DNA of 42,519 nucleotides from a virus. The translations under genes and the position numbers were made by a program. The number at the start of each line of letters is the position of its first letter. Position 1 is the stretch's first letter. Under the pieces are notes generated by a model. That model ran no database searches. It worked only from the letters and a program-made list of their open reading frames with translations, and was not told the origin of the DNA. The stretch spans positions 1 through 42,519 of IMG/VR virus record IMGVR_UViG_3300031576_000126, one strand, 5' to 3'. Positions 1 through 42,519 of the stretch are shown piece by piece.

Positions 1-127
1 GTAAAAAGCACCCAAGAAACTTGACAGACTACCATAAAGTATGATATACTCAAGATACGGATACAGTTCGGCATCCTCGACTGTTCATCACTTCGTGTGG
101 TGAACCGAGTATGTAAGAGTCTCTTGG
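1..127. repeat. Terminal copy of the 127-bp circular-assembly overlap (left)
   Basis: Bases 1-127 are identical to 42393-42519. An exact 127-base end overlap equals a common maximum assembly k-mer, so I read it as a circular (or circularly permuted) contig cut at an arbitrary point, giving a unique length of 42392 bp. The copied segment holds a promoter and the left arm of a hairpin whose right arm (133-149) lies outside it, so the cut falls inside a functional element. A genuine direct terminal repeat of exactly this size is possible but less likely. Confidence 0.9.
21..50 (+). promoter_or_regulatory. Sigma70-like promoter of the leader region
   Basis: TTGACA at 21-26, an 18-base spacer and TATACT at 45-50. 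The sequence around the -35 box (CAAGAAACTTGACA) is shared with the promoter at 26971-26998, so both are probably read by the same polymerase form. The expected start near base 57 is not at an ATG, so this promoter makes an RNA with a structured leader. Confidence 0.75.
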
Positions 128-149
128 TGGAGCTCTTACATACTCGGTT
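103..149 (+). other. Perfect 17-bp inverted repeat (leader hairpin)
   Basis: Arm 103-119 (AACCGAGTATGTAAGAG) is perfectly complementary to 133-149, with a 13-base loop. A weaker hairpin (84-91 with 97-104, loop TTCGT) lies just before it. Both sit about 30-90 bases downstream of the promoter at 21-50, so they would form in its transcript. No U-tract follows, so it does not look like a simple terminator. It could be a structured RNA, a processing site or part of the packaging site beside the HNH and terminase genes. Confidence 0.7.
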
Positions 150-155
150 GACTTC

Positions 156-246
156 ATGAAATAATCATGAAACAACTATTGAAACAACTATGAAGGAGGA
201 GGACTTCTTGTTAAGTTTGTTCAGCCTTCAGGTAACCAAGATGTAA
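156..246 (+). other. String of three micro-ORFs (leader peptides?)
   Basis: After the hairpin come three tiny frames: ATGAAATAA at 156-164, an 8-codon frame at 167-193 (MKQLLKQL) and an 18-codon frame at 190-246 (MKEEDFLLSLFSLQVTKM) whose ATG overlaps the previous stop as ATGA. The first part contains a near-repeat of AAACAACTAT. They may be leader peptides coupled to the hairpin, or chance. No ribosome site precedes the first. Confidence 0.3.
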
Positions 247-252
247 CCAAAA

Positions 253-429
253 ATGAACAAGAGTAACAAGCGACCGACTGACGACCGATATACCAAAGAT
301 AAGTCTTGGGTAACCAATTGGGTAACCAAGGACAACTCTGAGGAAGACGAGATTCTTCCGTTGGGTGTGTGGATAGCCTTATTTTGCTTTGGGTTGAGGG
401 AGGAAAGGAGGGAGGTATTCTTAGGTTAG
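253..429 (+). CDS. Small hypothetical protein, 58 aa
   Basis: Open frame starting MNKSNKRPTDDRYTKDK and ending EERREVFLG. It has a charged N-terminal half and one short hydrophobic stretch (LPLGVWIALFCFGL). There is no Shine-Dalgarno, which is normal for this genome. The DNA contains four copies of GTAACCAA (232-239, 243-250, 310-317, 322-329); the latter two fall in this frame and give repeated WVT residues. The repeats might instead be terminase binding sites and the frame incidental. I do not recognise the protein. Confidence 0.4.
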   Translation: MNKSNKRPTDDRYTKDKSWVTNWVTKDNSEEDEILPLGVWIALFCFGLREERREVFLG

Positions 430-436
430 GTATTTA

Positions 437-450
437 CCCACGTTAGTGGG
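437..450 (+). other. Short hairpin and G-rich stretch before the HNH gene
   Basis: CCCAC-GTTA-GTGGG forms a 5-bp hairpin, followed by runs of six and seven Gs up to 461. G-tracts also occur at about 393-418. Such G-richness is unlike the rest of this AT-rich genome. It may be part of the DNA packaging (cos/pac) site or a structured DNA element. No experimentally defined motif is recognised. Confidence 0.35.
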
Positions 451-479
451 GGGAGGGGGGGTACATAAATAAGCCCAGA

Positions 480-812
480 ATGCGTTCAAAAGTGTCTTCA
501 AAATCTGTTTTGTATAAAGAATTATACAAAAACTATCTAAAATCTAAGAAGTGGAAGAAACGTAAAAACACCTACTTCAAGAAGTATGAAAAGGCGTGTC
601 TTGTCTGCTCTAGTCAAAACGTAATCTTACATCACTTATCATATGGAAGATTGGGTAGAGAGAAAGATGCCGACCTTGTGCCATTATGTTTTGAACACCA
701 CGAAGAGTTTCATAATATGTACGGCACGAAAGATTTAAGAAAGAATACAATAAATTTTATAATTTTACAACGAGAATTACTAGATTTTTCTGAAAAAGTA
801 AAGACGCTTTAA
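480..812 (+). CDS. HNH endonuclease, packaging-associated
   Basis: A 110-aa HNH-family nuclease. The metal-finger architecture is visible: CLVC at residues 40-43, the HH of HHLSY at 51-52 and LCFEHHEEFH at about 69-78, preceded by a lysine-rich N-terminus suited to DNA contact. An HNH nuclease immediately upstream of the small terminase is a known arrangement in many tailed phages, where it assists terminase cleavage at packaging sites; that role is inferred from position. Start ATG follows a G-rich leader with no Shine-Dalgarno. A free-standing homing nuclease is the alternative. Confidence 0.85.
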   Translation: MRSKVSSKSVLYKELYKNYLKSKKWKKRKNTYFKKYEKACLVCSSQNVILHHLSYGRLGREKDADLVPLCFEHHEEFHNMYGTKDLRKNTINFIILQRELLDFSEKVKTL

Positions 813-834
813 AAAATACCTTAACTATATTTCA

Positions 835-1338
835 ATGGAACCAGTAGAAGAAAAAACAGATAAAAAGGAACACGCAACATACGTAAAGACAAAGTACGTG
901 AAGCCTAAACCTAAGGGCTATAAGGAACCAAAACCTCCGAAACCTCCGAAGGTCTCTGAAAGAACTCGAAAGACTTTCGAATTTGTAGCCAATGAGGGGC
1001 TCCCAGTTAAGCACGCTATGGTTAAGGCTGGTTTTTCTCCTAAGTATGCTAATAATCCACAAAAGGTTACAAAGTCCCTCTCGTGGAATTTTTTACTTGG
1101 AACGATAGATGATCGAGTTATCCTTACCCGTGTAATGAGGATATTAAACTCCCAAGACAATAGATCAGCATTACAAGCTGCGGATATGCTTCTCAAGTTA
1201 AAGGATAAGTACCCAGCTGGAAAATTAAAGTTCTCTACGTATACTGATGAGATGGGAGACCTTATTGAACCTACTGGGAATACTCAAGTTACTAACTATT
1301 TAAGTCAAGAAAGTGGCAATGCAAATGAGCAAAGTTAA
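835..1338 (+). CDS. terS: Terminase small subunit (putative)
   Basis: A 167-aa protein with a Lys/Pro-rich N-terminus (PKPPKPPKV) and a helix-turn-helix-like segment at about residues 42-75 (ERTRKTFEFVANEG, then VKHAMVKAGFSPKYA), as in phage small terminases that recognise packaging DNA. It sits between an HNH nuclease and a clear large terminase, the usual place for this gene. The C-terminal third is polar and probably mediates contact with the large subunit. The start has no Shine-Dalgarno. The call rests on context plus the HTH, since sequence conservation in this family is low. Confidence 0.75.
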   Translation: MEPVEEKTDKKEHATYVKTKYVKPKPKGYKEPKPPKPPKVSERTRKTFEFVANEGLPVKHAMVKAGFSPKYANNPQKVTKSLSWNFLLGTIDDRVILTRVMRILNSQDNRSALQAADMLLKLKDKYPAGKLKFSTYTDEMGDLIEPTGNTQVTNYLSQESGNANEQS

Positions 1339-1627
1339 TTCAGTTAATTCAGTTAATTCAGCAAAGCCGTTAAAACCTTATAAAGACTTCTTCTTCGTTG
1401 AACCAGAAAAGAAGACACAAGAAAAAACCACCCATTTTGGTATTGTTATTAATGAGGAGAGTAAACTGTACGACTTTGCAGAAGTTCTCGTTGGAAATAA
1501 AGAGTTTAAAGCTGGGGATATTGTTTTGTTTAAAGCAGTTCCTCCTCGTCCTGAAATTGATGTTGACGGAAAGAAGTACCGACTTCTCCATAAAGATTCT
1601 GTCGTTGCTCTTAAAAAAAGCAAATGA
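1325..1627 (+). CDS. GroES-like co-chaperonin (Cpn10)
   Basis: About 100 aa with the Cpn10 pattern: an early DFFFVEPEKK strand, a mobile-loop-like KKTQEKTTHFGIVI (residues about 28-41, with the G-I-V hydrophobic tip that docks on GroEL), EVLVGNKEFKAGDIVLFK and the terminal YRLLHKDSVVALKK strand. Phages such as T4 encode their own co-chaperonin to fold the capsid protein with host GroEL; the same role is likely here. A GTG at 1313 and ATGs at 1319 and 1325 are possible starts; I prefer 1325. It overlaps the small terminase gene, and three 9-bp GTTAATTCA repeats encode VNSVNSVNS at the N-terminus. Confidence 0.8.
   Translation: MSKVNSVNSVNSAKPLKPYKDFFFVEPEKKTQEKTTHFGIVINEESKLYDFAEVLVGNKEFKAGDIVLFKAVPPRPEIDVDGKKYRLLHKDSVVALKKSK
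1334..1360 (+). repeat. Three tandem 9-bp repeats
   Basis: GTTAATTCA three times in a row spans the end of the small terminase frame (its TAA stop lies in the first unit) and the start of the co-chaperonin, encoding VNS three times. It is probably a replication-slippage expansion in a flexible N-terminus. Confidence 0.8.
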
Positions 1628-1633
1628 AGATAA

Positions 1634-2908
1634 ATGAAGATAAATGACCAAGTACTCCAAAGTAGGATAAAATGGAACCCACACGAAGCCCAAAAAGAAA
1701 TCCTAAAAGATTTCGAGAGTGGGAAAAGAGATATTGTGATCTGTGCGGGAAGAAGATTCGGAAAGTCGGCGGTGTGTGCTTATGTGGCATTGAAGACTCT
1801 TCTTCAGCCGAATAAGAAGATTTGGATTGTCGCTCCGACGTACGATCTTTCGATGAAGGTCTTTGATTATCTTCTTCGGTGGTACCTCATGGTTGCCCCT
1901 GAAGAGAAGAGAAATGTTTGGACACGAGGTGTCTCAACAAGAACTCCAGCTCAAATTAGAACTCCTTGGGGATCTGTTCTTCAGTGTAAGTCTGCTGAAA
2001 ATAGAGACGGACTTCTTGGAGAAGAACTTGATCTTTTGATAATAGATGAATGTTCACGTATTGACAAGAGAGTTTACGATATATATTTATACCCAACTAT
2101 AACATCCAGAAAGGGAAAAACTTTTTTCATATCAACCCCTTTTGGAAAGAATTGGTTTTACGATAAATGGATAGAAGCAAAACAAAGGATAGACGGAGCT
2201 TCTTTCCATTTTACATCTCTTTCAAATCCAAAGAACACAAAAGAGGAGTGGGAAAGAGCGAAGAAACTTCTTCCTCAACAAACTTTCGAACAAGAGTTTG
2301 AGGCGGTCTTCCTCTCTGACGCAGCAGCAGTTTTCCGTGGTGTCCACGAAATTTTATCGGACACTCTTTCTGAACCGAAGAAGGGACACTCGTACGTTCT
2401 CGGTGTTGATATTGCACGAAGACTTGACTACACCGCCATAATTGTTATTGATAAAAGTGAGTACCCACATCCTGTTGTTTACTTCGACAGATTCAACCAG
2501 ATAGACTACCCTCTTCAAAAGAAAAGAATTATCGAAGTTGTAAGAAAATACAACAACGCACGGATAGTTCTCGACTCAAGTACTGTTGGAGACCCAATTT
2601 CAACAGACCTTAAAAGAGACGGAGTAGTGGTTGAAGACTTTGTTTTCACAAGAAAGTCTAAACCAGAATTAATTGAAAAATTGTCTATCTACATAGAACA
2701 ACGAAAGGTAAGAATACCGAGGGACGATATCCTCCTCGATGAACTTACTTCTTTTGGGTACGAGATGACAAAACACGGAAATGTTACGTACGGAGCCCCA
2801 ACAGGTAAACACGACGACACAGTTACTGCCCTTGCACTTGCTGTGTGGCCACTCCGAGGGTATCAATCAACACCAGCAGAAGTTTTAATATTTAAACATG
2901 CTTATTAA
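1634..2908 (+). CDS. terL: Terminase large subunit
   Basis: The 424-aa DNA-packaging motor ATPase and nuclease. The ATPase domain has Walker A GRRFGKS (39-45), Walker B LDLLIIDE (132-139) and a coupling motif FFISTPFG (164-171). The RNase H-like nuclease domain shows acidic residues in VLGVDIARR (D259), VLDSS (D314) and KHDDTVTALALA (D394/D395). All motifs are intact and the length is normal. The start lies in a short AAATGAAGAT repeat seven bases after the co-chaperonin stop, and the stop overlaps the portal ATG by one base (TAATG), so the packaging genes are translationally coupled. Confidence 0.97.
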   Translation: MKINDQVLQSRIKWNPHEAQKEILKDFESGKRDIVICAGRRFGKSAVCAYVALKTLLQPNKKIWIVAPTYDLSMKVFDYLLRWYLMVAPEEKRNVWTRGVSTRTPAQIRTPWGSVLQCKSAENRDGLLGEELDLLIIDECSRIDKRVYDIYLYPTITSRKGKTFFISTPFGKNWFYDKWIEAKQRIDGASFHFTSLSNPKNTKEEWERAKKLLPQQTFEQEFEAVFLSDAAAVFRGVHEILSDTLSEPKKGHSYVLGVDIARRLDYTAIIVIDKSEYPHPVVYFDRFNQIDYPLQKKRIIEVVRKYNNARIVLDSSTVGDPISTDLKRDGVVVEDFVFTRKSKPELIEKLSIYIEQRKVRIPRDDILLDELTSFGYEMTKHGNVTYGAPTGKHDDTVTALALAVWPLRGYQSTPAEVLIFKHAY

Positions 2909-4743
2909 TGAGTGAAGAAACTTACAAAGAAATAGCGGGAATTATCTCTAAAGAAAAAACGGCCTGGGAACAAGGCGTTGTTACTGTTGCTGACGCAGTT
3001 CAGTACACAATGCGTGAAGAGATAGACTCTGCACGAAAAAATTACTTTGGTAAGTTCAACCAGCCAAAGGATCCAGATACAGGGCTTGATAAGTTATACG
3101 TTCCCCTTATTGAGTGGACGGTTGAGTCTGTTGTTAAAAACACAGATAAAGATCTGAAAGATATGCGGGTTAAGTCTCCAGAGGGGAGAAATAAAGCCCT
3201 CGGGAGTATTGTTAAATTATCCCTTTTAAATGTTCTAAAGAGAATTAATTTTTCTGAAACTATCAACGATATGATTCGTCGGGTTACAATCGATGGAACT
3301 GTTGTAGTTAAAATAACAGAAGAATATAATAAAGAATTTAAGCGAATTCTCCCGAAAGTTAGAATTGTTGATACTTTAAATTTAATACTAGACAGGAGTG
3401 CGTACTGCCTCCAAGATGTTCCTATAATTGAGAAGTCGGTCATGACGATTGCAGAAATATCTCAACACAAAGACTGGCAGAATAAAGATAAAATTCGATA
3501 TACACAAGATTCTGTTCCTGTTACTGTTGTTCTTGAAAGGTGGGGGCCAGTACGAAAGTCGTGGGTTTCTGGAGAAGAAAAAGAGAGAGATGTGTGGGTA
3601 GAGGGAATAATTGTTGCCTCTACAAGTAAAGCAAATGATAACAGAATAACAAACACACCATCTGGAGCTGGGGATACTGGAGAAACTGCTATTACGATAC
3701 ATAAGATTTTAATAAATCCAAAACCATTTAAGCCGTACGAAGAAGGATGGCTTCGTCGTGTTCCGTCAAGATGGGACGGACGAGGAATACCTGAACAGTT
3801 ACGGTCTCTCCAGGAGTGGATGAACACAGTTGTTAATATGCGACGCGATGAAACCCTTAATAAACTTACTGGAAAATATAAAGTTAGAAAGGGTTCTGGT
3901 ATAACACGGCAGATGCTTCAAGGACTGAAAGCTGGCGGAGCTATTGTCGTTGAAGAAATGGAAGATATTCAAGAACTTATAGAACGAGATGTTAAACCTT
4001 CTGCATATCAAGAGCCACGAGAAATTATCTCGATGGCAGATCGAGTTACTGGTTCATTTGAAATTTCACGTGGGGAATCACTTCCAGCTTCTCTTCCAGC
4101 AACAACAGCAGTTCTCCAAGATAGAGGAAGTAAGAGTACCTTTGAACTCATTCAAGAAAATATGGGTCTTATGTTTGAAAGAATGATTAGACGACACCTT
4201 ATCCCGATGATAGTTTCAGAATTGACAGAAAATGAAGTTCTTCGACTCACTGGAGAATTTGAAGACCTTGAGATAATCGACCAGAGTATCATTGACGTTC
4301 TAATTAACGAAGAGAGAATAAAAATGCGAAGAACTGGTGCTTCATTTAATATTTACGATGAGAGGGAAGTGAGAAAGAGAGCTGAAAAGAAATACAAATC
4401 AATGGGCAAAGATAGACTTGTTAAAATTAATAAGGCTATGTTTGACCCGTATTATGATGTTGATGTAGACTTTAGTGGTGACAAATTTGACCCAGCAGTA
4501 TTGGCTAGAAGCCTGAACGATGTTCTCTTTAATTACGCACAAATCCCTGGAATAAATCTTGATACAGACGGACTTGTAAAAGAGATACTCGATGTACTTG
4601 GTATTTCTGGTTCACGATTTGTTAGACCTGGAGCAGCACAGAATACACAGAATTTACAACCAGAAGCACTCGGACAAGTGCCAACATCTACAAATGTTAA
4701 CACCCGTGGTAGATTAGAAGCTCTCGGCCCACAACAAAGATGA
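2908..4743 (+). CDS. Portal protein
   Basis: A 611-aa protein directly after the large terminase, with the size and composition of podovirus-type portals: an N-terminal acidic/helical region, mixed alpha/beta wing (LKDMRVKSPEGRNKALG, FSETINDMIRRVTIDGTVVVKI), a segment PSRWDGRGIPEQLRSLQEW typical of portal proteins, and a C-terminal helical region (MFERMIRRHLIPMIV) before a polar tail. As dodecamer at one capsid vertex it would anchor the motor and later the tail adaptor encoded at 14293. Start ATG overlaps the terminase stop by one base. Confidence 0.9.
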   Translation: MSEETYKEIAGIISKEKTAWEQGVVTVADAVQYTMREEIDSARKNYFGKFNQPKDPDTGLDKLYVPLIEWTVESVVKNTDKDLKDMRVKSPEGRNKALGSIVKLSLLNVLKRINFSETINDMIRRVTIDGTVVVKITEEYNKEFKRILPKVRIVDTLNLILDRSAYCLQDVPIIEKSVMTIAEISQHKDWQNKDKIRYTQDSVPVTVVLERWGPVRKSWVSGEEKERDVWVEGIIVASTSKANDNRITNTPSGAGDTGETAITIHKILINPKPFKPYEEGWLRRVPSRWDGRGIPEQLRSLQEWMNTVVNMRRDETLNKLTGKYKVRKGSGITRQMLQGLKAGGAIVVEEMEDIQELIERDVKPSAYQEPREIISMADRVTGSFEISRGESLPASLPATTAVLQDRGSKSTFELIQENMGLMFERMIRRHLIPMIVSELTENEVLRLTGEFEDLEIIDQSIIDVLINEERIKMRRTGASFNIYDEREVRKRAEKKYKSMGKDRLVKINKAMFDPYYDVDVDFSGDKFDPAVLARSLNDVLFNYAQIPGINLDTDGLVKEILDVLGISGSRFVRPGAAQNTQNLQPEALGQVPTSTNVNTRGRLEALGPQQR

Positions 4744-4946
4744 TTGAATTAAAGCGGATTATAGAATTAAAAAACTCTCATCACTGGAAAACATTAAAAG
4801 AAGTTCTCGATGAAGAGTATAATAAAATTTGCAAAGTAAAGAATTTACATACACTCTATGAATTAAAGGGTGCTCAATTTTTAGAAAAACTTATAGAAAA
4901 TATTAAAAGAAAAGTCGACGGGTCGGAAGACTCGTTGGGTCGATAG
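4740..4946 (+). CDS. Small hypothetical protein between portal and scaffold
   Basis: A 68-aa, lysine- and glutamate-rich, predicted helical protein (RIIELKNSHHWKTLKEVLDEE, FLEKLIENIKRK). Its ATG overlaps the portal stop (ATGA), so it is co-translated with the portal. I do not recognise a family. The position suggests a head assembly accessory. Confidence 0.75.
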   Translation: MIELKRIIELKNSHHWKTLKEVLDEEYNKICKVKNLHTLYELKGAQFLEKLIENIKRKVDGSEDSLGR

Positions 4947-4964
4947 AATAATTTGTTCAAAATT

Positions 4965-5510
4965 ATGGATAATACCCCAAACGTACCTAGTGCACCGAGC
5001 GTTAGTGCAGTAGAAGGTGGGAATGTCGAGGCGGTGATTGTTGAGAAGTTCAACAAGGAAACAGGTAGACAATTCAAAACAGTTGATGATGCTGTAAAAA
5101 GCATGAAAGACACATTTGATTTTGTTGCCAAACTTGGCGATGTAAAGGAAAAAGCCACAAAGTATGACGAGATGGTTAAGTCCAAACCGAGTACTTCTTC
5201 TGACGAAAGAGTAGATAAACTTGAGTTTATATACAAACATCCAGAAGCAAAAGATGTTGTTGAAGATGTTGCTGCTATTGCGAAAACAAAAGGGACTACA
5301 TATGAAACAGCATACGAAAGCTCATTCCTTAAAAAGTACGTAGAATCGGAAGTCGAAAAACAGAAGGGTAACGCCCCTATGTACGTATCTCCGAATCAAC
5401 GCATTGACGCTAATAAGGGCCCAATTTCAGTTGAGGACTTCAAAAAACTCACTCCTGAAGAACAAAGAAAAATTGTAACTCAATTACCTTCTTGGGGAAG
5501 AAAAGTGTAA
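4965..5510 (+). CDS. Scaffolding-like head protein
   Basis: About 181 aa, highly charged and mostly helical, with a disordered Pro/Ser N-terminus (NTPNVPSAPSVSA) and a helical basic C-terminus (EEQRKIVTQLPSWGRKV). It lies between portal and major capsid genes, where phage scaffolding proteins are encoded, and fits their usual make-up. The frame is open from a TTG at 4953, but the ATG at 4965 is the better start. The function is inferred from position and composition; there is no catalytic motif. Confidence 0.7.
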   Translation: MDNTPNVPSAPSVSAVEGGNVEAVIVEKFNKETGRQFKTVDDAVKSMKDTFDFVAKLGDVKEKATKYDEMVKSKPSTSSDERVDKLEFIYKHPEAKDVVEDVAAIAKTKGTTYETAYESSFLKKYVESEVEKQKGNAPMYVSPNQRIDANKGPISVEDFKKLTPEEQRKIVTQLPSWGRKV

Positions 5511-5543
5511 GAAATTACATATACTTTCACAAGAATATAAAAT

Positions 5544-6506
5544 ATGGGTGATAACTTAACCTCAACCTCGAGCGAAGCTGAATTACTTGCTGAGTATTGG
5601 AATAATACATTCCTTAATGAACTTAGAAGTAATCTTCTTTTCGAGCAATTTGGTCTTAAATCAGTAAACCCAGGTGGATCGGGAACTCTTGTTCATTGGA
5701 TTGCCCTTGCAGATATGTCTGCTGGTGCCGCAATTTCAGAAGGAATAGACCCTGATGCGTACGCCTTATCTGCTGGAGACCAGACGGCCACTCTTGCGCA
5801 ATACGGAGGCACTATTATGATGTCTGATTTTCTTCAAGACACATGGCTTCCTAGTTCTATGGAAAATATCATGGGACGACTTGCGCGACACGCAGCCCTT
5901 ACTATCGATAGGACAATTCGAAACATCAACTTCACAGCTGGTGGAACTGCCCAGATAGGAGGTACTGCTGTCGCACGAAACTCGATCGCAACTGACGGCT
6001 CATTTGATGCCGATATTGCAGAGATTCGTGAGGCGGTCAACTCGCTTGAAAAACTAAACTCTCAAACATTTCCAGATGGATATTATGTCGGTGTTGTACA
6101 TCCTGATGTCAAATATGATCTTCAGGGCGATACAGCAAACTGGCGTGATGTTGTCAAGAATGTTGAAAGTGCTTTCGATATGGTTCGTAATGGTAACGGA
6201 AAAGTCCCTGGACGGGGCGGATTCGTAGGAGAACTCTTCGGAGTCAAGTACCTTATGACCACAGAGGCATTAAAGATGACTGCTTCTGGTTCTGCGTCAA
6301 CAGACGTGTACCAGACATATATCTTTGGCCCTGAGCACTATGGTGTTTCTCAGCTTCGAGACGTACAAGTTGTTATCAAGAATCCGCACCCAGCATCTGA
6401 TATAAATCTTTATGGTACAGCTGCGTGGAAAACTACCTTCGCGACGAAGGAACTTAATTCGAGCCGAATGGTTCGTCTTGAAACTGGTGCTTCTCTTGGT
6501 ACATAA
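5544..6506 (+). CDS. Major capsid protein, N4-gp56 family
   Basis: A 320-aa protein with the order of motifs typical of N4-gp56-type capsid proteins (HK97 fold): N-terminal LLAEYWNNTFLNELRSNLLF, the FGLKSVNPGGSGTLVHWI strand, AAISEGIDPDAYALSAGDQT followed by ATLAQYGGTIMMSDFLQDT, the helix RLARHAALTIDRTIRNI, and the late YGVSQLRDVQVVIKNP and AAWKTTFATKEL segments. It forms the icosahedral shell. Codon use is the least AT-rich in the window, as expected for a highly expressed gene. The family is found in N4-like and many other podoviruses. Confidence 0.93.
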   Translation: MGDNLTSTSSEAELLAEYWNNTFLNELRSNLLFEQFGLKSVNPGGSGTLVHWIALADMSAGAAISEGIDPDAYALSAGDQTATLAQYGGTIMMSDFLQDTWLPSSMENIMGRLARHAALTIDRTIRNINFTAGGTAQIGGTAVARNSIATDGSFDADIAEIREAVNSLEKLNSQTFPDGYYVGVVHPDVKYDLQGDTANWRDVVKNVESAFDMVRNGNGKVPGRGGFVGELFGVKYLMTTEALKMTASGSASTDVYQTYIFGPEHYGVSQLRDVQVVIKNPHPASDINLYGTAAWKTTFATKELNSSRMVRLETGASLGT

Positions 6507-6564
6507 ACAAGCTTGATTTATATTTTCTTGTGTCTGCCGTAGCGGTCGGTAGGAACTAGGACGT

Positions 6565-6744
6565 ATGATAAAATACCTCACGTGGACAGAAAAAATACTT
6601 TTCAGAACAAAGGACGTTGAAGTCTGTGAAATTATAGCGTTGTATTTTAGAATTTTGAGATTTGAGGTGAGGATTTCAAATAAATATTTTCCAAGAAAAT
6701 TTTACAACTTTTGGAAAATTCAAGGAGGGGGACATGATAATTAG
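6565..6744 (+). CDS. Small hypothetical protein, 59 aa
   Basis: An open frame beginning MIKYLTWTEKILFRTKD and ending WKIQGGGHDN, rich in aromatic and basic residues. It fills most of the gap after the capsid gene and overlaps the next start by 11 bases, so the two are likely co-expressed. AGGA motifs lie 8-17 bases upstream. I recognise no family. The DNA before it (6507-6564) holds only a short CTGCCG/CGGTAG hairpin. Confidence 0.5.
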   Translation: MIKYLTWTEKILFRTKDVEVCEIIALYFRILRFEVRISNKYFPRKFYNFWKIQGGGHDN

Positions 6745-7099
6745 AAAAACATTCGAAGAGTGGTTACAAAAATTTAATTCTGGTTTGAATATACAAGAGA
6801 TAGAAAATCCAGATGTTGATGTGCTTTATTTTTGGGAAAATAGGCTATGTTCTATTCCTAAGGGTTTAAAGAACCATAATTCGTGGACTGATTTATTAAA
6901 TGATAAGCGTGTTTCAGATTATATAACATCAGATGGGATAATGCACAGATCTCTTTCAGGTGTTGGTCTTGTTCTTATGAAGCACAACATAATAAATATG
7001 GAACAATTTCTTACTCACTTTACAAGTGATACAACAAAAGAAGAATTTATTAAAAAAATGGTAGGTCGGTACGGAAACGTACAAATATTAAAGGATTAG
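6734..7099 (+). CDS. Hypothetical protein, 121 aa
   Basis: A soluble protein (FEEWLQKFNSG, VLYFWENRLCSIPKG) with no recognised domain. Its start is decided by a strong Shine-Dalgarno (AAGGAGGGG, 4-5 bases before the ATG), unusual for the structural region, where such sites are nearly absent. This and the neighbouring HNH gene suggest an accessory insertion between the capsid gene and the sugar module. Confidence 0.7.
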   Translation: MIIRKTFEEWLQKFNSGLNIQEIENPDVDVLYFWENRLCSIPKGLKNHNSWTDLLNDKRVSDYITSDGIMHRSLSGVGLVLMKHNIINMEQFLTHFTSDTTKEEFIKKMVGRYGNVQILKD

Positions 7100-7138
7100 C
7101 GATATTTATTGGTACCTTAGAAGATTTGCCGCTAATCC
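7093..7138. other. 9-bp inverted repeat downstream of 6734-7099
   Basis: GGATTAGCG (7093-7101) pairs with CGCTAATCC (7130-7138) across a 28-base loop. The left arm overlaps the gene's stop codon. A GGTACC lies in the loop and another just after the right arm. It may be a terminator without a U-tract, or the edge of the HNH insertion. Confidence 0.5.
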
Positions 7139-7174
7139 ACTAGGGTACCGTTAAGTGTAAAATTATGATTGTAA

Positions 7175-7654
7175 ATGCCGTATAAAAATAAAGAAGACAG
7201 GGCAAGAAATGATAAAATTTATAGAATAAAAAATAAAGCCAGAAAAAACGCTTTAAAAGTTAAATGGCATCACAACAACAGAAAAAAGGCATTAGAAATT
7301 AATAACAAATCTTTTCAGAAATATAAATACAAGCCACACAATATTCTAAAAATCATTAAAGGAAATGCAAAGAAACGTGGACGAAAAATAGATTTGACAA
7401 AAGAGATTTTTGTTATGTGGTACAATAAACAAATACAGACGTGTGCATACTGTGGTATAAAGGCTTCTAATCTAAAAAAATATAATGGTATCAAAAGATT
7501 AACTATCGACAGAATTGACAACTCGCAAGGATATTTATTAAAAAATATAACACTTGCCTGTGCTTTATGCAACAAAGTTAAGTCAGATATTTTTACAGCA
7601 AAAGAGATGTGTTTATTATCAGAATTAATAAGAAAAAAATGGCGGTACCTTTAA
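7175..7654 (+). CDS. HNH homing-type endonuclease
   Basis: A 159-aa protein with a very basic N-terminus (KNKEDRARNDKIYRIKNKARK) and a C-terminal HNH module: CAYCGIKAS (first CxxC), RLTIDRIDNSQGY (the D-R-I-D-N core) and NITLACALCNKVKSD (second CxxC). This layout is that of free-standing phage HNH homing nucleases that spread by cutting phage genomes lacking them. It stands alone at the border between capsid and sugar genes and has AT-rich codon use, consistent with mobility. It overlaps the next gene by 16 bases. Confidence 0.85.
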   Translation: MPYKNKEDRARNDKIYRIKNKARKNALKVKWHHNNRKKALEINNKSFQKYKYKPHNILKIIKGNAKKRGRKIDLTKEIFVMWYNKQIQTCAYCGIKASNLKKYNGIKRLTIDRIDNSQGYLLKNITLACALCNKVKSDIFTAKEMCLLSELIRKKWRYL

Positions 7655-9093
7655 TTAGTGTTATTTGTACAACGTACAAACGTCCTAAAATGCTGAAAAG
7701 GGCAGTAAAATCAGTTTTGAAGCAAACATTCAAAAACTGGGAATTAATAATAGTAGATGATTTTTCAAATGATGAAACAAAAAAGATTTGTGAAAGTTTT
7801 GTTCGAGAGGACAGTAGGATACGGTATTTTGAGCTTCAGTCTAATAATGGGGTGCACTCATTTGGTAAAAATGTGGGCATTAAGGAAGCTCGGGCGAATT
7901 TAATCGCCTATTTAGATGATGATAATGCGTATAGGAGGGATCATCTTCAGGTTCTGTACAAGTATTTAGGAAATAATGATATTGTTTACGGAGACAGACT
8001 GTTGATTGACGAAAGCGGGTATGTTGCAAAAATGTTTGGTAAACAAAAACAATCTGTTGGTGTTCGTTCAGATTTTAGTGCACAACTTTTATCTGAAATG
8101 AACTTTATCGATACGTCAGACATTCTTGTCAAAAAAGATAAAATAGTAGAAATTGGCGGGTGGGACGAATCTCTTCCTAAGTTTGCAGATTGGAATTTTT
8201 TCGTCAGACTCGCAAAGAGTGGGGCTCGATTTAAACGTATTCCCATAATTATTACGGATTATTACGTTCATTCGGGGTGTAATTCTTTTAAACATCCACA
8301 ACCAAGAAACCCAAATACAGGAAAGGAGATGCCAACTTTTAAACCTGATGATTGCTATGTTTGGCCTAATAAAACACTCTTTGGGGAAAAACCAAAGTCG
8401 AAAGTTGCTGTATTTACTCTTACAATGAGTCGCCTTGAGTATACACAGATAATGTATGACTCAATGGTAAAAAATGCTGGGTATGAGTTTGATTGGTTTG
8501 TTGTTGATAATGGATCCACTGATGGAACTCCAGATTGGGTTGGAGAAAAGGCAAAATTTCTTGTACGAAATGAATACAATTTAGGAATATCAAAGGGCTC
8601 TAATCAAGCACTTGATAAAATAGGGGACGAGTACGACATTATCATAAAAGTAGACAACGATTGTGAGTTTGAGACGGAAAACTGGTTAAAAGATACGGTT
8701 GACCTTATAGAAAAACAGCATGGACTTGTCCTTTCTCCAAGAGTTGAGGGTCTTCGTGACTCACCAGGGGGCGTACCAAGAACACAATATTTTTATATAG
8801 GGGATGAACTTCTTGGTATTGTTCCCCATGTGGGAGGGATATGCGTTGCTGCTCATAAATCTGCGTATGATAAATTTAGGTGGGAAGATAATGATTTTCT
8901 CCACGGAGAACAAGATTATGTATTTTCTCAACATTGTAAACGGATTGGTAAGATGTTGTGTTACTATGAAAAACACATTGTTGAGCACATGTTCACGACG
9001 GAGGGTCAGCTGAAAAGAAGTCCCGAGTACTTTGAAAATAGGAGTAAATTAAAAACTACAAAATATGAAAGTTTTGCAAATAATACCAAATAA
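7639..9093 (+). CDS. Two-domain glycosyltransferase (GT2, GT-A fold)
   Basis: 484 aa from the ATG at 7639 (the frame extends up to a GTG at 7609). It has two GT-A domains in tandem. The first starts VPLISVICTTYKRP, with IIVDDFSNDET and the metal-binding YLDDDNA. The second (about residues 257-450) has VAVFTLTMSRLEYT, WFVVDNGSTDGT and IIKVDNDCEFE. Each has an acidic DxD-type motif for a nucleotide-sugar/metal complex, so it may add two sugars in succession, as in bifunctional GT2 enzymes. It opens the sugar module and overlaps the next gene by 29 bases. Confidence 0.92.
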   Translation: MAVPLISVICTTYKRPKMLKRAVKSVLKQTFKNWELIIVDDFSNDETKKICESFVREDSRIRYFELQSNNGVHSFGKNVGIKEARANLIAYLDDDNAYRRDHLQVLYKYLGNNDIVYGDRLLIDESGYVAKMFGKQKQSVGVRSDFSAQLLSEMNFIDTSDILVKKDKIVEIGGWDESLPKFADWNFFVRLAKSGARFKRIPIIITDYYVHSGCNSFKHPQPRNPNTGKEMPTFKPDDCYVWPNKTLFGEKPKSKVAVFTLTMSRLEYTQIMYDSMVKNAGYEFDWFVVDNGSTDGTPDWVGEKAKFLVRNEYNLGISKGSNQALDKIGDEYDIIIKVDNDCEFETENWLKDTVDLIEKQHGLVLSPRVEGLRDSPGGVPRTQYFYIGDELLGIVPHVGGICVAAHKSAYDKFRWEDNDFLHGEQDYVFSQHCKRIGKMLCYYEKHIVEHMFTTEGQLKRSPEYFENRSKLKTTKYESFANNTK

Positions 9094-9850
9094 GGGTTGG
9101 TGTCTCGATAAACTCTTCAGTTTGATAAAACCGACGGACGATATCCAGATTTCTAAATTTTATATGGATACTGGGAATACAGACATATACGAAGACTGTG
9201 ATATCATCCACTTTCATTTCTGGGCTAACATGCCAGAATACAAAATGAAACCAACTATTGTAACTATCCAACATATTGAGTTCAAAGATGAAATTGAAAT
9301 AATCACAAGGCTAAAGAGAGGTAATCCTGATATAATCATCGCAGCAAATAATCACTCCCATAATATATTAAAGAGACATGGATTACAAAGTGTTATTATT
9401 CGAAATACGACAGAAGTTAAGCCTGTAATTGTTGGGTACCTTGGACTAGATACGGAAGCAGAAAGACATTATAAAAATTATGAAGTTATTGATGAGGCGT
9501 GTCGTATCCTGGGACTTTTATGTGATGGACAGCGAAGAAATAGGCCCGAACTTAAATTCACGGAAGATGAACTTGATAGGTGGTACCGATCATTAAATGT
9601 GTTTGTTACAGCGAACTCTCTTCCTGGTTCGACTCCTGCGATGGAGGCTCTCGCGTGCGGAACCCCAGTTATTGCAACACCTATTTCGCTTTCTCCCCAA
9701 GAATGGAATGTAACATATTTTGACGGAACAGTTGAAGATCTTGTTCGAAAATTAAAAAACTTTATTCCAAAGTTTATAATAATACCAGAAGAATATTCGA
9801 AAAAACATCTTGAATTATATAAATTAGCACAAGATAAATTTTACAAATGA
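9065..9850 (+). CDS. Glycosyltransferase, GT-B fold (GT4-like)
   Basis: A 261-aa retaining-type transferase, short for the family. The N-terminal lobe contains CDIIHFHFWANMPEY. The C-terminal nucleotide-sugar lobe has FVTANSLPGSTPAMEALACG followed by TPVIAT, where the glutamate of MEALACGTPV is the conserved EX7E-type residue. The N-terminal domain seems reduced compared with full GT4 enzymes (about 350-400 aa). Its start lies inside the previous gene and its stop overlaps the next ATG (ATGA), indicating tight coupling. Confidence 0.8.
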   Translation: MKVLQIIPNKGWCLDKLFSLIKPTDDIQISKFYMDTGNTDIYEDCDIIHFHFWANMPEYKMKPTIVTIQHIEFKDEIEIITRLKRGNPDIIIAANNHSHNILKRHGLQSVIIRNTTEVKPVIVGYLGLDTEAERHYKNYEVIDEACRILGLLCDGQRRNRPELKFTEDELDRWYRSLNVFVTANSLPGSTPAMEALACGTPVIATPISLSPQEWNVTYFDGTVEDLVRKLKNFIPKFIIIPEEYSKKHLELYKLAQDKFYK

Positions 9851-10773
9851 ATTATCTAATTATCGGTGGGGCTGGATTTATTGGTTCTCATATAGTTGAC
9901 AAGTTAATAGAGAAAGGACACACGGTAACTGTTTTTGATAACCTTATAAATGGAAACAGATTATTCGTTAATAAGGGGGCAGTCTTTACATGGGGGGATA
10001 TACGAAATTATAGTGACATAGAAAGAATTTTAAAAGGAGAACACTTTGATAGATGTATAAATCTTGCAGCTCAACCATTTATTCCTAAATGTTACGAAGA
10101 TCCGATACTCTTTTTTGAAACAAACGCAAACGGAGCTCTAAATGTTCTTCTTGCGTGTGAAAAGTTCAAAGTAGATAGAGTTCTTCAATACGCGTCAGCA
10201 GAAGAATATGGAACACAAACAGGAAAAATATCTGAGGAGACACCAATTAGACCACAGAGTACATACGGGGTTTCAAAAGTTGCGGCGGATTATCTGTGCC
10301 AAGTCCGCCTCCGAGAATCTGGGATTAGGGTAATTTCTCTACGGCAATTTAATTGTTATGGCCCAAGAGAAACACACGAATATGTAATCCCAGAGATAAT
10401 TAGACAGGCCTCAGAATCTAATAGTATATACCTCGGAAATATAAAATCTGAAAGAGATTTTTTATATGTTGAAGATGCGGCCGAATATGCGATTGAATTG
10501 CTCGAAATGGGGGTTCCTGGTGAAATATATAATTTAGGAAGTTCATCGTGTATTTCTGTTGAAGATCTCGCACATAAAATAGGTGGACTTTTTGGGCATA
10601 AAAATGTGTTTATCCAAATAGATTCAAATAAATTACGACCGTGGGACATTGAAAGGCTTGAATCTGACAATACAAAGATACATAAGGTTGTCTCATTTAG
10701 GCCAAAAGTAGATTTTGATATTGGATTAAAGAAAACAATAGAGTATTTTGAAAAATATGGTTGGGACTTTTGA
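9847..10773 (+). CDS. NDP-sugar epimerase/4,6-dehydratase-like SDR
   Basis: A 308-aa extended short-chain dehydrogenase/reductase. GGAGFIGSH (7-15) is the NAD(P)-binding glycine motif; the catalytic set is S117 (in YASAEEYG), E119/E120 and YGVSK (Y140, K144). Segments YVIPEIIRQ and IYLGNIKSERDFLYVEDAAEY, with the C-terminal LRPWDIERLESDNTKI, resemble GDP-mannose 4,6-dehydratases more than galactose epimerases. A product 4-keto-6-deoxysugar would be a fitting substrate for the aminotransferase next door. Substrate identity is inference. ATGA overlap with the gene before. Confidence 0.85.
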   Translation: MNYLIIGGAGFIGSHIVDKLIEKGHTVTVFDNLINGNRLFVNKGAVFTWGDIRNYSDIERILKGEHFDRCINLAAQPFIPKCYEDPILFFETNANGALNVLLACEKFKVDRVLQYASAEEYGTQTGKISEETPIRPQSTYGVSKVAADYLCQVRLRESGIRVISLRQFNCYGPRETHEYVIPEIIRQASESNSIYLGNIKSERDFLYVEDAAEYAIELLEMGVPGEIYNLGSSSCISVEDLAHKIGGLFGHKNVFIQIDSNKLRPWDIERLESDNTKIHKVVSFRPKVDFDIGLKKTIEYFEKYGWDF

Positions 10774-11644
10774 GAAAGAATTTTCTCGATTTTGTAAAGC
10801 AAAATACGGTGTTGGATGTAATTCTGGAACATCTGCTCTTACCCTTGCTCTTGCTTCTCTTGGGATTGGTATTGGGGACGAGGTAATAGTTCCTGAATTT
10901 ACAATGATTGCGACTGCGTGGGCGGTTACATACCTTGGGGCAACCCCTATATTTGTAGACTGTGATAACAGTTTGAATATAGATATAAACAAAATAAAAC
11001 CAACAAAGAAAACAAAGGCAATCCTTGTTACGCACGTGTACGGACGACTCGTCGATGTTTCTAAGTTGAGGAAGTTTGGGCTTCCAATAATAGAAGATGC
11101 AAGCGAGGCTCACGGTGCCCGCTTGAGAGGCCTCATCTCTTGTTTTTCGTTATACAAGAATAAGATAATCCATGCGGAAGAGGGAGGTGTTTGTGTAACT
11201 AACAGCAAGAAACTTGCTAACAAAATGAGAGATCTTCGTAATATGAGCTTTGGGAAAAAGAATACATACTACCATAAACAACTCGGTTTTAATTTTAGGA
11301 TACCAGAAACAATGGCCAAACTTGCCCTTAAAAGTTTGAGAAAATATGAAAAGAACATAAAGAAAAGACGGCAGGTGGAATCTTGGTATAATGAATACAT
11401 TCCAGAAAAAATGAAAATGCTAAAAAGAGATTTTGTGTGGGTATACGATATAAAGAAACAATTCAAAGACAGTATGTACAAGATTGGGGGTCGTCCTTTT
11501 TTTAAACCAATGTCTATGCAACCTATGTATTTTAAAAGTTACAAAAACTTGAATGCGTATTCATGGTCAAAAACAGGAAGTTATCTTCCTGTGAATGAGA
11601 AAATGACAAAAAGGGAGGTTCGGCTAATTTGTAAAAATATATGA
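10757..11644 (+). CDS. DegT/DnrJ-family PLP aminotransferase, perosamine-synthase-like
   Basis: About 295 aa from ATG 10757 (open from TTG 10748), so it lacks roughly 30 N-terminal residues of typical members. Family features: GCNSGTSAL (PLP phosphate contact), VIVPEFTMIATA, PIIEDASEAHGA (the aspartate that pairs with the PLP ring) and FSLYKNKIIHAEEGG, where K136 is the Schiff-base lysine. That last motif resembles the GNKTITTGEGG of GDP-perosamine synthases. It would convert a 4-keto-sugar to an amino-sugar. The C-terminal part is also short. It overlaps the dehydratase gene by 17 bases. Confidence 0.85.
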   Translation: MVGTFEKEFSRFCKAKYGVGCNSGTSALTLALASLGIGIGDEVIVPEFTMIATAWAVTYLGATPIFVDCDNSLNIDINKIKPTKKTKAILVTHVYGRLVDVSKLRKFGLPIIEDASEAHGARLRGLISCFSLYKNKIIHAEEGGVCVTNSKKLANKMRDLRNMSFGKKNTYYHKQLGFNFRIPETMAKLALKSLRKYEKNIKKRRQVESWYNEYIPEKMKMLKRDFVWVYDIKKQFKDSMYKIGGRPFFKPMSMQPMYFKSYKNLNAYSWSKTGSYLPVNEKMTKREVRLICKNI

Positions 11645-12150
11645 GCTCTCAACTAAGAAGTATTTTAAACAGTTTTCTCGAGGGGGTTGCTATAAAATTA
11701 GATCTCCAAGAAAAAAACATCCTCGAGATTGGGATAGCTGGGGATGATAAACCAAGTGGCTCGTACAAATTCTTCGGAAAAGGGAATGAGTGGACAACGA
11801 TGGACATAAATGAAAAATGGCTTCCAGGTGTTGTTGGAGATATTACGGACGCACCCTTTGAGGATAATACTTTTGATTTGATTATAATGACACAGGTTTT
11901 AGAACATATTTGGGATTTTAGAAGGGCCCTTTCAGAGTTATTTAGAATATCTAAAGATTATGTCATTGTTGATGTTCCATTTATGTATCCATTCCACCAA
12001 GATGATATGAGACAAACAACATGGGATAACTGGGACGACTATTGGAGATTTACACCGTCCGCTTTTAAAAAGCTCTTACTTGAGGCGGGATTTAAGGATG
12101 TCAAAATATTATATAATGATGCTCTAACTTTTGCCGTATGTCAAAAATAA
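11641..12150 (+). CDS. SAM-dependent methyltransferase (type 11)
   Basis: A 169-aa class I methyltransferase. Motif I is ILEIGIAGDD (about 27-36), the acidic end of strand 2 is in TTMDINEKW, and DNTFDLIIMTQVLEHI is the motif IV/V region of the Methyltransf_11 family. The C-terminal WRFTPSAFKKLLLEAGFKDV is typical of sugar- or lipid-modifying members. It likely methylates the sugar or glycan made by the neighbours. The start overlaps the aminotransferase stop (ATGA), and its end overlaps the deacetylase start by 13 bases. Confidence 0.85.
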   Translation: MSSQLRSILNSFLEGVAIKLDLQEKNILEIGIAGDDKPSGSYKFFGKGNEWTTMDINEKWLPGVVGDITDAPFEDNTFDLIIMTQVLEHIWDFRRALSELFRISKDYVIVDVPFMYPFHQDDMRQTTWDNWDDYWRFTPSAFKKLLLEAGFKDVKILYNDALTFAVCQK

Positions 12151-12791
12151 AACAAACATTCATCTTTGATTTTGACGATTTTTCGTCAACACGTCCAGGG
12201 ATGGAATACTTGAAGAAGATGAAAGAGCATTATCCTAATTTTAAGTGCACCTTATTTACAGTTCCTTTTTCATCGATGTATGTTACAAATGGTGTTGATG
12301 TTGATAAGTTGTACGAATGGGCTGAAATTGTAAAGGAAGAATCTGACTGGTTAGAAATAGCAGTTCATGGTTTTGTTCATACAAAGGGCGAGTGTCTTCT
12401 TCCTAAAGATAAGGCGCGTACACTGATAAAGGCCTCTGAGAATTTATTTAAAAAAATAAAACTTCCATTTGTAAAGATATTTAAGGCACCATATTGGCAA
12501 ATGTCAAAAGAATTTGAGGAGGTTCTTCTTGAAGAAGGATATGTGAAGGCGATAGATAGGAATAATCCTCTTGTATATACGCCTATAAAAACATATACAT
12601 GGACATGGTCAATGGAAGAACCTATTCCGACGTACCATACAGTAAAGGCTCATGGACATGTGTGGGAAACACCAAATGGAATAAATAATGTTCTCCCTAA
12701 TTTGTTAAAGATTCCAACTGATGTCGACTTTAAATTTATATCTGAATATTTAGAAGAAAATGGAGTCATTGTCGAACGAGTACAAGCCTAA
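12138..12791 (+). CDS. Polysaccharide deacetylase-like protein (NodB fold)
   Basis: 217 aa with carbohydrate-esterase-4-like motifs: FDFDDFSS (11-17, catalytic and metal aspartates), VHGFVHTKG with H77 and H81 as metal ligands, FKAPYWQMS (the R/K-x-P-Y/W groove) and KAHGHVWE near the C-terminus. Enzymes of this fold remove N-acetyl groups from amino sugars in glycans or peptidoglycan. Within this module it may trim an acetamido sugar. It has no signal peptide, so it acts in the cytoplasm or on the virion. Confidence 0.8.
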   Translation: MSKIKQTFIFDFDDFSSTRPGMEYLKKMKEHYPNFKCTLFTVPFSSMYVTNGVDVDKLYEWAEIVKEESDWLEIAVHGFVHTKGECLLPKDKARTLIKASENLFKKIKLPFVKIFKAPYWQMSKEFEEVLLEEGYVKAIDRNNPLVYTPIKTYTWTWSMEEPIPTYHTVKAHGHVWETPNGINNVLPNLLKIPTDVDFKFISEYLEENGVIVERVQA

Positions 12792-13245
12792 TGTTATCCA
12801 CCCCGTTTATGTTCCCGAGGGTTCTGAAACCAAAGAGAACACAGAAACGTCGAGGAAAAAAGAATATTCAGATAACTCAAAGAGGGAAGGAATAACCAAG
12901 GAATTAAGTGTAGATGAAAAACCACTTTCTCTTATAGATAAATATATTGTTATTGGTGAATTAAACGCAGAAAAGATTGTTGAAATGAATATTGATAATT
13001 CTGCTGAAAAGGTAAAAGTCATCGATACTGTCATAAAAATGGAAATTGAAAAACACGGATGGAAATTGAATGTTAAGAGCTATAAAGAAGCCCTTCAGAT
13101 AATAAAAAACAAACTTGGAATTACGGAAAATGAAACACCTCTTTCACAGATAAATAAAATGCACACTATTTTGAAGATAGTCTTAGAGGGTAAATTATTA
13201 GAAGAAAAGGTGGGAATAACTTTAAATAAAAAAATAAAATGGTAA
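12760..13245 (+). CDS. Hypothetical protein in the sugar module
   Basis: A 161-aa protein I do not recognise. The first 50 residues are polar and probably disordered (TKENTETSRKKEYSDNSKRE); the rest is helical (KPLSLIDKYIVIGELNAEKIVEMN, INKMHTILKIVLEGKLLEE). Its start lies 32 bases inside the deacetylase gene and its end overlaps the next gene by 7 bases, so it is part of the operon. It has no enzyme motif. Since the flanks are sugar and then virion genes, it could be a structural acceptor or chaperone. Confidence 0.7.
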   Translation: MESLSNEYKPNVIHPVYVPEGSETKENTETSRKKEYSDNSKREGITKELSVDEKPLSLIDKYIVIGELNAEKIVEMNIDNSAEKVKVIDTVIKMEIEKHGWKLNVKSYKEALQIIKNKLGITENETPLSQINKMHTILKIVLEGKLLEEKVGITLNKKIKW

Positions 13246-14306
13246 GAATAGGCGGTAATATTTTGTTCATTCATAATTCCACAGGGAGTCGTCTTTATAG
13301 GATACTTCCACAAGCTAAGTATATGGGCTCTGTGGGATGGGACGTAAAAGTTCGTGGTCTTCGTAATGGAAAGACGGGAGGGGTTTCGAGTGATCTCCTC
13401 GAGTGGGCAGATCTTGTTGTCGTTGAGATGGTCTACTCTCCCGACTTTATAAAGGCATGTAGAAAGGCTGGATGTAAAATAGTATATGAGATTGATGATT
13501 TAATGCAATGGGTTCCGAAAGAACATTACGCATACAAAGAAATGAATTGGTGGAGGACATTTTTGACATTTTACTGCCTTACGAAAGTTGATGCTATTGT
13601 TGTTACAAATGAAAAACTTAAAGAGGCATACAAATGGTTCAACTCAAATATTGTAGTTTTTTCAAATTATATAGATTTAGAATATTGGGCTAAGGAAACT
13701 TACAAAAATACAGGAAAGAAAATACGTCTAGGGTGGGCAGGAGGAAATTCACATAAGGAAGATTTAGAATTTATTGCCCCCGTTCTGAAGAATATCCTCA
13801 AAAAATATCCGAATGTTAAATTTGTAGCGACTGGATTTGGTGGAAAGGAGTCTGATGATCCGTGGACGAAATACAATTATGGAAGTTCCCCGTTTAAGGA
13901 TTTACCACAGGATCAGTATGAATATTCTCTCGGTGCGCCAATGGAAGTTTTTTCTTCGAAGTTGGCCACGATGAGGTACGATATAGGGATAGCTCCTGTT
14001 GTCCAGAATAAGTTTTCAGAGTGCAAAACACCATGTAAAGCTCTTGAATATGGAATTAATTGGGTACCTGGGGTTTACTCAGAGTTTTTATACAAAGACG
14101 CTGTTATTGACGGGGTTACGGGATACCTTGCAAAAGAAGACCCGAAAGAGTGGGAAGAAAAAATATCGCTTTTAATAGAAAACAAAGAAAGAGAAAAGAT
14201 GGGATTGTCGGCATTTCAGTATGTCGTTGATAAATTCTCTTTTAATCAGCATGGTCATAAGTGGCATGAATTATACGATAAAGTATTAAAAAATGGAATG
14301 GAATAA
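13239..14306 (+). CDS. Glycosyltransferase, GT-B fold
   Basis: A 355-aa protein with two Rossmann-like lobes. N-terminal: NILFIHNSTGSRLYRILPQ, VVVEMVYSPDFI, CKIVYEIDDLM. C-terminal: KKIRLGWAGGNSHKEDLEFI, a nucleotide-sugar lobe start, then DIGIAPVVQNKFSECKTPCK with ALEYG (the family's acidic donor-site motif) and VIDGVTGYLA. This pattern is that of GT4-like transferases found in surface-polysaccharide clusters. It is the last enzyme of the sugar module; its stop overlaps the tail adaptor start by 14 bases, so sugar and virion genes share transcription. Confidence 0.87.
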   Translation: MVRIGGNILFIHNSTGSRLYRILPQAKYMGSVGWDVKVRGLRNGKTGGVSSDLLEWADLVVVEMVYSPDFIKACRKAGCKIVYEIDDLMQWVPKEHYAYKEMNWWRTFLTFYCLTKVDAIVVTNEKLKEAYKWFNSNIVVFSNYIDLEYWAKETYKNTGKKIRLGWAGGNSHKEDLEFIAPVLKNILKKYPNVKFVATGFGGKESDDPWTKYNYGSSPFKDLPQDQYEYSLGAPMEVFSSKLATMRYDIGIAPVVQNKFSECKTPCKALEYGINWVPGVYSEFLYKDAVIDGVTGYLAKEDPKEWEEKISLLIENKEREKMGLSAFQYVVDKFSFNQHGHKWHELYDKVLKNGME

Positions 14307-15063
14307 CACAGCTACAGGGCAGGGAATCTTTCAGGAAATAGATTATCTTGCTCATACAAATTCAAGTACATTTTCTATTGCAGACAAAACAAGGTCAGTA
14401 AATAACTGGCAGGATTTTTTCGTTGATGAAATTATAGATGCTATGGACGATTGGGACTTTAACGGAGAAATAGCAACTGCAAACTTGTCTGCGAACCAAC
14501 AGGAGTATGTATTTCCAACAGATATTATAACAATAAAGAGGATTGAGGTTGATTATGACGCGGGTGGTGTGTATACTCCAGTAGATTTTTCCGATGAGAA
14601 TATATATCCAACAATAACGATAGGGACTTCCGCAGAAATAAATGATAGGTTTTCTCAATCGGATCCTAAAATTTTTCTTTTTGATAATTCTTTTTTCCTT
14701 GCCCCTGTCCCAGATACAAACGTAACATCTGGAATAAAGATATGGTACACACAAAACGTCGCGACTTTTACTGCTGTATCAACAGGATGGGGAAACTCTG
14801 CTATAGTTGGAAACTCTGGGAACCCAGCAATATCTCGCTCGTTTCACAAAGCAATTGCATGGGGAGGAGTTAAAGATTATGCCTTTAGAAACAAAGATAG
14901 AGATATGATTGTAGACGCTGACAAAGAACTATTTGGTACGGTTCTAACAAGAAGAGGTAGGATTGGTGGATTTATAACAAAGATGAAGAAATACTACTCT
15001 CAAAGAGCTGGGGATAAGATACAAAATTTACAAACAAGATATTTTAAGAAAAGATACGATTAA
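14293..15063 (+). CDS. Head-tail adaptor protein (podovirus type)
   Basis: A 256-aa protein with features of short-tail adaptors that ring the portal: an N-terminal helical region (NSSTFSIADKTRSVNNWQDFF and DEIIDAMDDWDF), a beta-rich middle (QQEYVFPTDIITIKRIEVDY, KIFLFDNSFFLAPVPD) and a basic helical C-terminus (YYSQRAGDKIQNLQTRYFKKRYD) that would insert at the portal. This resembles the layout I know from adaptor genes that follow capsid genes in podoviruses; confidence is moderate because the family diverges fast. It overlaps the glycosyltransferase gene by 14 bases. Confidence 0.7.
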   Translation: MEWNNTATGQGIFQEIDYLAHTNSSTFSIADKTRSVNNWQDFFVDEIIDAMDDWDFNGEIATANLSANQQEYVFPTDIITIKRIEVDYDAGGVYTPVDFSDENIYPTITIGTSAEINDRFSQSDPKIFLFDNSFFLAPVPDTNVTSGIKIWYTQNVATFTAVSTGWGNSAIVGNSGNPAISRSFHKAIAWGGVKDYAFRNKDRDMIVDADKELFGTVLTRRGRIGGFITKMKKYYSQRAGDKIQNLQTRYFKKRYD

Positions 15064-15075
15064 AATACACAATCA

Positions 15076-15327
15076 ATGTCCTGGACACCCCGTTCTACAA
15101 CTTCAACAACTTTTACTAAAAGAACTAAACCGAGTACCTCTTTTACAAAAAGAAGTGATGTGTCTACTTCGTTTACTAATAGAGACATAATAGAAACGAG
15201 TTCTGGTGGTGGAACACCAGTGGGGCTTCTTCTTGCAATTACAACAGGAAGTGCTGGGGTTGTTACACAAGGAACATCTTGGAACAACAGAAGTTCAATT
15301 AGTACAAGTTATACAATAAGAACATAA
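15076..15327 (+). CDS. Small Ser/Thr-rich virion protein (putative)
   Basis: 83 aa dominated by Ser, Thr and Arg, built on an imperfect repeat (TTFTKRTKPST, TSFTKRSDVST, TSFTNRDIIET, STSYTIRT at the end). It lies between tail adaptor and a repeat-containing fibre-like protein. The repeats suggest a short fibrous or linking structural protein. Ser/Thr-rich proteins are common glycosylation acceptors, which is notable beside the sugar module, but this is only inference. Confidence 0.65.
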   Translation: MSWTPRSTTSTTFTKRTKPSTSFTKRSDVSTSFTNRDIIETSSGGGTPVGLLLAITTGSAGVVTQGTSWNNRSSISTSYTIRT

Positions 15328-15328
15328 T

Positions 15329-16183
15329 ATGGCTGACAATATAGCAATAACAGAGGGAAGTGGTACCACAATTGGAACAGATCAAGTTGGAACTGTTCAT
15401 TATCAACAGGTAAAACTTGTTGATGGAACTTTAAACAGTGCAACCGCTGTTGTTTTACCTACATCTCTTTCTTCTGGGGGCGGGTTAAAGGTTGGGATTA
15501 CGGACGGGACAGTCGTAGCACAACTATCAGCTGGAGTAGAGTCTATTGGTACTGTAGTTGCTCAGTTGTCAGCTGGGACAAACGCTTTTGGAACAGTAAC
15601 AGCAAAACTTTCCGCGGGAACAAGTTCTGTCGGAACTGTTGTTGCTCAACTCTCTGCTGGGGCAAGTTCCATAGGGACAGTTGTAGCACAGCTTTCTGCT
15701 GGAACGAACAATATTGGTGACGTTGATATTTTATCTCTTCCAAATGAGGGACAACAAACAATGGCAAACTCAATTTCAGTTGTTACTTCTTCAGACCAAA
15801 CAGATATTCCTGTAAAATTACAACCACAAACAACAGGTGGTCTTACTATATTTAGATCTTTAGACCTTGACGAGACAGAGGAGGAAGTAAAAGCAACCGC
15901 AGGGCAGGTTTTTGGGATTTGGTTTACAAACACAGCAACTACAACGAGGTGGTTAAAGTTTTACAATGCTACAGCTGCAAATGTTACTGTTGGGACAACA
16001 ACACCAGTCATTACACTTGGTCTTCCTGGTAATACATCTGATGATGTCTCTGGAATTGTTTTTGGGGCAAATGGGGTCTCCTTTGGAACAGCTATAACTG
16101 TTGCTGTAACTACTGGTGTTGCTGACGCTGACGTTGGTGCTCCAGCCGCAAATGATGTTATCATTAATGTTTTTTATAAATAA
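15329..16183 (+). CDS. Virion/tail protein with five 14-residue repeats
   Basis: A 284-aa protein. Residues 60-129 hold five tandem copies of a 14-residue unit, consensus GTVVAQLSAGxxxI, with every unit a beta strand and a turn; this looks like a beta-solenoid or fibrous shaft. The C-terminal domain (from about 150) is beta-rich (VFGIWFTNTATTTRWLKFYN, ITVAVTTGVADADVG) and may be a knob or decoration domain. Synonymous differences between DNA copies show that the repeats are not recent. The position among tail genes supports a fibre or appendage. Confidence 0.65.
   Translation: MADNIAITEGSGTTIGTDQVGTVHYQQVKLVDGTLNSATAVVLPTSLSSGGGLKVGITDGTVVAQLSAGVESIGTVVAQLSAGTNAFGTVTAKLSAGTSSVGTVVAQLSAGASSIGTVVAQLSAGTNNIGDVDILSLPNEGQQTMANSISVVTSSDQTDIPVKLQPQTTGGLTIFRSLDLDETEEEVKATAGQVFGIWFTNTATTTRWLKFYNATAANVTVGTTTPVITLGLPGNTSDDVSGIVFGANGVSFGTAITVAVTTGVADADVGAPAANDVIINVFYK
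15506..15715 (+). repeat. Five tandem 42-bp coding repeats
   Basis: Five in-frame 42-bp units coding for GTVVAQLSAG plus four variable residues. Positions 11-14 of each unit differ (VESI, TNAF, TSSV, ASSI, TNNI), so the core is conserved while the turn varies. Confidence 0.85.
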
Positions 16184-16879
16184 ATGGCGTTAGCTTTTGA
16201 TGCTACAAGTAATTCTGGGAGCCAATCTGGGGTCTCATCTTTTTCTTGGAGCCATACGTGTACTGGGACTAATTTAGTTCTTATTGTTGGCGTTGGTATG
16301 GAAGATTTGACAGACGCAGATAGGGTTATTTCTTCTATAACATATAATGGTGTTTCGTTGACAAAAATAAGGTCTGACGACGACACAACAAACAATATTA
16401 CAACTGATTTGTGGTATTTGATAAATCCGACTACTGGGGCCAACACCATACTTGTGACAATGAATGCGGGTACAATAAGCACAACTCTTGGCGGAGCGGT
16501 TTCTTTTTCAGGAGCAGACCAGACTTCACCAATTGAGGCAAATACAGGAACTACTGGCACAGCAGACCCAGCTACACTATCAGTAACAACAATAACTGAT
16601 AATGCGTGGGTGCTGGCTACAATATTCTCTTCTACTTTAAATACAATGACTGTCACAGGTGTACAGACTTCAAGGTGGAATGTTGATACTGGATTATTTC
16701 TTGCAGGAGGGGGAACTTTTGGCCCACAATCTCCAGCTGGAAGTGTTTCTATGTCTTGGGATTTTGTCGGTATATTTGCTCAAAGTTGGACAATGTCTGG
16801 GTGCTCAATTAAAGAGTCGTCTGGAGCTCCTCCAGCTGGAATTGTGAAGAGATTAATGGTACTTGGTGTTGGAACTTAA
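16184..16879 (+). CDS. Beta-sandwich virion protein (putative decoration/fibre)
   Basis: 231 aa, almost entirely beta-rich and Ser/Thr/Gly-rich (TGANTILVTMNAGTISTTLG, GAVSFSGADQTSPIEANTG, SVSMSWDFVGIFAQSWTMSG). Proteins of this kind occur in phage tail regions as decoration or fibre modules. It starts directly after the stop of its neighbour (TAAATGG) with no Shine-Dalgarno. No catalytic motif. Confidence 0.6.
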   Translation: MALAFDATSNSGSQSGVSSFSWSHTCTGTNLVLIVGVGMEDLTDADRVISSITYNGVSLTKIRSDDDTTNNITTDLWYLINPTTGANTILVTMNAGTISTTLGGAVSFSGADQTSPIEANTGTTGTADPATLSVTTITDNAWVLATIFSSTLNTMTVTGVQTSRWNVDTGLFLAGGGTFGPQSPAGSVSMSWDFVGIFAQSWTMSGCSIKESSGAPPAGIVKRLMVLGVGT

Positions 16880-16897
16880 ATAACAGTAAAATAAAAC

Positions 16898-18340
16898 ATG
16901 TTAGGAAAACGACAACTTACAATTGATTGGCAAAACTTCATACAGGGAGCTTCAACATCTAACTCTATACAAGACGGTGGGTATTCTCCAGATTCAGATG
17001 GAATGAATTATATAATTGAACCTGGTGTTTTACATCCACAATCGTCTCTTCGTCTTGCTTCTGGGACAGCTCTTTCGAACGAAATAATTGCGTCGTCTGA
17101 AGACCCAGACGTGAGTGGGTCTCTTCGTTTCTTTGTTGATGATTCGGGTCGTTTTTGGAAGCAAGACACTACACCAACAACAGAAATTACTCTTACAGCA
17201 ACAGACGCATCTGCTTCTGCTGCAAGTGGAAATTACGCTATGGGAACAACAGATATGGCGATGTTCCAGGGTGGTATTTATGCTTCTACATCAATAAACA
17301 TAACAAAATTAGATAGCAGTTTAGCGTCTCCAAACCACACATGGGGGAGTGTAGGATTTAGTGCAACCCTTCAAGATAATGTTAGGCATCCACTCCTTGT
17401 TTATGAAAACAATTTATGGGTTGGAGATAAGAGCAATTTACATACTTATGACGGAACAACTTATTCAACAAATGTCCTTGCTCTTGGTTCTACAGATCAA
17501 ATTACTGCTCTTGGAATAGACCCTGGAACAGGAAGAATGTTGGTCGCAACAACAACAAGAACAGACTACTCTGCTCTTGCAAGCGCAAATAATAAAATTC
17601 ACTTGTACGATGGCTTTTCAGTAAAACCCCTTAGAACTTTTTTGGTTGACTCACGGGTAGACGCATTTTTCAATATAGGTGGTGCTGTCTTTGTTTCGTA
17701 CGGAGGAAATATAGGATATTTTAATGGAATAGGAATTGTATTTCTTCGTCGTTTCGATGGTTCTATTTTTTATAAACACCACGTTACGAACGTCGAGTCA
17801 AGTCTTATAATTAAAGACAAGAATAATATTTGGTCATATGGTGAGATTGTCCCAGGAAACAGGGTATGGAATAAAATTATGACAATCGACGAAGGAATTG
17901 AAAGCTCAACAGGAAGTATTACAAATATTGGTTCGTATACACTTGGCATAAGTTACGCAATAACAAACTCTGGTGGTATATATAAAACATTTAACACACG
18001 AGATAGTTCAACAGTAGAGTCGTCTTCTGGAAAAGAATGGTTTACAAATAAGGTATACTTTCCAAGACAATCAATAATTCGTGGTGTAACGCTTGAAACT
18101 GGTGCTGATATGGCACAGAATACGTCATTTGCTACAATATCTTTATACGATGATAAAGACGACGAAACAGTTTTGGGGACATGTAATAACACAGGTGATG
18201 AACAGAATGAAAGAATCTGTAGACTTGGAGACACAGATGTTCTGACATACACGTCACAGTTAAAAATTGCCTTTGCTTCACAAGGTGGAATAGGGGTACG
18301 AAGGTTTATGATAGATTATGATTACAAAGAAGAAATATAG
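16898..18340 (+). CDS. Tail nozzle-like beta-propeller protein (putative)
   Basis: A 480-aa, beta-strand-rich protein with repeated blades (LLVYENNLWVGDKSNLHTYD, RPLRTF-like KPLRTFLVDSRVDAFF, GGAVFVSYGGNIGYFNGIG, VESSLIIKDKNNIWSYGEI). This composition matches the six-bladed propeller of podovirus tail nozzles (the role of P22 gp10 or T7 gp12), which sit below the adaptor. With the adaptor gene upstream and no tape measure or tail tube in the genome, a short tail is implied. Called from fold-like pattern and context, not close similarity. Confidence 0.55.
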   Translation: MLGKRQLTIDWQNFIQGASTSNSIQDGGYSPDSDGMNYIIEPGVLHPQSSLRLASGTALSNEIIASSEDPDVSGSLRFFVDDSGRFWKQDTTPTTEITLTATDASASAASGNYAMGTTDMAMFQGGIYASTSINITKLDSSLASPNHTWGSVGFSATLQDNVRHPLLVYENNLWVGDKSNLHTYDGTTYSTNVLALGSTDQITALGIDPGTGRMLVATTTRTDYSALASANNKIHLYDGFSVKPLRTFLVDSRVDAFFNIGGAVFVSYGGNIGYFNGIGIVFLRRFDGSIFYKHHVTNVESSLIIKDKNNIWSYGEIVPGNRVWNKIMTIDEGIESSTGSITNIGSYTLGISYAITNSGGIYKTFNTRDSSTVESSSGKEWFTNKVYFPRQSIIRGVTLETGADMAQNTSFATISLYDDKDDETVLGTCNNTGDEQNERICRLGDTDVLTYTSQLKIAFASQGGIGVRRFMIDYDYKEEI

Positions 18341-19318
18341 ATGCCTACTGACCCAAAAGATAGTTTAATCCCAGACGCGGTTTCAATGATTAAACAAGAA
18401 ATGAAGTCTCAACATAAGGACTATGTTCAAAGAGACTATCAAAACCTTTCTGATGTTTTTGGAATGATAGAAGTTGTTACTATTGTTCCAACACACACTC
18501 CATTAAACATGTTTGACCAGTTTAAGATACTCGTTGACGATATAGATAACCCATCAGTTAGAAGGCTGTATGTATATAATTACAAGGCACGAGTTTGGGA
18601 TTCCATGTCTTCAGTTGAGTCTTCAGACCAATTGAATACACGATCAATACGAATAAATGGAGTTAATCAGTATGCCTCTATTGCAGACGCGTCACAAACA
18701 GGACTTGATTTAAGTACAAATTTTACAGTAGAAGCATGGGTGCAATTTTCGACATTACCAAGCACTTTTGGAGACTCTTCCATTGTTGCAAAGTGGAACA
18801 ACATGGACACAACACAGCAATCGTATTTAATGCAGGTAGACTCTGCGAATCAGTTACAAATTTTATTTGAGGATAGTGGTGGAAATCAGACAGTAGCCTC
18901 TTTATCATCTGGAATACCTAGTTTAACTACTAATGTGTGGCATCATTATGCTGTTATAGCAAATATTTCTGTTCCGTCTTTTACTTTTATGATAGATGGA
19001 GCTGTGATATATAATGCAGTAACAAACTCAGCCGCGACATCAATAAAAAACTCAACAACTCCAGTAACAGTAGGAGCACGAAACAGTGGAAGTGTTGGTG
19101 TAAATTTTTTACATGGGTTTATAGACGCACCACGAATTTGGAATTTGGCACGAAGTACCGCCGAAATAGCAACAAATTATCAAACATATGTATCGTCAAC
19201 GTCTTCTGGATTGGTTTCTGAGTGGAGATTTGACAGTGATCTTTTGGATTTTACATCAAACAATAACGATTTAACAAATAACGGTAGCTTTACATTTTCT
19301 ACCGACGTTCCATTCTAA
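18341..19318 (+). CDS. LamG/concanavalin-like receptor-binding candidate
   Basis: 325 aa. An N-terminal attachment region (1-95, SMIKQEMKSQHKDYVQRDYQ, probably coiled-coil-like, then a strand region) precedes a LamG_3-type lectin domain (about 100-325): SIRINGVNQYASIADAS, FTVEAWVQFSTLP, WHHYAVIANIS, FLHGFIDAPRIWNLARSTAE, LVSEWRFDSD. LamG domains bind glycans, so this is a likely host-recognition or virion-surface protein. Alternatively it decorates the head. Confidence 0.8.
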   Translation: MPTDPKDSLIPDAVSMIKQEMKSQHKDYVQRDYQNLSDVFGMIEVVTIVPTHTPLNMFDQFKILVDDIDNPSVRRLYVYNYKARVWDSMSSVESSDQLNTRSIRINGVNQYASIADASQTGLDLSTNFTVEAWVQFSTLPSTFGDSSIVAKWNNMDTTQQSYLMQVDSANQLQILFEDSGGNQTVASLSSGIPSLTTNVWHHYAVIANISVPSFTFMIDGAVIYNAVTNSAATSIKNSTTPVTVGARNSGSVGVNFLHGFIDAPRIWNLARSTAEIATNYQTYVSSTSSGLVSEWRFDSDLLDFTSNNNDLTNNGSFTFSTDVPF

Positions 19319-19328
19319 TTAAAATAAT

Positions 19329-20843
19329 ATGCCAACATACACAGTTAAGCAAGGAGATACACTCGGCGACATAGCGTATAGCGTCGGTAGTACAACTAAC
19401 GACCTAGTTTCTCTTAATCCACAATATAAGTCAAATCCAAACCTGATTAAACCAGGTGAGATAATTAACTTACCATATAGTCAGGTTCCAGACACAATAA
19501 ATACTGGGGCTCTTACTTCAGGCGTTCCGTCTTCTGGTAGTACCGCTACTCCGTTAGACATTCAATCACAAATAAACTCAATACAAGGTACGATAAACAC
19601 AATAGCTCCACAGATTTATGCACTTAATCAGCCAAAAACAGCAATAACACCAAGTGGTGCAATTGTTGACGTAGCAACTGGACAGATAATTAAACCAGCA
19701 CCAGAAAGTGCCCCACCTTCGACTCCTACACCGAGCGGAACCGCCTCGTCTCAATTAGTGGCTCAACAGACAGAAGATAGAACTGGGCTATTTGATAAGA
19801 TTATTAACTATTTTACAGGGAACAAGTCCACGGAAACACCACAAGAAATTGTAGAAAGAATATTACCAAAAGAAGACCCACGTATATCACAGATAGATAT
19901 AGACCTTGCAAACCTTGAAACCGCATACCAAACAGGACTTGACGATCTTGCACAAAAAGGTGAGACTCTTACTTTTGTTCGTGGACAGCAAGAGAAATTT
20001 CAACGGCAGTATGAACTTAAAAGACAAAATCTTCTTCTTAAAAGAGATGCTTACACAGGAGCTTACGATAGGGCTCTCCAAAGGGGACGACTTATTTTAG
20101 ACTTGGAACTTGAACAAAGAAAAGAAGAAAGAGAAGACAAGAAATTTGCTATAGACATTATGTTGGCACAAGCTGACGCAGAAGAAGCTGTATTCTTAAC
20201 AAGACTCAGAGCTCAATTAGACGCTGAGGCTGAGAATGATAGACTTACGTACCAGAGTAAGATTGATGAACAGAATGAGATACAAGAAATCATTTCAAAG
20301 AATCAAGAAGCCTTCGGCTCATTCTTCGGTGGGGGCGGAACTGTTCCAAAAACTACAGACGAAGCTCTCCGTATTGCAAGTAAATATAATGAACCAATAC
20401 TCAAAGACGAAAGAGCTTTAGAAACTGCAAAATCAAACGCAACAATAGCAAATCTTAATAAGAGTGGTGGAGTAAGTATTAGTGGATTCGAGTATGATAA
20501 ATCTGATATAGATAAGGTTGCAATAACACTAAATATTCCACAAGGTAATGTTCCTGGAATTGGTGCCCCTGGTATAAACTATGTTCTTTCTGGGTTCTAT
20601 AATAATTCTATAAAGGAAATAGAAAATTCAAAAGAGTCTGGATATGATAAAGCAGACATACTTTCTGATATAAATACAGATAACACAATTCCCGATACAA
20701 TTAAGACACAGCTTATCAAATACGTTAATAACTCGATGCCAGATATACCAGAAGAAGAAGTTCCTGTTGCGGATATACCAGAAGAACAGAAGAAGGGTTT
20801 TTGGGAAAAAATATTAGGTAGCTTTTATGAGCCAGGACAATAA
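19329..20843 (+). CDS. LysM-domain virion protein with long coiled coil
   Basis: 504 aa. Residues 1-50 are a LysM domain (YTVKQGDTLGDIAYSVGS, NPNLIKPGEIINLP), which binds N-acetylglucosamine-containing peptidoglycan. A Pro/Thr/Ser-rich linker follows, then a highly charged coiled coil (about 190-330, LDLELEQRKEEREDKKFAID). The C-terminus ends in EEEVPVADIPEEQKKG. There is no signal peptide and it sits beside the ejection-protein gene, so it is probably a virion protein that engages the cell wall at infection. Its stop overlaps the next ATG by one base. Confidence 0.8.
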   Translation: MPTYTVKQGDTLGDIAYSVGSTTNDLVSLNPQYKSNPNLIKPGEIINLPYSQVPDTINTGALTSGVPSSGSTATPLDIQSQINSIQGTINTIAPQIYALNQPKTAITPSGAIVDVATGQIIKPAPESAPPSTPTPSGTASSQLVAQQTEDRTGLFDKIINYFTGNKSTETPQEIVERILPKEDPRISQIDIDLANLETAYQTGLDDLAQKGETLTFVRGQQEKFQRQYELKRQNLLLKRDAYTGAYDRALQRGRLILDLELEQRKEEREDKKFAIDIMLAQADAEEAVFLTRLRAQLDAEAENDRLTYQSKIDEQNEIQEIISKNQEAFGSFFGGGGTVPKTTDEALRIASKYNEPILKDERALETAKSNATIANLNKSGGVSISGFEYDKSDIDKVAITLNIPQGNVPGIGAPGINYVLSGFYNNSIKEIENSKESGYDKADILSDINTDNTIPDTIKTQLIKYVNNSMPDIPEEEVPVADIPEEQKKGFWEKILGSFYEPGQ

Positions 20844-23695
20844 TGGGACGATTTGGAATCCCAGAACAAAAGAGAAGTAAATACGGTGTTCCTGAGTGGC
20901 CGTCATTCTTTGATGTTCTCGGTGATACGTACGAAGACACTGTTAAAAAAATGAGTGATTTTTCAACTGGTTTTGTCCAGTCTTTTGCTCGTAGTTTTGG
21001 TATTGGTGCTCAAGTTCTCCACGATAGAAGTCTTGGTGCAGAATTTAAACCACAAGGAAAATTTCAAAAAGAACTGTTCGGAACAGACAAACCATTTGGA
21101 ATAAAATCCACAGGGAAAGATACCAGGATTGCATTTGGTGGGGATGAAAAAAAAGATAGAAAATTCTTTGACCCAGCTTTGGGGTTACTCCTTGTTGCTT
21201 CTGATATTGTTCCTCTAGGTGGGCCAAAGAAGGTGTTTCTTGGAAAAGCACTACAAGTAACAGATGTAAAAACAGGAAAAGTAATTTTAAAGTCTATTCT
21301 CGAGTCTGATTTTGAAAAACTTAAAACTATTATCGATAAAGGGGAAGATGTTATTGATGGTCTTAACTATAAAATAGTTGACGCAACGAAAGATAACCTG
21401 AAAGCAACAGGGCAGACACTACAAGGTATCGCAAAAATGGGAGATGTTCCTGTTAAAGCTGGTAACATACGTCTTGATAAGTTTGTCCTACCTGTTGAGT
21501 CTATTCATGATATGGCTAGAATAGTTAAAGAAAACGATGATTTTATAAAACAAAGGCGTGGAGTACAGTCATTTGAAGATACTATAGCTTTGTCTGACGA
21601 CATACCCTTTGCTCCAAAATTAAAACCTGGTTCTATATTAAACGCTGAAGAACAAATATCTCTTGGGAGACAAGTTGCAACATCAAAAGACAGACTTGAT
21701 GAATTAAGTAAATTAATAAAATCTGGACAAAATACAGATTTAGATTTACTCCTTTTCGAAAGACTTAGACAGGAACAAGCCGCCCTTTTGGGTATGTATT
21801 ATGGTGTTCTTACTGAAACAGCCAGAGCATTAAATGCTTCTAAGATTTTAAAAAGGGCAGATAAGTTTAACGACCCAGCTCTTATAAAAAAAGCTCTTGA
21901 TTTATCTGGCGGTAGAGAAAAAGTAGAAAAGATAGCGTTACTTTTATCTTCTTTTGATTCTGCTGATGTTCTTGGTAAGTATAAGTTTTTGAAATCACTA
22001 AATAAACCAAAAGCTACGGATTGGGCTTCGTGGTATTGGTATACAAACTTACTCTCTGGGCCGAAGACTCAACTCAGAAACATTGGTGGCTCATTGTCAA
22101 ATATAACTTTTGGAGTTGCGGCTCGACCGTTTGCGGCAGGATCAGATGCTTTCAGGTCTTTCCTTTCTGGTTCAGACAGAACTGTTTTTCTTGGTGAGTC
22201 TCCAAACCAAATCTACGGATTATTTGCTGGTATTAGGCCTGGATTTACGAAAGCAAAATACCTTCTAAAGAACGGCTTTACGATGGATGATGTTGCTTCT
22301 TTAGATTTTAGACCCCCAGAGGTTGCTGGTGGAATATGGACGAACCTTGTCGGGAGAAGTCTTGAAGCTACTGACACATTCTTTAGGTCTATATCAACTT
22401 CCGCAGAATTACATTCAAGGGGGTATACAGCTGGAAGACTTGCTCAAAAACAAGGAGATGAGTTGCATGACTTTATCCGTCGGTATATTTCAGACCCACC
22501 AGTTAAAGATATGGAAGAAATCGCCAACATGGGAAAGCGTGATGTTTTTAGAAATACACCAGGGCCAATTGTTTCTGCTTTAGTTAAAGCTAAAAGTGAT
22601 ATTGAGTTTTTTCACAATGGTAAAACGTACAAAGTATTCAACCCTATAAAACTTGTTACTCCTTTTATAACAACACCAGCGAATATAATGAAGTCATCTT
22701 TAGAGGCTTCCCCAGTTGGGTTTGTAACAGCTGTTACAAAAAAGACATCACGAGAAACATCTTTAACATTAGGGAAAGCAGCATTAGGAACTACGTTGTT
22801 AACCCCTCTTTCTCTTCTTGCTGCTGAGGGTAGGATATCTGGTTCTGGGCCACGAGATAGGGAAGTAAGAGACCTTTTATATTCAACAGGATGGAGGCCA
22901 AATTCAATTAAGATAGGAGATAAGTGGTATGGGTATAATAACTTCCAGCCACTTGCATTACCTTTATCTGTAATCGCAAATACATTCGAAGCGTATATGT
23001 ACGACGGAGACGAAGAAGGTGTCTCAATACCAGAAATACTTACAAAAACTATAGACAGCGTTCTCCAACAAAGTTATCTTTCTGGTCTTTCATCAATCTT
23101 GGAAGCAATAAACAATCCTGAAAGTTATGGTGAAGCATGGGCTGAAAGATTTCTAACAACACTTAGACCACTCTCTTCTCTTCAAAGTCAATTAGCTAGA
23201 GCGGTAGATGAAACAGTAAGAGCTCCAGATACAGTAAAAGAGGCTTTTAAATCTCAAACACCAGGACTATCTGACGATATTCGCCCACGGAGAACAGCAT
23301 TAGGAGAGGAATCTTCTCGAGACACAGGATTACCAGAAGCTATTGAATTTTTGTCAAACTTTTTATCTCCTGTAGACATTTCAAAATCAAAGGACTCTGA
23401 GTTGTCTAACGAGTTATTACGGCTTCGTGATGTTGTACAGGTTGGATTCCCAAGTAAAACAATAACGATTGGTAAAAATAAAGTTAGATTAGACCCAGAC
23501 GAGTATGATTTTCTATTAAAAATAGCTGGGGAAAGTACAAAAAAAATACTTGATAGGGCCGTAGAGAGTCCTCGGTGGGATAAAAAACCAGATAGTGTTA
23601 AGGCTGAATTCATAAAGAGAATTGTCGAGGAACAAAGAGCTGTTGCAAAAAAGAAACTATTACGAGAATTTCCACATTTAAGAAATGCCAGATAA
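20843..23695 (+). CDS. Large internal virion/ejection protein
   Basis: The largest protein of the genome, 950 aa, mostly helical. A central segment, ETARALNASKIL (about 331-342) and the hydrophobic WYWYTNLLSGPKTQLRN (about 398-414), matches what I know from large podoviral internal proteins (large polyvalent/ejection protein type). The C-terminal third contains helices with hydrophobic patches (ALGTTLLTPLSLLAAEG). Such proteins are packed in the capsid and leave with the DNA to form a channel through the envelope. There is no lytic motif, so wall-binding probably falls to the LysM neighbour. Confidence 0.75.
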   Translation: MGRFGIPEQKRSKYGVPEWPSFFDVLGDTYEDTVKKMSDFSTGFVQSFARSFGIGAQVLHDRSLGAEFKPQGKFQKELFGTDKPFGIKSTGKDTRIAFGGDEKKDRKFFDPALGLLLVASDIVPLGGPKKVFLGKALQVTDVKTGKVILKSILESDFEKLKTIIDKGEDVIDGLNYKIVDATKDNLKATGQTLQGIAKMGDVPVKAGNIRLDKFVLPVESIHDMARIVKENDDFIKQRRGVQSFEDTIALSDDIPFAPKLKPGSILNAEEQISLGRQVATSKDRLDELSKLIKSGQNTDLDLLLFERLRQEQAALLGMYYGVLTETARALNASKILKRADKFNDPALIKKALDLSGGREKVEKIALLLSSFDSADVLGKYKFLKSLNKPKATDWASWYWYTNLLSGPKTQLRNIGGSLSNITFGVAARPFAAGSDAFRSFLSGSDRTVFLGESPNQIYGLFAGIRPGFTKAKYLLKNGFTMDDVASLDFRPPEVAGGIWTNLVGRSLEATDTFFRSISTSAELHSRGYTAGRLAQKQGDELHDFIRRYISDPPVKDMEEIANMGKRDVFRNTPGPIVSALVKAKSDIEFFHNGKTYKVFNPIKLVTPFITTPANIMKSSLEASPVGFVTAVTKKTSRETSLTLGKAALGTTLLTPLSLLAAEGRISGSGPRDREVRDLLYSTGWRPNSIKIGDKWYGYNNFQPLALPLSVIANTFEAYMYDGDEEGVSIPEILTKTIDSVLQQSYLSGLSSILEAINNPESYGEAWAERFLTTLRPLSSLQSQLARAVDETVRAPDTVKEAFKSQTPGLSDDIRPRRTALGEESSRDTGLPEAIEFLSNFLSPVDISKSKDSELSNELLRLRDVVQVGFPSKTITIGKNKVRLDPDEYDFLLKIAGESTKKILDRAVESPRWDKKPDSVKAEFIKRIVEEQRAVAKKKLLREFPHLRNAR

Positions 23696-24008
23696 ATGGG
23701 TAAGAATTAAATCAGGCGATGAACGAGACTCTGCGTCATTTGACCAGACACTTCGTCTAAAGAAAGTAGCTCCATATGGATGGAGTGGTTCCTCTGCTTT
23801 TCAGTTAAGAGTTAATTCCTCTGGAGAACTTATAATAAGTTCTGGTGCTGGAATACCAACGTGGGATTACGCTTCTCTAACCGAAGCCGCAACTACAGAT
23901 ACATGGGTATTTAAAACAGGCGGTTCTGGTGGCACAACAGTAAAGACTATTGTAATTACATATACAAGTTCTTCTAAAGCGACGATAAGTAACATAACTT
24001 CAACATGA
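23685..24008 (+). CDS. Small virion-associated hypothetical protein
   Basis: 107 aa, beta-rich (RVNSSGELIISSGAGIPTWD, TDTWVFKTGGSGGTTVKTIV). It overlaps the ejection-protein gene by 11 bases and the fibre gene by four (ATGA), so it belongs to the tail operon. The Gly/Thr-rich C-terminal strand pair suggests a small fibre-associated protein. No family recognised with certainty. Confidence 0.6.
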   Translation: MPDKWVRIKSGDERDSASFDQTLRLKKVAPYGWSGSSAFQLRVNSSGELIISSGAGIPTWDYASLTEAATTDTWVFKTGGSGGTTVKTIVITYTSSSKATISNITST

Positions 24009-25525
24009 GTACAAAGCTAATATTTAATCCCATTTCTGGTTTGTTTGACTCTGTTCAAAATCTTCAGAAGGTTACAGAAAATATTCTTCCTGGAACAGAC
24101 AACACACACACACTCGGCTCTGCATCTTTACGGTGGAGTTCTTTGTCTGTCGGTAATATGACATTAAGCGGCGATTCAATCTCTGATACAGGTGGACTTT
24201 CTATTTATGGAAATGTTGGGGTTACTATAGATAGTGCTTCGTTTATTGACCTCCTTCCTTCTATTACTGATATGAACGGAACAACTCTAATATATTTTCT
24301 TCCGACAATGACTGTTTCAGGTACGAATAGATTTATTAGTGTATCTCCAACAGTAACATTTGATGGATTTATTACCACAGTAACAGTTCTTGATAGTGCT
24401 GGAACTTATGAAAATATAGCTGCTGTTGGGGCGACATGGACAATGTTCTCTGGAAATCCTAGAGTCTTCTCTCAAACTTCTGCTATACCACCAGCTTCGG
24501 GCCCGACTATCTTCTCTGCTATTGGGGAATTTGCTTCTGCTGGAACTGTAAATGTGGGGGCAATCGGAACACTTACTGGATATTCGTATACTTCTAGGGT
24601 AGACGCTGAAGACACTTCGACAATGGGGGTTACAAATATGAATGCCTTTACAGCAGCTCCGACATTCGCTAAATCTGCTGGGGCGACATTAACAGTAACA
24701 ACCGCACGGGGATTATTACTATCAAACCCAGGACTTTCAGGAACTCCGACAATAACGAATTATGTTGGGGTTGATATTGTAGACCTAACACGAGGAACAA
24801 ACATCTTTGGTATTAGGTCTGTGATGAATTCTGCTGCTAGTAAGTATTTTCTTAGAGCAACAGGAACAGCACAAAGCACACATAGGGGAAATTTCATACT
24901 CGATGGAGATAATATCTACATGGGATTGGGCGGTGCTTCAACTTCTGGTGGTACACCTGATGTTACAATGCAGTATGATGGAACAAACTTTCTCGTAAAT
25001 CCGCAAGCTACAGGAACAGGAAATTTTAGACTTACGGCTGGTGCTTTTGACTTTGGTACAACAGGCGGAAGAATTTCTGCCGCAACAGGCGTATTTACTC
25101 TCGCCTCGTTTGGGAATACGAATAATGAAGACCTCACTATTAATCTTGAGGGAACAGCGAATAGAGTTGATTTTGGAACAACAAGCGGTGTTACTGAACT
25201 TTTCATAAACCTTGCAAAATTAAGGACAAACTCTGAACTTGAAATTGATGGTGCGTTAAACCACGATGGTACAACTGTGGGGTTCTATGGAAAGACACCT
25301 GTTACTATTGGAGCGGCTCTTACCACACAACTAACAAGTATTACACACACAGCCGCAGGAACACCTGATTTTGCTATACAAGACCTCACGAATGTTGCCC
25401 CATTTGGGTTTGCAACAAAAGATGAAGGAAATACTGTTTTAGCTGTCATACTAAATTTACAAAGTAGAGTGGCAGAATTAGAAGCTCGATTGGGGTCTGC
25501 AACTGGTGTAGGATTATTCACTTAA
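24005..25525 (+). CDS. Tail fibre/spike protein
   Basis: 506 aa, Gly/Thr/Ala-rich and beta-structured. The start STKLIFNPISGLFDSVQN is a particle-binding type of N-terminus; LGSASLRWSSLSVGN is a repeated-strand unit often found in phage fibres; the C-terminus ends with a short coiled coil (AVILNLQSRVAELEARLGSA), a typical trimerisation element. No endosialidase-chaperone or hydrolase motif is visible. It probably mediates receptor contact. After it, 25526-25604 has only a short AATGCTAGAA near-repeat. Confidence 0.75.
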   Translation: MSTKLIFNPISGLFDSVQNLQKVTENILPGTDNTHTLGSASLRWSSLSVGNMTLSGDSISDTGGLSIYGNVGVTIDSASFIDLLPSITDMNGTTLIYFLPTMTVSGTNRFISVSPTVTFDGFITTVTVLDSAGTYENIAAVGATWTMFSGNPRVFSQTSAIPPASGPTIFSAIGEFASAGTVNVGAIGTLTGYSYTSRVDAEDTSTMGVTNMNAFTAAPTFAKSAGATLTVTTARGLLLSNPGLSGTPTITNYVGVDIVDLTRGTNIFGIRSVMNSAASKYFLRATGTAQSTHRGNFILDGDNIYMGLGGASTSGGTPDVTMQYDGTNFLVNPQATGTGNFRLTAGAFDFGTTGGRISAATGVFTLASFGNTNNEDLTINLEGTANRVDFGTTSGVTELFINLAKLRTNSELEIDGALNHDGTTVGFYGKTPVTIGAALTTQLTSITHTAAGTPDFAIQDLTNVAPFGFATKDEGNTVLAVILNLQSRVAELEARLGSATGVGLFT

Positions 25526-25604
25526 TGCTAGAATAATGCTAGAACAGTGATAAGGTTTAAATAAATTAAAACGAATCTATTATTAAAAGTTTTAAATTAA
25601 AAAA

Positions 25605-25859
25605 ATGCAAGTACAAACAAAACAAAAAGTTACGTACGAGAAAATAGATGGTCTTTGGTTTCAAATTACTACAGCGTATGCAAAGAACATAAAGACCGAA
25701 GAAATGGTTCCCGTCGCCAGACAAAGGCAAGAGTTACCAGAAGTTACAAAAGAACAAATACTCCAGGGGCTTACCCAGCAAAAAGCACTCATTGATGTTA
25801 AGGCACTTGAACAAAAAAATGAAGTGGACGATACCATAAAAGACATACAAGGAAAATAA
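25605..25859 (+). CDS. Small hypothetical protein downstream of the fibre
   Basis: 84 aa, starts QVQTKQKVTYEKIDGLWFQI and ends in a charged helix (KALEQKNEVDDTIKDIQGK). Position between the fibre and the lysis genes suits a fibre-assembly accessory, but no family is recognised. It ends one base before the holin-like gene (TAATATGG). Confidence 0.65.
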   Translation: MQVQTKQKVTYEKIDGLWFQITTAYAKNIKTEEMVPVARQRQELPEVTKEQILQGLTQQKALIDVKALEQKNEVDDTIKDIQGK

Positions 25860-25860
25860 T

Positions 25861-26085
25861 ATGGAAGCAGATTTATTAAAAACATTAGCTGATCTTGGTG
25901 GTGCTGGTGTAAGTATTATTATGGCAGTAATATTTATTAAGTACATTCAAGGAAGAGACAAGGCTTCTGAATTAAAAGATAAAGAGTGGCAAATGATTAT
26001 GGGAAACCATATGAGTGAAGAAATAAAGGCTTTTACAGCCCTTACAGAAAAGATTAATGATTTAAGAGAAGACATTAAAAAATGA
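25861..26085 (+). CDS. Holin-like protein (one membrane helix)
   Basis: 74 aa: a short polar N-terminus, one transmembrane helix (GGAGVSIIMAVIFIKYI, about 13-29), then a charged helical tail (KEWQMIMGNHMSEEIKAFTA, KINDLREDIKK). This resembles BhlA/UviB-type phage holins. It overlaps the M23 endolysin gene by four bases (ATGA), the classical holin-endolysin pairing. It would permit the lytic enzyme to reach the wall. Confidence 0.7.
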   Translation: MEADLLKTLADLGGAGVSIIMAVIFIKYIQGRDKASELKDKEWQMIMGNHMSEEIKAFTALTEKINDLREDIKK

Positions 26086-26696
26086 GCGATCAACTTTTAT
26101 ATTGGCCACTTCATCCAGTACCGAAGTTCTACGGACAGAAATTCGGAGATAATATGGCATGTGTTTCGTTAGACGGAACAAATAAAGTTATTTCGTGTAA
26201 CGGAAATAACCCCCCAGACGGGTATAGATCTTTGTATGGCCCGAAAGGACACCTAGGGATAGACTTACCTATTCCACATGGAACACCTTTTTATATAGCA
26301 CAAGACGGTGTTGTTGATTTTATTGACACCAATTCAAAGTCTGGGCTTGATATACGGGTAATCTCAGAAGTCAAAGGAAGGAAACTTAAACATATTTATG
26401 AGCATCTGTTAGGGTATCAGCATAAGGTTGGGGATACTGTATTTTGTGGACAAGTGGGCGGATGGTGCGACAACACAGGATATTCGTCTGGAAATCATCT
26501 TCACTTCCAAGTTGAAGAATTTATAAATGGAACGTGGGTTCCCATTGACCCAGTATCGGTTCTTTCTAATATTTCAGCCAAAGATGCCCTTTATTTTAAT
26601 GATAAGATAAAATATTTAAAAGAACAAATTGCAATACTAGCAGAACAAATAGCAGAATATTTAAGAAAAAACAGTGGGCGTACCACTCCCACTTGA
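26082..26696 (+). CDS. M23-family peptidoglycan endopeptidase (endolysin candidate)
   Basis: 204 aa LytM/M23 metalloprotease. Zinc ligands are H57 and D61 in HLGIDLP and H141 in HLHFQ, with catalytic H108 (YEHLL) and H139. Segment GVVDFIDTNSKSGLDIRV and the paired GDTVFCGQVG are typical of the LytM core. It would cut peptide cross-links of the cell wall. The C-terminal tail is a coiled-coil helix (IAILAEQIAEYLRK). No signal peptide, so release needs the holin. AGTGGG/CCCACT near its end could form a 6-bp hairpin. Confidence 0.88.
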   Translation: MSDQLLYWPLHPVPKFYGQKFGDNMACVSLDGTNKVISCNGNNPPDGYRSLYGPKGHLGIDLPIPHGTPFYIAQDGVVDFIDTNSKSGLDIRVISEVKGRKLKHIYEHLLGYQHKVGDTVFCGQVGGWCDNTGYSSGNHLHFQVEEFINGTWVPIDPVSVLSNISAKDALYFNDKIKYLKEQIAILAEQIAEYLRKNSGRTTPT

Positions 26697-26725
26697 TTAT
26701 TAGTTTATTAGTTAATTATAAAAAT

Positions 26726-26953
26726 ATGAAAAAAGAAACAGTAAAACAATTACTTCACAGAAGTAAATCTTTCGGGTGGAGAGCTTTAGGTATGTTTGTG
26801 TCCTTTGGGCTAATTGGACTTCAGAATAACCTAGAACTCCTCGATCTTACAGGAACATTCTCTGTCGTAGGGAATGATGTAAATATTGAAAAGTTTGTTG
26901 GGTTGGTTCTCGGACTTCTCATTGGAGAGGTGACCAAGTACTTAAACCAGTAG
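26726..26953 (+). CDS. Small membrane protein, holin-like
   Basis: About 75 aa from ATG 26726 (the frame is open from TTG 26693). It has a basic N-terminus (KKETVKQLLHRSKSFGWR), a hydrophobic helix (ALGMFVSFGLIGLQ) and a second hydrophobic segment (FVGLVLGLLIGEV) before the end. It lies next to the endolysin and is a second holin or pinholin candidate. Its N-terminal KSFGWRALG pattern recalls small DUF2061-type membrane proteins; I am unsure. Confidence 0.65.
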   Translation: MKKETVKQLLHRSKSFGWRALGMFVSFGLIGLQNNLELLDLTGTFSVVGNDVNIEKFVGLVLGLLIGEVTKYLNQ

Positions 26954-26970
26954 AAAACTTATCAAGAAAC

Positions 26971-26998
26971 TTGACAAACTAATTGAGTTTGTTATACT
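26971..26998 (+). promoter_or_regulatory. Promoter of the lysozyme-like gene; leaderless start
   Basis: TTGACA (26971-26976), 16-base spacer, TATACT (26993-26998), then six bases and the ATG at 27005. With the usual start six to eight bases below the -10 box, transcription begins at the ATG itself. It shares CAAGAAACTTGACA with the promoter at 21-50 and has the same geometry as the one at 31013-31040. Confidence 0.8.
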
Positions 26999-27004
26999 AT
27001 AACC

Positions 27005-27382
27005 ATGAAAGCAATAGTAGTGGCTGTTCTGGCTCTTCTTTTGTTCTTGCCAGTACAAACACTAGAACTTGCGGAAGTACAACCCATTCGTCAAGAGACG
27101 ATCGACCCGTGGGTTGGGTATGAAGAACTAAAGACTATATGTACATGTGAAAGTGGTCTTATACATGAGGTCAATGGTAAAGTGGTTCGCGGTCAGATTA
27201 ATAGTGAAGATATTGGAATTTGTCAAATAAATAGATTTTACCACGGAAAACGTGCGACATCCCTTGGACTTGACCTGATGATTAAAGAAGATAATATAGC
27301 TTTTGCTAAATTACTCTTTAATGAACAGGGCTCTCGTCCGTGGAATTGGTCACGTTCGTGTTGGGAAAAATCAGTCAATTAG
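27005..27382 (+). CDS. Secreted lysozyme-like/lytic transglycosylase-like protein
   Basis: 125 aa. A signal peptide (MKAIVVAVLALLLFLPVQT) precedes a small lysozyme-like domain: CTCESGL with E49 as the candidate acid, then DIGICQINRFYHGKR and GLDLMIKEDNIAFAKLLFNE, ending RPWNWSRSCW. The glutamate-Ser-Gly, G-x-CQIN and terminal PWNWS-C pattern is that of short lysozyme-fold proteins which I recall in Patescibacteria genomes. It would cleave glycan strands. Four cysteines may form disulphides in an external location. Expression is from its own promoter with a leaderless start. Confidence 0.75.
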   Translation: MKAIVVAVLALLLFLPVQTLELAEVQPIRQETIDPWVGYEELKTICTCESGLIHEVNGKVVRGQINSEDIGICQINRFYHGKRATSLGLDLMIKEDNIAFAKLLFNEQGSRPWNWSRSCWEKSVN

Positions 27383-27390
27383 TTTTGACA

Positions 27391-27455
27391 GGGGATGAGA
27401 TGGTCAGGCTTTGATTATATCTTAGCTAACGAGGGTTCGATTCCCTCCATCTCCA
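27391..27455 (+). ncRNA. 65-nt tRNA/tmRNA-like element (reduced)
   Basis: GGGGATG (27391-27397) pairs fully with CATCTCC (27448-27454), including a G3-U70 wobble, the alanine identity mark that tmRNA and tRNA-Ala share. A perfect T arm follows the canonical form (GAGGG-TTCGATT-CCCTC, 27431-27447) and A27455 is the discriminator. The 33 bases between (27398-27430) are too few for both D and anticodon arms; GGCT/AGCT can form one small stem. CCA is not encoded. It may be a tmRNA tRNA-like domain without its message part, a degenerate tRNA or an old attachment site. Confidence 0.5.
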
Positions 27456-27480
27456 TTAGAAGTTCTTTGAAGGAGAAAAT

Positions 27481-28005
27481 ATGTTTCAAGACAAGCAAAG
27501 AAGGTTTTGGGACTTTTTGTTCCGTTTTCTTCTTGTTGGTTTTCTTATTTTTGTGTGGATTTTCATTATTTTTGGTTGTGCTTCTTCTCCTGACCGTACA
27601 CTTCTTGTTGTACATGAAGGAGAATTGGTTGGGATTGATAGGATACGGGATGTATTTTGTATTCGTGTTCGCACGAATGACGATACTCAGGTTCTTTCAT
27701 GTCGTAGACCGCCTACTTCCACGAATAAAGATGTGGCAAAAGAAGCATTCGGGTGGATTGAACATTACGCCAAAAATGAAACACCTCATATCAGAATTGG
27801 TGGAGTGGTTGCGACACATGACAACGAAGAAATAATCTCTGGGATAGACATTATTCCCCTACTTCTCTCAATTCACGACCGTGAAAGGGATGTGTGGATT
27901 TCTATTGACCTCTCGTTTGGTGAATCACGCTTCAAAGAAGCGATGAAAATGATGCCTCAACTGCTCTTTGAGCTTTCAAAGAAAGGAGTTAAGGCGGCAC
28001 TATGA
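27481..28005 (+). CDS. Membrane-anchored (lipoprotein-like) hypothetical protein
   Basis: 174 aa. A long hydrophobic N-terminus (FLFRFLLVGFLIFVWIFIIF) ends in a cysteine (GC-ASSPD), compatible with a lipobox or a transmembrane anchor. The remaining domain is alpha/beta and outside the cytoplasm if lipidated (LLVVHEGELVGIDRIRDVF). Start decided by Shine-Dalgarno GAAGGAG five bases before the ATG, unlike most genes here. Could act in superinfection exclusion or lysis, but no family is recognised. ATGA overlap with the next small frame. Confidence 0.7.
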   Translation: MFQDKQRRFWDFLFRFLLVGFLIFVWIFIIFGCASSPDRTLLVVHEGELVGIDRIRDVFCIRVRTNDDTQVLSCRRPPTSTNKDVAKEAFGWIEHYAKNETPHIRIGGVVATHDNEEIISGIDIIPLLLSIHDRERDVWISIDLSFGESRFKEAMKMMPQLLFELSKKGVKAAL

Positions 28006-28097
28006 AACTACCCATGAAACAAAAGAAAAAGATTCAGAAGAATCTTGAAATCTTGTGGGATTGGCTCATCAAAATGGAGGCACTCGTTGGAAAATGA
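28002..28097 (+). CDS. Small basic protein, 31 aa
   Basis: MKLPMKQKKKIQKNLEIL and then WDWLIKMEALVGK. Start overlaps the previous stop and its own stop overlaps the next start, both as ATGA, so it is set in a chain of coupled genes. Lysine-rich N-terminus and a possible amphipathic helix. Unknown function. Confidence 0.55.
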   Translation: MKLPMKQKKKIQKNLEILWDWLIKMEALVGK

Positions 28098-28357
28098 CGG
28101 AAAATCTACTTTCGATGGTCTACTATTCCGACCCTATCACTCACAAATCATTTTGTGTTTGTGGGTGGGCGTATCCTCGTGGCGACTATTATCTAGTCTT
28201 CCCGACCCTATGTGCGGAAGAAGACTATATAGACAACGGTATAGTAATACCTCTTTCATGTATAACCCAAATAACAAAACTAACCCGAGGCGAACACCTT
28301 GTATTCCAACAGACCGAGCTCACCATTATCAAAGGAGGAAAAGATGACAATATTTAG
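28094..28357 (+). CDS. Hypothetical protein, 87 aa
   Basis: Frame is open from 28055 but the ATG at 28094 overlaps the upstream stop (ATGA) and is the likely start. Contains HKSFCVCGWAYPRGDYYLVF, VIPLSCITQITKL and ends KGGKDDNI. The pair CVC is not a full zinc motif. Not recognised. Confidence 0.65.
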   Translation: MTENLLSMVYYSDPITHKSFCVCGWAYPRGDYYLVFPTLCAEEDYIDNGIVIPLSCITQITKLTRGEHLVFQQTELTIIKGGKDDNI

Positions 28358-28658
28358 CAAAAATGGATTCCTCGAGTATCGATTTGCCCCAGGTGGAACT
28401 GTCGAAATTGTCGACATTCAAGTTGCTCGTAAGGGCCGTGGGATTGGGAAGAAGCTCGTGAAACTACTCGAGAAGAAGGCCCGAGGAATGACAATCTACT
28501 GTTTTTGTCGCGAAGAGAACCTTCGTGGACAGAAATTTTACGAGAGTCTTGGATTTCGGAGGACAGCACTCTTGGAGTCTTTTTACACAATGAACGAGAG
28601 TCTTGAATTTGGTCGTCGGAGTGGGAACGCATTCCTTTTTGTGAAGAGGTTCCAATGA
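28344..28658 (+). CDS. GNAT-family N-acetyltransferase
   Basis: 104 aa from ATG 28344, which has Shine-Dalgarno AAAGGAGG. It shows a compact GNAT core: EIVDIQVARKGRGIGKKLV (strand 4 plus the acetyl-CoA R-G-x-G-x motif), TIYCFCREENLRGQKFYES (motif B) and LGFRRTALLES. It is shorter than most family members, missing part of the N-terminal strands. Its substrate is unknown; phage GNATs may acetylate host proteins or inactivate toxins. Confidence 0.8.
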   Translation: MTIFSKNGFLEYRFAPGGTVEIVDIQVARKGRGIGKKLVKLLEKKARGMTIYCFCREENLRGQKFYESLGFRRTALLESFYTMNESLEFGRRSGNAFLFVKRFQ

Positions 28659-28846
28659 ACAACGGGACACAACATTTCGAAGATAAAGTAATTTCTCCTA
28701 ATAAAATCATCATCCATAAAGGATGTGGTGGCTCGTTCAAGATCAGTGAAGATCTTCATGTTTACTCATGCCAACGATGTGGAATGAAAATTGCCGAGTG
28801 GCACATGAAGAGAATAGTCCGAAAACTTGAACAAAAGCCTGATTAA
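28655..28846 (+). CDS. Zinc-ribbon protein, 63 aa
   Basis: A small protein with one ribbon: KGCGGSFKISED and YSCQRCGMK; the second knuckle is a full CxxC and the first a single Cys (C34) preceded by a His (IIHKGCGG), so the metal ligands may be C/H-type. C-terminal basic helix (MKRIVRKLEQK). Overlaps the acetyltransferase stop (ATGA). Last gene of the island before the terminator. Confidence 0.7.
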   Translation: MNNGTQHFEDKVISPNKIIIHKGCGGSFKISEDLHVYSCQRCGMKIAEWHMKRIVRKLEQKPD

Positions 28847-28874
28847 AAGGGCACCTCCGTATGGGGGTGCCTTT
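28847..28874 (+). terminator. Rho-independent terminator
   Basis: Nine-bp stem GGCACCTCC (28850-28858) with GGGGGTGCC (28863-28871), loop GTAT, extended by A/T pairs and followed by TTTAAC. It closes the island of small genes; a new unit then starts at the ribonucleotide reductase gene 69 bases on. The A-run before it could let it act on both strands. Confidence 0.85.
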
Positions 28875-28942
28875 AACTTCTCTACCTTCGTACAGTCTTA
28901 ATACGGTTTCTTATAAGATTATCGAATCAACATAATAAAAGA

Positions 28943-30832
28943 ATGGACACATATCAAAACTTCATATTTTATAGAACATACAGTCGGTGGAACGACGAGC
29001 TAGGACGCCGTGAAACATGGGACGAAACAGTTGATAGATACTTGGCATACATGAAGAAAAAAGCAGGTACCTCTCTTAAACAAAGTGAGTACAAAGAAGT
29101 TGACGAGTATATTCGTTCAATGAAAGTAATGCCATCGATGAGACTCTTATGGGCCTCTGGTACCACAGTTGAAAAGAGTAATGCTTCTGCATATAATTGT
29201 TCTTTTGTTGCACCATCAAGGCTCCAAGATTTTGGAGAGATACTTTATCTTCTAACAAACGGATGTGGTGTTGGGTTTTCTGTTGAGAGAGATGTTGTTG
29301 AACTTCTCCCAGAAATTAAAGAAAACGACTCTAAAGAAGCTCTTACATTCGTTGTTCCAGATACTAGAGAGGGGTGGGCTGACGCACTTGTGTTTGGTAT
29401 GTATTCGTGGTTTAACGGAGACGATGTTAAGTTTGATTTCTCTCAAGTGAGGCCTTCTGGGTCAAGATTAAAAACAATGGGTGGACGAGCAAGTGGCCCA
29501 GAACCACTTAAAGGACTTCTTCAATTTACAAAAGAGAAAATAGAAAGCCGAAGAGGAAGTAAATTACGCCCGATAGATGTTCACGACATAATTTGTAAAA
29601 TAGGGGATATTGTTGTAGCTGGGGGCGTTCGGAGATCTTCTGAGATTTCGTTGTCAGATCTTGACGATTTAGAAATGAGGGATGCAAAAAAGGGTGCGTT
29701 CTACCAAAACGAACCACAAAGAACTATGGCGAATAACTCTGCCATATACAAAGAAAAACCATCTCCTGTTGTTTTCTTAAAAGAATGGCTTGCCCTTATG
29801 GAGTCTGGAAGTGGAGAACGAGGAATATTTAACCGTGGTGGACTTGAAGAACAGATGCCCTATAGAAGAATTTCTTTAGGATACGATGGTGTTTGGGGGA
29901 CGAACCCTTGTGCTGAAATAACTCTTCGGTCAAAACAATTTTGCAACCTTTCAGAAGTCGTCGCCCGCCATGGAGACACAAAGAAAGATCTTCTTGAGAA
30001 GATTCGAATTGCCTCAATCATAGGAACATTCCAGAGCAGTCTGACTGACTTTAAATATATATCTAAGGAGTGGAAAGAAAATTGTGAAATGGAACGCCTT
30101 CTTGGTGTTTCTATTACAGGTCAATTTGACACAAAACTTACTCCATCTACACTCCGTCAATTAAGAGAAAAAGCGGTTGAAACAAATAGAACTTATGCAA
30201 AACGATTTGGTATCAATCCTTCAACAAGTGTTACGTGTGTTAAACCATCAGGGACAGTCTCTCAGTTGGTCAATGCGTCTTCGGGTATGCATCCTCGGTA
30301 TTCAAAATATTACATCAGACGTGTTCGAATTTCTTCGACAGACCCATTATTTAAACTCCTTCGAGATGAAGGTGTTCCTTTTTATCCAGAAGTTGGTCAA
30401 ACGGTAGAATCTGCAACGACATTTGTTCTCGAGTTCCCTATAAAATCTCCAGACGACGCAATAACAAACGATGATGTTACTGCAATTGAACAATTGGAAT
30501 ATTGGAAAATGGTTAAAGAAAATTACACGGAACATAATCCATCAAACACGATATACGTTAAAGACGATGAATGGATTGAAGTTGGTAATTGGATTTACAA
30601 GAACTGGGATATTGTCGGAGGACTATCATTTCTTCCGAAAGATAATCATGTGTATCAATTAGCTCCATATGAAAAGATTAATAAAGCACAGTACGATAAA
30701 CTTGTCAACTCTTTTCCACAGATAGACTTTTCAAAACTCACACAATACGAGAACGACGACAACACTTCTGGAGCAAAAGAAATTGCTTGTGTTTCTGGTG
30801 TTTGTTCAATAGATGACATACACGTAACGTAA
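28943..30832 (+). CDS. nrdJ: Class II (B12-dependent) ribonucleotide reductase
   Basis: 629 aa, similar in length to phage-encoded monomeric adenosylcobalamin-dependent enzymes (Lactobacillus type is about 740). Motifs: NCSF with C86 (regulatory/active-site half), NGCGVGFSVERD, GGVRRSSEISL, NPCAEITL with C323 (thiyl radical) and E325, FCNLSEVV (C334), PSGTVSQL, and the terminal CVSGVC redox pair. No nrdB partner is needed. It makes deoxynucleotides without oxygen, useful in anoxic habitats. It starts a new unit after the terminator; no SD. The host must supply or import cobalamin. Confidence 0.92.
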   Translation: MDTYQNFIFYRTYSRWNDELGRRETWDETVDRYLAYMKKKAGTSLKQSEYKEVDEYIRSMKVMPSMRLLWASGTTVEKSNASAYNCSFVAPSRLQDFGEILYLLTNGCGVGFSVERDVVELLPEIKENDSKEALTFVVPDTREGWADALVFGMYSWFNGDDVKFDFSQVRPSGSRLKTMGGRASGPEPLKGLLQFTKEKIESRRGSKLRPIDVHDIICKIGDIVVAGGVRRSSEISLSDLDDLEMRDAKKGAFYQNEPQRTMANNSAIYKEKPSPVVFLKEWLALMESGSGERGIFNRGGLEEQMPYRRISLGYDGVWGTNPCAEITLRSKQFCNLSEVVARHGDTKKDLLEKIRIASIIGTFQSSLTDFKYISKEWKENCEMERLLGVSITGQFDTKLTPSTLRQLREKAVETNRTYAKRFGINPSTSVTCVKPSGTVSQLVNASSGMHPRYSKYYIRRVRISSTDPLFKLLRDEGVPFYPEVGQTVESATTFVLEFPIKSPDDAITNDDVTAIEQLEYWKMVKENYTEHNPSNTIYVKDDEWIEVGNWIYKNWDIVGGLSFLPKDNHVYQLAPYEKINKAQYDKLVNSFPQIDFSKLTQYENDDNTSGAKEIACVSGVCSIDDIHVT

Positions 30833-30875
30833 AATCCCTCCTTAACGATTTTAAGCCATTTTTTTGCCTATTTTC

Positions 30876-30893
30876 GTGGCTCAACAGAGCCAC
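30876..30893 (+). terminator. Hairpin after nrdJ, likely terminator
   Basis: GTGGCTC-AACA-GAGCCAC, a perfect 7-bp stem with a tetraloop, 44 bases after the nrdJ stop. The tail (CTTGGGTTTCTT) is only partly U-rich. The rest of 30833-31012 is non-coding with no other recognised element apart from A/T-rich runs. Confidence 0.6.
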
Positions 30894-31012
30894 CTTGGGT
30901 TTCTTAAAATGTTGGAGTGGTAGGGTAGTACTTCTGAGGGTATGACTCTTCGTATAAACGATTTTACGACTTCATTTAAAATAACAAAAATTAACCAAAA
31001 ACTAATCAAAAC

Positions 31013-31040
31013 TTGACACGATGTAAATAAATAGTATCAT
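31013..31040 (+). promoter_or_regulatory. Promoter of the nuclease/replication operon; leaderless start
   Basis: TTGACA (31013-31018), 16-base spacer, TATCAT (31035-31040), then six bases to the ATG at 31047. Geometry is identical to the promoter at 26971-26998, so again a leaderless mRNA is predicted. It drives the early genes from 31047 onward. Confidence 0.75.
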
Positions 31041-31046
31041 TAGGGT

Positions 31047-31754
31047 ATGAATAAAATACCCGAAAAAGGCTTCTACAAAGATGAAGCCAATCATAAATAT
31101 TATCTTGATGGAAATCAACTCGTTGGGGTAACAACAGTAACAGGCCAGCTCGAAAAGGGCGGCCTTATTTATTGGTACTTAAATTCTGCTAAAGCAGAAG
31201 TTAAGGAATTGATTAGGAGTGGTAATAAGATAAGCCTCTCTGAAATAGATAATGCCTTCAAGACTGGTGAGAGGTTAAATGAAGAGGCTAAGTTACGCGG
31301 TACTACATTTCATAAAATGGTTGAGGAGTATATCAAAGAGGATAAAGACGAAAAAGTAAATGACGAACTTGATAAAATGTTCACCACGTTTAAAGAATTT
31401 GTCAATGGTGAAAAAATAAAATTCCTCGAAAGCGAGAAAGTTGTTTACTCATCAAAATATAAATTTGCTGGAACACTAGACTTTGTGTTAAAGTATAATG
31501 ATAAGTTTTATTTAGCAGACCTGAAAACATCTACTAGGATTTACCAAACACACTGGATTCAAATGAGTGGATATAAGATAGCGTTAGACGAAATGGATTT
31601 TATGACGATCGGTAAACGATATGAAATAGAAGGCCTTATGGTTATAAACATAGATAAAAACGGTGCACTAACGGTCGATACCTGCGAAGAGTTTGACAGG
31701 TATAGGCGTGCCTTTTTAGGATTATTAGCGGTTTATAGGACATTGAAAAATTAG
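31047..31754 (+). CDS. PD-(D/E)XK nuclease (RecB/Cas4-like exonuclease)
   Basis: 235 aa. The pattern of the superfamily is visible: RGTTFHKMVEEYI (helix-1 histidine), FAGTLDFVLKYN (catalytic aspartate), FYLADLKTSTRIY (D-x-K, giving the second acid and lysine) and THWIQMSGYKIAL (Q-x3-Y motif). Cas4-type cysteines are not present, so it is a single-domain phage exonuclease, probably for recombination or end-processing. It leads the early operon with its ATG at the predicted transcription start. Confidence 0.85.
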   Translation: MNKIPEKGFYKDEANHKYYLDGNQLVGVTTVTGQLEKGGLIYWYLNSAKAEVKELIRSGNKISLSEIDNAFKTGERLNEEAKLRGTTFHKMVEEYIKEDKDEKVNDELDKMFTTFKEFVNGEKIKFLESEKVVYSSKYKFAGTLDFVLKYNDKFYLADLKTSTRIYQTHWIQMSGYKIALDEMDFMTIGKRYEIEGLMVINIDKNGALTVDTCEEFDRYRRAFLGLLAVYRTLKN

Positions 31755-31772
31755 AAGAATATAAATAAAACA

Positions 31773-31991
31773 ATGAAATTAACAATAAACGTATTTCCAA
31801 ATAAAGATAAAAAAGGTAAACAGCCTGACTACTCAATCTCCGCAAAAATAGGAGAAAAGTGGACACGAGTTGGTGGACTATGGAAGAAAACAGGCAAGAA
31901 TGGCACATTCCTTTCAGGCGAGATAGACACTGATCGACAAGTAAATCCATCAACACCAAAAGAGTCAGACTTTGTAGACTTCGGAGAATAA
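31773..31991 (+). CDS. Small conserved-type hypothetical (DUF736-like)
   Basis: 72 aa, starting KLTINVFPNKDKKGKQPDYS, then AKIGEKWTRVGGLWKKTG and GTFLSGEI. Short beta-rich proteins with NKDKK-x-P-D and GxLWKK are seen in phages and plasmids beside replication genes. No catalytic residues. The stop is one base before the next start. Confidence 0.65.
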   Translation: MKLTINVFPNKDKKGKQPDYSISAKIGEKWTRVGGLWKKTGKNGTFLSGEIDTDRQVNPSTPKESDFVDFGE

Positions 31992-31992
31992 A

Positions 31993-32661
31993 ATGGAACT
32001 TGGCTTCTGGGCAACCCCAAAAGAAGTCTCCAAAGATAAACGCCTTAGTTTTGGAGCTAGGGCTGTTTTTGGTGTTCTTTGGACAAGAAAGAATGGTGAT
32101 AATGAGGCGTGGCCTGGTCAAAAATATATATCTGAAAGTGTTTGTGTCTCAAACAGAACAACAATAAAATACTTGCAAGAACTTGAAAAGTGTGGTCTAA
32201 TTGAAATACAAAGACGTGGTTTACGGAAGACAAATAAGTATATTCTTAAACCATTAAGTACTGCATATTTTAGCCTTGAAGTGAACACACCTTCACCACA
32301 AGAGGTGAACACGGTTTCACTTCCTTCTATTGAAGAAAGAAGAAGTAAGATATCAAATACGGTGGATAAACCACCGAAGTATAATTTTACTTCTATGGAA
32401 CAACTAACAGATTCTAGTAAACCACATTTACGCCTTATAGGTTTTTACTTTAAAGAGGTACAATTTAAGCCAGATGATATAAAACACTTCAACAGAGCTA
32501 TCTTGAGAAATATGAAGCCCTCAAGTGAGATTATAAAAAATTATCCCCCAGAAAGGGCAAAGAAGGTCATCATTAACATGATACTCTCGTGGATCGACGG
32601 AGGATCACAACAAAAATTCTACCCAACATTATCAACAGCTTTAAAAATATTAGACAAATGA
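31993..32661 (+). CDS. Replication initiator-like winged-helix protein
   Basis: 222 aa. N-terminal winged HTH (GFWATPKEV, LSFGARAVFGVLWTRKNGDN, AWPGQKYISESVCVSNRTTI, KYLQELEKCGLIEIQRRG) matches the HTH_36 type found in phage and plasmid replication initiators. The C-terminal half (about 130-222) is a charged helical domain, DnaD-like in role (FYFKEVQFKPDDIKHFN, IINMILSWIDGG). It precedes the helicase (ATGA overlap), so it probably loads it at an origin. Confidence 0.75.
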   Translation: MELGFWATPKEVSKDKRLSFGARAVFGVLWTRKNGDNEAWPGQKYISESVCVSNRTTIKYLQELEKCGLIEIQRRGLRKTNKYILKPLSTAYFSLEVNTPSPQEVNTVSLPSIEERRSKISNTVDKPPKYNFTSMEQLTDSSKPHLRLIGFYFKEVQFKPDDIKHFNRAILRNMKPSSEIIKNYPPERAKKVIINMILSWIDGGSQQKFYPTLSTALKILDK

Positions 32662-33545
32662 AAGACACATTCTTAGTAAAACTTGAGTCAGAAATTAGTC
32701 TTGTTAAAGACACAATAAAACGAAAAGAGCAGTTGTTTAGGCTTGAAGAGATAGCCAGAGTTTACAATGGTGAAGACAAGGTGGTTTCCTCACATGAAAT
32801 AGCTGAAGATATGAAAAAACGTGGAGAAGAGAAAAAATACCTCTCTGGTTGGGGAAATTTGGACGCTATCTTGGGTGGATTTAGAAGACAACATGTTGTT
32901 GTAATAACAGCACAAACAAAATCTGGTAAAACATCTTTCTGTATAGATTTAACTAGTAGACTAAAAGAATATAACCCTCTTTGGTTTCCATTTGAAGAGA
33001 GTGCAGAAGAACTTATAACAAAATTTGTTGAGAGAAAAGAAGATATCCCACTGTTTTATACACCACAGATGTTAAAAGGAGATACAATAGAGTGGATAGA
33101 AAAGAAAATAATTGAAGCAAAGGCAAAGTATGGATCTGAGATAGTCTTTATAGACCATCTTGACTTTATTGTTCCGTTTGTTGGTGATAGGCACGACTTA
33201 AAAGTTGGGGAAACAATGAGGAAACTAAAAGGACTTGCAAAGAAGTTGGACGTTCTGATATTCCTAATAACACATCTTAAAAAGGCTCAAGTAGATAAAC
33301 ATCCGACACTTGAAGACATTCGTGGTTCTGCAAGTATTGGACAGGAAGCAGACACCGTAATAATGATGTGGAGGCAAACAGAAAGAAAACGTGGAGAGGT
33401 TATAATTACAGACAATGTTAACATTTCTGTACAAGCAAATAGAAGAACAGGAAGAACAGGAAACGTAAAAATGTGTTATCAAAACGGTCGGTTTGTAGAA
33501 TTTGAGTGGGCAATGGACACAAATGAAGAATTTAAAAAATGGTGA
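32658..33545 (+). CDS. DnaB-like replicative helicase (RecA-fold ATPase)
   Basis: 295 aa from the ATG at 32658 that overlaps the previous stop (the frame extends upstream to 32589). It consists mainly of the helicase core: GWGNLDAILGGFRRQHVVVI, Walker A AQTKSGKTS (85-93), Walker B EIVFIDHLD (161-169), LITHLKKAQ and RGSASIGQEADTVIMMWR, ending in VNISVQANRRTGRTGN. The usual N-terminal DnaB domain is reduced to a helical extension. It unwinds the fork; no phage DNA polymerase was found, so the host polymerase is likely used. Confidence 0.88.
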   Translation: MKDTFLVKLESEISLVKDTIKRKEQLFRLEEIARVYNGEDKVVSSHEIAEDMKKRGEEKKYLSGWGNLDAILGGFRRQHVVVITAQTKSGKTSFCIDLTSRLKEYNPLWFPFEESAEELITKFVERKEDIPLFYTPQMLKGDTIEWIEKKIIEAKAKYGSEIVFIDHLDFIVPFVGDRHDLKVGETMRKLKGLAKKLDVLIFLITHLKKAQVDKHPTLEDIRGSASIGQEADTVIMMWRQTERKRGEVIITDNVNISVQANRRTGRTGNVKMCYQNGRFVEFEWAMDTNEEFKKW

Positions 33546-33675
33546 AAGAGAAAAAGATAGACTCTGGTTGCTCTACTCGATAAAACAGTTTTACGAGTTA
33601 TACATTGAGTATAAAAGACCAGAATATCTTGACATAGTTAAAATATTAGGTAGAATATCAAAAGACTTACGATGA
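33523..33675 (+). CDS. Small hypothetical protein, 50 aa
   Basis: Frame MKNLKNGEREKDRLWLLYSI ... VKILGRISKDLR, starting within the last codons of the helicase gene. Basic and helical. Its stop overlaps the next ATG (ATGA), supporting reality. Unknown function. Confidence 0.6.
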   Translation: MKNLKNGEREKDRLWLLYSIKQFYELYIEYKRPEYLDIVKILGRISKDLR

Positions 33676-33812
33676 ATATAAAAGTCGAACTATCAAAAAT
33701 ATTAAATAAATATTATATATCTAACGCAGATATATTATTAGAAGAATTAATGATGTTTTTTAAAAAATGCTTAAAGCTCAAGCGATCCTCACAGGATTCT
33801 CAACAAAACTAG
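33672..33812 (+). CDS. Small hypothetical protein, 46 aa
   Basis: Starts MNIKVELSKILNKYYISNA, then a leucine-rich helix (DILLEELMMFFKKCLKLK). Start coupled to the preceding stop (ATGA); its end overlaps the next gene by 46 bases. AT-rich codons. Not recognised. Confidence 0.5.
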   Translation: MNIKVELSKILNKYYISNADILLEELMMFFKKCLKLKRSSQDSQQN

Positions 33813-34111
33813 ACGGAAGTGCCTCAGTAAGGTTTTCAACACAAGAACTACTCGACGAAGACTTCCTTGTTCTAAAACAACACCAAGGTAAATTTGGGTG
33901 GCTTTTATTCAAGGAGGGGGAAGAAGCTCCAGAAGAGATACCAGATTGGAAATTTGACTCTCGAAAGAAGTCCCCATCTAAAAGATTACGAAATGTTCTC
34001 TTTGTTTTGTGGAAACAACAGAAACTTGACAAAGACTTTGAAACGTACTATAATGGAATTATGGAAAAATTAATAGACCATTATAAAGAAAAATTAAATG
34101 ATAATGAATAA
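33767..34111 (+). CDS. Conserved-type phage hypothetical protein, 114 aa
   Basis: Starts AQAILTGFSTKLDGSASVRF, with LDEDFLVLKQHQGKFGWLLF, RKKSPSKRLRNVLFVLWKQQ and a charged C-terminus. I recall proteins of this look in phage replication regions but no function. Composition (aromatic strands plus basic helix) allows DNA binding. Overlaps the next gene by 14 bases. Confidence 0.7.
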   Translation: MLKAQAILTGFSTKLDGSASVRFSTQELLDEDFLVLKQHQGKFGWLLFKEGEEAPEEIPDWKFDSRKKSPSKRLRNVLFVLWKQQKLDKDFETYYNGIMEKLIDHYKEKLNDNE

Positions 34112-34343
34112 AGATATTCTCGTTCGTTGTGTTAGTTGTTCGAGTGATTTTTTAACAGACAATAAATGGCTAGAAAAAGAGGGTAAATATTGTAAACAAT
34201 GTGCTGGAATTATAATGAGAAATCTTGACGAGAATGGGTGGAAAACAGACACAGAGGTACGGAAAATGCTATTAATATGTAATCAAGTAAGAAGAAAAGA
34301 GTTAAATGACATTGAAGAAAACACAAACTTGGAAATGGTGTAG
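34098..34343 (+). CDS. Zinc-ribbon protein, 81 aa
   Basis: CVSC (residues 11-14) and CKQC (32-35) form a complete four-Cys ribbon at the N-terminus; the rest is charged and helical (NGWKTDTEVRKMLLICNQVR). It lies upstream of the NinG-like nuclease, overlapping it by 38 bases. Probably binds nucleic acid or another protein. Confidence 0.7.
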   Translation: MIMNKDILVRCVSCSSDFLTDNKWLEKEGKYCKQCAGIIMRNLDENGWKTDTEVRKMLLICNQVRRKELNDIEENTNLEMV

Positions 34344-34683
34344 TAAATGGACGAGGGCAAGAAACTCCACCCACGCAGGATTTGTTTGTTGTTTTACTTG
34401 TAGAACAAAGAAACACTGGAAAGAAATGGACGCTGGACATTATATACACCAGAAGTCTAAAACATTCTTTAACGAAGATAATTTAAGACCACAGTGTACT
34501 CGGTGTAACTATTTTGGAAAAGGTATGCAATCAATTTACGCAGAAAGATTAATAAAACAAATAGGATTAAAAAGGGTCGAGTCTTTAAGAAAAGAGAGTG
34601 TAAAGATAAAAAAGTGGACAAAGGAAGAGTTGAAATTATTATCTAATGAGTTTAAACTTAAATACGAGGGATTGTTTTCGTAG
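34306..34683 (+). CDS. NinG/Rap-like recombination endonuclease
   Basis: 125 aa with the lambda NinG (Rap) pattern: WKWCSKWTRARNSTHAG, CCFTCRTKKHWKEMDAGHYI, FNEDNLRPQCTRCNYFGKGM and WTKEELKLL at the end. It is an HNH-type fold in which AGH, N and the CxxC pairs form the catalytic and zinc sites. NinG family enzymes cut branched DNA such as Holliday junctions and displacement loops. The role here is to process recombination or replication intermediates before packaging. Confidence 0.87.
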   Translation: MTLKKTQTWKWCSKWTRARNSTHAGFVCCFTCRTKKHWKEMDAGHYIHQKSKTFFNEDNLRPQCTRCNYFGKGMQSIYAERLIKQIGLKRVESLRKESVKIKKWTKEELKLLSNEFKLKYEGLFS

Positions 34684-34690
34684 AATATTC

Positions 34691-34743
34691 TCTCTCCTGC
34701 AGAGTTGGGAGATTTGATGATAGTCCCTCATTGAGGTGAGGGA
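34691..34743 (+). promoter_or_regulatory. Two hairpins upstream of the exonuclease gene
   Basis: CTCT/AGAG (34692-34704) and TCCCTCA (34724-34730) pairing with TGAGGGA (34737-34743), a perfect 7-bp stem with 6-base loop. The second ends seven bases before the ATG at 34751, so it may control translation, or terminate the upstream unit (tail AATAATTT). Confidence 0.5.
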
Positions 34744-34750
34744 ATAATTT

Positions 34751-35407
34751 ATGAAAACAATGAAAATAAAAAAACCAAACATAGAATGGCTCGAATCCCA
34801 CAGGTGTGAACACAGACACACATATTTAGAACATTATAATTGTTTTCTTAAAAAAGGAGGAAAAGAAAGAATTGGATTTTTAGATATAGAAGCTACAAAC
34901 CTTGATGCTAACTGGGGGATAATGCTTTCTTACTGTATTAAAGACTCTGAAAGTAAAAAGATTTACGAAGACGTTATAACAAAGAAAGATATTAACTCAA
35001 AAAACGAAGATAAAAGAATCGTTGAAAACTGTATTGAAGATATGATGAGGTTTGATAGGATTGTAACGTGGTATGGGGCTAGGTTTGATATTCCATACAT
35101 TCGAACAAGGGCTTTAATATTGGATATCATATTTCCACAATTCGGATCTCAGTTTCACAAGGACGCATGGTTCATCTCAAGGGCAAAGTTAAAGCTAAAC
35201 TCAAATAGACTGGAAACTGTAGCAAGGTCTATTCTTGGTAAAACACAGAAAACACACCTTGACCCTAAATACTGGAGATGGGCAATTAGAGGAGATAAGA
35301 AAAGTCTTGATTATATCCTCGACCACAATAGAAAAGACGTGTTAGACCTTGAAAAGATATGGAATAAGATATACGGCTTCCAAAAAATCAACAACACTAG
35401 TATATAA
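34751..35407 (+). CDS. DEDD-type 3'-5' exonuclease (RNase H-like)
   Basis: 218 aa. ExoI motif GFLDIEATNLD (D45, E47), ExoII-like IVTWYGARFDIPYIR (aspartate in RFD) and ExoIII-like DHNRKDVLDLEKIW (final aspartate, with D-V-L-D-L). This matches the RNase_H_2/YprB-like DEDD exonucleases rather than a full polymerase. N-terminal CEHRH near residue 19 might bind metal. Probably proofreading or nucleic-acid turnover. Confidence 0.8.
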   Translation: MKTMKIKKPNIEWLESHRCEHRHTYLEHYNCFLKKGGKERIGFLDIEATNLDANWGIMLSYCIKDSESKKIYEDVITKKDINSKNEDKRIVENCIEDMMRFDRIVTWYGARFDIPYIRTRALILDIIFPQFGSQFHKDAWFISRAKLKLNSNRLETVARSILGKTQKTHLDPKYWRWAIRGDKKSLDYILDHNRKDVLDLEKIWNKIYGFQKINNTSI

Positions 35408-35408
35408 C

Positions 35409-35672
35409 ATGAAAAGGATACGAACTGGTATAAAAGACAAAAACGGACTTGACATATTCCTTGGTGATATGGTAGAGTATAAGTATGGAACTATATATAG
35501 GCGTGGAGTAGTAAAATTTGGACACCACAGTACCGACGAAGGTAACTATTATTCTGGGAAGGCGTACGGGTTCTATATATACAAAGAATCAGAGAATAAA
35601 GTAGAAAATCCATTTGATGAGGTTGTATCGTTAAATTATACAGACAATTTAAAAAAACAATTTGAAGCATGA
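35409..35672 (+). CDS. YopX-family protein
   Basis: 87 aa from the ATG at 35409 (frame also open from 35349). It has the YopX pattern: GIKDKNGLDIFLGDMVEYKY, RRGVVKFGHHS, AYGFYIYK. YopX proteins are small SH3-barrel-like proteins of phages with unknown function. Stop overlaps the methyltransferase start (ATGA). Confidence 0.8.
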   Translation: MKRIRTGIKDKNGLDIFLGDMVEYKYGTIYRRGVVKFGHHSTDEGNYYSGKAYGFYIYKESENKVENPFDEVVSLNYTDNLKKQFEA

Positions 35673-36267
35673 AAATCTTGAATTTGTATTGTGGAATTGG
35701 AGGGAATAGACTTCTTTGGGGAGACGAGCATGAAATTACTGCCATTGAAATAGACCCTAAAATAGCTGAAATATACCAAGAGCATTTTCCTAAAGATAAA
35801 GTTATTGTTACAGATGCCCACCAATATCTTTTAGACCACTTCCAAGAGTATGATTTTATATGGAGTAGTCCACCTTGTCCTAGTCATTCAAGAATACGAA
35901 AAGTTTTTGAAAAACAAAATAAGCCAATATATCCTGATATGAAACTTTACGAGGAGATTTTACTTTTACAAAATTATTTTAAAGGAAAGTGGTGTGTAGA
36001 GAATGTTATAGCTTTCTACCCCCCCTTATGCCACCAATAGAATTTAATAAGCATTGGTTTTGGACAAATTTTGCATTAAGTAAAATAAAAGAGATTGATA
36101 GAGGAATGGGAAAAAATGAAAACATAAAAGATTTATATAAAAGAAAGGGTTTTAATCTATCAAAGTATAAAGGAATAGATAAAAGAAAAACATTAAGAAA
36201 TTGTGTTGAACCAACAACCGCCAAACACATATTTGATTGCGCCTTTAAGAATATGTCCCTCTTCTAG
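35669..36267 (+). CDS. DNA cytosine-C5 methyltransferase, split by a frame change at C7
   Basis: Frame 35669-36040 holds motif I (LNLYCGIGGNRLLWG), motif II (AIEID), motif IV (WSSPPCPSHSR, the PC with the nucleophile) and motif VI (WCVENVIAFY). It stops just after a run of seven Cs (36019-36025). Frame 35989-36267 (-1) continues LMPPIEFNKHWFWTNF and ends NCVEPTTAKHIFDCAF (motif X-like). Joining them at the C run yields one compact methyltransferase of about 200 aa. C-CCC-CCC is a canonical slippery heptamer, so a programmed frameshift, phase variation or a sequence error may explain it. Confidence 0.8.
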
Positions 36268-36316
36268 TTTATCGAGATATGACCCTTAACAACATAATTG
36301 CACACAAAAAACACCT

Positions 36317-36889
36317 ATGGTAGATTACATACCCACACTTTCATATTTTAAGGAGCTTTGGTCGCTTTTTATAAGTTATACTAAACATAGGTATTTTATG
36401 ATTGAAGGAATCAATATCGAATTTCTTATATATTTTATAACAACGATGATTAGCTTGATTGTCGTTGCCGCAAAAGGTGGTAATAAACTTGGCACGATAG
36501 AGACTTCTGTTAAGTGGCTTACAGATAATTTCAAAGATTTAAAAACTGAAGTAGAAAACATAAAACAAGGAGCTTACGCCAGTAACTCCCCAATTTCTCT
36601 TACTCCGAAAGGAACTACTCATTTAAAAGGAAGCGGACTTGAAACCTATATAGACGAAAGAAAAGACAAGTTAATTGGTGGCTGTAAAGCCACTGAAGAA
36701 TCTACTGCCTACGAGATACAATCAAAAGTTTTTGATATGTTTGAAAAGATTGTATTTGATGGAGATTTTGAACAAAAATTCAAGAATTATGCGTTTGAAC
36801 AAGGAATCAGTATGGACATATTAAGACGAATTGGGGCAATCTATTTTAGGAATATATGCTTAGAACATTATAAATTATTAAGTAAATAA
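36317..36889 (+). CDS. Membrane protein with cytoplasmic helical domain
   Basis: 190 aa. One transmembrane helix (IEFLIYFITTMISLIVVAA, about 33-51) is followed by a coiled-coil (VKWLTDNFKDLKTEVENIKQ) and a soluble helical domain (SPISLTPKGTTHLKGSGLET ... ILRRIGAIYFRNI). An ATG at 36398 is an alternative start right before the helix. The SPI-x-LT-x-KG-x3-L pattern is known from bacterial proteins of unknown function. Possibly a superinfection or takeover factor. Confidence 0.65.
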   Translation: MVDYIPTLSYFKELWSLFISYTKHRYFMIEGINIEFLIYFITTMISLIVVAAKGGNKLGTIETSVKWLTDNFKDLKTEVENIKQGAYASNSPISLTPKGTTHLKGSGLETYIDERKDKLIGGCKATEESTAYEIQSKVFDMFEKIVFDGDFEQKFKNYAFEQGISMDILRRIGAIYFRNICLEHYKLLSK

Positions 36890-36895
36890 AACGAT

Positions 36896-37084
36896 ATGAA
36901 AAAACTAATTGGTATAATAGCTCTTATAAGTTTTGTGGGGGTGTTATTTTCTTTTCCTTTTATAGAAGAAACTCCAGCTATTTGGACTAATGATTTTGCT
37001 GAATTTATAGGCCCTATTTTTTTCTTTATTTATTTTTTAGTTTCCTTTTGGTCATTATTAGAATTTACTTTTAAAGATAATTAA
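36896..37084 (+). CDS. Small two-helix membrane protein
   Basis: 62 aa with two hydrophobic helices (LIGIIALISFVGVLFSFPF and FIGPIFFFIYFLVSFWSLLE) and a short charged tail. No motif. Could be a host-membrane factor of the early region. Six bases after the preceding gene. Confidence 0.6.
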   Translation: MKKLIGIIALISFVGVLFSFPFIEETPAIWTNDFAEFIGPIFFFIYFLVSFWSLLEFTFKDN

Positions 37085-37102
37085 AAGGAGTTGTGATAGC
37101 AG

Positions 37103-37159
37103 ATGAAACTTATAGAAATCTTAAAACAATTAGTAGAATTATTAACTAAAACAAATTAA
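37103..37159 (+). CDS. Tiny amphipathic peptide, 18 aa (possible)
   Basis: MKLIEILKQLVELLTKTN. It has a Shine-Dalgarno-like AAAGGAG (37083-37089, but 13 bases from the ATG) and reads as an amphipathic helix. Its reality is uncertain; kept because the gap is otherwise empty and the next ATG lies only four bases after its stop. Confidence 0.3.
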   Translation: MKLIEILKQLVELLTKTN

Positions 37160-37163
37160 ATAT

Positions 37164-37454
37164 ATGTTAGTAGGACAAATGGAAATGACTAGCTTTGATG
37201 AGCCAAAAAGAGAAACAGAATTACAAAGAGAGTTAAATTTTCTAACTTTTTCTACAAAAATGTTAGAAGATGCAGTAAATAGATTAGAAAAAAGACTTGA
37301 ACCAATTACAAGGAATGAATCTGTGGTGGATAAAGAAACTTTTGAAACAAAAGCAAGATATACCGACATTACAAGAATAATAGGAATCGCTACTGATGGA
37401 ATAAACTTCAACATATCAAGAATCAGTAAATTACTAGATAGGATTGAGTTATAG
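37164..37454 (+). CDS. Hypothetical coiled-coil protein, 96 aa
   Basis: Charged helical protein (KRETELQRELNFLTFSTKML, DAVNRLEKRLEPITRNES) with a heptad pattern and second helix NISRISKLLDRIEL. No domain recognised. Likely a small regulatory or assembly protein. A 13-codon frame follows in the gap to 37508. Confidence 0.6.
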   Translation: MLVGQMEMTSFDEPKRETELQRELNFLTFSTKMLEDAVNRLEKRLEPITRNESVVDKETFETKARYTDITRIIGIATDGINFNISRISKLLDRIEL

Positions 37455-37507
37455 AAATGTCTCCATTAGACATACACAGGGAAAGTTTAGAAGAATAAGA
37501 AGATTGT

Positions 37508-37786
37508 ATGAATGAAGAAATAAAACCAGCATATCAATTTCTACTTAATCTTGGGTTAGATCTAAAAAAGATTGTAGACGATAAAAGAGCCTTATACAAT
37601 ACAAATGCAATTTTTAGCGATGTTTTCTATATACATGAATTTGGAACGCTTATGTATAAATTTTTAAATAGCGATTTAACCAAAGAACAGTTAAAAGAGA
37701 AAATAAGTGGAAAACTCACTTATGGATTTAACCTTATAAACAACGAGATCAAGAAAGACAAAGAAGTCCAAATAGATGAAAACTAA
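37508..37786 (+). CDS. Hypothetical protein, 92 aa
   Basis: Helical and charged (AYQFLLNLGLDLKKIVDDKR, LTKEQLKEKISGKLTYGFN). No family recognised. Overlaps the next gene by 11 bases, implying co-expression. Confidence 0.6.
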   Translation: MNEEIKPAYQFLLNLGLDLKKIVDDKRALYNTNAIFSDVFYIHEFGTLMYKFLNSDLTKEQLKEKISGKLTYGFNLINNEIKKDKEVQIDEN

Positions 37787-38123
37787 ATTCTCTGGTATAA
37801 AAAAGAAATACTCTACGGGTGGAACACGCGACAATAACGAAGGGAAGGGGGCGCACGAATTGATATCTCCTTTTATGATTAAAAGACTCGCTTGTGTATA
37901 CGAAAGAGGCGCGAAGAATCACGGAGCACGTAATTGGGAGAAGGGTGTCCCGTTTTCATGGTGTACACAATCTGCGTTACGGCATATTTTTCAATATCTT
38001 GAAGGGAGAACAGATGAAGACCACTTAGGACAGGCAATATGGAATTTATCAGCAATAATACACTTTGAAGAACTTAATAGGAAAGATTTAGATGATTTAC
38101 CAAAATGGACGAAACAAAAATAA
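37776..38123 (+). CDS. dATP/dGTP diphosphohydrolase-like protein (DUF5664 type)
   Basis: 115 aa. Pattern STGGTRDNNEGKGAHELISP, RLACVYERGAKNHGARNWEK, SALRHIFQYLEGRTDEDHLG, QAIWNLSAIIHFEEL corresponds to the family I know as phage dATP/dGTP diphosphohydrolase N-terminal domain. The conserved E-R-G, N-W, R-H and D-E-D-H residues suit metal-dependent nucleotide hydrolysis (all-alpha NTP-PPase-like). Next to nrdJ, this suggests pool control. A small helical nucleotide-binding protein without activity is the alternative. Confidence 0.7.
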   Translation: MKTKFSGIKKKYSTGGTRDNNEGKGAHELISPFMIKRLACVYERGAKNHGARNWEKGVPFSWCTQSALRHIFQYLEGRTDEDHLGQAIWNLSAIIHFEELNRKDLDDLPKWTKQK

Positions 38124-38260
38124 AATCAGAAGAGCTTAAATACAAATGCGATAATTGCGACTGTCGAACAAATGTTATCTACAAGAATTTAGATTATAAG
38201 ATGTGGTTATGTGAAAAATGTCATGAAGACGCAGGTGGTTTTGAAAACCAAAACAGGTGA
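38105..38260 (+). CDS. Small zinc-finger protein, 51 aa
   Basis: Frame MDETKIKSEELKYKCDNCDC ... WLCEKCHEDAGGFENQNR. CDNC (15-18) and CEKC (36-39) form a four-Cys ribbon. Starts within the last codons of the preceding gene. No close family known. Confidence 0.65.
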   Translation: MDETKIKSEELKYKCDNCDCRTNVIYKNLDYKMWLCEKCHEDAGGFENQNR

Positions 38261-38381
38261 TGAAAAAACATGTATCGACTGTGGGGTAAAAATTGATACT
38301 GGTGTTTTATGTAGAGTTTGTCGTGCTGTCCGAGAGAGGAAGATGCAAGAAAAAGATTCTCAAAAAAATATAGAAAAATAA
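38223..38381 (+). CDS. Small zinc-finger protein, 52 aa
   Basis: Frame MKTQVVLKTKTGDEKTCIDC ... VLCRVCRAVRERKMQEKD. CIDC (17-20) and CRVC (30-33) give another ribbon, with a basic helix behind it. It overlaps the previous small zinc-finger gene by 38 bases in another frame; together they end the rightward early unit. Confidence 0.65.
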   Translation: MKTQVVLKTKTGDEKTCIDCGVKIDTGVLCRVCRAVRERKMQEKDSQKNIEK

Positions 38382-38433
38382 TTGTTTCAAAATTGAAATT
38401 TTGGACACCCCAACAATTAAACCAACCAACCCA

Positions 38434-38600
38434 TTGACATATTTACCAACAAATTTGACAAAATGTCAAGAATGTTATACAATAAAAAAATCCTAGTATA
38501 AAACAGGATTTGACAGGTTGTAAAGTTTTATGGGATAATCGGGATACTCTTTTTATGTTCATTAAAAAAAGTATATCCTATTTTTGACAGAAGGTCAAGT
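38434..38600. promoter_or_regulatory. Promoter and palindrome cluster
   Basis: TTGACA occurs at 38434, 38455 and 38510. TTGACA-AAA-TGTCAA (38455-38469) is a perfect palindrome, and TTGAC-N5-GTCAA (38584-38598) another. A good sigma70 promoter is TTGACA 38510-38515, 18-base spacer, GATAAT 38534-38539, plus strand. No gene follows it, since the two flanking gene blocks converge here. The palindromes may be operators. GGATA/TATCC at 38542-38579 frames a long imperfect hairpin just after the promoter. Confidence 0.5.
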
Positions 38601-38655
38601 TTGTGTGAAGGTAACTATGTATATATGACGTATATATGACCCCATATATAAAAAA

Positions 38656-38688
38656 GCCTCATACCGCCCTGCTGTAATAGTATGAGGC
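38656..38688 (-). terminator. Terminator of the leftward operon (possibly bidirectional)
   Basis: GCCTCATAC (38656-38664) pairs with GTATGAGGC (38680-38688), a perfect 9-bp stem with 15-base loop. On the minus strand it is followed by a T6 run (AAAAAA on plus), 40 bases past the glutamine amidotransferase stop, so it ends that operon. On the plus strand CTTTCT follows, a weaker terminator. Confidence 0.85.
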
Positions 38689-38727
38689 CTTTCTATGTGT
38701 TCTATGGTTTGTACTGGTTTAGATGTT

Positions 38728-39813
38728 TTATCTATTCGCTGTAAGGACAAGAAGATTATAGAGTTCCATTTTAAGTTCTTTTAGTTTTTCGTTATAATCC
38801 TCTTTCTCTTTCAATAATTCTTCTACTAGGTTTGTGTTGTTTCTTGAATCTACTATAAAGGCTTCGCAAGTTTCTATAATGTTTTCCAATTCCTCTACAT
38901 CACTTTCCAATTTTTCTATTTGTAACTCATGATCATTTCCATAACTCTTATTGTCTCCATTATAGTCTCCTTTATTGTCTCCATTATCATAATAAGTAGA
39001 TATGGGGGCATTTAGTTGTGTTGAGGGTAGTCTACTGCTCCAATAATCATACTCGGTATTATATCCAGTATATCCAATAGTCCTCATCTTACCTATATCT
39101 ACGGGATAGTGTTCTATATTGTGTACGTCCGTTTTTGATATTTTGTACATTTCATCAACGAGTACACTATTATTTCCGCTCTCGGAGGAGATACAAAAAA
39201 AGTCTTTTTGTGTTTGGTATTTCAACGGGTTTCCTGTGTTCCTTCCAAAAAAGATATTTTTAACTGTACTGTTCGTATATTGTATCGCTATGAAAGCAGA
39301 AGATCCAATAGCTTCAATGCTATTTTGTTTCTTCTCAAGAAAAAGGGCTACTTCTATACTAAATGCCTCTGAATCGTTATAATAATTTTCTTGCGATATG
39401 TAAGTATTTGTTTTTGTTTTGTATTCCGTTTTCTTCTTCATTTCGGTTGAGTAAGGTATCCTCATTTTCTTGTGCTTCTCTTTTAGTTCATCATCATTTG
39501 AGACGATACCATTATGTAGAAAAAGGTATTCATTCTTTAGTGTCCTACTCTTTATGTGTATCGGGTGTGCCATTTCCTTTAAGTTTGGAGTGCTTGTTGG
39601 GTATCTGTGATGGAAGATTATAAAGTTAGCGTCCTCTTTCTCCATTTTTTTAAAAATATCTTTCTCACTTCTCTGAATGGAAACTACCTTGTTGTCTTTT
39701 ATTGCCACATACCCGAAGCCATCATTTCCGCGATCTTTTTGCATATGGTATCTTTTTTGAATCGCCCTTGTTGGATTTTTGTCTTTTTGGAGTACAGCTA
39801 TTATCCCGCACAT
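38728..39813 (-). CDS. Class II glutamine amidotransferase (Ntn-type)
   Basis: 361 aa. It starts MCGIIAVLQ, so C2 becomes the N-terminal nucleophile after Met removal. Family motifs: DRGNDGFGYVA (27-37), FHHRYPTSTPN (68-77), HPIHIKS and LFLHNGIVSN (98-106). It releases ammonia from glutamine. No synthetase domain is attached; instead residues 285-355 are low-complexity (DNGDNKGDYNGDNK) followed by a coiled coil (KLESDVEELENIIETCEAFI). The ammonia must go to another protein, and the obvious partner is the amidoligase whose stop lies one base before this ATG. Confidence 0.87.
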   Translation of the reverse strand: MCGIIAVLQKDKNPTRAIQKRYHMQKDRGNDGFGYVAIKDNKVVSIQRSEKDIFKKMEKEDANFIIFHHRYPTSTPNLKEMAHPIHIKSRTLKNEYLFLHNGIVSNDDELKEKHKKMRIPYSTEMKKKTEYKTKTNTYISQENYYNDSEAFSIEVALFLEKKQNSIEAIGSSAFIAIQYTNSTVKNIFFGRNTGNPLKYQTQKDFFCISSESGNNSVLVDEMYKISKTDVHNIEHYPVDIGKMRTIGYTGYNTEYDYWSSRLPSTQLNAPISTYYDNGDNKGDYNGDNKSYGNDHELQIEKLESDVEELENIIETCEAFIVDSRNNTNLVEELLKEKEDYNEKLKELKMELYNLLVLTANR

Positions 39814-39814
39814 A

Positions 39815-40975
39815 CTAATTATTCTCGTTTATTCTGCTGATAATATAATCTCTTGTGTTGTTAGAAAGCCCGATAATTTCGGATAGTGCTTTTGTTTTTT
39901 TCCGTACGTCGTACACACTTGATAAATTACCTACTTTCCCCGCGAGAGCACTTTTTGATAGGTAGATTATAATTTTCTGGTGTATCTCTATCCACCGTAG
40001 AATCTTCTCTGTATTTATAGTCCCCGAATGGTATCTTATTTCAATAGTACCCCTATCCATAAATAGAGAGTGCAGATTTAGTCCATAGTATCGCATATTG
40101 TCGTATTTTTCAGCCTTTCTTTTTTTTATAGACTCGTACGAGTCGTTATAGTAAAGCTTCTCTATGTTTTCAATAGTATTGAATCTTGACATATCTCTAA
40201 TAGAAAACAGTTTTTCCATTTTTAAGCAAAAATTGTTTTCTCTTCTGCTTTGTGGGAGCATAGAAATGAGTATATCTTCTATAATTGAGTACCCGATGAT
40301 AATGCTCCGAAGTTTCCACGCATTTTTTTTTAACTCTTTTCCCTCTATGTGTAAGTGAAACCCGCAAGACTTGTCTACAGAAAAGGCATTCTTTTGTAAA
40401 AACTTGCATATAAGGCGGATCGTCCTTTCACCTGCTTTTCCCTTTAGTGGTGGGGTTATAATTTCAACGCCATTTTCGGATAATGAGTGATCCTCTGCTA
40501 TTCCTACATAAGATGGCAGTTCATTTACTACCCCGCTTTCGTCAATAACCTCAAGCTCTACTCCGAATGAGTAGTACGGTGGTACAATTCTTCCTGCTTC
40601 TTCCGAAAGGAGGAAGGGTTCTTTTCTATAATTTCTGAAGTATGAAGAATATGGAGGATAATATGTGGTAGAATGTGGAATATTTAGTGCGTCTGCTGGT
40701 GTTGGTTCTGGTGTTTGGTTTCCTATGTTGGCTCTGTAATCATGTATAGTATGAGCAGAACAGAAGCGTATATCTGGTAGATCTAGATCACTTCTGCATT
40801 CTGTACAAGTCATATTCCAGCATACAGCACAGAATACCCCAGAGTAAATGTTTAGACTTCTTGTCCCTAAGTCGGACAACATTTCTGCATTTAGTTCAGA
40901 TGGAAGAAGTACAGCACAGCTTCCCCGTGGTATTTCTTTATGACAAACAGAACAGTTTATATTTCGTGTTGGCAT
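39815..40975 (-). CDS. Amidoligase-family enzyme with N-terminal zinc module
   Basis: 386 aa. Residues 1-75 carry four ligand pairs: CSVC (8/11), CAVC (49/52), CTEC (57/60), CSAH (72/75), spaced C-x2-C-x37-C-x2-C-x4-C-x2-C-x11-C-x2-H as in RING/FYVE cross-brace fingers. A Pro/Tyr-rich linker (85-133) follows. The core has FGVELEV (137-143), AEDHSL and VEIITPPL (160-177), CGFHLHIEG (204-212) and MDRGTIEIRYHSGTI (306-320), the pattern of glutamine-synthetase-fold amidoligases that form amide bonds between a carboxylate and an amine. Substrates are unknown. Confidence 0.8.
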   Translation of the reverse strand: MPTRNINCSVCHKEIPRGSCAVLLPSELNAEMLSDLGTRSLNIYSGVFCAVCWNMTCTECRSDLDLPDIRFCSAHTIHDYRANIGNQTPEPTPADALNIPHSTTYYPPYSSYFRNYRKEPFLLSEEAGRIVPPYYSFGVELEVIDESGVVNELPSYVGIAEDHSLSENGVEIITPPLKGKAGERTIRLICKFLQKNAFSVDKSCGFHLHIEGKELKKNAWKLRSIIIGYSIIEDILISMLPQSRRENNFCLKMEKLFSIRDMSRFNTIENIEKLYYNDSYESIKKRKAEKYDNMRYYGLNLHSLFMDRGTIEIRYHSGTINTEKILRWIEIHQKIIIYLSKSALAGKVGNLSSVYDVRKKTKALSEIIGLSNNTRDYIISRINENN

Positions 40976-41017
40976 ATAACATCTTTATAACATCTTATAA
41001 CATCTTTATAACATTTT
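40976..41017. repeat. Tandem ATAACATCTTT-type repeats before the amidoligase gene
   Basis: Four imperfect copies of ATAACATCTT(T) abut the amidoligase ATG on its upstream side (the last copy is ATAACATTTT). On the minus strand the units read AAAGATGTTAT and contain in-frame or near-frame ATGs. They overlap the end of the preceding small gene. Possible binding sites or slippage. Confidence 0.6.
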
Positions 41018-41146
41018 AACGAGTGTATCTACCGCATAAGACAACGCACATATAAGGAGAGGTATAAGAAAGAGGGCTACTAATCCGATCCGTGCTAGGA
41101 ATTGTCTCCAAGGTGTGTATTCTTTTGCTTTTGTTGCTCTTTTCAT
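41006..41146 (-). CDS. Small membrane protein, 46 aa
   Basis: MKRATKAKEYTPWRQFLARI followed by one transmembrane helix (GLVALFLIPLLICALSYAV) and DTLVKML. Basic residues before the helix predict a cytoplasmic N-terminus. It lies between the upstream gene (9 bases) and the amidoligase (30 bases) on the same strand, so it may be part of the amidoligase operon. Confidence 0.65.
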   Translation of the reverse strand: MKRATKAKEYTPWRQFLARIGLVALFLIPLLICALSYAVDTLVKML

Positions 41147-41154
41147 TTTTCTTT

Positions 41155-41430
41155 TTATGTTCTTTTATTATTTAATAATTCTACAGGGCAACCTTCTTTC
41201 AACCAAAACACAAAGGACATACCATTTTTAGGATTTATTTCTGACATATAAACTTCTTGCTCGGTTGTCCACCTAATCCATAAATCATAAAGCTCGTTTT
41301 CTGTAATTGATTGAATATGACTCGCTATCTGGTATTCATCAAAGTTTTTACCTTTCAAAGCGCCAAGCGTTGGACGTAAAATAGTAGAAAGCCAGTCATG
41401 TGCATATTCTATTTTCTTTTCTTTTTTCAT
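41155..41430 (-). CDS. Hypothetical protein, 91 aa
   Basis: Starts KKEKKIEYAHDWLSTILRPT, with NFDEYQIASHIQSITENELY and a C-terminal MSFVFWLKEGCPVELLNN. Mixed helical, no motif recognised. Part of the leftward operon. Confidence 0.65.
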   Translation of the reverse strand: MKKEKKIEYAHDWLSTILRPTLGALKGKNFDEYQIASHIQSITENELYDLWIRWTTEQEVYMSEINPKNGMSFVFWLKEGCPVELLNNKRT

Positions 41431-41479
41431 GTCTTTATAAGTATTAGTTTATTTTTCTAGGCTTCAAGGTTTACTAATT

Positions 41480-41629
41480 CTACTTACTGTTATCGTGGTT
41501 GTCGTGAGCTATTACCTGTTCTGTTATTTTAACTACAACATCGTCTACTGTTTTACCTGATGCATAATATCTTCCTGAATCTGTGTCGGAGATTGCTACA
41601 TACGTTCCCCATAAGTTATATATTGTCAT
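41480..41629 (-). CDS. Small hypothetical protein, 49 aa
   Basis: MTIYNLWGTYVAISDTDSGR, then YYASGKTVDDVVVKITEQVI and a polar tail. A short beta-beta-alpha-like pattern. It is the first gene of the leftward operon; the start has an AT-rich leader and no Shine-Dalgarno. Confidence 0.6.
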   Translation of the reverse strand: MTIYNLWGTYVAISDTDSGRYYASGKTVDDVVVKITEQVIAHDNHDNSK

Positions 41630-41659
41630 GTTATTTCTTTGTTTCTTTATTTCTTTTAT

Positions 41660-41693
41660 CCGATAACGACACTTTGGACGATCGTATTATCGG
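41660..41693. promoter_or_regulatory. Inverted repeat upstream of the leftward operon
   Basis: CCGATAACGA (41660-41669) pairs with the matching arm at 41682-41693 (TCG, a two-base TA bulge, TTATCGG). It lies 31 bases before the first leftward ATG (41629), a likely operator or 5'-leader hairpin. On the minus strand a TATAAT-like box (41739-41744) lies further upstream without a clear -35. Confidence 0.5.
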
Positions 41694-41810
41694 GACATGA
41701 ATAGTATATATGAATACCACATAAAAAAATACCCCCATATTATACAAAAGTGTTGATAAATCAAGGCTTGTTTATCATGAAACAATAATAGATGTATTTT
41801 GTCAATGGAG

Positions 41811-41850
41811 GGTGTCAGTTGGTATCAAAAGGTGTCAAGAGGTGTCAAGA
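41811..41850. repeat. Four tandem 10-bp iteron-like repeats
   Basis: GGTGTCAGTT, GGTATCAAAA, GGTGTCAAGA, GGTGTCAAGA in direct head-to-tail order with no spacer. Such helically phased 10-bp arrays are typical of initiator binding sites. Confidence 0.75.
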
Positions 41851-41919
41851 AGGGTTAAATTAGCCTTAAAAAGTGAAGTAGTACTGGTGTTATGTCATCT
41901 ATGGATTGTCAATGAATCC

Positions 41920-41974
41920 TCATATAGGGGTCATATAGGGGTCATATATGCGTTATATAGTGGTTACATAGTGG
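41920..41974. repeat. Five tandem 11-bp iteron-like repeats
   Basis: TCATATAGGGG twice, then TCATATATGCG, TTATATAGTGG and TTACATAGTGG, directly joined (consensus TYATATAGKGG). Decay along the array points to age and selection for the core. Confidence 0.75.
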
Positions 41975-41977
41975 TGG

Positions 41978-42041
41978 TAAGATGTCGTGATGTCGTAGAA
42001 TGTCGGTAGAAGGCAGGTAAAAGGTAAGATGTCGGTAGAAC
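41978..42041. repeat. Clustered GATGTCG-type repeats
   Basis: GATGTCGT twice in succession, AATGTCGGTAGAA, then GGCAGGTAAAAGGTAAGATGTCGGTAGAA-type units; the 12-base ATGTCGGTAGAA recurs exactly at 41999-42010 and 42028-42039. Third repeat family of the same region, and the core ATGTCG recurs in the inverted repeat at 42154. Confidence 0.65.
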
Positions 42042-42153
42042 ATTATTACCCCACACGCTATCACTACTCAAATATCTATCCCGTTCATCGCTTTATATTT
42101 ATAGCCCCCATTCTATTTAACCTATAATATGGCTACATATAAGAACATTATTA

Positions 42154-42181
42154 ATGTCGCACAATATACCTTTTGCGACAT
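42154..42181. other. 8-bp inverted repeat with ATGTCGCA arms
   Basis: ATGTCGCA (42154-42161) pairs with TGCGACAT (42174-42181) over a 12-base loop. Shares ATGTCG with the direct repeats to its left. Confidence 0.6.
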
Positions 42182-42210
42182 AACGGGGTGGAGGGGTAGT
42201 TTACGGAAAA

Positions 42211-42337
42211 GTCGTTTTCGTAACATTATCCCCACTCAAATTTTTTAAAACCCGACATTGTCTATGGGTGCTATTTCAAGAAAACGACATCACCTTACCC
42301 AATTTTAAAATTTGTCAAAGTTGTTCGATTTTGACAA
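42211..42337. other. Further inverted repeats in the non-coding region
   Basis: GTCGTTTTC (42211-42219) pairs with GAAAACGAC (42280-42288); TTGTCAAA (42312-42319) pairs with TTTGACAA (42330-42337). A possible promoter TTGTTC-17-TATAAA lies at 42321-42349. Together with the tandem repeats this makes 41640-42392, about 750 bases, a gene-free region I read as a replication origin/control region; no convincing gene was seen in it. Confidence 0.5.
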
Positions 42338-42392
42338 GGTCTCTATAAATGGCTCTACATATGGTTATTTTAGGAGCAATATTAACGAAGTT

Positions 42393-42519
42393 GTAAAAAG
42401 CACCCAAGAAACTTGACAGACTACCATAAAGTATGATATACTCAAGATACGGATACAGTTCGGCATCCTCGACTGTTCATCACTTCGTGTGGTGAACCGA
42501 GTATGTAAGAGTCTCTTGG
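42393..42519. repeat. Terminal copy of the 127-bp circular-assembly overlap (right)
   Basis: Second copy of bases 1-127. Annotation of the circle should drop one copy; the promoter at 21-50 recurs here at 42413-42442 for this reason only. Confidence 0.9.

Follow-up and report, generated by a model that had tools for sequence, protein, structure and literature searches.

We identified the 65-nt RNA encoded at 27391-27455 (+) of a viral DNA stretch of 42,519 nt (the window) as, judged from its sequence, a further example of the TLD-only (CDS-less) tmRNAs, which are already known but rare. On the same grounds, this kind of RNA, rare so far, proves widespread in phages. We consider it rather probable that the window RNA would act as a free-standing, alanine-chargeable tmRNA TLD, a decoy competing with host trans-translation.

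Structure and setting of the 65-nt RNA

The RNA reads as two tRNA-like halves enclosing just 33 nt, compared with the about 41 nt that separate the acceptor and T arm of an ordinary tRNA. We found that the acceptor GGGGATG/CATCTCC has 7 bp, six of them Watson-Crick and the other G3-U70, and that the T-arm strands occupy 27431-27435 and 27443-27447 (Table 1). The features originally predicted, namely the 7-bp acceptor containing G3-U70, the 5-bp T arm and its loop, and the discriminator A, were confirmed from the sequence. The D-loop analogue has the form GG-UCAGG, common to the L028 and L153 relatives, and its position-8 purine and GG are kept in tmRNA-type relatives. The 65 nt contain neither a tag reading frame nor a pseudoknot or an anticodon arm. 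The predicted absence of the message part and pseudoknots also held, given the 33-nt middle and an Rfam alignment (RF00023) that covers the TLD ends only. The claim that there is no room for an anticodon arm stood in part: such an arm is absent, but a short central hairpin does fit and corresponds to the P2 of tmRNA. This P2-like hairpin is weak in the window, with 4 bp plus 3 bp and two U-U mismatches between them.

Table 1. Features of the 65-nt RNA and its surroundings in the window
Feature	Positions	Strand	Details
Acceptor 5' strand GGGGATG	27391-27397	+	G3 = 27393; 7/7 paired with 27448-27454
D-loop analogue AGATGGTCA	27398-27406	+	Purine at position 8; GG = 27402-27403
P2-like hairpin GGCT..AGCT, inner GAT/ATC, loop TAT	27407-27427	+	Minimum-energy fold
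Linker AAC preceding the T arm	27428-27430	+	GAC or AAC in most relatives
T arm, 5-bp stem GAGGG/CCCTC, loop TTCGATT	27431-27447	+	Sequence; RF00023 alignment
Acceptor 3' strand CATCTCC and discriminator A	27448-27455	+	U70 = 27452; A = 27455
Upstream ORF, 125 aa	27005-27382	+	Lysis-region neighbour; 8 nt upstream of the RNA
Downstream ORF, 174 aa	27481-28005	+	Starts 25 nt past the discriminator A; has a ribosome-binding site
Candidate promoter TTGACA-16-TATACT (11/12)	26971-26998	+	Consensus scan only

The isolated 65-mer folds at -22.3 kcal/mol (z -2.0), and its acceptor and T arm have a probability of 0.99. With the flanks 27340-27480 the acceptor probability was 0.0 and the TLD was lost, and other contexts gave 0.2-0.4. 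Since the predicted fold drops the TLD in some flanked contexts, the RNA would have to be processed or to fold cotranscriptionally. Because TTA rather than an encoded CCA follows A27455, CCA must be added to the RNA.

The RNA sits in a 98-nt gap between two ORFs of the same strand. Another ORF (27395-27835) overlaps it in a frame different from that of the downstream ORF, and was taken as chance. The promoter-like site is a possible source of the transcript. It ends 6 nt upstream of the ATG of the upstream ORF, and the transcript of that ORF might be leaderless. We also sought relatives of the phage itself. A search with the lysis-region ORF protein gave one match, which was spurious, and the 65-nt RNA was found in none of 8 contigs with a related terminase (30-44% identity). 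Against isolated phages, the best identity of the window terminase was 34%. At one genome end (38728-40975, -), a weak glutamine amidotransferase match adjoins an Amidoligase_2 enzyme gene.

Class membership and precedents

When the original prediction of a tmRNA-like RNA was checked with Rfam and ARAGORN, the tmRNA family RF00023 matched the 65-nt RNA at 42.4 bits (E 1e-13 over the window), below its gathering score of 47, and ARAGORN called neither a tRNA nor a tmRNA. A covariance model of the short class of relatives (R3), built from 29 sequences that excluded the window, gave a single match in the window, the 65-nt RNA (52.8 bits, E about 1e-9, 5e-10), and reached 42.2 bits at most on tRNA-Ala controls. 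In the R3 alignment the window P2 was out of register, so energy prediction is the sole source of this helix in the window. The first model, R1, scored the window at 37.8 bits and tRNA-Ala at 37.1, and was rejected as a classifier because of these near-equal scores; R3 performed better.

The RNA might also be a decayed, functionless tRNA-Ala or tmRNA gene, since its acceptor and T arm are common to tRNA-Ala and its middle is short with a weak P2. However, acceptor and T arm are both intact, position 8 is A in the window RNA but mostly T among the tRNA-like controls, the R3 score lies 10 bits above tRNA-Ala, and the architecture recurs with covariation over at least 115 clusters. We therefore regard decay as improbable.

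Phages commonly integrate at the 3' ends of tmRNAs and tRNAs, and a tRNA attachment-site remnant had been among the original suggestions. Such sites do adjoin integrases in Gordonia phage Yeezy, Tsukamurella TPA4, and Mycobacterium Shandong1 and Milly. However, no tyrosine integrase (PF00589) was found in the window, and 5 of 29 carrier records hold one. Furthermore, the complementary 5' half of our RNA is present and paired, unlike in real tmRNA and tRNA attP controls, which reach 25.8 bits at most with R3 or give no match. A plain attP that copies the 3' end of a host tRNA or tmRNA is thus disfavoured, and we rate it as very improbable.

In terms of known classes, the acceptor, D-loop analogue and T arm of a TLD-only tmRNA are all present, and the alanine identity elements G3-U70 and A73 are found in the sequence. 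The RNA resembles canonical tmRNA (RF00023, RF04321) in its G3-U70 acceptor, T arm and predicted P2 and, for most relatives, in the D loop GG-UUCGAC. However, canonical tmRNAs measure about 260-400 nt, and the mRNA-like domain, resume codon, tag and pseudoknots are missing from the 65 nt; a canonical tmRNA, standard or permuted, was therefore rejected on length and Rfam alignment. A second tmRNA piece was not found in the window at the Rfam gathering score. We rejected a two-piece tmRNA, for which there were sub-threshold matches only (alpha_tmRNA at 14040-14147, 18.9 bits; tmRNA_permuted, 19.3 bits). The likeness to tRNA-Ala comprises G3-U70, A73 and the T arm, but the window RNA has no D stem or anticodon arm, carries a purine for U at position 8 and is ARAGORN-negative. 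Since R3 separates the two as well, tRNA-Ala identity was also rejected.

The latest tmRNA database holds 97,179 unique sequences, including 79 from phages and nine labelled 'standard, no CDS', and DS6A is the only phage example of that label named there (PMC11915505). Mycobacterium phage DS6A has a TLD-only tmRNA (Mao et al. 2009, as cited in PMC4131195 and PMC11915505). In E. coli, a DS6A-like RNA is reported to inhibit the host tmRNA strongly (PMC4131195, PMC11915505), independently of the chargeability of the RNA (PMC4131195). Compared by description, the DS6A and window RNAs are both phage-encoded, hold little beyond the TLD and have no tag reading frame. DS6A is one published phage case, with inhibition reported for a similar RNA, whereas here the RNA comes from another phage and belongs to a large family. 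The plastids of Mallomonadaceae have CDS-less tmRNAs of about 65 bp (PMC11915505), equal in size to the window RNA and likewise a TLD without a message; these are organellar and presumably reduced from a resident tmRNA, whereas ours is viral. We found no further reports of phage mini-tmRNAs or TLD decoys in the open-licence literature, beyond which an unseen report is possible.

Relatives in phages and conservation of G3-U70

To collect relatives, we scanned IMG/VR for end patterns with a variable middle and ran BLAST on isolated phages. The first end-pattern scan recovered ordinary tRNA-Ala alongside many non-tRNA sequences of 56-80 nt. For the family count, G3 was fixed, position 70 was left free, and a fully paired acceptor was required. 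We identified at least 155 distinct sequences of 55-81 nt, in at least 115 clusters below 85% identity and at least 231 loci. Their common architecture comprises the acceptor, a tmRNA-type D loop, a capped P2 helix and the T arm; the typical relative starts with GGGGNUG, has the D loop GG-UUCGAC and a P2 often capped with UAAAGCC...GG, and continues with the linker GAC. The short class of about 55-70 nt, like the window, accounts for 47 loci and 32 distinct sequences including the window. The cap (G)UAAAGCC-NCA-NG-GG-A recurs across phages of unrelated hosts in most 75-81-nt relatives (L080, L165, L164). Its conservation exceeds the requirements of a plain hairpin, and the window and the L028 group are without it.

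Among isolated phages, carriers include Stenotrophomonas phage Jojan60, Pontimonas phage phiPsal1, Vibrio phage D239, the Streptomyces phages LuckySocke, pSt2308, BRock, Alone3 and Riptide, and Microbacterium phage Skylord, which has a longer form. None of the isolated-phage carrier records has a tmRNA annotation at the mini-RNA. One viral contig (L031) carries two different mini-RNAs (1298-1374 and 3208-3288) about 1.9 kb apart, the second with the acceptor GGGTGTG/CACATCC and G3-U70 retained.

The location of the window RNA, on the same strand between two ORFs and with the next start 25 nt away, would also suit a cis-acting tRNA-like element that, in the mRNA of a neighbouring gene, serves as a signal for processing or stability or mimics a leader. 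Of 45 relatives, 36 lie outside tRNA clusters, which agrees with this idea. However, the neighbours vary from a DNA primase (Jojan60) and the major capsid protein (phiPsal1) to tRNA arrays (Streptomyces phages), and G3-U70 and a tmRNA D loop would be superfluous for a processing signal. We consider a cis-acting element quite unlikely. The earlier suggestion that the RNA acts within the leader of the next gene is accordingly weak, since relatives adjoin unrelated genes or tRNAs.

We compared viral and cellular sequences for the same patterns. The CCA-encoding pattern was found at 36 loci in viral contigs and at none in 84,980 bacterial and archaeal genomes. The pattern without CCA occurred at at least 120 viral loci, versus 14 stretches in these genomes. 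Six of the 14 look genuine, with a fully paired acceptor; metagenome-assembled genomes account for four of them and isolates for two. Thus, the near-absence of the tested patterns from cellular genomes indicates that the mini-RNA is essentially viral. In the Actinomadura violacea isolate (L182 3042-3119) the mini-RNA lies within an eight-tRNA array, near a phage-type single-strand-binding protein, and in Cellulomonas massiliensis (L183 779-858) near a phage-type helicase; both are probably mobile elements.

Since SmpB was found in 0 of 30 carrier records (fragments among them), the RNA would have to rely on SmpB from the host. Over 30 carriers, RF00023 gave a full-length tmRNA match in Riptide only (PV654398; 94862-95130, 92.9 bits). 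The Riptide mini-RNA (L164 3972-4048) has the acceptor GGGUUUG/CAAAUCC, unlike that of the full-length match. In Gordonia phage GMA2 (L271 2842-2898), a Pistol ribozyme match of 56.8 bits lies in the tRNA array after the tmRNA match.

To examine the predicted helices, we looked for compensatory changes among the phage relatives, as the original prediction called for, and found that the stems covary strongly and that acceptor changes are compensated. In 77 members aligned on a nine-member model, standard pairs made up 95.8% of cells, compared with 68.9% when shuffled. The covariation score was 0.557, versus 0.109 when shuffled and at most 0.061 when slid by 1-3 columns, and 8/8 pairs of P2 vary on both sides. 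Fitting the alignment to the model accounts for part of the pairing excess, and a few of the rows are ordinary tRNAs. Pair 5:68 and the outer T-arm pairs, which the search patterns left unconstrained, covary in the raw sequences too. Contiguous P2 length averages 6.2 bp, compared with 3.6 bp in shuffled middles, and the short class reached 98.3% standard pairs versus 72.2% when shuffled.

G3-U70 is the identity pair of alanyl-tRNA synthetase. With position 70 free in the search, U70 was found in 155/155 distinct relatives among the matches listed. With positions 3 and 70 both free, all 26 distinct sequences had G-U. In a search with G3 fixed and position 70 free, U70 occurred in 86/87 among the matches listed, and the exception has a local acceptor deletion. 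Elsewhere the acceptor changes: all four Watson-Crick forms are present at 5:68, and 4:69 is a compensated U-A in Riptide, LuckySocke, BRock and the second L031 element and a compensated C-G in Skylord, with G3-U70 kept throughout. That G3-U70 persists in divergent phages speaks for selection on charging.

Proposed role in ribosome rescue

In the proposed mechanism, host tRNA-processing enzymes would cut the 65-nt RNA from a phage transcript and the host nucleotidyltransferase would add CCA. Its conserved G3-U70 and A73 suggest that host AlaRS would then charge it with alanine. The retained D loop, elbow and acceptor suggest that it could replace host tmRNA on SmpB and EF-Tu. Since the RNA has no message, it could not direct tagging, which would put it in competition with host trans-translation. 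Either it may keep SmpB from tmRNA (titration), or it may enter stalled ribosomes as a dead-end alanine acceptor. These submodels differ in their need for G3-U70, so its conservation favours the charged dead-end acceptor. Simple SmpB titration would not explain the strict U70, because the published inhibition occurred regardless of chargeability (PMC4131195). The E. coli result itself, drawn on here by analogy, appears compatible with both submodels and leaves both open.

The main rival to the decoy reading is a minimal rescue helper, in which the charged mini-RNA and SmpB would clear stalled ribosomes untagged and truncated phage proteins would survive. This idea faces the difficulty that we know of no release step for a message-less TLD, although the U70 of all relatives among the matches listed suggests that the charged form matters. 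CDS-less mitochondrial tmRNAs, which co-occur with targeted SmpB, are thought to aid incomplete mRNAs (PMC11915505) and lend it some support. However, in the published test a similar RNA inhibited tmRNA (PMC4131195, PMC11915505), and we consider a rescue helper unlikely.

Returning to the decoy, the original proposal of an alanine-chargeable tmRNA-like RNA, with a predicted action on ribosome rescue, gained from the covarying viral family, U70, the tmRNA-type D loop and the DS6A precedent. More tentatively, with somewhat less than even confidence, we suggest that message-less tmRNA mimics charged with alanine form a large family specific to viruses, which would have evolved to override rescue in many hosts as dead-end acceptors on stalled ribosomes. 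If true, the family could be seen as the RNA equivalent of protein anti-host factors, with the window RNA as its minimal 65-nt form.

Taken together, at least 155 distinct forms, nearly all viral, now stand against nine 'standard, no CDS' sequences in the database (PMC11915505). Several occur in sequenced phages of culturable Streptomyces, Stenotrophomonas, Pontimonas, Vibrio and Microbacterium. The strict G3-U70 points toward a charged form in use and poses the question of why a decoy would need alanine. If the mini-RNAs inhibit or redirect trans-translation, ribosome rescue would be a common phage target.

Follow-up and report, generated by a model that had tools for sequence, protein, structure and literature searches.

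A reduced amidoligase/glutamine amidotransferase gene pair with a putative LIM-like zinc module in a tailed phage genome

The phage cassette and its counterpart in the window

The phage cassette of the SU10/phiEco32 type comprises a COOH-NH2 ligase (PF14395), an Amidoligase_2 protein, a class II glutamine amidotransferase (GATase), a RimK-like ATP-grasp protein and GGCT, and in SU10 it is represented by gp88-gp78. Ligases of the glutamine synthetase (GS) fold use ATP to convert a carboxylate to an acyl phosphate, from which transfer to an amine takes place, and class II glutaminases free ammonia from glutamine. The comparative genomics of 2009 is said to have predicted that the amidoligase/GATase cassette modifies host peptides or the cell wall. 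A ligase that uses ATP and is supplied by a glutaminase is also found in MurT/GatD, which acts in the amidation of peptidoglycan glutamate. This likeness to the proteins described here is one of logic only, since MurT belongs to the Mur ligases and GatD to the class I amidotransferases, both with unrelated folds. Reports that cite the 2009 work suggest that the cassette alters the cell wall or peptides of the host and thereby blocks superinfection (PMC5498523, PMC10580990, PMC11318856, PMC11253131), and for Phage-ZRK32 a role of the amidoligase, GATase, glutathione synthase and GGCT in aiding nitrogen metabolism was proposed (PMC10945688). The available text of these five reports describes no enzyme test, and the accessible literature on phage pairs gives no determined substrate or product for the amidoligase/GATase cassette.

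The window, which is the whole stretch of DNA analysed here (42,519 bases; virus record IMGVR_UViG_3300031576_000126 of IMG/VR), carries a terminal direct repeat of 127 bases at positions 1-127 and 42393-42519 and is therefore probably a complete phage genome. The presence of genes for a terminase, an SU10-type portal (under the Pfam cut-off), a capsid protein and an SU10-type adaptor indicates that the phage is tailed. No near-identical phage DNA was found. The locus under study consists of the following elements:

38648..38696, minus strand: GC-rich inverted repeat (arms 38648-38664 and 38680-38696, 15-nt loop) with a T run behind it, which probably terminates the minus-strand unit
38728..39813, minus strand: gene for a stand-alone class II (Ntn) glutamine amidotransferase of 361 aa (open reading frame, profile and fold)
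39815..40975, minus strand: gene for an Amidoligase_2 protein (GS-fold COOH-NH2 ligase) of 386 aa with an N-terminal zinc module (open reading frame, PF12224 and Foldseek)
41155..41430, minus strand: small open reading frame of 91 aa upstream of the amidoligase gene, of no family, perhaps on the same transcript as the pair

The hairpin lies outside the list of the consensus terminator scanner because its loop exceeds the limit of 8 nt. A single base (39814) separates the amidoligase stop codon from the ATG of the GATase gene, and both open reading frames, their order and their one-base spacing are as the first-pass annotation had described them.

As in SU10, the Amidoligase_2 gene of the window is followed by an adjacent gene for a stand-alone class II GATase, and the portal and adaptor of the window are also of the SU10 type. 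The SU10 proteins matched the profiles of the window families with E-values of 2e-24 and 2e-35. In contrast to SU10, the window has the two core genes only, its amidoligase bears the N-terminal zinc module, and its GATase has a coiled-coil tail, where the GATase of SU10 extends to 676 aa. PF14395, ATP-grasp and GGCT, of which SU10 has all three and the relative L183 (see below) the first two, were not found among the scanned window open reading frames. The window therefore has the cassette in reduced form and does not count as a full member of the type, and for the same reason the phage alone is predicted to be unable to run the full pathway. From its sequence, the pair is best regarded as a version, reduced to two genes, of the cassette known from the SU10/phiEco32, LUZ24 and RIO-1 types of phages. 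Such a form, without the usual three further enzymes, offers a convenient minimal unit for biochemistry.

For each window protein, the nearest relative found is encoded at locus L183 (IMG/VR 3300020043_004509), by a pair of adjacent genes in one other phage. The L183 GATase was 41% identical to the window GATase in the best segment, and the L183 amidoligase was the sister of the window amidoligase in a quick tree (SH-aLRT 96). The two loci share the gene order and a charged helical GATase tail, which is likewise present in the relative L059. In L183, a PF14395 ligase gene and a RimK/R2K ATP-grasp gene adjoin the pair, which is the composition of SU10/phiEco32, whereas neither was found among the scanned open reading frames of the window and the L183 amidoligase is without a zinc module. 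Since the nearest related pair found does without it, the zinc module is not essential to the pair and was set aside as its hallmark.

A class II GATase gene also adjoins the amidoligase gene in the Arthrobacter phages Waltz and Ottawa, Vibrio phage 275E43-1 and Leptolyngbya phage JY46. When pairing was defined as location on the same strand and within 1.5 kb, a class II GATase accompanied 96 of 195 amidoligase copies, or about half; the copies came from annotated phages and from genomes of IMG/VR and GTDB. These findings support the view that an amidoligase and a glutaminase-type GATase work as a functional pair that is conserved in many phages, and the cassette is spread over many phage lineages. 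The coupling of the two genes proposed at the outset thus recurs in other phage genomes. In contrast, the pathway cannot be called unusual, as it had been, for the cassette is common and appears in the available text of two reports as a predicted modifier of peptides or peptidoglycan (PMC5498523, PMC10580990).

Single-protein scans of IMG/VR returned no close relatives of either window protein, the plasmid search returned distant amidoligases only, and tblastn with the window GATase or the L183 GATase gave no match among annotated phages. An amidoligase was present in 0 of 7 records of terminase relatives of the window. Two separate amidoligase-GATase pairs per phage were seen in L059 (676-2682 and 5896-8013) and in L025 (5554-7874 and 9088-10836).

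Conserved residues and folds of the two enzymes

Behind its zinc module, the amidoligase had been described as a Pro/Tyr linker followed by a GS-fold core, and both parts were recovered:

39941..40570, minus strand: amidoligase catalytic core, residues 136-345 (conserved columns; pLDDT mostly 80-96)
40571..40750, minus strand: Pro/Tyr-rich linker of low confidence, residues 76-135 (pLDDT below 50 for residues 57-120)

The protein belongs to PF12224 (Amidoligase_2), which it matched with an E-value of 3.4e-29 and 102.9 bits, the curated cut-off being 22. The core contains G138-x-E140-x-E142, D162-x-S164, E171, H207-x-H209, R244, R295-Y296, N300 and E312-x-R314-x-H316, and thus has the ExE, DxS, HxH and ExRxH residues of Amidoligase_2. 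In alignments of 11-36 homologues the columns of these motifs were invariant or nearly so, the invariant ones including G138, E140, D162, S164, E171, H207, H209, N300, E312, R314 and H316. Because all these residues are retained in the window protein, the amidoligase looks active. Its model has the GS-type ligase fold; Foldseek matched it to YbdK (the best match, E 9e-5), glutamine synthetases, gamma-glutamylcysteine synthetase (GCS), GmaS and the depupylase Dop.

The GATase is made up of two recognisable parts:

39094..39813, minus strand: glutaminase domain, residues 1-240, with C2, R70, H100-N101-G102 and D147 (conserved columns, profile and fold)
38734..38940, minus strand: C-terminal helical hairpin or coiled coil, residues 292-360 (modelled helices 292-322 and 327-360)

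In the large GATase alignment (A4), R28-G29, H68, R70, H100-N101-G102 and D147-S148 were invariant and C2 was nearly so, and in a second alignment (A7) C2 was invariant as well. The equivalents of Cys2, Arg70, Asn101-Gly102 and Asp147 expected of an Ntn GATase are all present, and by alignment C2, R70, H100-N101-G102 and D147 correspond to the predicted nucleophile and glutamine site of GlmS-type enzymes. When the single protein was searched against Pfam, GATase_6 scored 19.8 bits (E 8e-4), under the curated cut-off of 27, and the class II assignment therefore rests on the profile and the fold. The profile of 25 GATase relatives (A7) matched GlmS (4amv) with an E-value of 1e-23, and the modelled fold matched PurF/GlmS with an E-value of 2e-10. 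In agreement with the first-pass annotation, Cys2 is intact, the protein has no synthetase domain, and a coiled coil is modelled at its C terminus. In the GATases of L026, L030, L040, L051 and L099, the tail has C-x2-C pairs in place of the coiled coil.

The N-terminal zinc module

The amidoligase has cysteines at positions 8, 11, 20, 49, 52, 57, 60, 72, 190, 204 and 250, and those at the N terminus form, together with H75, the putative zinc module:

40751..40954, minus strand: zinc module, residues 8-75, with the pairs C8,C11 / C49,C52 / C57,C60 / C72,H75 (motif; modelled pLDDT about 35-68)

The eight-ligand spacing first reported, C-x2-C-x37-C-x2-C-x4-C-x2-C-x11-C-x2-H, was exact by residue positions, with gaps of 37, 4 and 11 between the pairs. 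Four C-x2-[CH] pairs within 75 residues occurred in 0 of 20,000 shuffles of the amidoligase sequence, and every other window open reading frame had at most two such pairs; a chance cluster of cysteines was ruled out by these two results.

The assignment of this module to the RING/FYVE type is not borne out by its relatives. Whole eight-ligand cross-brace units are expected of RING/FYVE, whereas the homologous modules come as tandem LIM-like two-pair units. The IMG/VR scan added 28 amidoligases with N-terminal C-x2-C arrays, and most arrays in the relatives consist of 2, 3 or 4 regular C-x2-C-x~17-C-x2-C units with linkers of approximately 7 residues. These sequential two-pair units amount mostly to six pairs (three units) and in other relatives to four or eight. 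An array of three units cannot be built from tandem cross-braces, so that the family lends the RING/FYVE label no support. The amidoligase family profile matched LIM domains (CRP1, E 2.7e-5), and the RING/FYVE reading was set aside on these grounds. Two single relatives, L045 and L110, matched LIM with E-values of 2e-4 and 6e-4, narrowly under the cut-off. For the window module, Pfam and PDB sequence searches gave no RING, FYVE or LIM match, residues 1-87 alone matched nothing in the PDB, and the model, at a pLDDT of about 35-68, is too weak to show whether the ligands pair as a cross-brace (1+3/2+4) or sequentially.

In an alignment of five sequences (the window and four LIM-like relatives), C11, C49, C52, C57, C60 and C72 fell in invariant columns. 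The window module has the same N-terminal place as the arrays of the relatives, and it differs from their regular units in the 37/4/11 spacing and in the terminal His. To judge from these sequences, it is probably a short, divergent version of the LIM-like arrays of related phages and is predicted to bind zinc.

Amidoligases with LIM-like arrays were found in IMG/VR phages (L025-L033, L099 and others), in the Omnitrophota MAG contig L110, in the Manatee Spring phage MW202733 and in the human-gut scaffold MT839723. As in the window, an N-terminal C-x2-C zinc array stands on an Amidoligase_2 core with a class II GATase adjoining, so that the zinc fusion, like the gene pair, has counterparts elsewhere. 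In the literature covered, which does not extend to the founding 2009 paper, a fusion of a zinc finger or LIM domain with an amidoligase is undescribed. The fusion is recurrent and apparently little-described, and its recurrence offers a way to approach the question of what the enzyme binds. A conserved open reading frame of approximately 100 aa (VILVGFPNSI...YDEYLDFL type) is located between the GATase and the LIM-array amidoligase in L026, L045, L069, L078 and L099, and is absent in the window.

The raw association of the zinc module with the GATase was strong (47/49 with the module compared to 49/146 without it; Fisher p 1e-15) and derived largely from one clade. Phylogenetically independent pairs gave no support in 5 comparisons. 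The two were consequently rejected as independently correlated traits, and because it comes mostly from one clade, their co-occurrence does not serve as independent evidence that they are functionally linked.

Proposed reaction, alternative readings and genome surroundings

As the glutaminase residues and the ligase residues are both intact, a split glutamine-dependent amide-forming enzyme is the simplest reading of the pair. It is probable, by a modest degree, that the pair is a reduced amidoligase/GATase cassette for glutaminase-fed, ATP-driven amide formation on a carboxylate, with the zinc module as an accessory. The GATase, acting as an Ntn glutaminase, would bind and hydrolyse glutamine and free ammonia. 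The amidoligase would use ATP to turn a carboxylate into an acyl phosphate, as in glutamine synthetase, and would join the activated carboxylate to ammonia passed on from the GATase, or to another amine, to give an amide. The zinc module would be an accessory for binding, LIM-like but divergent, and may help to hold the substrate or a partner; the coiled coil of the GATase is probably used for docking or oligomerisation. An envelope or peptide molecule of the host is the most likely substrate. It would be altered early in infection, and such a change could serve, for example, in the exclusion of other phages. The GATase could instead be an Ntn amidohydrolase that trims the product.

Trimming or reversal by the GATase-like enzyme would be part of a self-contained protein or peptide tagging system, in which the zinc module would recruit a specific host or phage protein and the amidoligase would couple an amine or amino acid to a carboxylate on one of the side chains. 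The Pup ligase, a model for such tagging, likewise has the GS fold, and proteins are the usual partners of LIM-type modules; the match of the amidoligase to Dop and the retention of zinc arrays on a large clade of related amidoligases are consistent with this reading. It is nevertheless considered unlikely: no gene for a tag peptide or for a ubiquitin-like or Pup-like protein was noticed adjoining the pair, the GlmS-type glutamine-site residues kept by the GATase favour the supply of ammonia, and the sister pair in L183 is without the module. A stronger version, in which the two proteins would suffice by themselves as a minimal, glutamine-fed enzyme for amidation or tagging and the LIM-like module would pick a specific host protein that the phage covalently marks during infection, is held to be very unlikely.

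A role in small-metabolite or nitrogen metabolism, in which the pair would make or break gamma-glutamyl or other amides and redirect host nitrogen during infection, seems improbable to much the same extent as tagging. The frequent neighbour GGCT in other phages points to it, as do the best fold match, YbdK, which is a gamma-glutamylcysteine-ligase-type enzyme, and the proposal made for Phage-ZRK32 (PMC10945688, in its available text). The GGCT and ATP-grasp genes were, however, not found among the scanned window open reading frames, and a zinc array of a protein-binding type is unexpected on a plain metabolic enzyme. The least probable of the readings is that the pair amidates an acid carried by a sugar or by a hypermodified base, and in this way modifies glycans of the virion or envelope or the bases of the phage DNA. 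The window does contain a sugar-nucleotide/glycosyltransferase cluster and a C5-methylase fragment, and some relatives adjoin ParB-like and methyltransferase genes, but the glycan cluster is approximately 25 kb away, on the other strand and among late genes, and base-hypermodification enzymes were not detected in the window.

The sugar cluster (7609-14306) has the capsid genes on one side and the SU10-type adaptor gene on the other and encodes GT2 and GT1 glycosyltransferases, a GDP-mannose-dehydratase-like epimerase, a DegT aminotransferase, a methyltransferase and DUF2334; in the distant relative L025, the matching place is taken by a glycosyltransferase-like gene. The C5 cytosine methylase open reading frame (35669-36040) covers just the first quarter of the Pfam profile and is overlapped in another frame by a second one (35989-36267), as in a split or frameshifted gene. 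The N-terminal domain of a dATP/dGTP diphosphohydrolase (PF18909) was found at 37776-38123, and no adenylosuccinate-synthetase-like gene was noticed among the scanned window open reading frames. A match to GroES/Cpn10 at 1313-1627 was narrowly over the Pfam cut-off. Only 4 of 29 window genes had a Shine-Dalgarno-like motif 20 bases or less from the start, and the upstream regions were A-rich. In the region of the tail genes, a concanavalin-like lectin fold (Laminin_G_3) was found at 18341-19318 and, under the cut-off, at 23685-24008.
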